Below are positions 1-64,000 of a stretch of DNA of 64,000 nt, one piece after another. Source of the DNA: Gautieria morchelliformis (taxonomy: Eukaryota; Basidiomycota; Agaricomycetes; Gomphales; Gomphaceae); the NCBI GenBank assembly GCA_015179125.1, contig WHVA01000022.1, positions 372,001 to 436,000 of the forward strand. Reading direction: 5' to 3'. The translations under genes were made by a program, and so were the position numbers. The notes below the pieces were generated by a model, which was not told where the DNA came from, made no database searches, and saw nothing but the letters and a program-made list of their open reading frames with translations. Positions within the stretch are counted from its first letter, which is position 1. Each line of letters starts with the position of its first letter.

Positions 1-279
1 CGCGCACAGCCCGATAGTGGGGTGGTATATGCGCTAACATCTGGCATGTAGTGTGCCAGATACTGTACCAACCCAAGGAAACGCTGGACGTCGTTGAACG
101 TCCGTGGCCTGCGGCACTCGCGGATGTGTTGCATCTTGTCCTCATCGGCATGTACCCCTGGGCCATCGATAACATGGCCGAGACACTCCATTCGGATGGA
201 ATAGAGGTCCACCTTTTTCTTGCTCAGAAAAAGGTGATTCTTCCTCAGTCTGTCAAAGACGATGTAGAGGTGCTCTTCA

Positions 280-1060
280 TGCTCTTGTATTGAGAGCGAG
301 AATATGAAGATGTCGTCCATGTATACATGGATGAAGCAACCTATGCAGTCGTGGAAAATGGCTGTCATCAGCCGTTGGAATGTTGATGGGGGCGTTACAG
401 TCCCCCATCTGTATCACCTGGCTCCTGAAGGTGCCAAGGATCGTGGCAAAGGCAGTCTTTGCTATGTGATCCGGATGGATCCGGATCTGCTCGTATGCTT
501 CTGACATATCGAGTTTTGTTTGACACCGACAGTGAGCCATGTCGCTGCGAATGATATCCTGATCCGGGAAGGGCGTGACGTCCTTCACCATGTTCTCGTT
601 CTGCTGGCGCAGATCGAAGATGGTTCGCAATGTACCATTCTTCTTCAGCACACACAGCATGGGCACGGCCTGCTGCGCGACTGCCGGAATCCACCACTTT
701 GCAGTGGTGTATCTTTCTATCTTAGCCGACAGTTCCTCTCGGAAGTGTTCGGGGCATTTCGGTAGTCGATACCGCATGTGCTTGTTGGGATCGATGAGGT
801 TGATCTCATGGTTGATCTCCTGTAGTGGCGGGAGTTCTAATGGAATTCCACTGACTAAGTCAGTGATTCTTTCCATCCATTCCTCGCGGAGGCGAGGAAG
901 GTCATCATCCGTGAGGCTGATGGTGGTGGTTGGCTTAGAAGCCATTAGGCGCCGTGTGCATCTATTAGGTCCAGCGGCGCGCGGAACCACTTTCTTCTTC
1001 CCCATTGCTTTCACCGTTAGGTGAGAGCGCCTCTCCCTACGGTTGTAGGGTGAGTTCGAG
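280..1060 (-). pseudogene. gypsy reverse transcriptase N-terminal region (fossil)
   Basis: The translated region contains an acidic leader followed by RT palm and finger motifs: VLKKNGTLRTIFDLRQQN, KLDMSEAYEQIRIHP and TAFATILGTFRSQVIQMGDCNAP. These correspond to the early RT blocks of Ty3/gypsy polymerases; the YxDD block is not in the window. It belongs to the larger minus-strand gypsy element that runs off the left edge. The product would be an RNA-directed DNA polymerase; the present copy is a fossil. Confidence 0.8.
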
Positions 1061-1329
1061 GACAAGTCATCCCACGACTCGTCCTCCTGGCTTCAATGAG
1101 CCAGGTTAGGCTTCGGTGCCTGGGTGATCCCGCTCATCCGTGGCCCCTTGTCCTCGTTTGTTGATCCATCGTCGTCGAACGATACCTTGCCCATGGGGAT
1201 CACTTCGTTCCCCCGGATCGTCCCTGGGCTCGAGAAGTCCAGGGTTATGTCGAATCTCCTTAGGAACGGCGTCCCTAAGATAGTGTCGTAATATTTGACA
1301 TTCGCTACGTTGAAATATTCGTCGTATGT

Positions 1330-2560
1330 CTCACGACCAAATTTGATGGTCGTGTTCGCTGCTATCTAGCAGGCAGTGGGCTTTTACGCCTTTTATTCCC
1401 CAGTACCCCGATAGGGTACGGTTCTCACTGTGCAGGCGCGTTGGCTGCATCCTGTGTTTGCTTCGGTGGTGATACACCGGCTTGGCCGCCTTGTCTGGCG
1501 TGACCGACGTGTGTGCCGCCATGACCTTCGTGGCGGTTTCGTCTTCCAGCGCGAATCTGATCGCGCTGGACCTTTCGGTGGTGTCTTCCACCTCCTCATC
1601 CCATTCATAGTATTGGGACGGCTCTGGGTCCCATTCTTCAGCGGGCGCATCTCCGTTATCCAGAGTGTCATTGGGTTGGGGATCACCCCTCCCCTCTTCA
1701 TCAATCTGTTGAAGAGAATTTTGACCGAGATCCATCTCTGGATCCTCGGCCTCATTGTCGTGCCTCGTGGCTGCTGTCCTTATACTGGACCTAAGCCGGG
1801 GGCACTCCGCCTTTTTGTGGCCAGGTTGGCCGCATTCAAAGCACGTGGTGTTGCTTTGGCTGCCGCTGGGCCTATCGTTAGGCCGGCCCAACATTTTCGT
1901 TGGTGGGGCAGGTCGTGGGGACGACCCTGATGCTTGAGGCTGTTTAGCTTCAGGCGGGCGTCCAGCTTGTGCTGGGCGTGGGTGCGGTAGCCGTTGTCCT
2001 GTTCCGCTTCTGGCGAACAGGCTGGGCCTGGTCAGGCCCGTTTGTGTCAACAGCTTGCTCCCTGTGAGCCGGGCAGCGCTTGCCGTTGCTGCTGCGCTTT
2101 TTGCACGGCGCATCCCCATCTTGTATCAGGATGCCTCCTCGATCATCCGGGCCATCTCGAAGAGTTGCTCTATTGAGCTGCTCTCGGCATTATAGCCCTG
2201 TTTGAGGACTTCGTTGCGCAGCGTTTCGCGCAGCGCCGACACGACCCGTCTCTGGAACGTGTAATCGTCTGGCGGCTGTATCATACGTGCCGCGTATTTC
2301 GTGAGCTCGTTCAGCATTTCCTGAACGGTTTTCATGCCCTGCATGACCGCGTCAAATTGATTCGATGTGTGATGATACGTCAGTGTGTGCAGGAACCTTT
2401 TTTGAAGGCCTTGCATCACAGTTTCCAGCGTCCAGCTGCGGACCTGGCGATCGAAGCGTTCTACGTTTCGAAGGAACCACTCCTGGGCTTCGCTGGTGAG
2501 GCGAGTGCCCACGTAGCCAACCTGCATGTCTATGCTGGTTGGCCCTAGGAGGCAATTCAT
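1330..2560 (-). pseudogene. gypsy Gag capsid and zinc-knuckle region (fossil)
   Basis: The upstream part (around 2130-2560) shows the alpha-helical Retrotrans_gag pattern, with EAQEWFLRNVERFDRQVRSW and a following RFLHTLTYHH segment. Downstream is a Gln/Pro-rich linker and one CCHC knuckle, CFECGQPGHKKAEC, typical of nucleocapsid RNA binding. An acidic tail follows before the protease region. Family and domain order identify it as gypsy Gag; it is part of the same fossil element as the RT region to its left. Confidence 0.8.
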
Positions 2561-2799
2561 TTTCAGCTATCGTAGGATGGCTGCCACGAAGATTTCAAAC
2601 TCTTCGCGGTCAGATCCCCCAGCATGTGGCTCGGGGTGAGTCAATTTCACGCCGGCTTTCGCTAGCACAGACTTCTCCGGGTCTGTGTCCGCGGCGTCTG
2701 CTAACGCCACGCGGATCATCCATGTGATCCCATTGTACGGCTCCATTGGTACGACATCGGCCTGGTCAGGGATTCACTGGCCTTCCGTTGGGGCCATGG

Positions 2800-4063
2800 A
2801 TCACTCGCGTGGCTGTGACGCCGCGCGGGGCAGGCTGTTGTATGCCCTGACGGGCCCCGGGCCCGGATCGGGCTCGGGATCGGCAGCATTTTGTGCTCTC
2901 AGTTCCGGGGGCATTTTGTGCCTGGTGTCCCCGGTCAGTCCCACGTTGCGGATCCGTAGCCTGCTGTTGTAGGCTGCACGCGCCTGCCGTGCCTCCTGTA
3001 TGGCTGGCATGAGCTGCTCGTTGGGCAGCTGAGCGGTGTGGCTGTGGGCCACTGTCTCTTCAGCGTTCTTCGCTAGTAGCTCGAGTGCCCACATGTGGCA
3101 GCGCGCGGCTGCGGCTTCTTTACACTGCCAGTGTGCGACTTCAAGCTCTAAGCTCTCGGTCGTCGTTTCAAAGTCAGGCTCTGAGGCGACCTGTTCCCTA
3201 ACTATCTGTTGGATCGTCTTATGGCTATCCGTTGGGGCAGCCGGTTGCTCTTGAGGTTCATTCCTGAACCTTATGTCCTGTTCGACCAGGAAGGCTGGCG
3301 GTGGCATTCGCTGCTTGTCCCGCTCCTTTCGGCACAGGTCTTCCACGTCATGACTGTGTTCGTTGGCTGCGGACTGTCGCGAGCTTGGACGAGTTGTTGC
3401 GCGTTCCCCACGTGGCTGCAGCCTGATCTCCTCCACCTGGTGGAGTTCCTTTCCAATTGCTATTAGGGCGGCGGTGGCATTGTCAAGCTGCAATGCCAGC
3501 TGATCGTGCTTGTGGCGCGTCAGCGTGCTTTGGTGCAGCGCAGCCTGCACCTGTTTGTTCAGGGCCTCTGCCGTCTCATGGTCGATGGCGTGAGCCCTCG
3601 AGCTCTTGCGACTGGAGCTCGAGTATTCCCAGCCCTGACCATCGTCTGGGGCCCGTCTTTTTTGCCGTCGTCCCCCTTCAGGGACAATCATCGTCGCTCT
3701 ACTTCATGAGCGTCGGTTCGAGTCATGGCTTTGTGCCCGCCTCGACGTTGTTGCTCTACCATCTGACGACGGCGAGACTTCTCTGCCCTTTCCTTTGTCT
3801 CTGGGAAGAGATGAATGGGGGGGTGGCGCTGGCTCGTTGCCCGGCGTCGTCTCTTCCTCGGCCATGCTTGACGGGACGTGGTCGGGGTTTTCCTCATGCT
3901 CTACTGGGGGGACGAGGGCGGTGAGATCTACGATCTCTCCGTCTTCTATCATCCTGGACTCTTGGTCGAGGGTAGTGTCAGCCGTTGTGTCACTGGGCTG
4001 CGCCTGAGGCATGGACCTCGAGCTCGTTGCTCGTGTCCGTCTTCGACTGCGTGGAATCATCAT
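2800..4063 (-). pseudogene. gypsy Gag N-terminal charged region (fossil)
   Basis: The region reads as a highly charged protein rich in Arg, Glu, Gln and Ser. Long helical stretches such as HKHDQLALQLDNATAALIA look like a coiled coil. It lies directly upstream of the capsid-like region on the same strand, as expected for the Gag N-terminus of large fungal gypsy elements. No enzymatic motif is seen. The assignment rests on position more than on sequence. Confidence 0.5.
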
Positions 4064-4079
4064 GCTCGCAGCCTACAGT

Positions 4080-4500
4080 AGCTCGCAGCCTACAGTAGAG
4101 GGTCTACTGGAGGGTCTCAACGATGTTTAGTCGTCGATGCAGCGATCCTTTTCAAGATTGCTTCGAATCCACTATCGGTTGGTCACATGGCTATCAACCG
4201 CAGGATAGTGCAAAAAGGTGTAAATGATGTCGATCTTAGGACCTTGTATCACAAGGGCACTGCAGAACTTGACCAATGAGTGGTATTCTGAATGCTACGT
4301 AGTGACAGGTAAGAGTAAGATGCGATGGGAACCGCTGGCCAGTTCCCACGCATAAACTATACAGTGGGTCCCTAAGGGGCCCACTGGGATTATGTAATAA
4401 CTATTGTACATGTAGATACATAGGTTATTTACACACAGGTACATGCATCGCACACCGGCGGCACTCATCGTTCCATAAACCCCTATTATATCTAGTTTAG
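4080..4500 (-). repeat. LTR-like block upstream of the gypsy gag
   Basis: This non-coding stretch sits where the leader and 5' LTR of the minus-strand gypsy element should be. About 180 bp of it (roughly 4240-4420) matches, in inverse orientation, the block at about 44830-45020, including the shared CCCAGTGGGCCCCTTAGGG core. Clear TG/CA ends and a primer-binding site were not identified, so the LTR call is inferred from position and repetition. Confidence 0.5.
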
Positions 4501-4507
4501 TACAGGC

Positions 4508-5020
4508 TCATTCCAAACACTTAAATAGCTGGCAATGTATGATAGAAACTTTAGGCAGTAAATCTCCATATTTGAGCTCTTGTTCTAGCCCATGAGGCTT
4601 ATGACTGGATAGGTGATATATCAGTCGGTGTTTAGTGTTGCTGTCACTGCATGTGGTGTTCGTGCATACAGCTGTAGTTGTTTTCCCATCTCCATTCTCT
4701 TTATGCTTCTCCACAAACCTCATGATCTCACACTGCGTACACAACCCTGTCGGCAAGGCTATTAACACTTTTCTGCCTTTGGGAGTGACTTTTGAGTCAG
4801 TTCTCATACTCTTAGACGAAATATCAGGTAATGTGGTTTCCTCTATGTGATTTGATCCCCTCTGACAAGATATACCCTTTAAGAGACTCATGTTAGGTCG
4901 AACTATGTTGTAGTGTGCAACATCAGGTCGATCAGATTCAGAATCCTCAGGTTTTTCTTGATCAGTTGTATTACTAGCTTCAGTAGAGGCTGTCATAAAA
5001 TTGGTACGAGCTTTGTCCAA
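4508..5020 (-). CDS. hypothetical protein, 170 aa, unrecognised
   Basis: An open minus-strand frame of 170 codons begins with MDKARTNF and has an acidic N-terminal part (DQEKPEDSESDRPD). A basic segment with paired cysteines follows (CTQCEIMRFVEKHKENGDGK, then CTNTTCSD), which could bind metal, though the spacing fits no family I know. It abuts the AT-rich island; the frame runs upstream almost to the island's left repeat, so the island may have interrupted a longer gene. Function unknown, and it may be transposon cargo. Confidence 0.35.
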   Translation of the reverse strand: MDKARTNFMTASTEASNTTDQEKPEDSESDRPDVAHYNIVRPNMSLLKGISCQRGSNHIEETTLPDISSKSMRTDSKVTPKGRKVLIALPTGLCTQCEIMRFVEKHKENGDGKTTTAVCTNTTCSDSNTKHRLIYHLSSHKPHGLEQELKYGDLLPKVSIIHCQLFKCLE

Positions 5021-5047
5021 GTTTTCTTCAGTCTCACTGTCCGTATT

Positions 5048-5554
5048 GGAGGATATTTATAATGGTTATGTAATACAGCATATATGAGTATTAATAACAA
5101 CATATAGGAATATATAGTAGTATTTATAAGGAGAATAATAGATGTTATTAGATGATTCTGTATATATTTAAACATCTCGAAGATATATATACATATGAGA
5201 GAGTATTAGACTACAAGATAGAGTAACAGATACTTGGAGAGATACTTGTAACAGATATGAGTAGGAGTATTAGTATTACTAGTTATAATGAGAGAGTATT
5301 AGACTACCATATGGAGTAATAGTAGTTGTGTAGATATTTGTAATATATATGAATAGTTATAATGATATAGTGTATATTAAGAGTGGGTAGAAAAAATAAG
5401 AAGAGACGCAAAAATTGGCATCGGCGTTCTCGTCGGCGGAGCGGCCGCTCGGGGAGGGACAAAATCAAAATTATTTATAGCCCAACAATAAGATTGGCAT
5501 ATAATTTTGTCCTCTTCTTTTCTATAATTTGAGAATAAAATGGGTGAAGCTACA
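5048..5554 (+). repeat. left direct terminal repeat of the AT-rich island
   Basis: A 507-bp sequence is repeated with few differences at 11676-12204. It is AT-rich apart from a GC-rich core near 5415-5460 that holds the perfect palindrome GAGCGGCCGCTC. Its ends are not TG...CA, it has no adjoining primer-binding site or polypurine tract, and no RT lies between the copies. A classical LTR is therefore unlikely. Confidence 0.85.
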
Positions 5555-5571
5555 CTAGAATAGAAGTTAAA

Positions 5572-6315
5572 TTGTATGGTGATGAAATACATTCTATGAA
5601 CTTCTATATTGATACTTTTAATCAAATGAAGGAAGTATTCAGAGGTTGCAAATTCTATAAGGTCTCTTTTGAGGACCAGTGGAAACAGCTAGTTAGAAAC
5701 ATTTATAATAAGGAAGTAATAATGGTATATTTGGAAAAAGAGAAGTTCTTTGCATATTGTCACTGGTGGAACTCTCAAACTAGTAAAATACAAGGAGGTT
5801 CTCAGAAAAAAGTCTATAAAAAACATGTTCCACTACTAGTTTCTAACTATAGTTTTAATGGAACTACTACCAAGCTTATAACGATTGTTAATAATGATAC
5901 AATAGTTGAAGAATATAAGAGAACAGTTAACAATATTACTCTCATTCCAAGTCCTAGAGGATCCTTATATCCTCAAGTACAAAGTAAACTATTACCAGAA
6001 GACATGGGAATAATTAGTTATAGGGGGATTAGAATTGGATGGTCAGATGGGCGAATAACAGTGGACAGTTCTCCTCTTGCACCTATTGAGAAACTAGAAG
6101 AGAATGGTAATAATGAGTTAAGAAATGTTACAGATCTCCTAGTATCACATTATAAAGCAGGACATTCTATACTTACTACTGATACTATTTACAAAGTTAT
6201 AGCTAAAGGTTCTCTCTATTATAGAGGAGATAAATGTACTGTAATAGAAGCTAAACATAGAGAAGGAGAGATACTAAAAGTACGATGCGGAAGGATACTA
6301 GAAGACTTCTTATAA
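5572..6315 (+). CDS. hypothetical protein, 247 aa, AT-rich island
   Basis: An intronless frame of 247 codons starts 18 bp after the left terminal repeat. The N-terminal half is rich in aromatic and basic residues (MNFYIDTFNQMKEVFRGCKF, then FFAYCHWWNSQ). The C-terminal part contains LYYRGDKCTVIEAKHREGEI, a small beta-rich segment. There is no signal peptide or clear membrane helix. I do not recognise the family. Codon use is AT-biased like the rest of the island, so it probably arrived with it. Confidence 0.6.
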   Translation: MYGDEIHSMNFYIDTFNQMKEVFRGCKFYKVSFEDQWKQLVRNIYNKEVIMVYLEKEKFFAYCHWWNSQTSKIQGGSQKKVYKKHVPLLVSNYSFNGTTTKLITIVNNDTIVEEYKRTVNNITLIPSPRGSLYPQVQSKLLPEDMGIISYRGIRIGWSDGRITVDSSPLAPIEKLEENGNNELRNVTDLLVSHYKAGHSILTTDTIYKVIAKGSLYYRGDKCTVIEAKHREGEILKVRCGRILEDFL

Positions 6316-6398
6316 AATGTAACTCATACTATATATTTTAAGACAGGTTCAATAGTACATACCAATAGGAAAAAAGATCTTACAGTTGAAATATATAA

Positions 6399-6747
6399 TT
6401 GATAAATATATCGATTGTTTTAAAATATACAACAATGTATTGCCTTGATACTCTGATAATACTGATAATAGATTTTACAGAAGAGGAAAAGAATCAACTA
6501 TATAGCATAATAGTATTTAATCTCTGTGCAGATAGTAGGATGAGAAATATTGTTATGATGTTTATAGAGATGAGTATGACAACTATAAAACAAGGAAGAT
6601 GCCCATCTAAGGAAGAATATACTGGATATGATGTGTATCTTTATAATATGTAGAGAATATTGGTTTGAGGAAACTATGGATAAACTGGGGATTAATGAAG
6701 AAATGTCCGATCAACTTCTCCAGGTAGTTAGAGAGGGTCAGTTTTAA
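6399..6747 (+). pseudogene. small hypothetical protein, apparently frameshifted
   Basis: The first part (6399-6653) encodes 84 aa including DFTEEEKNQLYSIIVFNLC and ends YDVYLYNM. An overlapping second frame continues from about 6631 to 6747 with EETMDKLGINEEMSDQLLQ and ends GQF. The two together look like one short helical protein split by a frameshift. The stop lies about 12 bp before the palindrome, so the gene converges on it. No family recognised. Confidence 0.4.
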
Positions 6748-6758
6748 TGAGTAATACC

Positions 6759-7254
6759 AATATAAAGTGGTACACTTCTCCCATAGTACTGTATTTATTT
6801 AAAAATGATATGTTATTTGTAGTAAAAGCATGGTGTGTCATCGTAGCTTTGCTATGGGCTTAAGGGGGGTCCTTTTGAGGACCTTCTTCTTTCCTAATAT
6901 TTTTTAATATATTTACCACCACTCTATTTCACTCACAATCTTTCATAGTCATATCTACATAATTTTATGATATAAAATATTATATAATAAACATCACATA
7001 GCATAATTTCACATAGCATAATTATAGCAAAAATATTTTATATCATAAAATTATGTAGATATGACTATGAAAGATTGAGAGTGAAATAGAGTGGTGGTAA
7101 ATATATTAAAAAATATTAGGAAAGAAGAAGGTCCTCAAAAGGACACCCCTTAAGCCCATAGCAAAGCTACGATGACACACCATGCTTTTACTACAAATAA
7201 CATATCATTTTTAAATAAATACAGTACTATGGGAGAAGTGTACCACTTTATATT
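6759..7254. repeat. 222-bp near-perfect inverted repeat (palindrome)
   Basis: The left arm 6759-6980 and right arm 7033-7254 are reverse complements with only about two mismatches, separated by a 52-bp spacer. The spacer itself has a direct repeat of CACATAGCATAATT. The palindrome lies between two convergent genes. A transcript through it would fold into a long double-stranded hairpin. Confidence 0.95.
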
Positions 7255-7262
7255 ATTTTCTA

Positions 7263-7289
7263 GGCGGATGCTCACAACTTTTTATTACC
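7263..7289 (+). repeat. 27-bp inverted motif, inner copy
   Basis: The motif starts GGCGGATGCTCACAAC and is the exact reverse complement of 12205-12231. It overlaps the stop codon of the adjacent minus-strand 228-aa gene. As a pair, the two copies bracket a 4969-bp segment holding the transposase, like terminal inverted repeats. The flanking triplets are CTA on the left and CTT on the right, close to but not an exact 3-bp target duplication. Confidence 0.8.
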
Positions 7290-7971
7290 TCATTCCAGTA
7301 TATTTAGTTTCTTCTAAAATATACTCCATATAACCTGTTGGATCTACAAATAGATTGTGAATTCTAGATCCCAAGATCGTCATGACATCACAGCTTTCTA
7401 GCATTTGAACAAATTTATTATAGACTTTTATTTTCATAGATCGATCAGAATTATAAAAAGAAATACAATTATCTCCGACTTTTCTTCTATCATCTAGTAT
7501 ATCATTAGGTTTTACTTCTTGCTCTTCTATTATATAGTTTCTTACATCTTTACGTATTGTGATATAAGGAACATCTTGGGTTATATCTATATCATGAAGA
7601 ATTATATCATCACATATAATTTCCTTGATAGAATTAAGTACTTTTTCTAGAGAAATTGAAGATAAGGAAATCTTAAAACAGTAATACTGGGTACCTATTG
7701 GGGCTATATCATCATTCTTTAAAGTACCGTGTCGGAGTAATTTAATTTGGAATGAGCTGTTGAAAAGAGCCTTACACCTTTTCTGTATGTAGATTCTATG
7801 ATCTGTCCCTATAGACCATAATATTGTATTATCACAAAAGATTGGATTGGATGATTCTAAGGAGGGTGTAAAATATTTTCTTCCACAGGTATAATCTACA
7901 TTGAATACAGCGGCTTGAGATTCTCTCATAAACACTTCTATGCATTTTTTCAGATGAGCCTTGTGTGACAT
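7285..7971 (-). CDS. hypothetical protein, 228 aa; possible replication-initiator-like fold
   Basis: A single open frame encodes 228 aa. Two segments look conserved: DIDITQD at about residues 127-133 and KIKVYNKFVQMLES at about 180-193, the latter followed by GSRIHNLF. An Asp-x-Thr block followed by a Tyr-Asn-Lys block is reminiscent of Rep_trans-type rolling-circle initiators. I could not place the other family motifs, so this is only a suggestion. It lies just downstream of the transposase gene on the same strand, about 65 bp apart, and its stop overlaps the 27-bp motif. Confidence 0.6.
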   Translation of the reverse strand: MSHKAHLKKCIEVFMRESQAAVFNVDYTCGRKYFTPSLESSNPIFCDNTILWSIGTDHRIYIQKRCKALFNSSFQIKLLRHGTLKNDDIAPIGTQYYCFKISLSSISLEKVLNSIKEIICDDIILHDIDITQDVPYITIRKDVRNYIIEEQEVKPNDILDDRRKVGDNCISFYNSDRSMKIKVYNKFVQMLESCDVMTILGSRIHNLFVDPTGYMEYILEETKYTGMR

Positions 7972-8035
7972 CTGAGTTGCTCATCATATTTCAGATTTTT
8001 AAAAAGTCATTTTATATACACAGGAGATTTAACAA

Positions 8036-9396
8036 TTATTGCCTGTCCCAATATTCCTGTATACATTCCTCTGAATTAAAGTTATTAACATGTTCCCATG
8101 TAGTTTTTTTATATCCTTTCCATTTGGCATGATATCTAACATGCCTTCCAACTCCTTTATGATTTAAAATCTTTTCAACCTCATAGGTTTCATCCATTTC
8201 TTCATCAGAATCATCATTAAAACTTTCTAATATCTTGTTTTGATGTTTACTCATTTCATCAAAACTATTAGTTGTTTCCTTTAATGTAGTAATCATATAT
8301 AATTCTATATCAGGGTCCACATTACGAGAATAATCAAATCTATCTTCTAGCCATAATAATTGTTGAGAAGATGGTTGTATATTACCTAGATCTACAAACT
8401 TCTTAATATTTAATAATAAACATGCTAGTTTAAATTGCAAGTTAAAGATAGTATAGTCTGAGGACCTAATAGATCTTCTATTATTAAACTTTTCGAATAT
8501 GGTTCCTATTTCTCCAAAGAACCCTTCTATTGATGATCTAAAACTTCCAAACATCTCATTATATTTCTTTTCATCCTCTGATAACTCTATATTTCTCATT
8601 TTACGTATTGGACAGCAGAAGTTTCTTTCTTTCAAATTACTTTCTTCTACTATTTGCTTTATGAATAAAGTATAGCCTCCATCAACAGCCATACAATCAT
8701 ACTTTTCTATCTTGTCTTGTATTTTCATCTTCTTAAGCATCACTCCATCTGCATTGTTTTTACATGGAGCTGATTCAGATATGAAAAGGACCATTCCATT
8801 AATATCAATGCATACTTGGGTGCGAATCCCAGCTTTCTTAAGTTTAAAGGAGTATCCATCTCCTGACCTAGTTCCAATCTTCTTTCCTCTAGTATCATGA
8901 CCATCTAGGAATATAGTTATTGTCTTAAATAATGATGGATTTTTTATTTTTGCTGATAGTATTCTTAACCTTATATTTGAGAACATTTCATGTAGTAAAT
9001 TTGTTATTTCCTCATCTAGTTCACCATTAGGACTATTTTCACAACCATAGAAGCTCTTATGAATATCATGGAAACTACTTTGAGGTATAAAGTTCCCATT
9101 TCACTATATGTAACGCCTTTTAGAAGATGGTATAGTATTAATAAACCCTTCTCTACATTGTTATAAGGACCCGGATGGTATTTAAATGGGTATAAGACTA
9201 CAAGAAAGAAGAATACGGGTATTATACCAAGTTTATTCATTACTGTTTCTTTAATATGTTTCATATCACATATATCCTTTATATCAGTTCTATGATATTT
9301 GGATGGCTTCATTTCAGGCCATGGCAGATCAAGGAATTGCCAGTGCCTTTTCATTAACTTGGTAAATTCCTTATTAAGATGGGATTCTAAAGACAT
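8036..9396 (-). CDS. PIF/Harbinger-like (DDE_Tnp_4) transposase with C-terminal chromodomain, split by a frameshift
   Basis: The main frame (8036-8986, 316 aa) shows the DDE layout of Harbinger transposases: FLDGHDTRG (first Asp), QVCIDINGMVLFISES, MAVDGGYTLFI (second Asp) and FRSSIEGFFGEIGTIF (Glu). Residues about 267-316 are a chromodomain (YEVEKILNHKG...YHAKWKGYKKTTWEHV...CIQEYWDRQ), which could steer insertion to methylated-histone chromatin. The upstream frame (9016-9396) supplies the N-terminal helical region, including LLILYHLLKGVTYSEMGTLY. The main frame is also open upstream of its Met, reading SSFHDIHKSFYGCENSPNGE. A frameshift near 9085 therefore separates the two, and the copy is probably inactive. 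Confidence 0.85.
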
Positions 9397-9708
9397 TGAA
9401 AGAGTGTGATGTTATTGAAAGAGTATGATTAGAGTGTGTGATTAAAGAGTGTGATGTGCTATATAAATATTAATATAAGATATACATTCAGTTTATCAAA
9501 TGTGTTGAATGATAGATTTAGAAGATAGAGAAAAATATAAAACCAATAACCAGATACTCCTCAGGTAATTTTTTTTCTTAAGAACCTTTCTAATATCTCA
9601 AAGCATGAGCTTTTAAAGATAGATCATCTTTGTTATACTTTGTCAAACTATTTGCTATATTACACCATATGACTCATACATTATCTCATCAAGCTGTAAA
9701 ACGTAATA
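9397..9708. other. AT-rich intergenic stretch
   Basis: Nothing coding is seen. The left part holds short repeats of GAGTGTGAT-like sequence (about 9405-9455) just upstream of the transposase frame, which could be promoter or transposase-binding sequence. Confidence 0.4.
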
Positions 9709-9779
9709 GACCAAATAGCTTAGTTGGTAAAGCACCCTATATACTAATGGGGTCCCAGGTTTGAACCCTGGTCTGGTTA
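9709..9779 (+). tRNA. tRNA-like sequence with A and B boxes, anticodon uncertain
   Basis: The 71-nt stretch folds as a cloverleaf. The 7-bp acceptor stem has one G-U and one mismatch. The D stem is GCTT/AAGC and the T stem is CCAGG/CCTGG. TAGCTTAGTTGG matches the polymerase III A box, and GGTTTGAACCC is a B box with one change. The anticodon arm is abnormal, with an 8-nt loop or two mismatches, and the variable region is only 2 nt, so I cannot name the amino acid. It may be a decayed tRNA or the head of a SINE. Confidence 0.6.
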
Positions 9780-9882
9780 ATTGAAAATTCAAACGGGGTT
9801 TGTAGTACTTCTGAGTATATGCTTAAGCATATATTTGACAATATCACAGACCTCCTTTGAATCTTCTATGATTTTTAATGGT

Positions 9883-10455
9883 CTATATAAAATAATAGGA
9901 GTTGGACCTTTTTTTTACATTTGTTGTTTTGTAAACTTTCATTCTTCCATCTTGTAGTACAAGTATGCCATAGACTGTGACTTTTTCTTGTGGTTGAGAG
10001 TAGTACATTGTAGCATATAATGCAAACATCATACCTTTTATCAGACTATTATATATATAGCATTCATTACACTTATCATATGCTACAACTAAAGGATACT
10101 TTGTTTTACCATTCAATATAACCTTTGCAATCATTGTACAATGGGAATCAGGACTTAACACCCATTGCAAAACCCTAAAACCTGAGATGCTCCCTATTAT
10201 TAAATTATATAGTGCATCAGAACTATAGTGATTTGGAAGGGTAAGCCATTGTGCACTAGAAACTGACCATTGTTCAAAGAAAACCAGTTTGTTATCACAG
10301 ACGAAGGTTTCTGTGTTAATTATCAAGCCTCCCATTTCAATGACAGACCTGTCTCCGGTTGCCTTGATAGCATCTGGTTCAAAGGTTTGGGTACTACCAA
10401 AAAAGGTAGATATCTTACGAACAATGCTTTTCATAGTAAGCATCATGTCTTTCAT
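9883..10455 (-). CDS. hypothetical protein, 190 aa, AT-rich island
   Basis: An intronless frame of 190 codons. The N-terminus is basic and amphipathic (MKDMMLTMKSIVRKISTFF). The middle has mixed beta-type segments (WSVSSAQWLTLPNHY, KTKYPLVVAYDKCNECYIYN) and the C-terminus is strongly basic (KTTNVKKRSNSYYFI). No catalytic motif or family recognised. Codon use matches the island. It is divergently arranged from the PD-(D/E)XK-like gene starting about 150 bp away, so the gap 10456-10607 may hold a shared promoter. Confidence 0.55.
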   Translation of the reverse strand: MKDMMLTMKSIVRKISTFFGSTQTFEPDAIKATGDRSVIEMGGLIINTETFVCDNKLVFFEQWSVSSAQWLTLPNHYSSDALYNLIIGSISGFRVLQWVLSPDSHCTMIAKVILNGKTKYPLVVAYDKCNECYIYNSLIKGMMFALYATMYYSQPQEKVTVYGILVLQDGRMKVYKTTNVKKRSNSYYFI

Positions 10456-10607
10456 CTATATGAATTGACAACTTTGTGAAATCAGTTTTTATGTAGTATG
10501 TTGTTAAGCATGATATTTCTATGAAAGTTTTTATAAAATCTAGAATCCAATTCTGAAAATGGATTCTGTAAAATATCATCTTCTAGGAAAAATTACTAAG
10601 AATTATA

Positions 10608-11258
10608 ATGAATATAGAAATATATTATAAGGAACAATCAGAGATGAATACAAAAGCTATTTTGAAAACTTCTATCGATGTTGCTGCAAACGAATATACC
10701 AATCCCAATAATCTAGAATGTTTTTGGTATGCTCCGTGGAATATAATTCTCATTGGTTGCTTTCTTGAGGGTATGGTCATAACTCCTCAGCATGCCTTTG
10801 TTTATGCTACCGAGAAAAGGGATGGGGAGGATAATGTGAGAAATTTAATTCCTGATTTTACCGTTACTAAATATATTAAGAAAAATAACTTTATAAATAG
10901 TACTACACATTTAATAGTAGAAATAAAAAGAAGTATTAGAAGCAAAGATGAACTTGGAAGAATCTTTAAAGAAACTCAAGAGCAACTTAAAAGTCAGATA
11001 ACAGTATTATTCCTAGATACTAATTATAAAACTGTATGTGGAATAGTTGCCATAGGAGGTTATTGGAAACTCTTTAGATATCAAAATTTAAACTATAAGA
11101 AGAAACCCAAAAAACCTAGAAGTTCTTGGGATAATGATAGTTATGGTAAAAAAGATGAGGTAATAAAAAATATTGAAGAACATGGGCTATTTGATATTTG
11201 TAGTGATAAATGTGAGGAGGAGCTTATCAAGTTGAAAAAATTTGTTACACCAAATTGA
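10608..11258 (+). CDS. PD-(D/E)XK nuclease-like protein, 216 aa
   Basis: The frame contains the pattern Pro82-Asp83-Phe followed 22 residues later by Glu105-x-Lys107 (LIPDFTV ... HLIVEIKRS). This is the signature core of PD-(D/E)XK nuclease-like folds, in which Asp, Glu and Lys coordinate metal and activate water. A helix with KETQEQLKSQ and a hydrophobic strand (ITVLFLDTN) follow, as expected for the alpha-beta-beta-beta-alpha core. Proteins of this type are common in basidiomycete mobile regions. It could help replication or excision of the island, or be passive cargo. The motif is clear; the activity is inferred. Confidence 0.65.
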   Translation: MNIEIYYKEQSEMNTKAILKTSIDVAANEYTNPNNLECFWYAPWNIILIGCFLEGMVITPQHAFVYATEKRDGEDNVRNLIPDFTVTKYIKKNNFINSTTHLIVEIKRSIRSKDELGRIFKETQEQLKSQITVLFLDTNYKTVCGIVAIGGYWKLFRYQNLNYKKKPKKPRSSWDNDSYGKKDEVIKNIEEHGLFDICSDKCEEELIKLKKFVTPN

Positions 11259-11289
11259 TATACTTACAGTTCTTTAAAGGATATCAGAT

Positions 11290-11640
11290 ATGTACTTCAG
11301 AACTCTAGTAGGATGGAAAGTAACAGAAGAGAAGATGATGGAACAATGTACTAGACTAGGAATGGAGGATGTTGAAAACGATTCTGATTATCTCAGTAAA
11401 CTAATTGGAGTTATAAAAGGTCTTGACTGTCCTATAGTAAGGTTCTCTTTAGAGAGACAAGAAGATAGAAAAGAAAAAGGTAAAGATATCCCTTTCATAT
11501 TAACAATATATGAAGGTCATAAGAGAAAAGGAGAAGTAGATGTAGACAAGATACTAAGTAGGTTTCCTAAAATATTTGAAAGAATAAAGAAAGATCTTGG
11601 AATAAAAGGAGAACCTCAATTCTTTTTAGGAGAGCCATAG
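11290..11640 (+). CDS. hypothetical protein, 116 aa, AT-rich island
   Basis: The frame begins 31 bp after the PD-(D/E)XK-like gene on the same strand, so the two may be co-expressed. It is highly charged (SLERQEDRKEKGKD, IYEGHKRKGEVDVDK) with helical ends, has no membrane segment or signal peptide, and ends about 35 bp before the right terminal repeat. Not recognised; it could be an accessory partner of the upstream protein. Confidence 0.5.
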   Translation: MYFRTLVGWKVTEEKMMEQCTRLGMEDVENDSDYLSKLIGVIKGLDCPIVRFSLERQEDRKEKGKDIPFILTIYEGHKRKGEVDVDKILSRFPKIFERIKKDLGIKGEPQFFLGEP

Positions 11641-11675
11641 AATATAGCATTTATAGTTTTTAAAATACTCCCCTA

Positions 11676-12204
11676 GGAGGATATTCATAATGGTTATGTA
11701 ATACAGCATATATGAGTATATAATATATACTATAAGAGTATTAATAACAACATATAGGAATATATAGTAGTATTTATAAGGAGAATAATAGATGTTATTA
11801 GATGATTCTGTATATATTTAAACATCTCGAAGATATATATACATATGAGAGAGTATTAGACTACAAGATAGAGTAACAGATACTTGGAGAGATACTTGTA
11901 ACAGATATGAGTAGGAGTATTAGTATTACTAGTTATAATGAGAGAGTATTAGACTACCATATAGAGTAATAGTAGTTGTATAGATATTTGTAATATATAT
12001 GAATAGTTATAATGATATAGTGTATATTAAAAGCGGGTAGAAAAAATAAGAAGAGACGTAAAAATTGGCATCGGCGTTCTCGTCGGCGGAGCGGCCGCTC
12101 GGGGAGGGACAAAATCAAAATTATTTATAGCCCAACAATAAGATTGGCATATACTTTTGTCCTCTTCTTTTCTATAATTTGAGAATAAAATGGGTGAAGC
12201 TACA
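11676..12204 (+). repeat. right direct terminal repeat of the AT-rich island
   Basis: This is the second copy of the 5048-5554 repeat, same orientation. It is longer mainly because of an extra ~22-bp AT segment near 11717-11740. Only scattered substitutions separate the copies. It runs straight into the 27-bp motif at 12205-12231 and then copia sequence. Confidence 0.85.
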
Positions 12205-12231
12205 GGTAATAAAAAGTTGTGAGCATCCGCC
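12205..12231 (-). repeat. 27-bp inverted motif, right end of the island
   Basis: This is the exact reverse complement of 7263-7289. It immediately follows the right direct repeat and marks the junction with copia pol: the next codons read L-T-I-T-A-E-N-Q, aligning with the intact copia RT near 41970. This is the best-defined boundary of the island. Confidence 0.8.
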
Positions 12232-13732
12232 CTTACCATCACAGCTGAGAATCAGTCAGTCCTGGACGAAATCAAATGAGATCTTGCTCAGGTCTTCAGT
12301 ATGAAAGATCTAGGCGAGATTCATTGGCTATTGAACCTTAAAATCGAAAGAGACTGGCAGAAGAAAACCATTGCAATTTCACAACCCGCATACATCGAGA
12401 AGATCATCAAAAAATTCAATCTCGAAGATGCGAAGACTTATGCTACGCCTCTTGATCCAGCCGTTAAATTATCTAAAGACCAATGTCCTTCTACAGAGAG
12501 AGGCAAGAAAGCCATGTCGAAGATTCCATACAGGCAAGCTATAGGATCACTGATGTGGGCAGCTGTAGCCACTCGACCTGAAATTGCATTTGCGGTGTCA
12601 TTGCTCTCACAATTCCTCGAAAATCCAGGTGGCACACATTGGAATGCAGTTAAATGTGTCTTTGAATATTTGAAAGGCACGAAGCATTACAAACTCACAC
12701 TTGGAAGAAATCGAGACGGCTTGATGGGGTATTCAGATGCGGATTGGGGTTCACAGAGTCATAGGCGTTCGTATTCAGCATACTTATTTCAGATTGATGG
12801 GGGCACTGTTTCATGGAGTTGCCAGAAACAGTTGATAGTAGCCCTCTCATGAACTGAAGCCGAATTCATCACCCTGACCCATGCGGGCAAAGAGGCTCTT
12901 TGGATGTGCCATTTTATTTCTGAAATATTCCAACCGCTGAACAGACCCATCTAAGTTTATTCAGACAATCAATCAGTCATTGCAATCACGTATGGCACTC
13001 AACAACACACAAGAACCAAACATTTCGACATCAGATTATATTTCCTTCGAGATATGATCAAAAATCAAGAAGCCAAGCTCGTTTATTTGCCAACAGAACA
13101 AACGTTGGCAGATATTCTCACTAAAGGACTTCCTAGTCCTAGAGTGAAGATCCTCAACGAGAAGCTTGGAATATATTAGGCTTGAGGGGGCGTGTTGGGT
13201 GCATTTATGCTCCTGCACCAAAATCAAGCCAAATAGATTCGACCATTCGGATTTCTTTTGATTTTTGACTTGAAACCATGCTGACATTCAGTCTATGATT
13301 TGTCAAATTTTTCTTTGATTTTTCGAAGCTGTATTTCTACTTCTTTTCATGTTCTGTCCAACCAACCCTTTGTGGGTGGTTGTGGACAAGTTTCCTTTTG
13401 AGCTGCGGCTGTTCACTGACGCGCTACGTTCTATGGGCGCTTAGCATGGCACACCGTGGCATCACGGGCGCTAAAGCGCCGGCTAGTAGTACATGCGCAT
13501 GAGACACATTTCCCCCCTCTCTCAGTGACAACTAAATTCACTGAGAGAGGCAAGTAAATTAGTCTTGTTTCTTTTCGATTTGTTGACCTAGAAATCCTGT
13601 ATTGAATTAATTTCTAGGTAGTGTATAATATATTTACAGTGACAACTAAATTCACTGAGAGAGTGAATTAATTTCTAGTCTTCTTTTGAGCACCAAGTCC
13701 GAACCTACTGCCTATAATTCCTGTCCTCTACA
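12232..13732 (+). mobile_element. Ty1/copia element, 3' part with LTR (family C), fossil
   Basis: Directly after the AT-rich island the sequence enters copia RT (MKDLGEIHWLLNLKIERDW, then PYRQAIGSLMWAA). It continues through RNase H (TEAEFITLTHAGKEALW, later THTRTKHFDIRL-like sequence) to a polypurine tract and the LTR at 13193. The 5' half is missing. The coding part is close to the copy near 42000. It is broken in a small number of places. The LTR is nearly identical to the solo LTR at 18788-19328, suggesting recent activity of the family. Confidence 0.9.
13193..13732 (+). repeat. copia family C LTR, 540 bp
   Basis: It begins TGTTGGGTGCATTTATG and ends CTCTACA, after a purine tract (TTGAGGGGGCG). 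It contains a 12-bp perfect stem with a 9-nt loop (13517-13549), a repeat of that motif about 100 bp downstream, and a second stem formed by ACCTAGAAAT and ATTTCTAGGT between them. Confidence 0.9.
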
Positions 13733-14248
13733 TGCAACCCTAATTCTTATTCCGGTATATCACTGTTAAGACCTGTTCCTGTCTGGGCCTGAGGCCTCGG
13801 CCTCGGCTCTTGCTCGGGAACCTTTGGCTTAACTCGGGTTCCCTATCGGTTCATCATTCACCCTGATCCCCTTTCCTAGATAGTCCTGTTCCATTTCTGA
13901 TGATCGTCCGTCAACCCTGCTTCCTACTCAATACAGGCATTGATGCCCTCATTCCGTTCCTTGCAATTAGTATATAAACCCCCCGTCATGTACGCTAATT
14001 CCTCAGTTCTGATATGGACTTAGATTCCTCATATCTTTCCGCTCCTCTGTCTGACCTCATTCCGAACCTCGGCTTCTAGCCGAATCGTTCCCGAACCCAT
14101 TTCCCGAAATTAGGGCGGAACACTGTAGTGGGCGCAGCCTATGAAGTTGAAGCCAAGCCCTCTGTTCCCGAACCTCGACTAATCTCGGCTAGGCCCTCAG
14201 GTTGAGTCTTAAGTATGACTTATGTTCTTAATAGTATATCAGAACTCT
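13733..14248. other. unassigned sequence, possibly retroelement 3' remnant
   Basis: No open frame of note. The stretch is rich in CCTCGG and CTCGGCT-like words similar in flavour to the gag region of the gypsy element that follows, so it may be a leftover of a related element. I cannot support a more precise call. Confidence 0.25.
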
Positions 14249-15734
14249 TGTTTTGGAACCCTTCAAGACTTTGGTGTTATTGCTAACACTTCAATCTATC
14301 AGAACGTGTCGTTTACAAGACTCAAAGAATATTAAACAATGCTGCAGCACAACTCCGGAAATAATTTAATATTTGTACCTTGGTTGCAATCCGCGTAAAA
14401 ACTAGTCCAAGTTAATACGGATGGAAGGCAATGCGTTTCTTAGCAGCACTGAACAATAAACTAAAAGACTGTAGGTTCAAGGACACTATCGGGGTCCAAG
14501 CGTATTCAAAAATATAAAGGAATGTACTTAGCAGGCGAGTTTATAAATGGACTGCCCTGATAATCTACCAGCGCACAGCAATAAAACGAGAGGCAAAGAA
14601 TAGAATCTAAAGCGGCTTTTACGAGTAACAGGAATTGACTTGTGAAAGATATTAACCAGGAAAATCAACTGATCAACTCTCTCGGGTATTGGAGTGTGAA
14701 TGGCAAGACTATCAATTGACAGACTCACTCTGTAGAATTACATCTGGAGGATTAGTCTAGGTGGCTAAGCAGAAAAGTCTACTTAACAAGGAATTAGACA
14801 CTAAAGTAAGTGAATAACCCTAGCTGGGATTAGCAGCTTAGTAAGATGCAAGTCACATGAGTCACATGTAGGATAGAAGCAGTAGATTGCTAGATTGGAT
14901 CATTCTCCTAGGGGGTCAGAATGGCCTCCTTTTATATTGTAAATTACACAGGATTACATAAAATGGGGAGCTTCTATCTATTAGGCGAGTGATGTCATAA
15001 GTAAATATTTGCGCAGCTAAAACACACCCTCGTAACTATAGTGGTGTGTTTGTGCAAGAAAATTAAGAATAGATAGCCAATCACCTTCCCTGATTTGCAC
15101 TGCCCAGCATAGCCTTACACAGCCCAGCATAGCCTTGCATAGCCCTGCACAGCCCTATGATGTCAAGGGTCCTATTTCAGGGGTTGTGGCACTAAGCTTG
15201 GAGGCTCAGCATCCAATAAGATTGCTTGATTATGCACCCTAGTTTTGGCTCTGCATATCATTGGGCAGTCTTGCACACAGCCTTACACAGCCATGGTTGC
15301 TATAAGGCAAGTCATGTGTCTGCTGGGTTTGAACTATATTTAAGTGTACAGGCTTGTGTAAGCTGCACCGGATATTCCCAATCTCACCAGCTGAGATTGA
15401 AAGAGCCAAAGTGTCGGATTTGTGGGTGTTTGAGGACGTGCGGCTCTGAATAAGCGCGTTCGAGGATCGCTCCGGTCGGAGTTTAAAATTGAGCGCCGAT
15501 GACAAAGTTATGGACTCTCATGGGTTCATAGCCTTTGTCAAACACAATAAAGCAGTTTTGAGCCAAGGAGGTCAGGACAATTGGCGAAAAAATGCAAGAA
15601 AATTCAAGGAATATTCTAAAAACAGTTCCCCATCAAAGCTGCGCGTATTGGCTGATGTTAAGATGGGAAAAAGGTTTTTACAAACTTTTTAATGCTTTTT
15701 TCGAGATTTTTAAACTGAAAAGCTGGTTCCTACA
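14249..15734 (+). repeat. gypsy family T LTR (5' LTR), about 1486 bp
   Basis: It begins TGTTTTGGAACCCTTCAAG and ends TTCCTACA just before the Gag leader. It aligns over most of its length with the solo LTR at 20890-22384, but lacks that copy's TGAGTCA array, having a single TGAGTCA at 14858. Confidence 0.8.
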
Positions 15735-15759
15735 CAACTCTCCACACACAGTTGTTCGA

Positions 15760-17311
15760 TATGCCTATCACTAGATCTTACACCTGTGCCTGCGGTAGCC
15801 GCGTCACCCCGACCATAGAGGCCCACCGTGCACTAAGTGCTTCACACCACCCAGAAAACCCCCCATTCCGTCACCGCTATGACAGCCCCCCTCCATCTTC
15901 GAACTCGTCTCAACACCGAGTTATAGGTGTCGGTCACAGACATATCAGCGAGGTTCCCGAAGATCCCCGCGGTGAGTCCCCCGAGCCTAGCGACCCCAGA
16001 GGCGGCGGTCATGGCGGCAATAATGACTCCGGTTCTGAGCACAATTCTGATCCTGATGCAGAGGCCCCGAGACTGAACCCCAACCTGAATGCAGAGGCAG
16101 ACGGCGAGGAACAGGTTGGGCGCCATATGCTTGGGGCTTTGGAAAAGCTCGCTGACAATGGACTCAGTGGAGGAGACCGTGCCGATTCAAAGGCGAAACT
16201 TTGGGAGCCCGACCAATTCAATGGTTCGGACCTGAAAAAACTCTGAGGTTTCCTTCTCCAGTGCATATTGAATTTCCATGCCAAACCCCAAGCTTTCCGA
16301 GATGGTTCTGCAAAAGTCAACTATGTCCTGTCCTTCCTCACACGGACAGCTCTTGATTATTTTGAGCCCTTCCTCACTGACGACCCCATTAATGAGCCCC
16401 TCTGGGCCTCGGATCATGGCATCTTCATGGAAGAGCTTTACCTGAACTTAGGCCCCTATGACCAGGCTGCCGATGCCGAGGTAGAGCTCGAAAACCTCAT
16501 CATGAAGGACAGTCACAAGGGGACTCGGTTTTTTGTCGACTTCTACAGACTTGCATCCATGCTTCAGCACAATGACTCGGCTTTGCATCGCCGAGCTTAC
16601 TTTGCTTTGCCAAAGCGAATCAAAGACGAAATGGTGCATTTTGACAAACCCCGATCCCTTGACGACCTCCGAGATCTGGCCCAGAAAATTGGCCAAAGGT
16701 ATTGGGAACGCCGCAGTGAAGCCTCTTGCAAGACTCAATCCGCACCCAAACCCGAGGCCAAGGACAAGTCCAACCAAAACCGAGCCCCTCAGAACAATGA
16801 CCGACGTCAAGGTCAAAGTTCCAGCAACTCCAATGCCAATGCTGGTAATAGCAACCACGGCAAAGGCAAGGACAAGCACAAAGGGAATAATGCATCCAAG
16901 GGTCAGAAAAAACCCGACTACACTAACAAGCTCGGCAAGGATGGCAAACTCACACTTGAAGAATGCCAGTGTCGCATGGATAACAACCTCTGCCTAGTTT
17001 GTGCGCAGAGTGGCCACCATGTGAAAGAGTGCCTGAAAGTCACGTCGGCTCGGGCTGCATCCGCCTCTGTGCAAACCGAGGGTCACATTGACTCAACTTG
17101 CACAGTAGGGGAGGTAAGAGTCAACGCTTCTGCTCTCTTTTCTCTGAACTCTCTTGTAATTAGTTTGTCCTCGTCTCTTGTCCCGAACCAGAATTTTAAA
17201 GCATTAGTAGATTCCGGCTCTACCCATTGTTTCATAGAATCCATCTTCGTCTGTAAATACACTCCAAACCCGTTCCATAGACCCAATCCCACTCCATTTA
17301 TTCGATGGTAG
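15760..17311 (+). pseudogene. gypsy Gag and protease start (fossil)
   Basis: The Pro/Ser-rich N-terminus is followed by a helical capsid-like domain (MNFHAKPQAFRDG ... YDQAADAEVELENLI), a low-complexity Asn/Ser/Lys-rich linker and one CCHC knuckle. A retroviral-type aspartic protease active site, LVDSGSTHC, lies near 17200. This is the structural polyprotein and protease start of the family T element; fossil. Confidence 0.8.
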
Positions 17312-17599
17312 TACAAATTTGGTAATTACTGAAGCTGTAGAGCTACCTATCCATTTCCCCGATGGTCACACCCATTCCGTAGACTTTATGTCACCCCCCT
17401 TGATTCGTCTGTTTCGGTAGTTCTCAGACACAACTGGCTCACCTGCTACAATCCGTTGATTGACTGGGTATTGGGCAGTATTACTTTCTGAACTTCCCTT
17501 CTGGGCAGTCCTGTGGACCCCCGCCGGCTTTGGCTCGCGCCGCAACAGCTGAGCCACCCCCGAGTCTGGAGGCTCCTCTGGTTACCCTCCTTAATGCTG

Positions 17600-18112
17600 C
17601 AGCATTTTACCGTGCCTGCAAGTTAGAGGGCTCCCAGTGCTTCCAGCTAAATCTGGAGATGCCCAAGAACAAGGCTTCAGCCCGCTCAGCTTCCGCAAAA
17701 CCCGAACCCATGGACCTCAAGGACGTCCCGCCGGAGTATCACGACTTCACGGATGTGTTCAGCAAGTCCAAAGTGATACCTTGGCTCCACACCAACCCTA
17801 TGGTCTCAAGATTGCTCTGGAGGATGGCGCTACGCCCCCTCAACCTCCGTTATATTCACTCTCTACCTTGGAGCTTGCCACGCTCCGGGCGTTCATAGAC
17901 GAGCATCTGAATATGGGTTACATTCGGCCCACTCAGTCTTCGCACAGAGCCCCCATCCTCTTTGTCAAAAAGAAGAGTGGTGAACTTCAGCTTTGCATCG
18001 ATTTCTGAGCACTCAACAAGATTATGAAGAAATATCACTATCCACCTCCATTGATTACTGACTTGTTGGATGCACTCTGAAAGGCTCGGATCTATATGAA
18101 AATTGACCTTCA
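17600..18112 (+). pseudogene. gypsy RT N-terminal region (fossil, truncated by LTR)
   Basis: The segment shows the conserved pre-RT block (PPEYHDFTDVFSKSK) and the first RT blocks (HLNMGYIRPTQSS, APILFVKKKSGELQLCIDF). It matches the same region of the chromovirus at 60.8 kb. The L-family LTR begins at 18113, after which no more pol is seen. Confidence 0.8.
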
Positions 18113-19905
18113 TGTCAAGATTGGTTTTTAGGCATTAATATCATGTATTAGTGAACACAGCAAATGCCTGAATAACTTGTGCGAATAAGTATGCTGGTCA
18201 GCGAATAGGTGAACCAATAAATGTTCAAGATAAGAGGACTGCCCGAACGGAGCTCGCCCTATCTACAGTCGTCGCAAAATCACCCATGGCACTTGACAAT
18301 GTAACGTGCAAGGTGTCACGGAAGGGTTGTCTAAGTAGCAACAATCCCTTCGCTGGCGAAGGCGCTCCTTCGGAGCCCTTCGCCAGCAGCACAGAAAATA
18401 GTTTGGAAGCTAAGGTAACCCAGATGAAGTATGAGAACTCACCAGTGATGCCTAAGTCCTCTTCTAGCCGAAGATAGAAATCTACAGGAGAAGGCTCAAG
18501 ATGATAGTCACAGCGAGGTCAAGTTTGCACAAGGTGGACGACATATGATAATTGAACTGGGGAATATACATGCGAATGTAAACTACTTATATGGATTGCT
18601 TGTAAGGTATCAGCGAATAGGAAAGAGGCTGTCATGAGTCAGGGTTGGATAGGGGTGCGCAGTCATGACACAACATAGATGAAATAAACATACAATAGAG
18701 TGAGAGAAGAGGGCGAACATGAAACGATGGAGAGTAAAGGTGGCGAAGGCACCTATGGACGAAACCATGTCTTGGGACCCGTATATATGTTGGGTGCATT
18801 TATGCTCCTGCACCAAAATCAAGCCAAATAGATTCGACCATTCGGATTTCTTTTGATTTTTGACTTGAAACCATGCTGACATTCAGTCTATGATTTGTCA
18901 AATTTTTCTTTGATTTTTCGAAGCTGTATTTCTACTTCTTTTCATGTTCTGTCCAACCAACCCTTTGTGGGTGGTTGTGGACAAGTTTCCTTTTTGAGCT
19001 GCGGCTGTTCACTGACGCGCTACGTTCTATGGGCGCTTAGCATGGCACACCGTGGCATCACGGGCGCTAAAGCGCCGGCTAGTAGTACATGCGCATGAGA
19101 CACATTTCCCCCCTCTCTCAGTGACAACTAAATTCACTGAGAGAGGCAAGTAAATTAGTCTTGTTTCTTTTCGATTTGTTGACCTAGAAATCCTGTATTG
19201 AATTAATTTCTAGGTAGTGTATAATATATTTATAGTGACAACTAAATTCACTGAGAGAGTGAATTAATTTCTAGTCTTCTTTTGAGCACCAAGTCCAAAC
19301 CTACTGCCTATAATTCCTGTCCTCTACAATATACACCACCCTGCATGGACTCTTCGTCTACTGGGTTGATCCCACATGACCTATGGGTAGGACGTCCCGC
19401 GAACGCATCCTCCTCATATGAACACCTAAAGGGGTTGGATCAAGAAGCTGATGGAGCCAGTGACGAGCCATCATGCCGGATAGGGGATGTTGATTGTGTT
19501 TTGATGGTGTGCCTGCTGGTGAATGATGCAAGCAGCGAATGGTTGTTCGGCGAAATACGGCGAAGGGCGAAATAGAATGATCATCAAAGAGCCGTGGCCC
19601 AAGGGGAGGGCGAAGCCATGCGAACATGGAGGAGGACTGGGAAAACGGATGATAGGACTAACTGGGTACAGGAAATATATGAGTTGCGCCATTCGATAAG
19701 AGGAGCATCCGATGGGGTGCAAGCCAGGGAGGTGAGGGGACCCATGGTGGACAATCAAGTTGGGGAGGAGGCATTGATCAATCCCAGGTAGAGGCATTGA
19801 TCAATCCCAGGTAGCGCTGCTACATGCGAATGATGTGAAAGTGAATAAATGTTCAGCGCATTCGGCGAGGAGTGAACAGGGAGAACGTAAAAGTGGGTGT
19901 CATGA
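18113..19905 (+). repeat. L-family LTR, forward, split by a copia solo LTR
   Basis: It starts TGTCAAGATTGGTTTTTAGG like the two complete L copies and follows their sequence to 18787, resumes at 19334 and ends near TCATGAC at 19905. There it overlaps the start of an inverted L copy. Left flank is CTTCA; no matching right duplication is present. A 23-bp tandem duplication lies near 19766-19811. Confidence 0.75.
18788..19328 (+). repeat. copia family C solo LTR, TSD ATATA
   Basis: A complete LTR (TGTTGGGTGC...CTCTACA), nearly identical to 13193-13732, is flanked by ATATA at 18783-18787 and 19329-19333. It lies inside the forward L-family LTR, so it is younger than that insertion. Confidence 0.95.
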
Positions 19906-20889
19906 CCAGTTTATTTCTCCTACCGCGCTACCTCTATGTTCCCCCTCGTCACTCCCTAGCATCTTCGCCAGAGTTCGCCGCACCACCGACCACTCCTCCT
20001 CTACATCCACTCTACCCACTGATTTGCCCCATTCTCCAAACCGCTATTCGCTGCTCGTGCATTTCGCCAGCAGGCATGCCATCAAATATGATTGGTACCA
20101 TTCACCCAGCATGATGGTTCATCATTAACCCCATCATCTTCTTAATCCGACCCCATTGGGTGTTCGTATGGCCAAAGTGTGGTCGCAGGACGTCCCTTCC
20201 ATAGGCCGTGCGGGATCAACCCAGTGAACGAAGAGTCCGTGCAGGGTAGCGTGTATGCGGGTCCCAAGACATGGTTTTGTCCATAAATGCCTTCGCCCCT
20301 TTTACTCTCCGTCATTTCATGTTCGCATTCTCCCCTCACTCTATTGTATGTTTATTCCATCTACTTGGTATCATGACTGCGCACCCCTATCCAACCCTGA
20401 CTCCTGACGGCCTCTTTCCTATTCGCTGATGCCTTACGAGCATTCGATATAAGTAGTTTACATTCGCATGTATATTCCCCAGTTCAATTATCATACGTCG
20501 TCCATCTTGTGCAAACTTGACCTCGCTGTGATCATCATTTTAAACCTTCTCTTGGAGATTTCTATCTTCGACCAACAGAGGACTTAGGCATCACTGGTGA
20601 GTTCTCATTCTTCATCTTCGTTACCTTAGCCTTCGAACCATTTTCTGTGCTGTTGGCGAAGGGCTCTGAAGGAGCACCTTGTCATGACGTGTTTATTTCC
20701 CATACTCAGATGCTCAGTTTTCCTATTTTCCCACTCCACCTTCGTGTTCTTTCCGATCGCCATTGCCATGTTCGGCAACCAATTCTCGCTGTTCGCACCA
20801 ATTACCATAGCCACGCCGTCAAACGCATGATCGACGTCTTTGGACTGACTGGGCAGTCATCGCTGGGTCTACCACCTCCTCTGTGCAAC

Positions 20890-22384
20890 TGTTTTGGAAC
20901 CCTTCAAGACTTTGGTGTCAGAGCTAACACTTTGGTCTATCAGAATGTGTCGTATACGAAACTCAAAGAATATTAAACAATGCTGCAGCACAACTCTGGA
21001 AATAATTTAATATTTGTACCTTGGTTGCAATCCACGTAAAAACTAGTCCAAGTTAATACGGATGGAAGGCAATATGTTTCTTAGCAGCACTGAACAATAA
21101 ACTAAAAGTCTGTAGGTTCGAGGACGACTATCGGGGTCCAAGTATTCCAAAAAGATAGGAATGGCTTCACAGGAGAGTTTGTAAGTGGACTGACCCGATT
21201 AACGTCAATGCACTGCAATAAACGAGTGACTAGGGTTTAAGAAGTGACTTGTGAAAGTCACTGAACAGGAAAGTCACTGATCAGTTCGTCTCGGGTATTG
21301 GAGAGCTAATTGACAAGGAAATCGATTGTCAGACTCACTCTGCAGAATTTCACCTGGAGTGTTAGTCCGGGTGGCTAAGTAGAAACGCAACTACTTAACT
21401 GAGAATTAATACACTAAGTAAGTGTAATAACCCTAGCTGGGGTTAGCAGCTTAGTAAGCTGTGCAAGCTTGGCAAGTCACACGAGGTACATGGATAGTAG
21501 ATGATGATGTATTGGCTGATGAAAGGTGGGCAGTAAGGCCTCCTTTTATATTGTATCTACTATCTATTAATAGACTAGAATGAGTCACGAAGAAATAGGG
21601 TAGTGAGTCATTGAGAAAAAGGGTAGTGAGTCAGAGCATGTGTTGGCCAATCACAGTCCACGATTAGGGAGTGAGTCATGCACTGAGTCATGCAGAAATG
21701 GGGTAGTGAGTCAGGCATGAGTCACGTCTAAGAATAAGATACACCCTTATTCTTAAAGAGGATTAGCTCAACACAGCCTTTCATTGGTAAGCGACCCCTC
21801 AGCCAATGATACGCCAGAGTCTGAGCATGAGTCACGTGCCAAGCCAGGCTCTGAGTCATGCAGGAGTCATTTCCCAAGTCACAAGGCTTTGGACCAATAA
21901 TACTCCAGCTTGGCAGTGAGTCATGACCCTAATTCTATTTTAGGAGTGTAGTCATGGCACAGCACAGCCTAGCATAGCCTTGTTGCTATGGTAGCATAGG
22001 TTGGGCTGAGTTTGTATTGCACAAACTGTGTTGTGGAGGCTTGGGAATAAATTGCTATTTCCAGAGGGCTGAGTCCGAACCGGTAGGTTGGCTAGAGTTT
22101 GTGGGCGCGTAAGTCTCCACAGGCTCTAGTTCGGGCGCGCACGCGTCGGAGTTTGAATAAGCAGAGTTGTGGGTACATGTGGATTCATAACTCTGCTGCA
22201 ACAGAATAGAAGTGTTTTGAGCCAAGGACTTCGTTAAAAATGGCGAAAAAATGATAGGAAATTAGAGGAAGTTTAAATAAATCATCCCCAATGATAGAAA
22301 AGCCTGTATGGTATATTTTAAGGTCACTATATCGAAAATACATGGAATTTCTCCTAATTGAACAGCAAAGCAGGATCCCATACA
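20890..22384 (+). repeat. gypsy family T solo LTR, 1495 bp, TSD GCAAC
   Basis: It starts TGTTTTGGAACCCTTCAAG, ends GATCCCATACA, and is flanked by GCAAC at 20885-20889 and 22385-22389. It aligns with the 5' LTR at 14249-15734 but carries an expanded segment with ten TGAGTCA heptamers. It sits inside an L LTR that itself sits inside an L LTR. Confidence 0.95.
21581..21923 (+). promoter_or_regulatory. array of ten TGAGTCA (Gcn4/AP-1-like) sites in an LTR
   Basis: Exact TGAGTCA heptamers start at 21581, 21604, 21627, 21672, 21684, 21707, 21718, 21828, 21852 and 21917. The first seven are spaced by 23, 23, 45, 12, 23 and 11 bp, close to multiples of 11.5 bp, reflecting a 23-bp tandem unit. TGAGTCA is the core site of Gcn4/AP-1 bZIP factors. 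That it drives the LTR is inference. Confidence 0.8.
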
Positions 22385-23705
22385 GCAACCCTCTTCTGAT
22401 GGCGTTTGGGTAATTGGATTGTCATGACCTGTGTATTTCCTGCACCTTGTTATCCCCATTTCCCCTTTCGCTACTCCTCCTCCATCTTCACTCGTCTTCG
22501 CCCTCCACCTCGACCACTCCTGCCCTATGTCATCTCCGCTGGCCCTTCCTCACATTTCGCCGAACAGCCATTCGCTGCTCACATCATTCGCCAACAGGCA
22601 CACCATCAAACCACAATCGATATCCCGATCTGGCAGAATGGCTCGTCAGTAACTCCATCAGCTTCTCGATCCAACCCCCTTTTGGTGTTCATATGAGCAG
22701 GGTGCGTTCGTGGGACGTCCTACCCGTGGGTCATGTGGGATCAACCCAGTAGATGAAGAACCCGTGCAGGGCAGGGTATATGCGGGTCCCAAGACATGAT
22801 TTTGTACATAGGTGTCTTCGCCACCTTCACCCTCCGTCGTTTCATGTTCTCCCTCTTCTCTCATTCTATTGTATGTTTATTTCATCTATGTTGTATCATG
22901 ACTGCCCACCCCTATCCAACCCTGACTCGCAATGGCCTCTTTCTTATTCGCTGATACCTTACGAGCATTCGATATAAGTAGTTTACATTCGCATGTATAT
23001 TCCCTAGTTCAATTATCATACGTCGTTCACCTTGTGCAAATTTGACCTGTGGCCATCATCTTAAGCCTTCTCTTGGAGATCTCCATCTTCGACTAGCAGA
23101 AGACTTAGGCACCACTGGTGAGTTCTCATACTTCATCTTCGCTACCTTAACCTTCGAACTATTTTCTGCGCTGTTGGCGAAGGGCTCCGAAGGAGCACCT
23201 TCGCCAGCGAAGGGATTGTCGAGACTTAGACAGCCCTTCCATGGGACCTTGCACGTTACATCGTCAAGAGCCACAGGCTATTTCGCTACGACTGTAGATA
23301 GGGTGAGCCCCGTTTAGGCAAACCCTCTTACCTTGTGAACATTCATTGGTTCACCTATTCGCCAAATGGCATACTTATTCGCACAAGTTATTCAGGCATT
23401 CGCTGTGTTCACTAATACACGATATTAATGCCTGAAAACCAATCTTGACACACCTTCGCCAGCGAAGGGATTGTCGAGACTTAGACAGCCCTTCCATGAG
23501 ATCTTGCACGTTACATCGTCAAGAACCACGGGCTATTTCGATACGACTGTAGATAGGGTAAGCCCCATTTAGGCAAACCCTCTTACCTTGTGAACATTCA
23601 TTGGTTCACCTATTCGCCGAACGGCATACTTATTCGCACAAGTTATTCGGGCATTCGCTGTGTTCACTAATACACGATATTAACGCCTGAAAACCAATCT
23701 TGACA

Positions 23706-24861
23706 ATGGTCAAGTACCGTAATGAGCTCTTTCTTCCACCCATGGCCAAGTTTGAGGCATGGATGATGAAGTTTGAGGGTCCAGAGCTGAGAAAGGTAGC
23801 ACCAACATTGAGAGAGGGTGAGAAAGAGATCATACCTCAGTTTCATGATGAAAGCTGCCTCTCAGTCAACAATTACAAAGCGCGGGCATGGTTGGGACCG
23901 AATCAGACCATCTTACAGAAGAAAGGCCGAGGCCGTCTTATTCATGTCATTGAGTTCATTAACCCAATCACAGGTTGTCTTGTCCTTCATGATGCAAAAG
24001 GAAATATTGTGGATGAAGCTTGGAAAATCATTTACCCTGGTTCCAATGGCGATGCCTGGTGGGATACAGACCAGCTGCTTACTCAAGTGAAGCACGCAAT
24101 CCAGGCGTTCAAGAAATCACACCCAAATCGTGTCACACTCTTTATTTTTGATCAGTCATCAGCTCACGCATCAATGGGTCCAGATGCACTCAAAGCTTTG
24201 GAAATGAGGTGGGAAGCAGCGTCGACAGCGTGACACGGTCATCCCTGAATCCAATCCAGTTGCAGAGCACTGGGGAAAGGTACAGAAGATGATGCTTCCA
24301 GATGGCAGATCAAAAGGTTTGGAACGTGTTCTTACTGAACGTGGTTTTGATGTTCATAAGATGCGTGCCAAGTGCGCACCAGTATGCCTGTTCGAAAATA
24401 CTGATCGCTGCATGGGCCGCCTCCTCAGCAAACAGGATGATTTCGTGAATCAAGAGTCTATGCTTGAGGTTCTTATCAAGAAAGCCGTGCATGAATGCAT
24501 CTTCCTGCCCAAGTTCCACTGTGAGCTCAATCCAATTGAGATGGTAAGTTCAATGTTTTATAGTAATTTTATTTAGTCTGACAGGGTTGAACCACAGTAC
24601 TGGGGATGGGTCAAGTATCGCTATCGTGAGGTATCCAAGCCAACTTTCGCAGAAGCGAAGAAAGTGGCATTGCAATATCTTAACGCATGCCCTACCGATG
24701 TAATCCGGCAGTTTATCAATCGGTCCTGGAGGTTTATGAGCGCATACCGGATGGGGCTTACTGGTAATGCTGCCGCATGGGCCATCAGGAAGCAAAAGCA
24801 ACATTGGCAGGTTTCAAACAGAGCAATGATGTCAATTGAGGCCGTTCTGAACCCGACTTAG
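23706..24861 (+). pseudogene. Tc1/mariner (IS630)-like DDE transposase, 5'-truncated, one intron
   Basis: The frame enters directly from the LTR end. It shows IPQFHDESC (first Asp), KKGRGRLIHVIEFI, YPGSNGDAWWDT, LFIFDQSSAHAS (second Asp), then GKQRRQRDTVIPESNP, FENTDRCMGRLLSKQDDF and FHCELNPIEM (Glu). The C-terminal YWGWVKYRYREV...FINRSWRFMSAYRMGL follows. A GT...AG intron (24544-24597) splits NPIEM from YWGW. The region around 24205-24235 has lost frame between LKALEM and GKQRRQRD, and the N-terminus is missing. These transposases are widespread in agaricomycetes. It is inactive. Confidence 0.85.
24544..24597 (+). other. intron in the Tc1/mariner-like transposase
   Basis: GTAAGT at 24544 and CACAG ending at 24597 bound 54 bp. 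Removing it joins the codons for NPIEM to YWGWVKYRYREV, as expected for the family. The length is typical of basidiomycete introns. Confidence 0.8.
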
Positions 24862-25608
24862 CATACATATGTTCCGAATTTTTGGTCAAAAAATTTGGCC
24901 ACCTTCAAAAATTGCAGGAAAAATATAGAAGACATATTTCAACCCACTGAATCCAATTCTGAACTCAGTTTGTCCACAAAAAAATCCGGTCACGAGATCT
25001 CAAGTTTGCTGAGTTTGATTGTCCGCAACTAATCGAGCCCTATAAAAATAGAACGTCCCACGCATCATCTTGGGACCAATAACCGCTATCTACTGATCTA
25101 CCGCTCCCACCTGGTGCCACCTCCCTGGAAACGAGGCGAATCTCACTGGGGGTCTGAGTAGTGAATGGCATAGGAGAAACAGCGACGCAGATATAGATGC
25201 TCCCGAAAGGGCATCCGGTATGGAGCCCCACATAGTAACGGCTTTCACCGCCATGGCTTACATAATCACATGATCCGGCTCAGGCGAATACAGTATGCTC
25301 AAATTTTAAAGTTGCATAGCTAAAGCTCCAAATATGTAACGGGTGTATTTTTATGATGCAGTTGTAACATGTAATCGTCGCTCAAGTCTCGATGACACAT
25401 GTATCGTTTAGTCATGTATCCATAGTGTACCATGATGACTTAAGGTAGCTTACTATTTTCTTTTCTCCGACTCAAAATCATGTATATAGGAATTTCCGAG
25501 ACATCGCTCGGTAATCCCAACTATCTATCTACTGCGTCTAACAGGGTTATGGGCCCCGCGCTCTAACCCAGTCCACATCAATCAAAAAAAATCTGCAACA
25601 ATCAATAC
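24862..25608. other. transposon tail and probable copia 5' LTR; no gene
   Basis: No coding frame recognised. The sequence just before 25544 ends GTCTAACA and is followed by GGTTATGGGCCCC, the same word that follows the copia LTR at 37568. I infer that a copia LTR ends at about 25543 with its primer-binding site next to it. The LTR start was not located. Confidence 0.45.
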
Positions 25609-26108
25609 ATGTCTACTACTGTATCAGCAGTCCCACAGCCGAGCTCGCTCTATAGAATTGAGCCGCTCGTCGGCAGCAACTATGCGGCTTGGAAAGAGAA
25701 AATGAGGTGGATCTTGATAGAACAAGATCTTTGGGACCATGTTGACGGTGTGGTATCAAAACCGACGCCGGCGGATCCAAGGAATAGCACGGACCCAGAA
25801 AGGGCAGCAATCGCAGATTGGACTAAAAAGGACCAACAAGCCTATGCGGCCATTAGTCTTTGGATCAGCAACGAGTATCTAGTCTATACATATGGTGCCT
25901 CAATGTCACAAGGCGTATGGCTAGCCTTACTCGCGATCTTCGAGGCAAAGGGAGCAATAGGTGTAATCAATGTTCGCCGCGAGTTCTTCCGCTCCTTCGC
26001 CGAAGAGGGCGCAAACATGGAAGAGCATATCCGTAAACTAAAGGGCATACAAAAACAGTTACATTCTCTCGGCGAGTTGATCAATGACCGAGACTTTTGT
26101 AATGTATT
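25609..26108 (+). mobile_element. copia element B, gag N-terminal part, fossil
   Basis: The frame encodes a copia Gag start: IEPLVGSNYAAWKEKMRWIL, then WTKKDQQAYAAISLWI and EEHIRKLKGIQKQLHSLGE, the UBN2/Gag-polypeptide pattern. It is interrupted by copia element A, and the matching continuation is found at 32116. Broken. Confidence 0.85.
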
Positions 26109-26828
26109 TGTTATGATATTCCAGAAACGATACTAATGACATCATCGAGACCAGTATCTAAGATATACCGATGTGACCCAATCACGATCCCCAGAACCTA
26201 TGCCTTCGTCTATACTCAGCCACACACAGATATCCCCGAACTCCCCGACTCGCGTATACACGACGCCAGACCAATACATTATCACGCACGCACACAGGGC
26301 ACACCAAGTCGATCAGCATCATATTACATATGTCGATCCCATCAATCTCAATCGAGAGACCGACCCGGGACAAAAATCCCCGCTTAGACACCAATTCAAT
26401 TGGGACCGAGACACGATATATATCCGATCGTCCCTGAGTGGCTCTGGCCGCAGCTCCATGATTTCCCCTATATATCACGCACATGTCCCTCCACACCATC
26501 GCCTTATGTACAACAAATCCTTAGCATTCCCTTGTAACATTCATTTGAGAGTTCACTCCAGACTATACTCCACACCCCCTTATATCTCTGCATCACATAC
26601 CGTACGTATCGTATTGACGCCGAGTCCTTTCCAGTAGTTAAATAGTATAGACAAAATGTAACTGTCGAAAAAAGAATAACAATAGTTTTACCTCTCCACC
26701 ATCTAAAGATTCCTGATCGAAATAGTCCCCATAGTACAAACAGTCCTCTCAGAATTCAGACCTCTACTCGATTCAGCTCCACTCGAAGCTTGAATAAAAC
26801 CCAAACACATTTGCAGCAACTCTTATCA
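26109..26828 (+). repeat. copia A 5' LTR, 720 bp
   Basis: It starts TGTTATGATATTCCAG and ends CAACTCTTATCA. It is about 98% identical to the 3' LTR and homologous to the solo LTR at 54227-54970. The ATG of Gag-Pol lies 26 bp downstream. Confidence 0.95.
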
Positions 26829-26853
26829 GATTAAGAGTCTCACAACACTCACC

Positions 26854-29040
26854 ATGGCTCAAACCACAGTACACCAAAAACACGATATACACAAATTCCA
26901 CGACATCAAACCTAAACTGGACAAAGAGAACTGGATGTCATGGAAGAGGGAACTGTTAGCGATGATGAGGGACAGAGGGATTTTCAAATCAATCACTGGT
27001 GTGGATCCCTACCCCGTCACAGCTAACCAGCAGATCACTGTCGTCGCCGGAATTAACATGGTTGGCAGCACTACCCTAACCCAGCTTCAGGACGAATGGG
27101 ACGATAGAAATAACGCAGCTTACAGTCAGATCCTCTTATGCATTTCCCCTGAACTACAGACCGCAATCGATACGACAGACCAATGCACAGAAGCATGGAC
27201 TATACTGACTAGGAAGTTCGAGTCCACTGACCCTTGCAAAATCAGTATAATCAGGACAAAATATGAAAACTACCATATGATCGAGGGGCAATCGGTCTCG
27301 GCGTACCTCACCGTGATGAAGGAATACAGGAATCAGCTTGCCAAGATGGGTGAAGTAATCGCTGATTCCACTCACGCGGCTACCATACTCAGGAATGTCC
27401 CCGAGTCATGGAGACCCATAGCGCAGACCATACAGATGATCACGAGGGTACCGGACGAGATTGAGGAGAGGTTGGAGGCACACGAGGCAGATCTCAACGC
27501 GGTGGAGATGTCAACACAAGCGGCTACGGCGTTCATAGCACAGGGCAGGACACAAAAACGATTCAATAACCCAACGCCGAGAACAAACAACAATCTCACC
27601 TACCCCTACCATAACCGTATCCCACAACAAGCTAACAATGGAACGCCTGCGTACTCCTGCAACAATTGCGGTAAGCTGAACCACTCTGCAGCGAGGTGTT
27701 ACGCACCCGGTGGGGGACTGGTGGGTCAGGAGCCGTGGAAACGAGCGTACGGTGTGCAAGGAGGAGGTATGCAGGGAGGAGGAGGTATGCAAGGAGGAGG
27801 CGGCGCTCAGGGAGGAAATAGCGCCCAGGGAGGAGGTCTCACCGGCAACGATCGAAATGACATCATCAGGGCAGCCCCACCCCCACAGCATCATCAGTCA
27901 GCAAATCCTGACACAGCTCGATTCGCCAATATACCAAAGAAAAATATCGTCATGCTGGCACAAATCATTGAGAAACAATCTGATTCAAATAACATCACAT
28001 TGACAGCTAACCCGACAGCCCTATCAGCAATACAAGATAGTGTCCACATTTGGTTGATCGACTCCGGGGCATCTAGCCATCTATGCGGAACCCTCGAGCT
28101 GTTCGAAGAGATCCACCCCACACGCCCTATCTCAATAGAAACATCCAGCGGGGACTCATTTAATGCGGATCAGCGTGGTATGATCCACATCACGATACAG
28201 AATGACTCACACGCACAGCTATCCCCGCTCGCATTGACTCTAAAGGACGTCATATACGTTCTGAAACTCAACGCAAATCTATTATCGGTTGCAAGGATGA
28301 CGAACGCCAATGTAGATGTCATATTCAGTAAATCCGACACTTCACTACTGCTAGGCGACGAAACGATCGCCAAGGGTACAAGGATAAACGATCTGTATGC
28401 CTACATTGCACAACCGTCCACGAGACCGGAGCCCGAAGCTGCCACTTACTCAAAGGAACCCAACCCGATGTACCTGTGGCACCGAAGACTTGCACACACG
28501 GGAATCTCAATAATCGAGAAGATGTCAAAGAGACAGATCGGGATCGGATTACCTGAACTGAGTGTAGGACAGGAGCTGAGTCCCTGTACAGACTGTCCTT
28601 TCGGAAAACAGACCCGCTTACCATTCAAAAACATCGAAGACCTTCCAGAATCAATCGGTGACATCATATCCTCAGATCTTTGCGGCCCATTCGAAACCTC
28701 AGTCGGCGGTTTCAAATATTTTGTCATCTGGATCGATCACACCACCAGATACGTCAAAGTAGATTTCCTGAAGAACAAAGAATGCAAGACAGTTACCAAC
28801 TCGTTCAAGGAATATTTGGCGTGGTTGAAGAAGCAGAGGGGAGTTGATGTGAAGAGGATCAGAACCGATAACGGGGGGGAATACATGGGAGGAGAGTTCA
28901 AGGAACTGTGCAGTGAGCTCGGAATTGTTCATGAAACAACAACTCCTCACACACCTGAACACAATGGAGTTGCAGAGAGATACAACAGAACGCTCCAGGA
29001 AGGCGCACTCATGTTACAACATGACACCAGCCTTACGAGT
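26854..29040 (+). pseudogene. copia A Gag, protease and integrase region
   Basis: From the ATG: Gag (KLDKENWMSWKRELLAMMRD), a CCHC knuckle (CNNCGKLNHSAARC, near residue 267) and a Gly/Gln/Met-rich repeat. Then come the aspartic protease site (WLIDSGASSHLCG), a GAG-pre-integrase zinc region (MYLWHRRLAHTGISII...CTDCPFGK) and the integrase core (DLCGPFETSVGG, RTDNGGEYMGG, HNGVAERYNRTLQEGA). This is a long, well-preserved reading region with family-typical motifs. It is part of a broken element. Confidence 0.9.
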
Positions 29041-29069
29041 TGATTCTGGGTATCCGGTATCCACACAGT

Positions 29070-30420
29070 GAACTTCATGAAAAATCGAATGCTACACAGC
29101 AAAATCGATATGTCACCCTACGAGGCCTTATGGAAGACAAAGCCCAGACTTGACTGGTTGCGCACATATGGTTCCAAATGTTGGGCACTGATACCAAAGG
29201 ACACAAGGAGGAAAGGCGACTACAAATCAACAGAAGGGATTTTCGTTGGATATTTTGATGATTCAAAAGCATACAAGGTGTGGATACCACGCACCCAAAC
29301 ACTGATGAAAGCTCGGGATGTAGTCTTCGACGAATTAAAACAAATCGAACGTACCACACTACACATCACCGACGAAGACGAAACCCCACAGCTCTGGGTA
29401 GTCGATGGAAATCTCCCCACATTCTCCCATCCATCACAATCTGAAACCAACCCACCAATCGACGACAACGACGATGAGATGCCACCCCTGACATATGACG
29501 ACACGATGGATACTGATGACGAAGGAGAGGGAGAAGCGATAGAGGCGAGGCTGAATGTAGGAGAGGGGGAGTTACGCACGGAGAGTTTCAACACAGAAGC
29601 CGAACCGGAGGAACAAGTGGAAGAGTCAGAGGCGAGCACAGGAAGAGGAGAGGGAGAGGACATAGCACCGAAGGAATTCCTGAAGGGACCCTGGATGAAT
29701 CCGTCAAACAAGAATTATGGAAGAGGCAGGAGACACGCCACACTACTCACCGAAGTAGTAGCGATGGCATACGGGAGGAGAGAACTTGAGGAGACCGAGG
29801 CAGGATTCGTGGTACTAGCGGAGGACGAGCCAGCGAGCTACAAAGAGGCAATGAAGTCAGAGAATGCAGAGAGGTGGAGGAAAGCATGTCAAGATGAGTA
29901 CGACTTACTGATGGGATACAACACGTGGAAGCTAGTCGAGAAACCAGCCGAGGCGAACGTCGTAGGAAGCCGATGGACATTTCGAGTAAAGAGGGACAAC
30001 AAGGGGGAGGTCGATAAGTTCAAATCCAGATTCGTTGCTTAAGGCTACTCACAAGTACCTGGAATCGACTTCCAAGAAACCTATTCTCCTACGATCAGAC
30101 TCACCTCTATCAGACTCATCCTAGCACTCGCATGCAAATTCGACCTGGAACTACGACACATAGACGTGAAGGGAGCATACCTCAACGGAAAGCTCGAGGA
30201 CACAGTATACATGCAACAACCGGAAGGTTTCGCCAAGCTGGGAGAGGAAAATCTAGTGTGTAAACTCAACAAAGGAATATACGGCCTCAAGCAGTCAGGA
30301 AGGGTATGGCACGGGACTCTGAGAAAAGAGATGGAGAGGATAGGATTTAAAGCAGGGGAGGCGGACAACACAGTTTTTTCAGGTTCGGAGAGGGAAACAC
30401 AGTCGAGATTGCTGGATGGT
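29070..30420 (+). pseudogene. copia A integrase C-terminus and RT N-terminal half
   Basis: The region starts with the integrase C-terminal motif (MSPYEALWKTKPRLDWLRTYGSKCWA, then FVGYFDDSKAYKVW) and an acidic linker. The copia RT start follows: YDLLMGYNTWKLVEKPAEAN, VGSRWTFRVKRDNKGEVDKF. Further RT blocks include DVKGAYLNGKLEDTVYMQQP and GIYGLKQSGRVW. Family features are clear; the coding sequence is not fully continuous. Confidence 0.9.
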
Positions 30421-31390
30421 ACGTGGATGACGGACTCCTAGCATCGAATTCATTAACCGCTATGGAGGGGATGGTCACCGCAATCAGGGGGAGCTTTGAT
30501 ATCCAAGATTTGGGGGATCCGACGTGGCTGCTCGGGATACAGATCGTCAGGGAACGTGAACGCAGCACAATCCATATCTCACAGCCGGCATTCATTAACA
30601 CGGTGTCAAAACGATTCGAAATAACATCAGGACGCGCCATCAATTCACCAATGGATCCTAACGTCGAACTACAAATCTCCACCATCCCAAACGACATCAT
30701 CGATTACACGTACGCATCCATCGTAGGCAGCCTCAACTACTGCGCTGTTGCCACTCAACCCGACATTGCATACACCGTCAATAAGTGTGCACAATACTCA
30801 TCAAAACCTAATATCACTCACTGGGAAGCCGCCAAGAGGATATTACGCTACCTGCTGAACACGAGAGAGTATGGGATACTGTACGTCAGAGAGGGGGAAG
30901 GCGCTGTTGGATACGCTCACAATCTAGCCGGATACACTGATGCGGATTTTGCAGGCGATCGAAACGATCGAAAGTCAACCACGGGATGGGTATTCACCTT
31001 CAATGGCGCACCCATATCCTGGGCCTCGAAGAAACAGGGTCTCGTTAGTCGATCGACCATGGAGTCCGAGGTGGTAGCAGGATCGTTCGCATCAGCGGAA
31101 GGGACATGGCTCATCAAACTGGGGAAATATTTCCAACACAATTTCACACCTATTCCAATATTCACGGATAATCAATTGGCCATCGCCTTCTAAACCAACA
31201 ACGCCAATAGCAGCTGAACGAAACATATCGACGTGCATTATCATTACACGAAGGAACAAATCGACGTGGGAAATATCAAACTACACTATGTAAAAACACT
31301 CGATAACCCCGCCGACATCCTCACGAAACCACTGTCACCTCGCAAACATCTCAACATCCACGCGATGCTAGGAGTGCGTCGAGTTTGAGG
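30420..31390 (+). pseudogene. copia A RT C-terminal half and RNase H
   Basis: The region shows QDLGDPTWLLGIQIVRERER, YASIVGSLNYCAVATQPD and WEAAKRILRYLL. RNase H follows with LAGYTDADFAGDRNDRKST and STMESEVVAGSFASAEGTW. Downstream, KHIDVHYHYTKEQIDVGN-like sequence and the purine tract GAGGGGGAG precede the 3' LTR. This copy is a fossil. Confidence 0.9.
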
Positions 31391-31395
31391 GGGAG

Positions 31396-32115
31396 TGTTA
31401 TGATATTCCAGAAACGATACTAATGACATCATCGAGACCAGTATCTAAGATATACTGACGTGACCCAATCACGATCCCCAGAACCTATGCCTTCGTCTAT
31501 ACTCAGCCACACACAGATATCCCCGAACTCCCCGACTCGCGTATACACGACGCCGGACCAATACATTATCACGCACGCGCTCAGGGCACGCCAAGTCGAT
31601 CAGCATCATATTACATATGTCGATCCCATCAATCTCAATCGAGAGACCGACCCGGGACAAAAATCCCCGCTTAGACACCAATTCAATTGGGACCGAGACA
31701 CGATATATATCCGATCGTCCCTGAGCGGCTCTGGCCACAGCTCCATGATTTCCCCTATATATCACGCACATGTCCCTCCACACCATCGCCTTATGTACAA
31801 CAAATCCTTAGCATTCCCTTGTAACATTCATTTGAGAGTTCACTCCAGACTATACTCCACACCCCCCTATATCTCTGCATCACATACCGTACGTATCGTA
31901 TTGACGCCGAGTCCTTTCCAGTAGTTAAATAGTATAGACAAAATGTAACTGTCGAAAAAAGAATAACAATAGTTTTACCTCTCCACCATCTCAAGATTCC
32001 TGATCGAAATAGTCCCCGTAGTACAAACAGTCCTCTCAGAATTCAGACCTCTACTCGATTCAGCTCCACTCGAAGCTTGAATAAAACCCAAACACATTTG
32101 CAGCAACTCTTATCA
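31396..32115 (+). repeat. copia A 3' LTR, 720 bp
   Basis: Same ends as the 5' LTR, preceded by a polypurine tract and followed by the target duplication GTATT and then by copia B sequence. Confidence 0.95.
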
Positions 32116-32913
32116 GTATTACTTATGTCACTTCCACCCTCGTGGTCTACTTTTATTACGGCCACCACTGCCGGCTTACCGACATTATCTTCTGACACAT
32201 TGATTTGGGGACTTATTAAAAGATCCGCCCCTGGAGCAGAGACGGCCTTGAGAGCACAAGAAAAAGGGAAAAAGGGACAAAAGAATGATGGGGCTACAAA
32301 AGGAAAGTGCATGAATTACGGAAAGAAAGGGCATTGGAAGAAAGATTGTTGGGCTAAAGGTGGTGGAAAAGAAGGGCAATTTCATAAGTGGTGGAAAGAA
32401 AAACAGCCCAAGAATTTGACAAAACAAGCTACGGAGAACAATGAAAAAAAAACAATGATTCCGAGTTTGTCTTTGTGGCAGCCGAACACCCGGCGATCGT
32501 TGAAGATCTCATGTGCCGTGCCAATATATCGACATCGGACTGGTTGGATGATACAGGGTCAACCACTCATATTGCACGTAATCGAGACTACTTTACTAAT
32601 TTCACTCCGGAGCCATCGGAAATTGAGGGCATCATGCCAGGGACTATTTTGCGTACCCAAGGATGAGGCACAATTCCAATTGATTTCTTCGTCGGTGATC
32701 GCACTTTTGCTGCCAAGCTCACTGACGTCAAGAATGTGTAAGGGCAACCTGGCCGGTTGTGGAGATCACACTACCACACAACTGACAAGGGGAAATCCAA
32801 AGTATGTATAAATGAACAGAGTATACAAGAGAGGGGATTCTCACCTGACAAGGGGAAATCCAAAGAGAAAAGTCTAAGGACCCCCAATGTCAGCGAGCCT
32901 GTATTATACTACG
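32116..32913 (+). mobile_element. copia element B, gag/protease continuation, fossil
   Basis: After the GTATT duplication the host copia resumes with SLPPSWSTFITATTAGLPT. A zinc-knuckle-like CMNYGKKGHWKKDCW and a protease site (WLDDTGSTTHIARN) follow. It ends at the L LTR starting at 32914. The part is broken and truncated. Confidence 0.85.
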
Positions 32914-34188
32914 TGTCAAGATTGGTTTTCAGGCGTTAATATCATGTATTAGTGAACACAGCGAATGTCCGAATAACTTGTGCGAATAAGTATGCCGCCT
33001 GGCGAATAGGTGAACCAATGAATGTTCACAAGGTAAGAGGGTTTGCCTAACCGGGGCTCACCCTATCTACAGTCGTAGCGAAATAGCCCGTGACTCTTGA
33101 CGATGTAACGTGCAAGATCTCACGGAAGGGCTGTCTAAGTCTCGACAATCCCTTCGCTGGCGAAGGTGCTCCTTCGGAGCCCTTCGCCAACAGCACAGAA
33201 AATGGTCTGAAGGCTAAGGTAACGAAGATGAAGTATGAGAACTCACCAGTGATGCCGAAGTCCTCTGCTAGTCGAAGATGGAAATCTCCAAGAGAAGGCT
33301 TAAGACGATGACCACGGTGAGGTCAAAGCTGCACAAGATGAACGACGTATGATAATTGAACTGGGGAATATACATGCGAATGTAAACTACTTATATCGAA
33401 TGCTCGTGCGGTATCAGTGAATAGGAAAGAGACCGTCACGAGTCAGGGTTGGATAGGGGTGCGCAGTCATGATACTAAGGAGATGGAATAAACATACAAT
33501 AGAGTGAGGGAGGAGTGCGAACATGAAACGACGGAGAGTAAAGGTGGTGAAGGTACTTATGTACGAAACCATGTCTTGGGACCCGCATACATGTCACCCT
33601 GCACGGACTCTTCGTTCACTGGGTCGATCCCACACAGCCTACGGAAGGAACGCCCCGCGAACATACTTTGGCCATACGAAAACCCAAAGGGGTTGGATTT
33701 AAGAAGATGATGGGGTTAGTGATGAATCATCACACCGGGTAAATGGTATCGATCGTATTTGATGGCGTGCCTTGTTGGCAAAATGTGCGAGCAGCGAATA
33801 GCAGTTCAGCGAAATGCGAGGGAGGGCGAACATCGATAGAATAGGGAAGGAGACGTCAAGGTGGAGGGCGAAGCCGAGCGAACATGGGGAAGGAGTAGCG
33901 AACGAGGGAATGGGGGTAACAAGGTGCAGGAAATACATAGGTCATGACAATCCGATTGTCAGAACACCATCGGAAGAGGGTCGAGCAGAGGAGGTGATAG
34001 GCCCAACAATGACTGCTAAGTTAGTCCAAAGACGTCGATCGCTTGTTGACGGCATAACCATGGTCATTGGTGCGAACAGCGAGAATTGGTTGCCGAACAT
34101 GACAATGGCGATCGGAATGAACACGGAGATGGAGTGACAAACGGTAGGACAGAGCACCTGAATATGAGAAATAAACGCGTCATGACAC
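32914..34188 (+). repeat. L-family solo LTR, 1275 bp, TSD CTACG
   Basis: It begins TGTCAAGATTGGTTTTC and ends GCGTCATGACA, flanked by CTACG at 32909-32913 and 34189-34193. TG...CA ends plus a 5-bp duplication make it an LTR. The internal sequence of the family is not seen in the window. Short ORFs inside it are not supported as genes. Confidence 0.95.
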
Positions 34189-34229
34189 TACGCTGCGCAG
34201 CCAGGGACAACACTTGGCACCCGCCATCA

Positions 34230-35960
34230 ACCCTGCATCTCCCTGACCACCCTGACCCTTGATCGACCCTTGATGCCACCTATTATGCGAGTCGCTTGAT
34301 TTCCGACACTGTTCCGAGAGTGGAAGTCGGAAATTGGAGTGGAACTGGCAAGGCGAACAGAACTGGTGGAAGTTCTCCCAGAAGCGGAATCATTTCCGAA
34401 AGCGGAGGCGGCGATGGAATCGGAACCGGAAGCGGAGTCGGAAATGGAGTTGGAACTGGGTGTGGTGTCGGAACTGGAAATGGAAAACAGGGTGTCCCCT
34501 GACATCACCCCCCCTCTAGTGTGCTGCATCCCCGAAGCACGGGACACGAGGGATTGAAATGCCAGTGAGCGGATTCGGTGAGGGGCACCGGGGTGTGTTC
34601 TATAGAACTCACGGAGTTTGTCTGGAGTGGAAACATCTTGCTCCGGGACCCACGAATTCTCCTCGTACCCATACCCTTCCCATTTCATGAGGAAGTGGAG
34701 TCGTCCTGTCCAGGATCCATTCCACCACATAGTGCTCTTCCCCATCTACAATTTCCGGCGGAGGTGGCGGACGAGCCTTCCGACCTGGAATTGGGTCCTC
34801 AAGCATAGGGAGTAACTTCACCACGTTGAAGACGGGGTGGAGGCAGGACATGGACATCGGAAGTCGGAGGCGGTATGCATTCCGTCCAACCCTCTGCGTC
34901 ACTGTGAAGGGCCCAAGGTAGCGGTGGGCAAGCTTCTGCGAAGGGCGTGTGGTGTGGATGTCACTTGCATCTAGATACACCTTGTCTCCAACTTGGTACT
35001 CCGGGGCAGGAACCCGGCGTTGGTTGTAGTACCTTGCCATGTCATCCTTGGCCTTCGCAAGGGCCGACTTGGCTTCCGAAAGGGTGGAGTCCATGTGGTC
35101 TCGGAACTCATTGACCGTCTCGAGTCGGGACTCAGCCTGGCGTGGTTCGAAGCCCATCCGCGGGTGTCGTCCGGAGTCAAGCATGAAGGGAGTCTGTTGT
35201 GTGGCGGAATGGACATGGTTGTTGTATTGGAATTCTGCCAGTGGAAGTAACCCATCCCAGTCATCCTGCCTCTCATTGACAAAGAGGCGGCAATATTGCT
35301 CCAATTCCTGATTGACCCGTTCCGTCTGTCTGTCACCCTGTGGATGGTATGCTGTGGTGGTAGCCAGCTTTATGCCAAGCAGGTGGTAGAGCTCCCGAGT
35401 CAGTTCCGCGACAAACTGCGGACCTCAGTCAGAAACAACTTGCTTCGGGAGCCCATGCAACTTCCAGACATGTGCAAGGAACAGGCGGGCCGCTCCGAGG
35501 GCTGTGATCATCGTGTGCATCAGAATGAAGTGGGACACCTTGCTTACCGAATCCACGACGTTCATGATCGCGTCGTAGCCATGAGACTCTGGGAGTTCAA
35601 CGATGAAGTTGACACTGATGGTGTCCCAGCGGGATTCGGGAATCGGGAGCGGAACAAGTTCTCCGACGGGCGGATGTCGTTGTGCTTTGGTTCGGAGACA
35701 AAGGTCACATGTCTTCACGTACTGTCCAATGTAGCGGGACATCTGAGGCCACCAGTAATTCCGAGCCACCAACTCCAGCGTCTTCCACCTTCCAGCATGC
35801 CCAGCGACCCATGTGTCATGGTGCTGGGACACGATGCGGCGGCGGAGGTCCGCCCCACCTGGAACATAGACCTTGCCTCTGAAGTGGCGCAGCCCATCAC
35901 GTTCTGACCATTCCCCTGCCCGTACAGACTGTGAGTTCCCTTTCTGCAGTTCCCCCACCG
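34230..35960 (-). pseudogene. chromovirus integrase and chromodomain
   Basis: The H2C2 zinc finger is at about 35850-35700 and the DDE core from about 35660 leftward. The linker has YNQRRVPAPEYQVGDKVYL, and the C-terminal chromodomain lies near 34620-34745 (FLMKWEGYGYEENSWVP). In chromoviruses this domain reads heterochromatin marks and directs integration. Fossil. Confidence 0.85.
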
Positions 35961-35963
35961 CCT

Positions 35964-37010
35964 TCACACCGACTCCTCCTTCTCTCCATTCCAGTACTGC
36001 CTCCGGATGTCCCGGAGCATTTCCGCTTCCGCCCCAACTGCAGTCACTCCCTCCAGGGCATGGATTGCAAAGAGACTAGGGCGGAGCAGTGTCATATCCG
36101 TGTTGTCTCCACTTCCGCTTCCATGATCCGCACGGCGGGATAGGGCATCGGGCTTGCCCATGGTGTGGCCGGGGCGGTGGCGGAGCATGAAGTCGAACCG
36201 GGACAGGTGTAGGGACCACCGTGCTTGTTGTCGGTTCAACTTCTTAGATGTGCGGAAATACTCGAGGTTCTTGTGGTCTGTCCAGATCTCAAATGGGCAT
36301 AGAGCACCCTTGAGGAAGTGTCGCCACTCCTCCAGCTCTCGGCTGATTGCCAGCATCTCCTTGTCATGGATCTCATAGTTCCACTCAACCGGACCAAGGC
36401 TCTTAGAGAAGAAGGCAATCGGATGCCACCCCCCACCATCTTCCGATGACTGTTGTGACAAGACCGCTCCGGTAGCTGTGTTGGAAGAATCCGCCTCAAC
36501 TCGATAAGGGCGAGAGTCGTTGGGAAAGATCAGGACCGGGGCAGAAGTGATCAGCTCTTTGAGTTTGTCAAAGGAGGCCTGTTCCGGCTCTCCCCACCAC
36601 CATCCAACCTCCTTCTTGGTGAGGTCGAAGAGGGCACGAGCGTGGCAGGAGAAGTCCTTGATGAACCACCGGTAGAAATTGACAAACCCAATGAAGGACT
36701 GGACCTCTTTCTTGTTCCGTGGCACAGGCCAATCCGATACACCGGAAACTTTGACTGGGTCCATTTCCACCTTTCCTTCCGACACAATCACCCCAAGATA
36801 CTCTATCCACGTCCGCTCAAATTCGCACTTTTCCGGCTTGAGACACAGGTTGTATTCCCGGAGCCGTTCCAGCACTCTCCTCACGACTTCCCGATGTTCC
36901 GACATTGTTTGTGTGAAGATGAGGATGTCATCGAGGTAGACACAGACAACCCCTTCTGCTATCATGTCATGGAAAATGTCATTCATCATCGTCTGGAATG
37001 TGGCGGGACT
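35964..37010 (-). pseudogene. chromovirus RT C-terminal half and RNase H
   Basis: The YLDDILIF catalytic block is followed by LCLKPEKCEFERTWIEYLGVIVSEG, the RT thumb (VQSFIGFVNFYRWFI) and RNase H with YRVEADSSNTATGAVL and EIWTDHKNLEYFRTSKKLN. This block is long and well preserved. It matches the corresponding part of the element at 60.8 kb only at family level. Confidence 0.9.
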
Positions 37011-37018
37011 GTTGGTAA

Positions 37019-37568
37019 TGTTGGGTGCATATGTGCACCAGGCTCCAAACCTAACATTTATGTTGTTCTTTCTTTTGATTTTGACCTGAAACTATGCTGA
37101 CATTCATTCTATGCCTGTCACAATTTTCTTTGATTTTTTCGAGGCTGTATTACTACTCCTTTTCATGTTCTGTCCAACCGACCCTTTGTGGGTGGTTGTG
37201 GACAAGTTTCCTTTTTGAGCTGCGGCTGTTCACTAACGTGTTACGTTCTATGGGCGCTTAATTATCCGAAGGGCGCACCATTGCCTCAAGGGCGCTTAAA
37301 GTGCCGGAACTTCATATATGCGAGTGAAACAAGCCCATGCGCAGCCTCCCCTCCTCAGTGTTGACTATCACTGAGGACGTGAGTTTAATAGTGTACTTTC
37401 ATAGTATGAAACTGAAAAACATGTAGAACATTAAATAGGTAGCATTCCTTTATATTACTAGTGTTGACTATCACTGAGGAGAACATTAAATAATTTATTA
37501 ATCTCCTGCAAATCCCATCGTTCATATCTGGCATATAACTTCCTACTTACCCAAACCGAGTTTCTACA
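37019..37568 (+). repeat. copia C 5' LTR, 550 bp (subfamily 2)
   Basis: It starts TGTTGGGTGCATATGTG, ends GTTTCTACA, and is followed by GGTTATGGGCCCC, presumably the primer-binding site. It has a hairpin TCCTCAGTG/CACTGAGGA at 37352-37377, with the motif repeated about 100 bp downstream. The solo LTR at 46290-46829 is the same subfamily. Confidence 0.93.
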
Positions 37569-38121
37569 CGGTTATGGGCCCCGGAGAACAATCTACAAAG
37601 GTGCTAGGAGTGGAGAAGCTTGCCACAGATGGCAGTAATTGGCCATTATGGTGTGCAACCCTCCAAAGCTATTTCGAGTCAAAGATCTATTGAGACATAT
37701 AGAGGGAGTTGCTGTTAAGCCCCCTGATCCTCCAACATTCCCTGTTGGCCATACTCTCACTGATGTGGAGGAGGCACAAGTGGAAAAAGCTGAGGAAAGG
37801 CTCAAAAAATACCTTGCTAGAGAAGGCCAGGTGAAGACTCAGGTTATGCTCTCTGTGTCAGAGTCATTGGCTCTGATGCTTCAGAAGAAGAAGACAGCGA
37901 AGGAAGTCTGGGATACGTTGGTTGTTGAAATGACCAAGAAACCCAAGATGGTCCTCACGAATCTCCAAAGACAGCTTCGAAACATTAAATGTGCCGAAGA
38001 TGGAGACTTGAGAGATCACTTGGATAAGGCCCAAGATGTATATGCTCGTCTCAATGATATGGGAGCCAAGATATCAGAATCCGAGTTCATGGACATCATA
38101 CTTGCCTCATTACCACCCTCC

Positions 38122-39391
38122 TGTCAAGATTGGTTTTTAGGCGTTAATATCGTGTATTAGTGAACACAACGAATGCCCGAATAACTTGTGCGAATAAGTA
38201 TGCCGTTCGGCGAATAAGTGAACTGATGAATGTTCACGAAACAAGGGGGTTGCCCGAACGGGGCTCGCCCTGGCTACAGTCGTAGCGAAACAGCTTGCAG
38301 CACTTGACGATGTAACGTGCAAGATATTGCAGAAGGGCTGTCTAAGTTTCGACGGTCCCTTCGCTGGCGAAGGTGCTCCTTCGGAGCCCTTCGCCAACAG
38401 CACAGAAAGTAGCTCGAAGGCTAAGGTAACGAAGATGAAGTATGAGAACTCACCAGTGATGCCTAAGTCCTTGGCTGGTCGAAGATAGAAATCTTCAAGG
38501 AGAGGCTCAAGGCGATGATCACAGCGAGGTCAAGTTTGCACAAGATGGATGACGTATGATAATTGAACTGGAGAATATACATGCGAATGTAAACTACTTA
38601 TATCGAATGCTCGTACGGTATCATCGAATAGGAAAGAGGCCATCACGAGTCAGGGTTAGATAGGGGTGCGCAGTTATGATACTAAGGAGATGGAATAAAC
38701 ATACAATAGAGTGAGGGAGGGGTGCGAATATGAAACGACGGAGAGTAAAGGTGGCGAAGGTACTTATATACGAAACCATGTCTTGGGGCCCGCATACATG
38801 CCACCCTGCACAGCCTCTTCGTTCACTGGGTCGATCCCACACGACCTTCTGAGGGAAAGCTCCGCGAACATACTTTGGCCATACAAAAACCCAAAGGGGT
38901 TGGATTTAAGATGATGATGGGGTTAGTGATGAATCATCATGCCGGGTAAATGGTACCGATCGTATTTGATGGCGTGCCTTTGTTGGCGAAATGTGCGAGC
39001 AGTGAATAGCGGTTCGGCGAAATGCGGCAAAGGGTGAACGGAGAGAACATAGAGGAGGCGTGGCCGAAGGGAGGGGCGAAGCCGAGCAAACACGGAGGAG
39101 GAGTAGCGAACGAGGGAATGGGGGTAACAAGGTGCAGGAAATGCATAGGTCATGGCAATCCGATTGTCAGAACACCATCGAAGAGGGCCGAACAGAGGTG
39201 GTAGGCCCAACAATGACTGCTAAGTTAGTCCGAAGACATCGATCGCTTGTTGATGGCATAACCATGGTCATTGTCGCGAACAGCGAGAATTGGTTGCCGA
39301 ACATGACAATGGCGATCTGAACGAACATGGAGATGGGGTGACAAATGGTAAGACAGAGCACCTGAATATGAGAAGTAGACGCGTCATGACA
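38122..39391 (+). repeat. L-family solo LTR, 1270 bp, TSD CCTCC
   Basis: It begins TGTCAAGATTGG and ends GCGTCATGACA, flanked by CCTCC at 38117-38121 and 39392-39396. It lies within the Gag region of copia C, whose sequence (DIILASLPPS, then YEPVMNALTTSLEE) continues on the other side. Confidence 0.95.
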
Positions 39392-39515
39392 CCTCCTATG
39401 AGCCGGTGATGAATGCCCTTACTACCTCTCTTGAAGAATGTGGGAAGCCATTAGTTCCTGATGATATTATCAGGGTACTGAAGGCTCAATACAAGCCTAT
39501 CAGTGCTTTTCAGCC

Positions 39516-40456
39516 ATGGAAATTCACAAAAAGATGGGGCATATATCTCACAAGACTCTGAAATATTTGCTCGATCATAACATGGCTCTAGGCATTGACA
39601 AGAGCTCTATAGGTGACAAAATAACTTGCGATGCGTGTATCCAATCAAAGATGACACGCAAGCCTCTTCCGAAGGAACCCAGAGACCGAGCATCAAAGTT
39701 TGGTGACCGGATTTATTCAGATGTCTGGGGACCCTCAAGACACCTCACAATCGATAAAAAGGCATACTATTTCTCTTTTATTGATGACTACTCAAGAGAA
39801 TCAGTAGTCTACTTGATGGCAACCAAGGGAGAAACGTTCTCGAAGAACAAGCTCTATGAAGCAATGATGCTTTGTCAGAGAAATGTGCACATTAAAGCAC
39901 TTGTCTCTGATCGAGGGGGTGAATATACAAGCTCAGAGTTCGAACAACATTTGGCAAAACAAGGCACGAAACATCGTCTAATGGTCCACGACACCCCAGA
40001 ATCCAATGGTGTCGCAGAACGTTTAAATCGTACTCTCGTTGAGAGAACTCGTGCCATGATATTTGAATCGAGTTTACCCAAGAATCTTTGGGGATATGCG
40101 ATTCAACATGCCAATTATATCAAGAATCAGACGCATACAAGAGCTCTACCAGACAAAACTCCCTATGAAATGATTCATCAAGTAAAACCGAATCTTCGGG
40201 ATATTCATACCTGGGGAGAAGAGGTGTATGTGAAGATAAAACAGGGAGACAAACTGTTACCTCGAGCCAAGAAAGCCAGATGGCTAGGCTTCTCAGGACA
40301 GAGCAACGGCCATTGCAGTTATTGGCCAGATTCACACAAGGTCTCGGTGGAGAGAAATGTTCTATTCATCGAAGGGACTAAACCTCAGGTAGTCCCAATC
40401 ATTTCCACTGAAGAACCTGCCCTATCTATGCCCAGAACTATTCAGCAGGCCAAACC
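39516..40456 (+). pseudogene. copia C pre-integrase and integrase
   Basis: GAG-pre-integrase (KKMGHISHKTLKYLLDHNM...CDACIQSKMTRKPL) and a full integrase core are present: SDVWGPSRHL, FIDDYSRESVVYLM, SDRGGEYTSSEFEQHL and PESNGVAERLNRTLVER. The C-terminal ARWLGFSGQSNGHCSYWPDS follows. The order before RT is diagnostic of copia. It ends at the solo LTR inserted at 40459. Confidence 0.9.
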
Positions 40457-40458
40457 GC

Positions 40459-40955
40459 TGTTGGGTGCATTGATGCTCCTGCACCAAAATCAAGCATAAT
40501 ATATCCAATTTGTTGTGTGCTTTCTCAATTTCTTCTCATGTTGTTCTTGTATCATGCATCCATTTCTCTGGTTATTTTCGAAATTTTCCACTCACTCCCT
40601 ATCTCTCCATTTAATCTTGTTATTCCTACTTTCACAAGCGGCTGCACCCAGCGGAGTCTGAAATGACTTCGACGCGCGAGCTCTTGGGCGCTAAAGGGCC
40701 GGGTAGTAGTACATGCGCAGTGAAACAGTTTCCCCCTCTCTCAGTGACAACTAAATTCACTGAGAGAGGCAAGTAAATTAGTCTAGCATTCTTTCGATTT
40801 ATTAACCTAGAAATCCTCTGTAGTGAATTGTTTTCTAGGTAGTGTATAATATATTTATAGTGACAACTAAATTCACTGAGAGAGTGAATTGTTTTCTAGT
40901 CTATTCTTTTGAGCAAGAAGTCCATTCCTACTGCCTATAATTCCTGTCCTCTACA
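40459..40955 (+). repeat. copia family C solo LTR (divergent), 497 bp, TSD ACCGC
   Basis: TGTTGGGTGCATTGATG...CTCTACA, flanked by ACCGC at 40454-40458 and 40956-40960. It is related to 13193-13732 but more diverged in the 5' half. The GTGACAACTAAATTCAC hairpin motif is retained twice. Confidence 0.95.
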
Positions 40956-42914
40956 ACCGCTACCATCAGTGGCGCCAGCGCTTAAGCCAGCGCCTATTTT
41001 GACTGAAGAAGCCGAAGTCGAAAGAATTATAGAAGTCGCCCCAGAGGAAAACGTTGAAGAGCTGCAACATGACCAAAGGGTTATTGAGAGAGTCCCAGAA
41101 GCTCAATTACCCAGGAGAAGCGAAAGGATTCGCCTCCAGCAAGTGCAGCCAACCTCACGTGGTCCCATTACTAGATCTCAATCTAGTAAACAAGCCGGCG
41201 AGTATGTAACTACGCTAGCTTATGAGGATCATTATGGGGATATTCAAGATGTTCTCGAACAAGATTCAACCTCTGAAGGCAGCAGCATCAATACCAATGA
41301 TTATGCTGTCAGCGCGACATCTACCACTGATGAGGACTATATTGCAGCGGTATATAATCGAAATCTGGTTGAACCAGCGAATGCAGATGAAGCATTGAAT
41401 GACCCAATATGGAAGCAGTCGATGGATAAAGAGTATAATGCTCTAATCGACAAGAATGTATGGGAAGTAGTCAAACCACCATCAGACGCCAATATTGTAG
41501 GTAATCGATGGGTTTTCCTCTGGAAACGTGATCCTCAAGGAAATCCCATCACACCTAAATCATGGATGGTCGCCCAAGGCTTCACACAAAGCTTTGGAGT
41601 CGATTATGACGAAACCTACTCTCCTGTTGCACGACTCAGCTCCTTACGGGTCATATGCGCAATTGCAGCCAGAAACGATTGGCCTATACATCAAATGGAC
41701 GTAGATTATGCTTATCTCAATGCGACACTGCCCGAACCTATCTATATGAAGCAGCCGTATGGATATGAGAGTGAGAATACAGACGAGGTGCTCCTGCTCA
41801 AGAAAGCCCTATACGGGCTAAAGCAATCTGGAAGGGAATGGTATAAATGTCTAAGCAGCGAATTTATGAAGCTAGGATTCACAAAATCAGCTTCTGATGC
41901 AGCTGTGTTTTATAGACGAGATGCCAGAGGCCATGCAATTATTGCGACAGCAGTTGATAACCTGACCATCACTGCTGAAAACCAGTCTGTTCTCGATGGA
42001 GTAAAAGATAGTCTCAAACAGGTCTTTAGTATGAAAGATCTGGGCGAGATACACAGGTTACTCAATCTCAAAATTGAGAGAGACTGGGAAAACAAGACGA
42101 TATCGATTTCTCAATCTGCATACATTGAGAAAATCCTCAAGCGCTTCAATCTAGAAGACGCCAAACCATGTCGTACGCCTCTGGACCCGAATCTAAAGCT
42201 ATCAAAAGACCAATGCCCTCAAACTGAGCAAGGAAAGAATGCCATGGCGAAGATGCCATATAGGCAAGCAATCGGATCACTCATGTGGGCAGCAGTAGCC
42301 ACTCGACCAAACATTGCATTTGCGGTGTCATTACTATCTCAATTCCTCGAAAATCCAGGTGGCACACACTGGACTGCAGTCATATGAGTCTTTAAATATT
42401 TGAAGACTACGAAAGACTACAAGTTAACACTTGGAAAGAATCGAGAAGGACTGGTTGGTTATGCAGATGCTGATTGGGCTTCGCAAGAGCATAGGCATTC
42501 TTATTCGGCTTATGTCTTTCAGATTGATGGAGGGACTGTATCATGGAGTTGCCAGAAGCAATCCATCATAGCCCTCTCATCAACTGAAGCCGAATTCATT
42601 GCCTTAACTCATGCAAGCAAAGCAAAGAGGCTCTATGGATGCGCCATCTCATCTCTGAAATATACCAACCACTAAATTCACCAGTCAAAACCTTTTCAGA
42701 CAATCAGTCTGCCATTACGATTGCCTATGGCAATCAACAACATGCTAGGACGAAGCATTTCGATATTCGTTTGTATTTCATTCGAGATACAATCGAAAAT
42801 CAAGAAGTCACAATCGAATATTTGCCAACAGACCAAATGTTGGCAGATATCCTCACAAAAGGGTTACCAAATCCACGGGTCAAAATGCTCAATGAAAAAC
42901 TCAGTATATATTAG
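40956..42914 (+). pseudogene. copia C RT and RNase H
   Basis: An acidic linker is followed by RT: YNALIDKNVWEVVKPPSDAN, GNRWVFLWKRDPQGNPI, YDETYSPVARLSSLRVICAI, MDVDYAYLNATLPEPIYMKQP and LYGLKQSGREWYKCL. RNase H (SYSAYVFQIDGGTVSWSCQK, SSTEAEFIALTHA, then LADILTKGLPNPRVKML) ends just before the purine tract and 3' LTR. A very similar fragment is at 12232-13190. Confidence 0.9.
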
Positions 42915-42927
42915 GTTTGAGGGGGTG

Positions 42928-43226
42928 TGTTGGGTGCATATGTGCACCAGGCTCCAAACCTAACATTTATGTTGTTCTTTCTTTTGATTTTGACCTGAAA
43001 CTATGCTGACATTCATTCTATGCCTGTCACAATTTTCTTTGATTTTTTCGAGGCTGTATTACTACTCCTTTTCATGTTCTGTCCAACCGACCCTTTGTGG
43101 GTGGTTGTGGACAAGTTTCCTTTTTGAGCTGCAGCTGTTCACTAACGTGTTACGTTCTATGGGCGCTTAATTATCCGAAGGGCGCACCATTGCCTCAAGG
43201 GCGCTTAAAGTGCTGGAACTTCGTAT
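42928..43226 (+). repeat. copia C 3' LTR, truncated
   Basis: Same start as the 5' LTR at 37019 and nearly identical over about 300 bp. It stops at 43226, where an inverted L-family LTR begins. Confidence 0.9.
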
Positions 43227-43480
43227 TGTCATGACGGGTTTATTTCTCCTACCACGCTACCTCCATGTTCCCCCTCGTCACTCCTTAGCATCTTCATCAG
43301 AGTTCGCCGCACCTACCGACCACTCCTCCTCTACGTCTACTCTACTCGCTGTTCACCCCATCCTCCGAACCGCTATTCGCTACTCGCGCATTTCGCCAGC
43401 AGGCATGCCATCAAATATGATCGATACCAATCACCCGGCATGATGGTTCATCATTAGCCCCATCACCTTCTTAATCCAAC
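43227..43480 (-). repeat. L-family LTR fragment, inverted
   Basis: It begins TGTCATGACGGGTTTATTTC and matches the end region of L copies in inverse orientation up to 43480, where sequence with the TGTTAGGGATTGTCC end starts. Left flank CGTAT; no partner duplication found. Confidence 0.8.
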
Positions 43481-43518
43481 TGTTAGGGATTGTCCACCAA
43501 GTAGCTACCTATTTATGA

Positions 43519-44808
43519 ACATTTACTAGGTAGTTAATTAGTTTCAAATGTCCTCAAGAAAGGTTGTATTAATATTTCTATGCTACACTCACATTGGGTC
43601 CACAAGGTACAACAATCCCTTGATAGTTTAGCTAAGAATCCCCCACGGTCACATGACTATCACATGACCTCAAAACAGCTCAAAGTCACCTGATCATCCA
43701 CAGTCACCTGACAATCACCTGACCTCAAAGTCACCTGATTATCTTCAGTCACCTGACAATCACCTGACCTCAAAGTCACTTTTGATTATCTACGGTCACC
43801 TGACAATCACATGACACAGTCACATGACCTCAATCCAGCATGAAGTCACATGACTTTCCTTCGTCACATGATAATCACATGAGCGTGGGAGTTTCTTACA
43901 TACTCTTAGCTTTACTGTCACAGAGCTGTGACTTTAACCCAATATAGCAATAGAACCTTCCACAGCCTTCCAATAGTTTCCAAACCTTTCCTGAAGCTTC
44001 TCTAAGCTTCCACAAGGTTCTTCACAGTAGTAGAAGCCTCTACAAGGTTCCTGGCAGTAGTTACATAAGCTAGATAGATGCAGTATAAATAGCCTGCAGT
44101 TTTAGCAGTGAAGCAATCAATATCTTTCACCCAAACCACTCATACCTTGAGTAACTGAAGTGTGACTTCAACACAGCCTTGTACCGAAGTACTGGCTCAC
44201 TGACTTGGCTACAGTCTAAGATTGCAGCAACTCTGATTGGCTCTGAGAAGTACAAGAGTGCTCTATTTTAATTGCAGCAGGCTCTGAATAATCGCGCTGC
44301 GAACAGCAACATTACTAAGAGTAACTGATTAGTAATCCTGTACCATTAGACGCCACTCTGAGCAGTGATCTAATACACTTGGTTATTAGTTATTCAATTC
44401 ACACAATAGATTATTAACTTAACTCTGAGTTAAGTGGGTTAATAGCCTTTTGAGTAATTGATCTTTCTTGATCAATCAATGCACTGCAGATATTAACCTA
44501 ACTCAGGGTAAGTGAGTTAATATCCTATGTTTGTTGAGTTGGAAAACCAGAAAAGCCACAAGAATAGTGACATACTTGAACTGAGGAAGAGTTCAAGCGC
44601 AGAACTATCTTTTCACGTCTTGGGGATTATTGTTGTCTTTAATTCACTCGACCCGCGGTCCTAAGACTCTAGGTAGCTTTCCCCCTTAAAGTATCTGGAC
44701 CCTTGGATGCCTAATAACATTCTTTGACCTCACAAAGTATTGCACAATCTGAGAACTACACGTGTTCAGTTAAATCTCTATTGCTACACTTGTGCGATGT
44801 TAGCCTTA
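43519..44808. repeat. U block, copy 1 (LTR-like)
   Basis: About 1.29 kb of non-coding sequence matching 45919-49548 once that copy's insertions are removed. It includes a TATA-like region (CAGTATAAATAGCC near 44080) and an array of TCACATGA/TCACCTGA. The far end of copy 2 (49709-49721) is the inverse of the T-family LTR start, so U may be a T-related LTR in inverse orientation. Confidence 0.65.
43647..43886 (+). promoter_or_regulatory. array of 14 TCAC(A/C)TGA motifs
   Basis: Fourteen copies of TCACATGA or TCACCTGA occur in about 240 bp just upstream of the TATA-like region of the U block. The second U copy (46047-46156) has eight. The core CANNTG is an E-box, the site class bound by bHLH proteins. 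Copy-number difference between the two blocks points to tandem expansion or contraction. Confidence 0.75.
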
Positions 44809-45122
44809 ACTAACCTGGTGCGAAGCACAGGTCATTGGCTAGTAACCTAAGTATCTACATGTACACTAGTTATTACCTAATCCCAGTGGGCCCCTTAGGG
44901 ACCCACTGTATAGTTTATGCGTGGGAACCGGCCAGCGGTTCCCATCGCATCTTACCCTTACACTGTCACTACGTAGCATCAGAATACCACACATTGGTCA
45001 AGTTCTGTCGTGCTCTTGTGACCTAAGGCTTAAGATAGACATCTTTACAAGGCTGGAAAGGAGATGTTGATTCCAATACACTCCCGCTCACCATTCATGA
45101 CAAAAAATATCACGAAATCAGC

Positions 45123-45853
45123 ATGATACACGCTCCCATTCCACCCAACAATTACCTCACTTTCAATTTCTTGAAAATCCCTGGAGAGAAAAGTGAAATA
45201 GAGTTGGGGATTGGAAGGTGGCAGCAGATGAGCCATCAACTCACCACGTGGACTGCTAAAGCAAAAGAAAACTGCGTTGATCTCGAGGACTGCACCTGGA
45301 AGTGGCCTCTCAAACCTGGCAAGACCTTGCTCAGCATCAAGGACAACGAAGATGACACATACACCTCACCACGAAGTTTCCCTTCTATGAGGCCCTCAGA
45401 CGTTGTTACAGCGAAGATATGAGTTTCAACACTCGTACCCATTATACTACGACTATTTCCAATGAAGCCGAATGTGAGCATTGGCTTGAACCAAAAGCTT
45501 ACACTCTTGGAGTCCGTACGGAGCGACAGAGCCGCAAGAGAACTCGTGACTCACCTCCTAGCAATTCGACTCTCAATGGAGAATTTTCTAACAAAGCTCA
45601 CTGTTCCTCTATCCATCCTCTGATCAACACCGAGCATAACGACCATAATAAGCAAGTCATTAAATGGCAGCCTTCCTTTGCGCAGCTATTCGAAGAACAG
45701 GCCGCCCACTGTTATCCCTATTTTATTCATCCTTCTACTATCGACTACTTGTCTCCAAAACCATCTTTCAATACTTGCATCAACTCTGACCAGTACCCTG
45801 CGACACCAGCACCTTCCAGGAATTCTTCAGTGAATTTTGAAGTAAATAGGTAG
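45123..45853 (+). CDS. two overlapping hypothetical ORFs (99 and 144 aa), possible broken gene
   Basis: The first frame (45123-45422) encodes IHAPIPPNNYLTFNFLKIPGE-type sequence with a WQQMSHQLTTWTAKAKENC segment. The second (45419-45853) overlaps it by the ATGA junction and is Ser/Asn/His-rich without known motifs, ending inside the right terminal inverted repeat. They could be one frameshifted gene or cargo of the 43481-45876 segment. No family recognised. Confidence 0.3.
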
Positions 45854-46258
45854 CTACTTTGTGGACGACCCCTAACACTATCCCCCCTTTCAAGTGTTTG
45901 CTTTAGACCAATTCTACAACATTTACTAGGTAGTTAATTAGTTTCAAATGTCCTCAAGAAAGGTTGTATTAATATTTCTATGCTACACTCACATTGGGTC
46001 CACAAGATACAACAATCTCTTGATAGTTTAGCTAAGAATCCCCCACGGTCACATGACTATCACATGACCTCAAAGTCACCTGATTATCTACAGTCACCTG
46101 ACAATCACATGACACAGTCACATGACTTTCCTTCATCACATGATAATCACATGAGCATGGGAGTTTCTTACATAGTCTTAGCTTTACTGTCACAGAGCTG
46201 TGACTTTAACCCAATATAGCAATGGAACCTTCCACAGCCTTCCAATAGTTTCCAAACC

Positions 46259-47121
46259 AGAAGATAAGAGACTTACAAGTGCTAAAGTGTAGTAACTCGG
46301 TTTGGGCAAGTAGGAAGTTATATGCCAGATATGAATGATGGGACTTGCAGGAGATTAGTAAACTATTTAATGTTCTCCTCAGTGATAGTCAACACTAGTA
46401 ATATAAAGGAATGCTACCTATTTAATGTTCTACATGTTTTTTCAGTTTCATACTATGAAAGTACACTATTAAACTCACCTCCTCAGTGATAGTCAACACT
46501 GAGGAGGGGAGGCTGCACATGGGCTTGTTTTACTCGCATATACGAAGTTCCAGCACTTAAGCGCCCGTGAGGCACTGGTGTGCCATGCTAAGCGCCCATA
46601 GAACGTAACACGTTAGTGAACAGCTGCAGCTCAAAAGGAAAATTGTCCACAACCACCCACAAAGGGTTGGTTGGACAGAACATGAAAAGGAGTAGTAATA
46701 TAGCCTCGAAAAAATCAAAGAAAATTGTGAAAGGCATAGAATGAATGTCAGCATAGTTTCAGGTCAAAATCGAGAGAAAGAACAACAGAAATGTTAGGTT
46801 TGGAGTCTGGTGCACATATGCACCCAACATAAAGATCCAGAACCACAAGTGGATTGCATTCTGAGCAAATATACATTCTCCATTTGAACAACCTTTATGA
46901 TAAGAATCAAATAAACCTCCTAACAAAACAACAAGGTAAGGTCGGGATGCTAGATTTAGATAGTCTAATAATTTTCTACTCTATTATTTCTTTTTGTAAT
47001 ATTGATCTCCTTAGGTATCTTTCCAGTGTGTTACACCCAGGCTTTAGCCCTCGTGACACGTGTTTTGTCCTCCTGTAGTAATAACAATATTTGTTCTTAT
47101 TTTTTGATAATACAGACATCT
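46259..47121. mobile_element. insertion with 11-bp target duplication, hosting a solo LTR
   Basis: The U block is interrupted between two copies of GTTTCCAAACC (46248-46258 and 47122-47132). Without the solo LTR inside it, the insert is about 320 bp and non-coding. Target duplications of about 11 bp fit Mutator-like transposons (9-11 bp) or non-LTR elements. No terminal inverted repeat or poly(A) was found, so the class stays open. Confidence 0.55.
46290..46829 (-). repeat. copia family C solo LTR (subfamily 2), 540 bp, TSD TAAAG
   Basis: The inverse of the 37019 LTR: TGTAGTAACTCGG at 46290 to CACCCAACA at 46829. It is flanked by TAAAG at 46285-46289 and 46830-46834. Confidence 0.95.
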
Positions 47122-47409
47122 GTTTCCAAACCTTTCCTGAAGCTTCTCTAAGCTTCCACAAGGTTCTTCACAGTAGTAGAAGCCTCTACAAGGTTCCTAA
47201 CAGTAGTTATATAAGCTAGATAGATGCAGTATAAATAGCCTGCCGTTTTAGCAGTGAAGCAATCAATCACCTTTCACCCAAACCGCTCATACCTTGAGTA
47301 ACTGAAGTGTGACTTCAACACCACCTTGTACCAAAGTACTGGCTCACTGACTTGGCTACAGTCTAAGATTGCAGCAACTCTGATTGGCTCTGAGAAGTAC
47401 AAGAGTGCT

Positions 47410-49024
47410 TGACTAGAGGCCGGGGTCACCGGCGTGGCCCTTGTCGAAGACGTTCAAGCTATTTGGCCAGGCTCTGGTTTTTTTTTTTTTTTTTAATCAA
47501 TTATGTACACCAAAACTGCCTAAGAGTTTTTGTCTTGTCAAAGGTAACGGAGTTACCGACATCAGAATAAAATGGTTTATTTTGTCGTACAGGGAAAGTT
47601 CATCCGCATTCTGATCGACAAATGAACATGGGCCACCTGAATGAACTCGTCAATGTCAACATGATACCAGTTTAAAATCAACAAAACTGTTTACCTCGAG
47701 ACTGCATTCTTGTTAAGATGGCGCGAGGAGAGAATTCGTAAAGGTTTATAGGTGAGCAACACAAACTCGAAACATACTCGCCCATACGGGGATCATCTGT
47801 CATTAGACAACGTGGGAGTGTGTAACAGTATATCGTGTGTTAAATGGTGATGCGCATTAGGTTTGGTCGACTTTAGCATTTAGTGATGAGGTAGATCCTC
47901 CACCGTACTGTAATGAGTTTTGATTTTTTCCATTCGACGCGCACAGAGATAACAAAGTGCCTGCTGCACATATTTGTTCTACGTCTTATCTATAAAGTTG
48001 CCCAACCGCTCCAATTGCATTCGAAGATCAACGGGATCCAGAAACTTGGAATTATCATCAATGAAATCCCAAAGGAGTCGTTGTTTCGATTCATAAAAGG
48101 ATTCATCTTCCTCCCGCTTTCTTTTCTTTGAAGCTTCACCATCCAACTGCATTTTCATCGAGAGCTCATTATCCAAAGCCTTCTTCCTCGCCAACACCTG
48201 TTGTTGGAGTTCTGTTGGCAAGAACGATACAAGCTTCAACACTTTAACCCGCAACAACCCAATTAACCTCGGGTAACATCTCAATGATTTCCACCACAGT
48301 CAACAGGGAAAGTTCTTCCGCATTCTGATCAACAAACGAAGACGGGTCACCTGAACGAACTCATCCACGTCAACACGATATTGGTTTCAAATCAACAAAA
48401 CAATTTACCTCAAGACTGCATTCTCATTAAAATGGCACGAGGAAAGTATTCGTAGAGGATCCCTTGTTGAAAACAACACAACCAGATAAAAGTAAAACCA
48501 GAGGAGGGCGACCCCTTTTAATTTAAACGCTGATGGCCGTCTTACATTTCTCAGCCATGCCAATGGGGATTGGAGACTGTACTTTCCACGGAACGTTGGA
48601 ATCCTCGATGGGTGGAGAACCGTCACTCCCAATGGACATAACGAATCAAAAATAATATGGAAGGTTCAAGAGCAGGGGCATTCGACAAGAAAAATTTTCG
48701 TTACTCCTTTAGAACACCAGGATCGGAGAGGGTGATCTCTCATCCTGCCCATGTCAAGACATCATACTTCAGGGGGCGTACCCAAGGCCGAATAAGAGCA
48801 AAGATAAGATAGAGAGCCATAAGGAGACGACCCATTGACAAATTGCATTACAAAATCGGCAATGATCACTACTTTAGGGAGAAATTGTATTACAAAATCA
48901 TACGCTTTCACTTTACATGGTAAAAAACACACCCATACATACCAACAAATACAATGAAACATGAAGTTGGATCTATATCTTTGGTGGTTAGAGAGCTTAG
49001 AGAGCCCTTGTCTTTGACAAGGGA
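47410..49024. mobile_element. 1.6-kb insertion in the U block, class unknown
   Basis: It begins TTGACTAGAGGCCGGGG and includes an 18-bp T run near 47480, which suggests the poly(A) end of a reverse-oriented retroposon. About 155 bp near 47590-47740 recurs, roughly 88% identical by eye, at 48305-48460. Between them the minus strand encodes FLPTELQQQVLARKKALDNE and a KKRKREEDESF stretch (47979-48284), which looks like captured host coding sequence. No clear target duplication. Confidence 0.5.
47979..48284 (-). pseudogene. hypothetical protein fragment, 101 aa, Lys/Glu-rich
   Basis: The minus-strand frame reads LVSFLPTELQQQVLARKKALDNE, then KKRKREEDESFYESKQRLLWDFIDD. It has a bipartite-like basic cluster that could be a nuclear localisation signal and strong helical propensity. 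Upstream, another frame continues (VDVDEFVQVTRLRLLIRMRK) and is present in both copies of the internal duplication, so a longer gene once existed. Family not recognised. Confidence 0.35.
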
Positions 49025-49548
49025 ATTTTAATTGCAGCAGGCTCTGAATAATCGCGCTGTGAACAGCAACATTACTAAGAGTAACTGATTAGTAATCCTG
49101 TACCATTAGACGCCACTCTGAGCAGTGATCTAATACACTTGGTTATTAGTTATTCAATTCACACAATAGATTATTAACTTAACTCTGAGTTAAGTGGGTT
49201 AATAGCCTTTTGAGTAATTGATCTTTCTTGATCAATCAACGCACTGCAGATATTAACCTAACTCAGGGTAAGTGAGTTAATATCCTACGTTTGTTGAGTT
49301 GGAAAACCAGAAAAGCCATGAGAATAGTGATATACTTGAACTGAGGAAGAGTTCAAGCACAGAACTATCTTTTCACGTCTTGGGGATTATTGTTGTCTTT
49401 AATTCACTCAACACGCGGTCCTAAGACTCTTAGTAGCTTTCCCCCTTAAAGTATCTGGACCCTTGGATGCCTAATAACATTCTTTGACCTCACAAAGTAT
49501 TGCACAATCTGAGAACTACACATGTTCAGTTAAATCTCTATTGCTACA

Positions 49549-49993
49549 CTTCCTGTACCAATACTGATTCTGATTGTTCACCAGAGTATAATTTCTTAAT
49601 TGGGTTCTCCGTTAAAATAGTTTTGAAGCTTGCGTGTGCTTGTAAAGTCAAATCTCTGATTGGACTTTAGAATTGTGTTTAACACCACAGTTTTACATTT
49701 AGTTCAACGGGTTCCAAAACAGATAGCTGGGTACAAGAAATACACGAGTCGTTACAATCAGGCCATAGGAACATCCAAAGGGGGTTGAGCCAAGGAGGTG
49801 ATAGGACCAGTGATGAACCGTTAAGCCGGTCAAAGGACATCAATCATGCTTTGATGGTGTGGCTATGGCAAATGACGTGAGTAGTGAAAATCGTTCAGTG
49901 AACTTGGCGAAGGGCGATCGGAGAGAACATAGAGGTGGGGTGATGAAGGGGAGAACAGAGCTACTGGGTATAAGAAATAAATGTGTCATGACA
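49549..49993 (+). repeat. retroelement junk: T-like LTR end and L-family LTR 3' fragment
   Basis: The sequence to 49721 ends GGGTTCCAAAACA, the inverse of the T-family LTR start. From about 49722 it follows the end part of the L LTR in forward orientation and stops at TCATGACA (49993). No genes. Confidence 0.6.
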
Positions 49994-50728
49994 CAAGGAT
50001 AGCACAAGGCCTCTGGCCCACCAAGGCGGAACTGTAATGTGATCTGGCTCACCAGTAAGTTCTTTGGAGTTCAGTGTGAGCTGGATATGCTCGTCGTCCA
50101 TTTTCAAGGCTAGCATATACCTCATTTGTATTGTGTTTAGTACTGAGTGATTGCATAGTCGAAGGCCATATCTCCTGTGACCCAGCACTGGTACCACACA
50201 AGCTAGACTGGATGCTGACCAACAGGATGGATGAGCCTAGGACATTCATGAGGGATAATGGAACATACATCAATTTCCCTTCTGTTGGAAGCCAAACCAG
50301 TTTGATCAATGTTTTTCATAACAATCATTTTCACAACAGCTACTTGTGTACATGTGGCTTGCATTCCTTGACTCAACTCGTTGTATGTATGTGTGGGGGA
50401 CTCAGTGTGCTCTCGGTTCAGGCTTGGTGGAAGCTTGGTGACTCAGATTGGTGAATATATGCATCTCAGGATGCTTGGATTGACTTGAATATAGTGAACA
50501 GTTAGAAATCATTAATATGGATGTGGAGTCGTCAGATAAAACATTACAAGTTGTGTTTGCAAGCTCAAAAACAATTTGAAGTCGCTAGGCACATGTTACT
50601 ATGTAAGTCCATGAAGAAGTCTGAGCTATAGTATCATCTGTAATCAATGAAATTGTCCTTTATGACAAACAAGTCCAACTGTCTTGGGGTGTCCCTATAT
50701 GAGCTACAAGTAATGAACCCTAAATGTA
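49994..50728. other. intergenic, no gene recognised
   Basis: Short overlapping frames on both strands but none with a recognisable motif. This is the 3' flank of the F-box gene and probably host DNA. Confidence 0.4.
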
Positions 50729-51914
50729 TCATTCACGGCGGAACACAAGTAGTCCCATTGTATCGAGTTGGTTCATTCGCGCCCTAATTGCTTGGCTGGC
50801 CTCCACAGGATCCATAGCGCCCATCCATTGAAAAATGACTCTCTTCAGTCCACTGAAAACAGGCTTGGTGATAATATCCTGTACCAGCTTTAGATCCAGT
50901 TCCTCGATTAGGTGGACATGGTTCTCGCAGCGAAAAACGATAGATATTTCCTCAATGTGGCAGGATGTGACCTGGGAGAGCAAGACAGGAAGCCATCTAT
51001 AAATCAGTTCATATGGGTAAAAAGTTTGAGGGCTGTGGAAAGTTAAAGTGCGTAATCCTGTGTTAGATGATAAGAGGTCGATCTTTGTTTTCTCTAAAAC
51101 AGCGTCAGTGGGAGATAAAAACTTCCACAAAGGGCAATTTCATACCAGGACAGTAAAAACGGTATTGATAAATGGAGAGGGTGAGGTGTTCAAGGGAAGC
51201 TCCGAGGAGTTGGAGAAGCCTCGCCGTCTGGGGAATATCACAGTCGCCCATGCCAGTTGTTGTAGTGACCGTATGAACAGGCAGAACGTGATAGTAAGAC
51301 AACATCCCATTGATCAGGGCAAGATCCACATAGATCAAGCTTATACACCGTAACCGTGAGTGCAAGTCAGCATACTCCTGAAACACATTCTCGCAGTGAC
51401 TTTCCGCGGTTCCCGACTTCCAACAGATTAATTCGAGATCCAGGCATTCTAGGAAGGGATGCGCGACTATGAGTGCTGTCAAGTCTCTGGATGTGTTGAA
51501 GGTGACTGCTAGAATGCATAATTCTTGGAGGGTAGGGAGGTTGTGAATTAATGCAGACAGAACCTCTGGGTGCTGCAGAGTTAAGTTCACACGGTTGACT
51601 CGAAGGGTCTTCAGTCTTGTCAATTTGGGAGCAATTGCTGGAATGGCCTCATCCAAAGGGCCAGGGTACAGGTGTTCCGCGGCGTGGGCTCCGTCAATAG
51701 TTAACGACCTGACCAAGGGGGAAATATGCGGGCTAGTTTCTAGGATCGCGGCGAGTGCGTTGGCACGCTTAGCGGAGAGCACAATTATGTCATGGAATAC
51801 ATGAAACCGTGCACTGGCCGCCCATGCGCGACAAGTGATACAACACGCTCGTAGAGAGGGTGAGTCATCGTGCAAGTGATCGATGACTTGGTCGATCAAT
51901 TCTCTTGGAAGCAT
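50729..51914 (-). CDS. F-box domain protein, two exons, about 377 aa
   Basis: Exon 1 (51914-51146) starts MLPRELIDQVIDHLHDD and continues LRACCITCRAWAASARFHVFHDI, a classic F-box in the first ~45 residues. A leucine-rich, LRR-like helical region follows (LTRLKTLRVNRVNLTLQHPEV, LHNLPTLQELCILAVTF). A 52-bp intron (51145-51094) has GTATG, a CTGAC branch site and TTTTAG; removing it joins YRFYCP to EKTKIDLL in frame. Exon 2 ends at 50729. F-box proteins recruit substrates to SCF ubiquitin ligases through Skp1. Large, fast-evolving F-box families of this form are typical of agaricomycetes. Looks intact. Confidence 0.9.
51094..51145 (-). other. intron of the F-box gene
   Basis: On the minus strand it starts GTATGAAATTG and ends GACGCTGTTTTAG, with a consensus CTGAC 8 nt upstream of the 3' splice site. 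Splicing keeps the reading frame open, whereas read-through meets a stop. Confidence 0.85.
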
Positions 51915-52275
51915 GTATTTCGTTGATCTAAAGGAGAGGTCGTATTGTGTGTGTGTTTACTTTTTTTAGACTGGACATTGTTATAACTTACGATGATGAC
52001 ATTGGGCGAGTTGAGTGGTCGACGACCTGGTGGATCAATTCTCCTGGAAGCATGTATTTCGTTGATCTAAAGGAGGTGTCGTATTGTGTGTGTGTTTACT
52101 TTTTTTAGACTGGACATTGTTATCACTTACGATGATGACATCGGGCGAGTTGAGTGGTCGACGACCTGGTGGATCAATTCTCCTGGAAGCATGTCTTTCG
52201 TTGATCTAAAGGAGTATTGTGTGTTTACATTTTTTAGACTGGACATTGTTATCACTTACGATGATGGCATTGCGC
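51886..52275. repeat. 139-bp tandem repeat covering the F-box start codon and promoter, three copies
   Basis: The GGAAGCATG words start at 51909-51911, 52050 and 52189, giving a period of 139 bp. The third copy is about 20 bp shorter. Each copy contains the inverse of the F-box start: the genuine one encodes MLPRELIDQVIDHL, and the upstream ones encode MLPGELIHQVVDH and then stop. Each also contains the upstream GTGTGTTTACTTTTT stretch. Confidence 0.9.
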
Positions 52276-54221
52276 AAGAGTTACGATGTTGTAGCGCTTT
52301 CCTCTCCTTTGAGCCGTTCTTTTCTCTCTTCATCAGTTTCTCTCTCATCAATGCTAGGAGCGTAGAGAACGATGGCATGATCTTGCGTAGGGTCATGCAG
52401 CAGCCTGGGCGGGATGGTAGCTTGAGCTCGAATTCCGAGAGATAGCTAGGAGGCTGGACCAGATCCTGATAGGGGATATTAGGATTCAAATTCAGGAGAA
52501 CTTAGTACTCCGATTGAGCTGCGGCTAAAAGTCCTACTGATGGACAAACTTTGCACCGAATGCCCCGTGATGCACCAGATGCTCTCGTAAATACAGTACC
52601 GATAATAAAATCGAAATTCAGGGTCAATCTGTAGGTACCGGTGACGCACCGACGCGTTTTACAAAAATTAGTTGCTTCCGGTTCAAATCGGCCACTACGC
52701 GATACCGGTACGTCTGCTTGACAGCTTCGCTCGACTTTCTCTGGACGCACTCGCATCTCGTTGTCGCTCCATTTTCTGTGTCTGCGCGCGCACTCACATC
52801 TGCATTCTGCCATTGTCACCCAAGTTTCCATTTCTGCGAGTGCACTGGCATCTGCGTAATCAACGCTCGATTTTCGTCTCCGCGATTTGTTCTGCACACG
52901 GCGCGAGTTTTTTGTTTCTGTGGATGCACCTTTTTTGCACGCGGGGAGCCTCCGAGCCGCTTCCGCTATTGACATGTGGATACTCAAGTGCTAGGCGGAG
53001 CTTGCGATGCCGCGCACTACGGCCGGGCTGATTAATAGGTTGATTAGCTAAGCTGGCAAACGTTGAAGAGCTCGCTCCATCTCTGCGAAGCACAGCGAGC
53101 AGACGCTTCTTTTGCCCCACCCACCACTCCCTTTTCTCTTTTCTAGCGTTTTGGGTGTTGGAGTTCCCCTCCGCATCCTTACGCTCGAGGGTGGCCAGGA
53201 TTCGCCGGTGGGTCACGTGACTCGGGAATCACGTGTCCCTGGGTGCTCCCGTCAGATTGCCACGAGGGTCGATCAAGTCGCCCCGCATCGCCCACATCTG
53301 ACATCGGGAACCTACCCGCGCAGAACGTCCTGCTCCTCTCCCCCCAAACCACGGCAAGGTTGGTTGTAGTAGCGTCGCTATACATCCTTGCCTAGTCAAG
53401 TCCTAGCGGACTTCAACCCATTAATCGGCCACCCAGATGCGGTGCTCCTCGCACAGCGGCGCGCGCTCGAGGCAGAGCTCTCCGCTCCAGCCCCCGAACC
53501 CACATAGCGAAGCGCCTGTATTCCCGATCGCGCAGCCCGCTACCCCCCCGTTTCCCACTACACAGTCCACCCACCATGCCATGCGCGGCGTCGTCAACGT
53601 ATCTGCTGGCGCCAGGTTATGAGCGCGGACGGTATGTAAAAATTCGCAGGGAAGAGATTGAAAGTGTGGATGAATGCGAGGGTGCTGGGGACATAGAGGT
53701 GGGGCGGGGGCGAGCGGTGGATCGTGGTGGAGCTGGTGGCGGGGTTCACCGGGGGGGTTATGAACAGGTAAAGACAGAATGAATGATTGCTGCCATGAGT
53801 ATCTGCAAGTCTTGTATGCACTCCATTGGTACTTCTATAGCACTATTGTTCAGGTAAGACATTCACAGCGACAATTATATAACCTATATATCGAAGAAAT
53901 AGTGGCCTGGGGCTCCCAATACCTCTCAGGGAATCTGTTGTCAAGAATGCCCTATTGCTATTGTGACATGCTACCACTCGGTCTTTATGAGTAGTGGGCA
54001 AAGCAACGTCGCTACACCAGCTGAACATGCTGTGCTCGTAGACGGGAGCAAACCAGCCCAGACAGCCAGTGGTTCGCTCCGTCACAGTAGGGAAAGTACA
54101 TTCATGGACTTCCCCACAATCAACCACACATGGGTGCGATTCCGTGGCTGCCCACAGGACTGTGCTCTCCAGCAAGCACAAACGACGTCAGGCGCCCATA
54201 CTCCTGGGGAAGATAGATGCT
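52276..54221. other. GC-richer intergenic region, no confident gene
   Basis: Many short overlapping frames on both strands (for example minus 52502-52987 and 53843-54181) but no recognised domain, and none with a convincing start context. Microsatellite-like GTGTGT lies at the left edge. Probably host regulatory or decayed sequence. Confidence 0.35.
53214..53235. promoter_or_regulatory. two CACGTG E-boxes 16 bp apart
   Basis: CACGTG at 53214-53219 (inside the palindrome GTCACGTGAC) and at 53230-53235. CACGTG is the site of Pho4/Cbf1/SREBP-class bHLH factors. No gene is confidently assigned next to it. Confidence 0.35.
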
Positions 54222-54226
54222 CTATC

Positions 54227-54970
54227 TGATAAGAGATACTCGGTGTATGTGTAGATTTCGTGTAGAAATATAATTCAAGCTTCGAAGGAAGCCGAATCGA
54301 ATAGAGGTCGAGTCGTTGAGAGAACTACGTGTACTTTGATATGTATGTCTGACTACGAGAACTACTGCGATTTGCAGACTTGAGACGATGGGGAGGATAA
54401 GTTTCCGTTATTGTTACTGAACATTTACAATGATTGGTAGCTATTTAACTACTTAGGAAGGGATTCGAAGTCGACGCGTTGTTCGCGACTCGTGATGCAG
54501 GAGTATAGGGGAAAGTGGTGTGGAGGCAAGAACGAACCTTCGAGTGAATACTACAAGGGATTGCTAGATAGATGCTATACATGAGGCAGTGATATAGTGG
54601 AGCATGTGGGTGATGTATAGGAGAAACCTTGGAGTTGCGGTCGAAGCCGCTCAGGGACGATCGAATACATATCATGTCTTGATTGGGAATGAATAGGTGC
54701 CTAAGCGGGGATCTACGCCTCGGGTCGGTTCCTCGATCGAGATTGATGTGATTAATATATGTAATAGAATGACGACCGGCTTGGCATGCCCTGTACGCGT
54801 GCGTGGCATTGTATTGGTCCGGCTTCGCGTATATGCACTCGGGGATTTCTTTATGTATCTGGATATGGACGCGGGCATGGGTTTCGGATAGTGTATGATT
54901 TGATCTCATCAGCGTGTTTAGAATTGGATTGGGATGATGTCATAACTGTTTTTACTCGATTATCACAACA
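54227..54970 (-). repeat. copia family A solo LTR, 744 bp, TSD CTATC
   Basis: The inverse of the copia A LTR, starting TGATAAGAG at 54227 and ending ATCACAACA at 54970. It is flanked by CTATC at 54222-54226 and 54971-54975. It is clearly diverged from the 26109 LTRs, hence an older insertion. Frames inside it mirror those in the other LTRs and are not genes. Confidence 0.95.
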
Positions 54971-55540
54971 CTATCCCGTCTTGGGCAAGCGGACATCATA
55001 GAGATGCATGACGCTGCACCATGCCGAGCCAGCGGCAATGTGCGCGCCCATACTCGATAGTGAATAGATGGGAGACAGCGTGAGGGGGTCTTTCATTGTT
55101 TCCGGTTTGAAGATTGCGGTAGCGAAGAGAATAACACCCTGTCCGTCACGTTCGAAGGCGAAGCCGGATATATCTCTTCTGGCATCCTTGGGAAATGTCA
55201 CCACATATTCAAATATGACACGGGGAGCCTCCGAATGTCGTGACGTCGGCGGCGTGAATTTGTAACAATACAACATGTTTCCACTACCCGCGAAGAGCTG
55301 ATGGCCATTACGGAGTGAAATTTAGAGGACCATTCGGGACCCAGCGGACGAGACACAACAAATTGACAGCCGAGTATCTGGTGGCGCACGAGATCTCGCA
55401 TTGACCAGAGAGAGTAATCGAGGGAGGGGTCAGGCTCTGGGATGGTAACGGGTGCTCTAATGCGTATGTTTTCCACCCGGAGTCCTCCACCTGATTCAGA
55501 TGGAGAACGGTCGTGACTGAGTATATGTTCTTCACGGGTC
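54971..55540 (-). pseudogene. host gene fragment, unrecognised, next to the LTR insertion
   Basis: On the minus strand, coding-like text appears in three frames: NIYSVTTVLHLNQVEDSG, then RIRAPVTIPEPDPSLDYSLWSMRD with CQFVVSRPLGPEW, then VIFEYVVTFPKDARRDISGFAFERDGQG with SAWCSVMHLYDVRLPK. The beta-strand-rich texture resembles the propeller-like C-terminus of agaric F-box proteins, but I cannot name it. The changes of frame could be introns or decay. The solo LTR lies at its 3' end. Confidence 0.4.
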
Positions 55541-55604
55541 TGACATCACTTACTATGGCAAGAAGGACATGACAAGACTTTGAGAGACTGGATATAGAAG
55601 TAAT

Positions 55605-56090
55605 GTGTTCAAATAAGATAGCACAGAGGATGATCGATGATGTCTTCAGGCAGTCGGTCTAAGGGTCGCCTGCGGTGGCTGAGGTTTTGCGCAACGCAAG
55701 CCAAACGCGCTAGCTCGCAGCAGCGGGTCGGGCGTGGCTGGCCACCTCCTCGCTGTTTCGCCAAGATTATTGTAGTAGGACGGCATCTAGCCCGTCGCAG
55801 CGACCGCCCGCTAGCTTGCCTGACTGAGGCGAGTACCGTGTGGGTGGCCACGTCCGACTCGTTGTATGTAGCCAGTCACATGTCACACCCGACGTTTGGC
55901 CTGCCTTAGCACGATCAAGACAGGGAAAAGGGCGAGGGGGTGCTAAAAATCCCAACGTCTTGGGATCCTCCCCACTGGCAGTGTGTTACTGTAACATCTG
56001 ATTCAGAAGGTGGGTCAGCTTTCTGAATCAGAGGCTAACATGCTGGTTCGGGCGGATCCCAAGACGTTGGGGTTTTTGGCACGACCGCTG
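55605..56090. other. decayed copies of the orphan-gene module, forming a hairpin
   Basis: A 28-bp arm at 55941-55968 (TGCTAAAAATCCCAACGTCT...) is the inverse of 56054-56081 with two mismatches. Inside, CTGATTCAGAA and TTCTGAATCAG form a second 11-bp stem. Both arms encode the DPKTLGFLA motif of the neighbouring 316-aa protein, minus and plus strand respectively. The plus arm is preceded by VGQLSESEANMLVRA, matching VGQLSGSDADTLVLG in the gene. Confidence 0.75.
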
Positions 56091-56248
56091 AGTGCATGAG
56101 TGCAGCCTTACTGGCAGTCTTCGCAAAATCGGGTGCTGTAGCCAGCCACGTGACCCCGACCCACTAAGCGTGTTTGGCTTGCGTTATCACGTCCGAGCCT
56201 GTCTCGGAAGATCTACGTGTCGCGAGACAGCTTTAGCGCTGCTGGGGG

Positions 56249-56256
56249 GATGGTAT
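56249..56256 (+). promoter_or_regulatory. TATA-like box of the orphan gene
   Basis: GGTATAAGTATTT lies about 105 bp upstream of the ATG at 56358, followed by a pyrimidine-rich stretch (TTCTTTCTC near 56305) usual for fungal transcription starts. Confidence 0.5.
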
Positions 56257-56357
56257 AAGTATTTCCTCTATCAATCTAGGACCCCAAGCGCTATCCAGAG
56301 TAGTTCTTTCTCGTACTATATCTTCCGCATTACACGAACTTCTAACCACTTACAGAT

Positions 56358-57308
56358 ATGCTTCATCTTTCCCAAACCCTCGTTGCGTTGAAGCAGGCAG
56401 TCCTTCGTAGTGTCTCAAAGCGCACTGAAAAGTTGTCCAGGGCCAAAGCGCGCTTCGTCGAGCGGAAGAGCCCCCTGACGAGTGCTCAGTGGCCTGTGCT
56501 CGATCCCAAGGTATGGCCTTGTCAGCGCACTGACGAGAGGCCAGCGGTTAGCAAGGCTTCCGGTGCTTCGGCGGTGACCAGCAAGTGCTTGGATTTTCTG
56601 CCCTCTTCCTCCACCACCTCCCCCACCTCACCGGCCGCACCGTCCGTATTCTCAGAGGACAGTCCCTCGACCGCTGCCGTGCTCACCATGCCTCCCCCTT
56701 GTATTCCCAAGGTCGTCATCTCAGATTATGATGCTGAGATGGCTGGTCGCCGCTCCAACATAGAGTGCCAGTACAAGAATATGTCTCTTAAGGAAACCGC
56801 AAAGGTGGGTCAACTGTCTGGATCAGACGCTGACACGCTGGTTCTGGGGGATCCCAAGACGTTAGGGTTTTTGGCACCCCCTGGCGCTTTCCCTGCGTTG
56901 AAGAGGAAGAAAAGGGCTATTCGTAGGAACACCCGTCCTCTACACGGAGCCCACATCATCGCGCGGAAGAGGCAGTTGCCGAGTGCTCCGTGCGCGCTGG
57001 ATCCCATGGTATTGTTGCCCTGTCGGCCCGCCGACGAGGAGCCGGTAGTCGACACGGCACCGGTTGGTTTGGCAGTGACCAGCAAGAGCGCGTTACTGCC
57101 ATGTTCCTCCTCCCCCTCCTCATCAGTCTTACCGTCAATATTCTCCGGGGACAGTTCCTCGACCGTTACGTTGCTCACCGTGCGGCCCCCTTCTATTCCC
57201 ACCATAGTCCAGTCAGAGCACCATCAGACTGGCGTCGTCCCCACCATCGTAGATTATGACATCGAGCAGGCTGGTCGCCGCTCAAAACGCAGCCGCGGAC
57301 AAAAGTGA
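56358..57308 (+). CDS. orphan protein of two related modules, 316 aa
   Basis: An intact frame starts MLHLSQTLVALKQAV. Module 1 (about residues 9-135) and module 2 (about 188-312) follow the same plan. Each has a basic helix after AL(K), a P-(L/S)-...-LDP(K/M) segment, V(A)VTSK, a Ser/Pro-rich tract with S(V/I)FSxDSS(S/P)T, then PP.IP..V and D(Y)D.E.AGRRS. A linker holds SGSDADTLVLGDPKTLGFLAPP. The end is strongly basic (RRSKRSRGQK), suggesting a nuclear or nucleic-acid-binding protein. No signal peptide or membrane helix. No known family recognised. Confidence 0.7.
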   Translation: MLHLSQTLVALKQAVLRSVSKRTEKLSRAKARFVERKSPLTSAQWPVLDPKVWPCQRTDERPAVSKASGASAVTSKCLDFLPSSSTTSPTSPAAPSVFSEDSPSTAAVLTMPPPCIPKVVISDYDAEMAGRRSNIECQYKNMSLKETAKVGQLSGSDADTLVLGDPKTLGFLAPPGAFPALKRKKRAIRRNTRPLHGAHIIARKRQLPSAPCALDPMVLLPCRPADEEPVVDTAPVGLAVTSKSALLPCSSSPSSSVLPSIFSGDSSSTVTLLTVRPPSIPTIVQSEHHQTGVVPTIVDYDIEQAGRRSKRSRGQK

Positions 57309-58192
57309 CTTTTTCAGGAAAAGTTGTCAAATCCTAGCATGAGCATCTTCTATACGGTTATCTGTCAGTGTTGTATTGTGGCGGTCATCCCAATTCCCAA
57401 TGCAACGGACTGCCTCGCGTGGCTGAAGAAGTTTGACAACATAGTGGGCCACTTCGTGGATTTCAAGTGGCAGGCTCTCGTCCTCTCCTCGGACCTTCGA
57501 CTCTCTCTCTCTCTTTGATATTCTCGGTTGTCGACGAGCTCTAGCATCTGTACACTCAGGATATCTCTCGGATTTGACTTTGCTCGGACTTGGGAGTTTG
57601 ATATTCGGACTGGAAGATGGAAGTATGACGCAGCGCGGGTGTGCGAGCCCATAGAATGCGTTCTTAAAAAAGCTTCGAAAGCCTCGGACTCGCCTCTGAG
57701 TGTGCACTCTTGGTACGCCTCGCTTTCACTCCAATCGCCCCTCTATAAGCTAGGGGGAAACACGCTTAGCCTCAGGGGATTTACATCTCACAATAGCATT
57801 TTCCATTTTCTGTGTTTTTCATGCGTAACATGAGCATATAAGACATGATACACATGCAGGAGTACCAGCTGAGAGACCACGTGCCATAAGAGTAGGACGA
57901 CAGCGATAACATGAAACCATGATGGGACAAAAAATTCTAATTGCCCTAGATGGTGGTTTCGTATGGTACCGGAACAATCGTCATCGGCGCGTTGTCTGTA
58001 GTGGACACGACGTGTGCATCGTGGGGAAGTGCGGGCACGCGCTTGAGGGTAACGCGCTCTGAATGGAACAAATTAATGAGAATTATTTGAGAAAAAATGG
58101 GTTCGGGTGCTCGCACCTCCCCTTTCCTTTGCCTCCCGGTTCTTGCGCGAGTTCTCTGCGACACGGTCAAGGAATTCTTGACGGCATTTTGA
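57309..58192. other. intergenic, no gene recognised
   Basis: Short frames on both strands, none with a recognised domain. A short CTCTCTCTCT run lies near 57508. Confidence 0.4.
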
Positions 58193-59190
58193 GTGACGGA
58201 CCTACAATCGAAAAACCGTGCAGGGAAACCGAGGCCCCAGCTACCGTATGTGGAATGCCTCTCAAATATGTCTCGTGAGTCCGCAGCTTTGACGGTCATA
58301 ATGCACCATTCCCGCCTTTCTACGCCCCCTTCTCGTTCTTATTCGACGGCTTCAGCTGTTTTGCTGAATGAACTGTTCAAGGGAGGCATCTCCTTGGGAA
58401 CCGCCGTCTCTCGAGTAGAGAAACTACATCATACACATACGACGCTGAAACCTAGTGGCCATCTCGTAAACGGTATTATGCAGGTGCCTCCCTCGCCTAT
58501 TTCCACAAATTACGCCCTAGGTCAATGGATATACCGTTTCCGACGAGTGGGTCATGAAGTGTTTAGCGATGATTGTTGGAAATGGGCTATCCCTGCCAAC
58601 CTATACGTCGTCCAATATGTTGCTGCTGTGAACCTTGATGTCGCCACATTCACAGTGACTTACCAGATGAAACCCCTCACCACTGCCGCATTTTCTGTGA
58701 TGATTTTACGCAAGAAGCTTGGAAGTACCAAGTGGCTCGCTTTTTCTTCCCTGACAATCGCTGTGGGCATCACTCAGGGGCTGGTTCCGGGACGCACACC
58801 CACCCCATAACGACTCTGTTGCAATAATGGCCCAAAATGACACCCTCAACCTCAATGACCGGGGGTCGCAGCTTGTGCCCCCGTTTGAAGACCCTGGTGT
58901 GCATTCCATGCAGCCTCTTAAGGGTTTCCTCGCGGTCACAGCCGCATGCTCTACGTCCGGGCTAGCAGGTGTGTACTTCGAGATGGTTCTCAAAGGCTCA
59001 AAAGCAGATCTTTGGATCCGTAACGTCCAATTCTTTATTTTCTCTTCTCCCCGCCCTTGTTCCTATCGTGTTTTCTAGTCACCCTACCAATTCAGTTGGC
59101 TGGTTCTGGGACCTGTTCCATGATTTGGGCATGGGCCATGGTCTCTGTGCAAGTGTTCGGAGGACTTGTGACGGTTGTCATCATAAAAGT
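58193..59190 (+). pseudogene. UDP-sugar (SLC35A-type) transporter pseudogene
   Basis: Segments match the Golgi nucleotide-sugar transporter family in order: SAALTVIMHHSRLS, TASAVLLNELFKGGISL, WAIPANLYVVQYVAAVNLD, YQMKPLTTAAFSVMILRKKLG and LTIAVGITQ. Then come TSGLAGVYFEMVLKGS with LWIRNVQ, LFSLLPALVPIVF and AWAMVSVQVFGGLVTVVIIKVF. Family members carry UDP-galactose or UDP-GlcNAc across the Golgi membrane with ten helices. Here the segments fall in several frames (changes near 58800, 59030 and 59110). The usual NNLQ-like residues after LYVVQ are missing, and the sequence stops before the conserved ADNI-type helix. It is a decayed host gene. Confidence 0.8.
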
Positions 59191-60399
59191 ATTCTGACAC
59201 CATCTTAAAAGGTTTTGCCACCAGTCTAAGCATCATAATATCTTTTCTCAACAATGCGCGATAGCGTTTAGCAATGGTTACAGAGTTGGGCAATAATGAT
59301 GAATATTTGAGCAATAATGACATGCACGCAGTATTGAGTGAATCGGCTTCTACGATGATAAGAAATAATGAGTGATAGAAAGATAAAGGCCACACTCAGT
59401 CATCAATAATAATAACAAGCAATCCTTGTTTCCATGCAAGCTCCCATAGCATGGTGCTGGCTGGTCAGTATTTGGTGGAATGGCAGCCTTTTGGGGGTGG
59501 ATATTTGGTGGAATGGCAGCCTTTTGGCGGTGGATAAAGATACCACTGCAACGAATACACTGTAGATATCTGTAGTAGCTTAGATGCATGAGGAGAATCA
59601 AAGATCATACCTTTGGTATGATTTGCCCACATTATTTCTCTTCAATGTCTTCACACTTAATATTGTTCGGCTTGCCATACTCACCCACACAGCTAGAGGC
59701 TCTGCAAATTGTTCTCACAGCTATTCATCGTAACCGGTTACTGGGACTCAGTTGTCGTTTATCGGTTCAAATGTTGAATGGGATGACATGGTGGTTCACT
59801 TGCATCCAAATGACCGCAGTCAAAGGGGAGGGAAAGACAATTTTTTAGATCCAGAGAGTAGTATTACACAATTGGTCCAGATATGGACATGGAGATATGG
59901 TAGACACAGTAGTATCCTTGGGGTGAGAAGGGTGCATATGAAAATATTTTAGTTCAGCTGCTGGATACTCATCTGTCTATATATGGCAAATATGGACACA
60001 TTCTGGTGGTTCATGGGTGGGCATGGTTCGTGGGGTTCAGTGGGCATTGAGGTCACATGACTTTATCTTTTAGGCATAGATGTCATAGACTGGGTGTGAG
60101 AAGCCGGGCCTTTCTGGTGGTTTGAATGTCCCAGATATCTGAGGTGATCTCATTGACTTTGTTATAGATATTCGTCATCAAATGGCTGTCCGCTGTCCGG
60201 GCCATCAGCTCGAGCGCATGGTCAACAAAGGAGTACGTACAATTGGTCTAGTGCGAATGATGATATTAGGACTTCACATAACAGGAAGCCCATGTTTCCA
60301 ATGTAAGAGGATAACTCAGTGAAATTGGTCATGTGGCTATTGACATGGTGTTGAGCATCTTGAGCTTTCAAATGGCTCGCTCAGACACCTAGATGATGT
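59191..60399. other. intergenic, no gene; short tandem repeat
   Basis: No recognisable coding sequence. A ~39-bp unit containing TTGGTGGAATGGCAGCC is tandemly repeated at about 59467-59537. Confidence 0.4.
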
Positions 60400-60820
60400 T
60401 GGCCTGACCAAAAAGGCAATTTAATTCATCACAGAATATTCCCCAACTGCTCCAAATGGGAGGCTCGGGAGTGAGGGTAAGAAAGGGTTGCCACCAGATC
60501 AAGGCAATGTCGCTGAGGTAGGAGGCTGCATAGGATACATGCTGTCATTTGTTCCAGAATTTTCACAGCTTGTTGTTGAAGACCATGATACAGCTGGTGA
60601 TGAACGTTCGAAGGAGTCATGGTTCTTTCCCTGTGAATTTGTCAGGTTTCACAGCATCTGAGTCACCTTCAGGGATGGCCTGAGGGTAGGTGAAAGGATA
60701 AGCAAAGTATGGATTCCAAGGCGGTCCCGCTTTAGCACCTCCGCCCCTCGAAGCTCCTCGAATTGCGCTCGTCTCCGCCACCACTTTCCGCGTATTGCAA
60801 CGGCAAGAAGATACGACCAT
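60400..60820 (-). pseudogene. gypsy Gag fragment (fossil), head-to-head with pol
   Basis: The minus strand encodes [32 protein letters not shown]-type Gag text, followed further left by YAASYLSDIAL and WWQPFL-like words. These are the usual start of the capsid region in agaric gypsy elements (KPDKFTGKDPS family). It is oriented away from the pol that begins near 60800 on the plus strand. Broken in several places. Confidence 0.65.
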
Positions 60821-60829
60821 TTTCCAGCT

Positions 60830-61690
60830 TCACCTCTCTGACTCAGCTTCAGTCAAGGCTTCGACTTCCGCTCCAGTCGATATGAGCTCAGTTCCGGAAG
60901 AATATCGTGACTTCCCGGACGTGTTCAATAAGGCCAAAGCCGACAAACCTGCTGAACATCGACCTTACGATCTGAAGATAGAATTGGAAGAAGGAGCATC
61001 TCCGCCCCTTGGACCGATCTACTCTCTTTCGCAAAGTGAACTCCAAACTCTCCGCGAGTTCGTCGATGAACACCTCAACATGGGCTTCATCCGCCCTTCG
61101 CTGTCTCCGCACGGCGCCCCGGTCCTTTTCGTCAAAAAGAAGGATGGATCTCTCCACCTCTGCGTTGATTTCCGCGGACTCAATGCCCTCACTAAAAAGG
61201 ACAAATATCCGCTTCCGCGTATTTCCGACCTACTCGACACTCCCCGCAGGGCGAAGATCTACACCAAAATTGACCTCCGGCACGCTTATCACCTTGTCCG
61301 CATCCGGGAAGGTGACGAGTGGAAAACCACTTTCCGCACCCGCTACGGTGCTTTTGAGTGGGTTGTCATGCCTTTCGGTCTAACCAATGCTCCCGCCGCT
61401 TTTCAGCGATTCATGAACGACGTATTTTCCGACCTTCTCGACGTATGCGTCCTAGTCTACATTGACGACATCCTCATCTATTCCGATACACCGGAAAAAC
61501 ATCGGGAACATGTCCGCGAAGTACTCCGCCGTCTACGCAAACACCATCTCTACACAAAAGCAGAGAAATGCGAATGGCATCGCAACACGGTCGAATACCT
61601 CGGTTACATCCTCTCTCCAACAGGTCTTACCATGGCAGAGGACAAGGTCAAGGCAATTCAAGAATGGCCGGAACCCCGACATGTTAAGGA
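60830..61690 (+). pseudogene. chromovirus reverse transcriptase
   Basis: The full RT core from [20 protein letters not shown] to [16 protein letters not shown] is readable, with the YIDDILIY catalytic block. It is a typical Ty3/gypsy RT and the best-preserved one in the window. Part of a fossil element. Confidence 0.92.
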
Positions 61691-61859
61691 TGTACAGTAC
61701 AGTCTTTCCTTGGCTTCGCCAACTTTTACCGACGTTTCATTTATAACTTTTCCGATATTACTGTTCTGCTCACGCGTCTCACCAGGAAGGGTGCCCCATG
61801 GAATTTCACTCCGGAATGCCATTCCACATTTGAAGCCCTCAAATCGGCCTTTACTATGG

Positions 61860-62575
61860 CTCCTATACTCGGTTTCTGGATTCCTGATGCCCAACTTGTA
61901 CTCGAAACCGATGCTTCCGACTACGCGCTAGCCGCCATTCTTTCCATCATTTCCCCTGATGACGGAGAAATTCATCCGATCGCCTTTCATTCCCGCACAT
62001 TTTCCGCCCTGGAACTCAACTACGATGTCCACAATAAGGAACTACTTGCGATTTTCAAAGCCTTCAAAATCTGGAGACACTACCTCGAAGGTCCAACTTA
62101 TCCAATCAACATTGTAACGGATCATAAGAACCTTGAGTATTTCGCGACTACTAAGATTTTGACTCGCCGTCAAGTCCGCTGGTCTGAATATCTCTCACAG
62201 TTCAACATGGTGATCCGCTTCCGCCCCAGAAAGCTCGGTGCAAAACCCGACGCGCTCACTAGACGTTGGGACGTCTACCCAAACGAGGGAAGTAGCGACT
62301 ATGCCAGCGTTAATCCGCACAACTTCTGCCCAGTATTTTCCACTGAGCAGCTGGCATCGTCCCTGCGTGCCACAGCATTGCAGTTTCCGCTACTCTGCAC
62401 CTCAATCATTATGGACACCGAGTCTCTCCATTCCGACATCCATTCCGCACTTCGTTCCGACCCCATCTCTGTGGCCCACCTCGATGACCCCACCAGTCCT
62501 GGATGGTCCCTCGATTCCGACGGATTTCTCCGGTACAAGTCCCGGATTTATGTTCCGGATACCAATGATCTATGA
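61860..62575 (+). pseudogene. chromovirus RNase H and connection region
   Basis: RNase H motifs [37 protein letters not shown] and IVTDHKNLEYFATTKILTRRQVRW are followed by FRPRKLGAKPDALTRRWD, the usual gypsy connection to integrase. Confidence 0.9.
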
Positions 62576-62599
62576 CTTTGCGTACTCCAGCAAAGCCAC

Positions 62600-63883
62600 G
62601 ATCATCCGCTCTCAGGACACCAAGGCCAGAACAAAACCCTTGACATAATCCGACGTACCTATACTTGGCCTCTCCTCCGCACGTTGGTCCAAGACTACTG
62701 CAAGTCATGCACCACCTGTATGCGAGCCAAACCTCAACGTCACAAACCATACGGCCTCCTGAAGCAACTTCCGATCCCGGAACAACCGTGGAATTCGATA
62801 TCCATGGATTTCATTGAAAAACTTCCTAAGTCATCTGGCTATGACACCATTCTAGTGATCGTTGACCGCCTTACAAAGCAGTCCATCTTTATTCCGACCT
62901 ACGATACCATCACTTCCGCCCAACTCGCACAACTCTTTGTGCTCCACGTCTTTTCCAAGCACGGAATCCCTTCCCATGTCACTTCCGACCGTGGATCCGA
63001 ATTCGTGTCATCCTTTTTCCGCACACTCGGCAAGGCTCTCGACATGAAGCTCCACTTCACTTCCGGTTATCACCCCGAAGGAGACGGACAAACGGAATGT
63101 ACTAATCAGACCCTTGAGCAGTATCTCCGCGTCTATTGCAACTACCAACATAGCAATTGGTCCGACCTTCTTCCGCTCGCGGAATTTGCCTACAACAATG
63201 CACCTTCCGCCACCACCGGAATTTCACCTTTTTACGCCAACAAGGTCTACCACCTGAATCTCGCCATCCACCCTGAACGCGACCTCGCCTCTGCCAGAGC
63301 CTGAGATTTCGTTGTGGAACTCGACGACCTTCACCAACACCTCCGAGAGAACATTTCCACCGCCCAGAAGAGATACCAGACTTCCGCCGTTCGGAAACGA
63401 CTTCCGCCACCGGCATTCGAGATTGGCGACAAAGTCTTTGTCAAAGCTGAAAACTTCCGCACCACTCGCCCCTCGAAGAAGCTCTCTGAGAAATACCTTG
63501 GTCCTTACGAGATCATCGCTAAGGCCGGCAGTCATTCTTTCACTCTCAGACTTCCTGACAATATGCGTGCAGTACACCCGGTATTCCATGTCTCCATGCT
63601 TGAGCCCGCAGTTCCGAATACAATTCCGAATCGAGAACAACCTCCGCCTCCGCCAGTCGTCATTGACGGAGAACCGGAATATGAGATCTCGGAAATTCTC
63701 AACTCCAAGCTCGACAGACGATACCGCTGCCAACTCCAGTACCTAGTCAAGTGGGCAGGCTATGAAAACACCGACGAAGAGACTTCCTGGATTTCCGCCA
63801 CGGAACTAGACCACGCCTCTGACCTCGTCTCTGATTTCCACAAGTCATATCCTGATAAGCCTGGCCCCGTTTCCGCGCCCTAG
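62600..63883 (+). pseudogene. chromovirus integrase and chromodomain
   Basis: The zinc-binding CxxC (CKSCTTCMRAKPQRH), the DDE core (SMDFIEKLPKS, SDRGSEFVSSFF, then Glu in PEGDGQTECTN), the C-terminal GPY/F-type module (FEIGDKVFVKAENFRTT...YLGPYEII) and a chromodomain ending the protein are all visible. The chromodomain is expected to target heterochromatin. Confidence 0.9.
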
Positions 63884-64000
63884 TCATTTCCGACCTCATT
63901 TCCGATACCCCATTGTTTTCTTACAAGTTCTCAAGTCATTGGTCAAATCCGATTAATATTCCGCTACACTAATTTCCGACACTTCAAGAAATATTTTACA

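Follow-up and report, generated by a model that had tools for sequence, protein, structure and literature searches.

The window, that is, the whole stretch of 64,000 nucleotides that was analysed, contains at positions 5048-12231 an AT-rich element with a GC content of around 0.30, which is a rearranged, broken member of a family of elements that we call family A. The sharp contrast in composition described in an earlier note on this DNA was confirmed at both borders: the GC content was 0.29-0.32 in the 1-kb blocks from 5001 to 12000, and it rose to 0.45-0.59 in the five flanking blocks on the left and to 0.41-0.51 in the five on the right. The direct repeats of about 0.5 kb at both ends are also there, and these long terminal direct repeats (LTDRs) were 98.7% identical over the aligned part, in an alignment made with 28 displaced nucleotides restored to their original place. 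These are the final 28 nt of the left LTDR, which now lie at 7290-7263. The left LTDR also lacks a 22-nt stretch that is present in the right one, and some solo LTDRs lack it too. Regarding the target site duplication (TSD), the flanks of the window copy agree at 2 of the 3 bases and therefore it is not exact. The features are collected in Table 1.

Table 1. Features of the element in the window copy.
Feature	Position	Strand	Remarks
Left LTDR	5048..5554	+	first ~507 nt
CA protein, C-terminal half	5554..6312	+	severed by inversion
Inverted segment	5555..7290		opposite to all 5 further family A copies compared, which derive from 4 independent insertions
Small ORF	6435..6650	+	L070, L072 and L073 have it and its continuation in a single frame
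Palindrome, 223-bp arms	6759..7254		adjoins left LTDR once in canonical orientation
Inner junction LTDR-TAG	7262-7260	-	counterpart of CTA-LTDR
CA protein, N-terminal half	7288..7980	-	one open frame in L070
Transposase, DDE_Tnp_4 and C-terminal chromodomain	8039..9411	-	chromodomain about 8042-8185
tRNA-like gene	9709..9779	+	anticodon arm irregular; retained in both families
D protein	9886..10455	-	190-223 aa where complete
N protein, PD-(D/E)XK-like	10587..11255	+	PDF...VEIK invariant, 13/13
E protein	11278..11637	+	120-139 aa
Inner junction CTA-LTDR	11673..11675	+	
Right LTDR	11676..12231	+	556 nt; starts GGAGGATATTCA, finishes TGAGCATCCGCC; imperfect inverted ends

The inversion in the window copy spans 1.7 kb. 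Since it displaced the 28-nt tail of the left LTDR, a second set of inverted ends appears, which had been given as 27 bp long and bracketing only a part of the island. These ends are real (7263-7290 and 12204-12231, 28 nt, 100% identical), but they are the displaced tail of the left LTDR and not the ends of another element. An inner element bounded by them is ruled out, the inversion having taken place within the window copy, and so is a reading of the island as two sets of ends that overlap. Because of the same inversion, one inner junction reads on the minus strand and the gene of the CA protein (466 aa in its uninterrupted form) is split. Both arms of the palindrome were found in L070 and L071, which represent one insertion, one arm in L073 and none in L069 and L072.

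The transposase of the window copy matched the Pfam families DDE_Tnp_4 (2.1e-9) and Chromo (6e-6), in agreement with the Harbinger-type transposase with chromodomain proposed before, and one family B transposase gave 1.8e-12 and 2.3e-9 respectively. DDE_Tnp_4 exceeded the Pfam cut-off in the window copy, L072 and L032, and the PDB sequence search matched chromodomains. The gene is frameshifted in the window, with two frames overlapping at 9016-9100, whereas L072 has it in a single frame (455 aa), as do several family B copies (464 aa). The DDE residues are kept in 8 of the 9 aligned transposases; in L072, the only family A copy with one transposase frame, the first catalytic D is replaced by G. 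The dN/dS between families was 0.12-0.14, with dS saturated, and that of close transposase pairs 0.26-0.53.

Regarding the other genes, we classify N as a putative nuclease of PD-(D/E)XK-like type from its motif, which includes residues D90 and K114 and whose D, E and K are unchanged in all the aligned copies, and from one weak profile match (PADLOC PD_DExK, 4.2e-4 for one family B copy), and to this extent the earlier proposal stands. The N of the window copy had no PADLOC PD_DExK match, the Pfam scan gave no family and the PDB sequence search 0 matches, and the predicted model, which is poor (pLDDT 46.3), gave 0 matches at E<=0.001 in the PDB fold search. The E protein is 84-97% identical to the window E in 16 other aligned copies; it matched no domain family in the searches made and only weakly matched PDB sequences (0.13, 0.28), and its predicted model is also poor (pLDDT 54.1). 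No family was found among the scanned ORFs of D. The CA protein has no assigned family, with only DUF2666 under its cut-off and weak PDB sequence matches (0.38 and up). Actually, the ORF once taken for a possible replication initiator is the C-terminal half of CA, and neither domain nor PDB searches support that function. The tRNA-like sequence holds as such, with 40.5 bits for the Rfam tRNA model against a gathering score of 29. The best value of the PHROGs search was 0.035. The dN/dS between families was 0.34 for N, 0.13-0.20 for E and 0.46-0.87 for D, the latter meaning weak or no constraint. D, N and E also have a history that differs from that of the transposase and the LTDR.

We searched for further copies in one genome, that of Gautieria morchelliformis. 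The canonical layout is LTDR-INT-LTDR, and it occurs in two families. Family A elements are 6.4 kb long; those of family B are 6.5-8.5 kb long, their LTDR sequence is unrelated to that of A and their transposase is 50% identical. Despite the unrelated LTDR interiors, both families have common inverted ends and inner TAG...CTA junctions. Each LTDR carries its own short inverted ends with the pattern GGNGGAT...ATCCNCC, whose two sides agree as inverted repeats at about 12 of 15 bases (GG..CC). There are about 40 transposase-bearing loci, with identical inner junctions wherever these were read, and the full-length transposase copies are about 6 in family A and 32 in family B. We fetched 30 loci of N: E was also encoded in 29 and D in 24 (within 1.5 kb), 26 continue into a right LTDR, of either family and in some cases truncated, and in 13 the transposase lies upstream, where the layout predicts it. 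Thus, several copies that agree in gene content and in borders, the result which the earlier note had named as support for one element, were found within this genome, and they support that genes and direct repeats form one element. The 5'-end pattern of the right LTDR, allowing <=3 mismatches, was found at 363 genome sites and the reversed-pattern control at 0; the end motif has 363 sites for each family. In C202, read without its outer ends, one LTDR is common to two INTs (INT-LTDR-INT).

Whole LTDR-INT-LTDR units and single LTDRs occupy target sites with 3-bp duplications. The TSD was exact in 28 of the 38 insertions read, namely in 17/20 solo B, 6/7 solo A and 5/11 whole elements, whereas the means with re-dealt flanks were 1.35, 0.85 and 0.99 respectively; its sequence was TTA or TAA in 4 of the 28. 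Among the 6 whole elements without an exact TSD, C448, C165, C307 and the window copy agree at 2 of 3 bases, and C133 and C701 at none. Not all of the 11 need be single autonomous elements, because the ends of C165 are 21 kb apart and the right halves of C260, C284 and C307 lay outside the sequence read. Empty sites, which the earlier note had proposed to look for, exist as uninterrupted paralogous targets: 37 of the 41 matches listed for the C155 solo span the joined flanks (the best at 98%), and among whole elements we found such sites for C837 (two paralogs, 90%) and for C345 (73%). The search for the empty site of the solo L005 revealed an insertion at the edge of a repeat. Furthermore, the mean identity of LTDR partners was 98.27% within the element against 95.30% when re-paired, and 0 of 20000 re-pairings reached the within-element mean.

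The claim of a new element type is too strong, because the LTDR-INT-LTDR layout is already known from KolobokP, reported from 7 animal phyla with a TSD of 3-5 bp and presented as different from all other DNA transposons (Kojima and Bao 2022; PMC9587614). In both systems the LTDR has short inverted ends of its own and two length classes, solo LTDRs with TSD are numerous, and INT encodes a DDD/E transposase together with a nuclease, N being nuclease-like by motif. KolobokP also forms multimers, (LTDR-INT)n-LTDR between TSDs, to which the one INT-LTDR-INT junction in C202 may be a counterpart. The INT of KolobokP encodes a Kolobok transposase and a His-Me homing endonuclease (PMC9587614), whereas here we found DDE_Tnp_4 with a chromodomain, the PD-(D/E)XK-like N, CA, D, E, the tRNA-like gene and a fungal host; no scanned ORF had a Pfam match to a His-Me finger nuclease, and N shows the invariant PDF...VEIK. 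The two transposases probably differ, to judge by the Pfam family matched here (DDE_Tnp_4). With this layout around a PIF/Harbinger-type transposase, the fungal family seems to be a second case that arose independently. In the open literature, with Repbase, preprints and most subscription journals outside the search, we did not find this layout with the DDE_Tnp_4 superfamily or in fungi; where PMC5182062, PMC3212892 and PMC1925063 use the same repeat term in the parts seen, it denotes short repeats. PIF/Harbinger elements (PHIS superfamily, PMC4482050) share the DDE_Tnp_4 transposase, the 3-bp TSD and short inverted ends starting with G; unlike them, the present elements have long direct terminal repeats, a C-terminal chromodomain, a length of 6.4-8.5 kb and TSDs that are mostly not TWA (TWA in 4/28), and no Myb/SANT partner was found among the ORFs scanned, including a 342-aa ORF of family B. 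ISL2EU combines the same transposase superfamily with an exonuclease-type second protein, YqaJ, and a 2-bp AT TSD (PMC4482050), whereas here the TSD is 3 bp and YqaJ had no match in the scanned ORFs. LTR retrotransposons also have solos and direct repeats paired by element, but here we found GG..CC inverted ends and a DDE_Tnp_4 transposase and, as the earlier note had said, no reverse transcriptase (RT) match among the scanned ORFs. In bacterial composite transposons and IS26-type units the transposase gene lies within the repeats, whereas here it lies in the cargo. What they share with the present elements is cargo placed between two mobile ends in direct repeat (PMC9587614).

In our opinion, the locus is very probably a broken member of a family of LTDR-INT-LTDR DNA transposons with paired ends. 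The DDE transposase would recognise the GGNGGAT...ATCCNCC ends; cutting and pasting the outermost pair would move the whole element, and cutting and pasting the two ends of one LTDR would move this LTDR as a short passenger. The LTDRs of one element could be kept alike by mutual recombination, or through a single-LTDR circle or tandem form, N may create the break that starts this homogenisation and the chromodomain may steer insertion. That the LTDRs alone never transpose, all solos coming from LTDR-LTDR recombination in the same element, is a serious alternative to which we give rather less than an even chance: the same 3-bp TSD would remain after recombination and LTDRs do recombine, as in C701, whose pair is discordant and without TSD, but the 363 end-motif sites per family exceed by far the full-length transposase copies, every LTDR has both ends that a transposase would need, and solo excision was inferred from footprints in KolobokP (PMC9587614).

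The pairing of repeats by element, the abundant solos and the repeat common to two INTs are also in keeping with a non-autonomous, LARD-like LTR retrotransposon that acquired a DNA transposase and other genes and whose LTRs come from RT acting in trans; with no RT match among the scanned ORFs, ends that are inverted and GG..CC instead of TG..CA, a 3-bp TSD and a transposase with conserved DDE residues and low dN/dS between families, we consider this quite unlikely. The LTDRs occur alone hundreds of times, the sampled ones with their own TSD, and the history of D, N and E is unlike that of the transposase and LTDR, which would suit two Harbinger MITE copies fortuitously placed around unrelated DNA with separately captured genes. 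Nevertheless, the many loci of two families with the same inner junctions wherever read, the single outer TSD enclosing the unit in 5 of 11 cases and the pairing of LTDRs by element make such a composite very improbable. The strong AT bias, the tRNA-like gene, the long palindrome and several orphan ORFs might recall inserted organelle, plasmid or viral DNA, or a join made in assembly, but this is hardly credible with many copies on many contigs with TSDs and empty sites; when viral contigs were scanned with profiles of the transposase and of E and with the CA protein, no relative came up, these scans being seeded by short peptide patterns that may miss distant kin. INT may ultimately derive from a plasmid or a virus.

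Starting from the preferred reading, the DNA transposon family with paired ends, we tentatively raise a wider proposal, which we regard as doubtful: these elements would form another, independently evolved lineage of composite-like DNA transposons in eukaryotes, the second one, with an LTR-like life without reverse transcription, where both repeats would be remade in each cycle from one template via a single-LTDR circle or concatemer, the PD-(D/E)XK nuclease would open the repeat, and paired direct repeats with a nuclease would have evolved twice around unrelated DDE transposases. If a fungal Harbinger-type family matches the KolobokP layout with a nuclease-like gene, paired direct ends would be a repeated solution and not an oddity, and the two systems would allow the roles of nuclease and repeats to be compared. 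Furthermore, such elements and their solos resemble LTR retrotransposons without RT, and this is worth a warning in annotation.

The AT-rich island (GC 0.29-0.32) is a member, damaged in the window, of a real mobile family, here family A, whose canonical form is a gene-bearing interior (INT) between two long terminal direct repeats (LTDRs); a second family of the same genome is called B. The AT-richness, the direct repeats at both ends and the ORFs listed in the earlier note were all found again. Nevertheless, one segment of the window copy is reversed relative to all five other family A copies, which represent four insertions, since C695 and C248 have flanks in common and were counted as one. 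When this segment is read in canonical orientation, the left repeat regains its final 28 nt and ORFs C and A are restored to one frame, as in the fetched copy L070, where they form a single 466-aa protein (CA). Therefore, the inner 27-bp ends, which had been described as a second set of ends, are not element ends but an inversion scar of the window copy. The transposase is split over two frames in this copy and is one frame in L072 (455 aa) and in several B copies (464 aa). A palindrome adjoins the left LTDR in some family A copies, and a ~0.9-kb repeat with several copies in both orientations in the window also flanks the element in L072.

Coordinates of the elements and features, with the triplets flanking whole elements
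Feature	Location	Coordinates	Length	Flanking triplets
Island, damaged family A element	window	5048-12231		ATT/CTT
Reversed segment	window	5555-7290
Palindrome	window	6759-7254	arms 223 bp
tRNA-like gene	window	9709-9779
D-N-E block	window	9883-11637
Repeat, several copies, both orientations	window	18231-39102	~0.9 kb
Family A element	L070 (from C695)	839-7269	6431 bp	CAA, exact
Family B element	C701	9430-17519	LTDRs 570 and 646 bp	GAT/TTA
LTDR common to two INTs	C202 (L035 and L051)	7553-8117
Distant CA homolog adjoining family B LTDR	C180	208154-209887
Whole element	C345			TAT, exact
Whole element	C260			TTA, exact
Whole element	C284			CTT, exact
Whole element	C837			GTT, exact if last base of right LTDR taken as changed
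Whole element	C448			CTT/CTC
Whole element	C307			TAC/TAT
Whole element	C133			ATA/TAT
Whole element	C165		ends 21 kb apart	CAT/AAT

The genome (122 Mb, 1113 contigs) is fungal: it gave 26 matches to hydrophobin and 135 to Plavaka, many of them single exons, against none in 14 control genomes, and Plavaka is indicative of basidiomycetes. Regarding the copy number, a search of this genome with the transposase stretch gave 42 rows, window included. Besides the window there were five close copies at 94-98% (C154, C695, C248, C279 and C538) and three fragments, and 33 rows belonged to family B, mostly at 67-71% DNA identity to the window stretch, some of these rows being pieces of one copy. The stretch encoding N, the PD-(D/E)XK-like protein, gave 33 rows, and we fetched 30 of these loci with flanks of up to 1.5 kb: protein E was encoded in 29 and protein D in 24, and the right LTDR, sometimes truncated, was reached in 26. 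By coordinates, 13 of the 30 N contigs (4 family A, 9 family B) have the transposase positioned and oriented as expected. The right-end motif of family B and the left-end motif of family A each had 363 genome sites at up to 3 mismatches, LTDRs of gene-bearing copies included, against 0 for the reversed-pattern controls. LTDRs standing alone (solo) are far more numerous than those of gene-bearing copies.

The LTDRs of the two families are alike only at their ends, GGAGGATATTCA...TGAGCATCCGCC and GGRGGATGTTTA...TGAACATCCTCC, with variants, and the inner junctions are LTDR|TAG...CTA|LTDR in both. Family B elements with both ends read, C165 left out, measure 6482 to 8514 bp. The two main size classes of family B LTDR, at about 555-574 and 646-647 bp, are set apart by a ~76-bp stretch. 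The LTDR common to two INTs is a tandem or circle-like form, read without outer ends, and the CA homolog beside a B LTDR hints at a third arrangement or family.

Exact 3-bp target-site duplications (TSDs) flank 17 of 20 sampled solo B (full length, not then known to adjoin element genes, from 40 places listed), 6 of 7 solo A and 5 of 11 whole elements for which the two outer ends were read, these 11 including two without right halves read (C260, C284) and one without any genes read (C307). When the right flanks were re-dealt 20000 times, the mean matches were 1.35, 0.85 and 0.99, and the observed counts were reached in 0, 0.04% and 0.05% of the deals, respectively. Empty sites were also found: with the joined flanks of a solo at C155, 37 of 41 listed rows cross the junction, of which seven match at 91-98%, and there were two element-free paralogs for C837 (90%) and one for C345 (73%). 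The single match for C695, at 71%, is too diverged for base-by-base reading.

In the eight B elements with both LTDRs available, partners average 98.27% identity versus 95.30% when re-paired, and none of 20000 re-pairings reached the observed value. In six of the eight, the left LTDR was closer to its partner than to any other of the 34 remaining LTDRs; C701 and C497, the latter with LTDRs that now point towards each other, are the exceptions. In C837 a change near the end is common to both LTDRs and absent from the other 33. This likeness is LTR-like behaviour, although it would equally result from gene conversion between the repeats. The lack of a TSD and the discordant partners of C701 are as expected of a recombinant. 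This element lies between what appear to be the opposite ends of a single Gypsy retrotransposon with its middle missing (ORFs read by eye in L076, L032, L074, L053 and L075), with a gag-like start on one side, a pol end on the other and 98% similar repeats outside.

The transposase matches Pfam DDE_Tnp_4 and Chromo above cut-off. Its LDGHD motif is preserved in eight of the nine copies aligned, the D being replaced by G in L072, and the DGGY and E motifs in all nine; from the Pfam family, we take these to be the catalytic residues. In N, D90, E112 and K114 are invariant in all 13 aligned copies; N of L047 matched PADLOC PD_DExK (4.2e-4), and N of the window copy had no PADLOC match. No family was found for E and D, nor above cut-off for a 342-aa ORF in one B copy or for CA, which had DUF2666 below cut-off only and has more distant relatives at 40-53% elsewhere in the genome.

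Between the families, dS is saturated for the transposase (2.65-3.0) and far lower across the D-N-E block (N 0.54-0.57, E 0.21-0.26, D 0.22-0.23), which points to exchange of D-N-E between them. Families A and B swap this module, whereas the transposase keeps to the LTDR of its own family, which would fit a transposase that reads the LTDR ends. In L069 a family A transposase stands beside a D gene that has 96% identity to its counterpart in the B copy C701. The tRNA-like gene lies within a DNA transposon, is kept in both families and has an odd anticodon arm; in six of seven copies compared it shows higher similarity than its flanks, slightly higher in two of these, and in L073 lower similarity. 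It is perhaps a pol III promoter.

As to known kinds, the PHIS groups, in the portion of PMC4482050 available, have the transposase type and TSD length seen here but differ in repeats, TSD sequence and partner gene. Fungal and brown-algal Harbinger elements are covered by PMC12730594 and PMC12477816, and long direct terminal repeats were not found for them in the accessible parts of these papers. KolobokP, an animal DNA transposon, has the same layout and, like family B, two LTDR length classes, whereas its nuclease is unrelated and its transposase comes from another superfamily, according to the part of PMC9587614 available; the literature searched held no other case. Thus, within that literature, this kind of element is known once before, and here it occurs with another transposase superfamily and in another kingdom.
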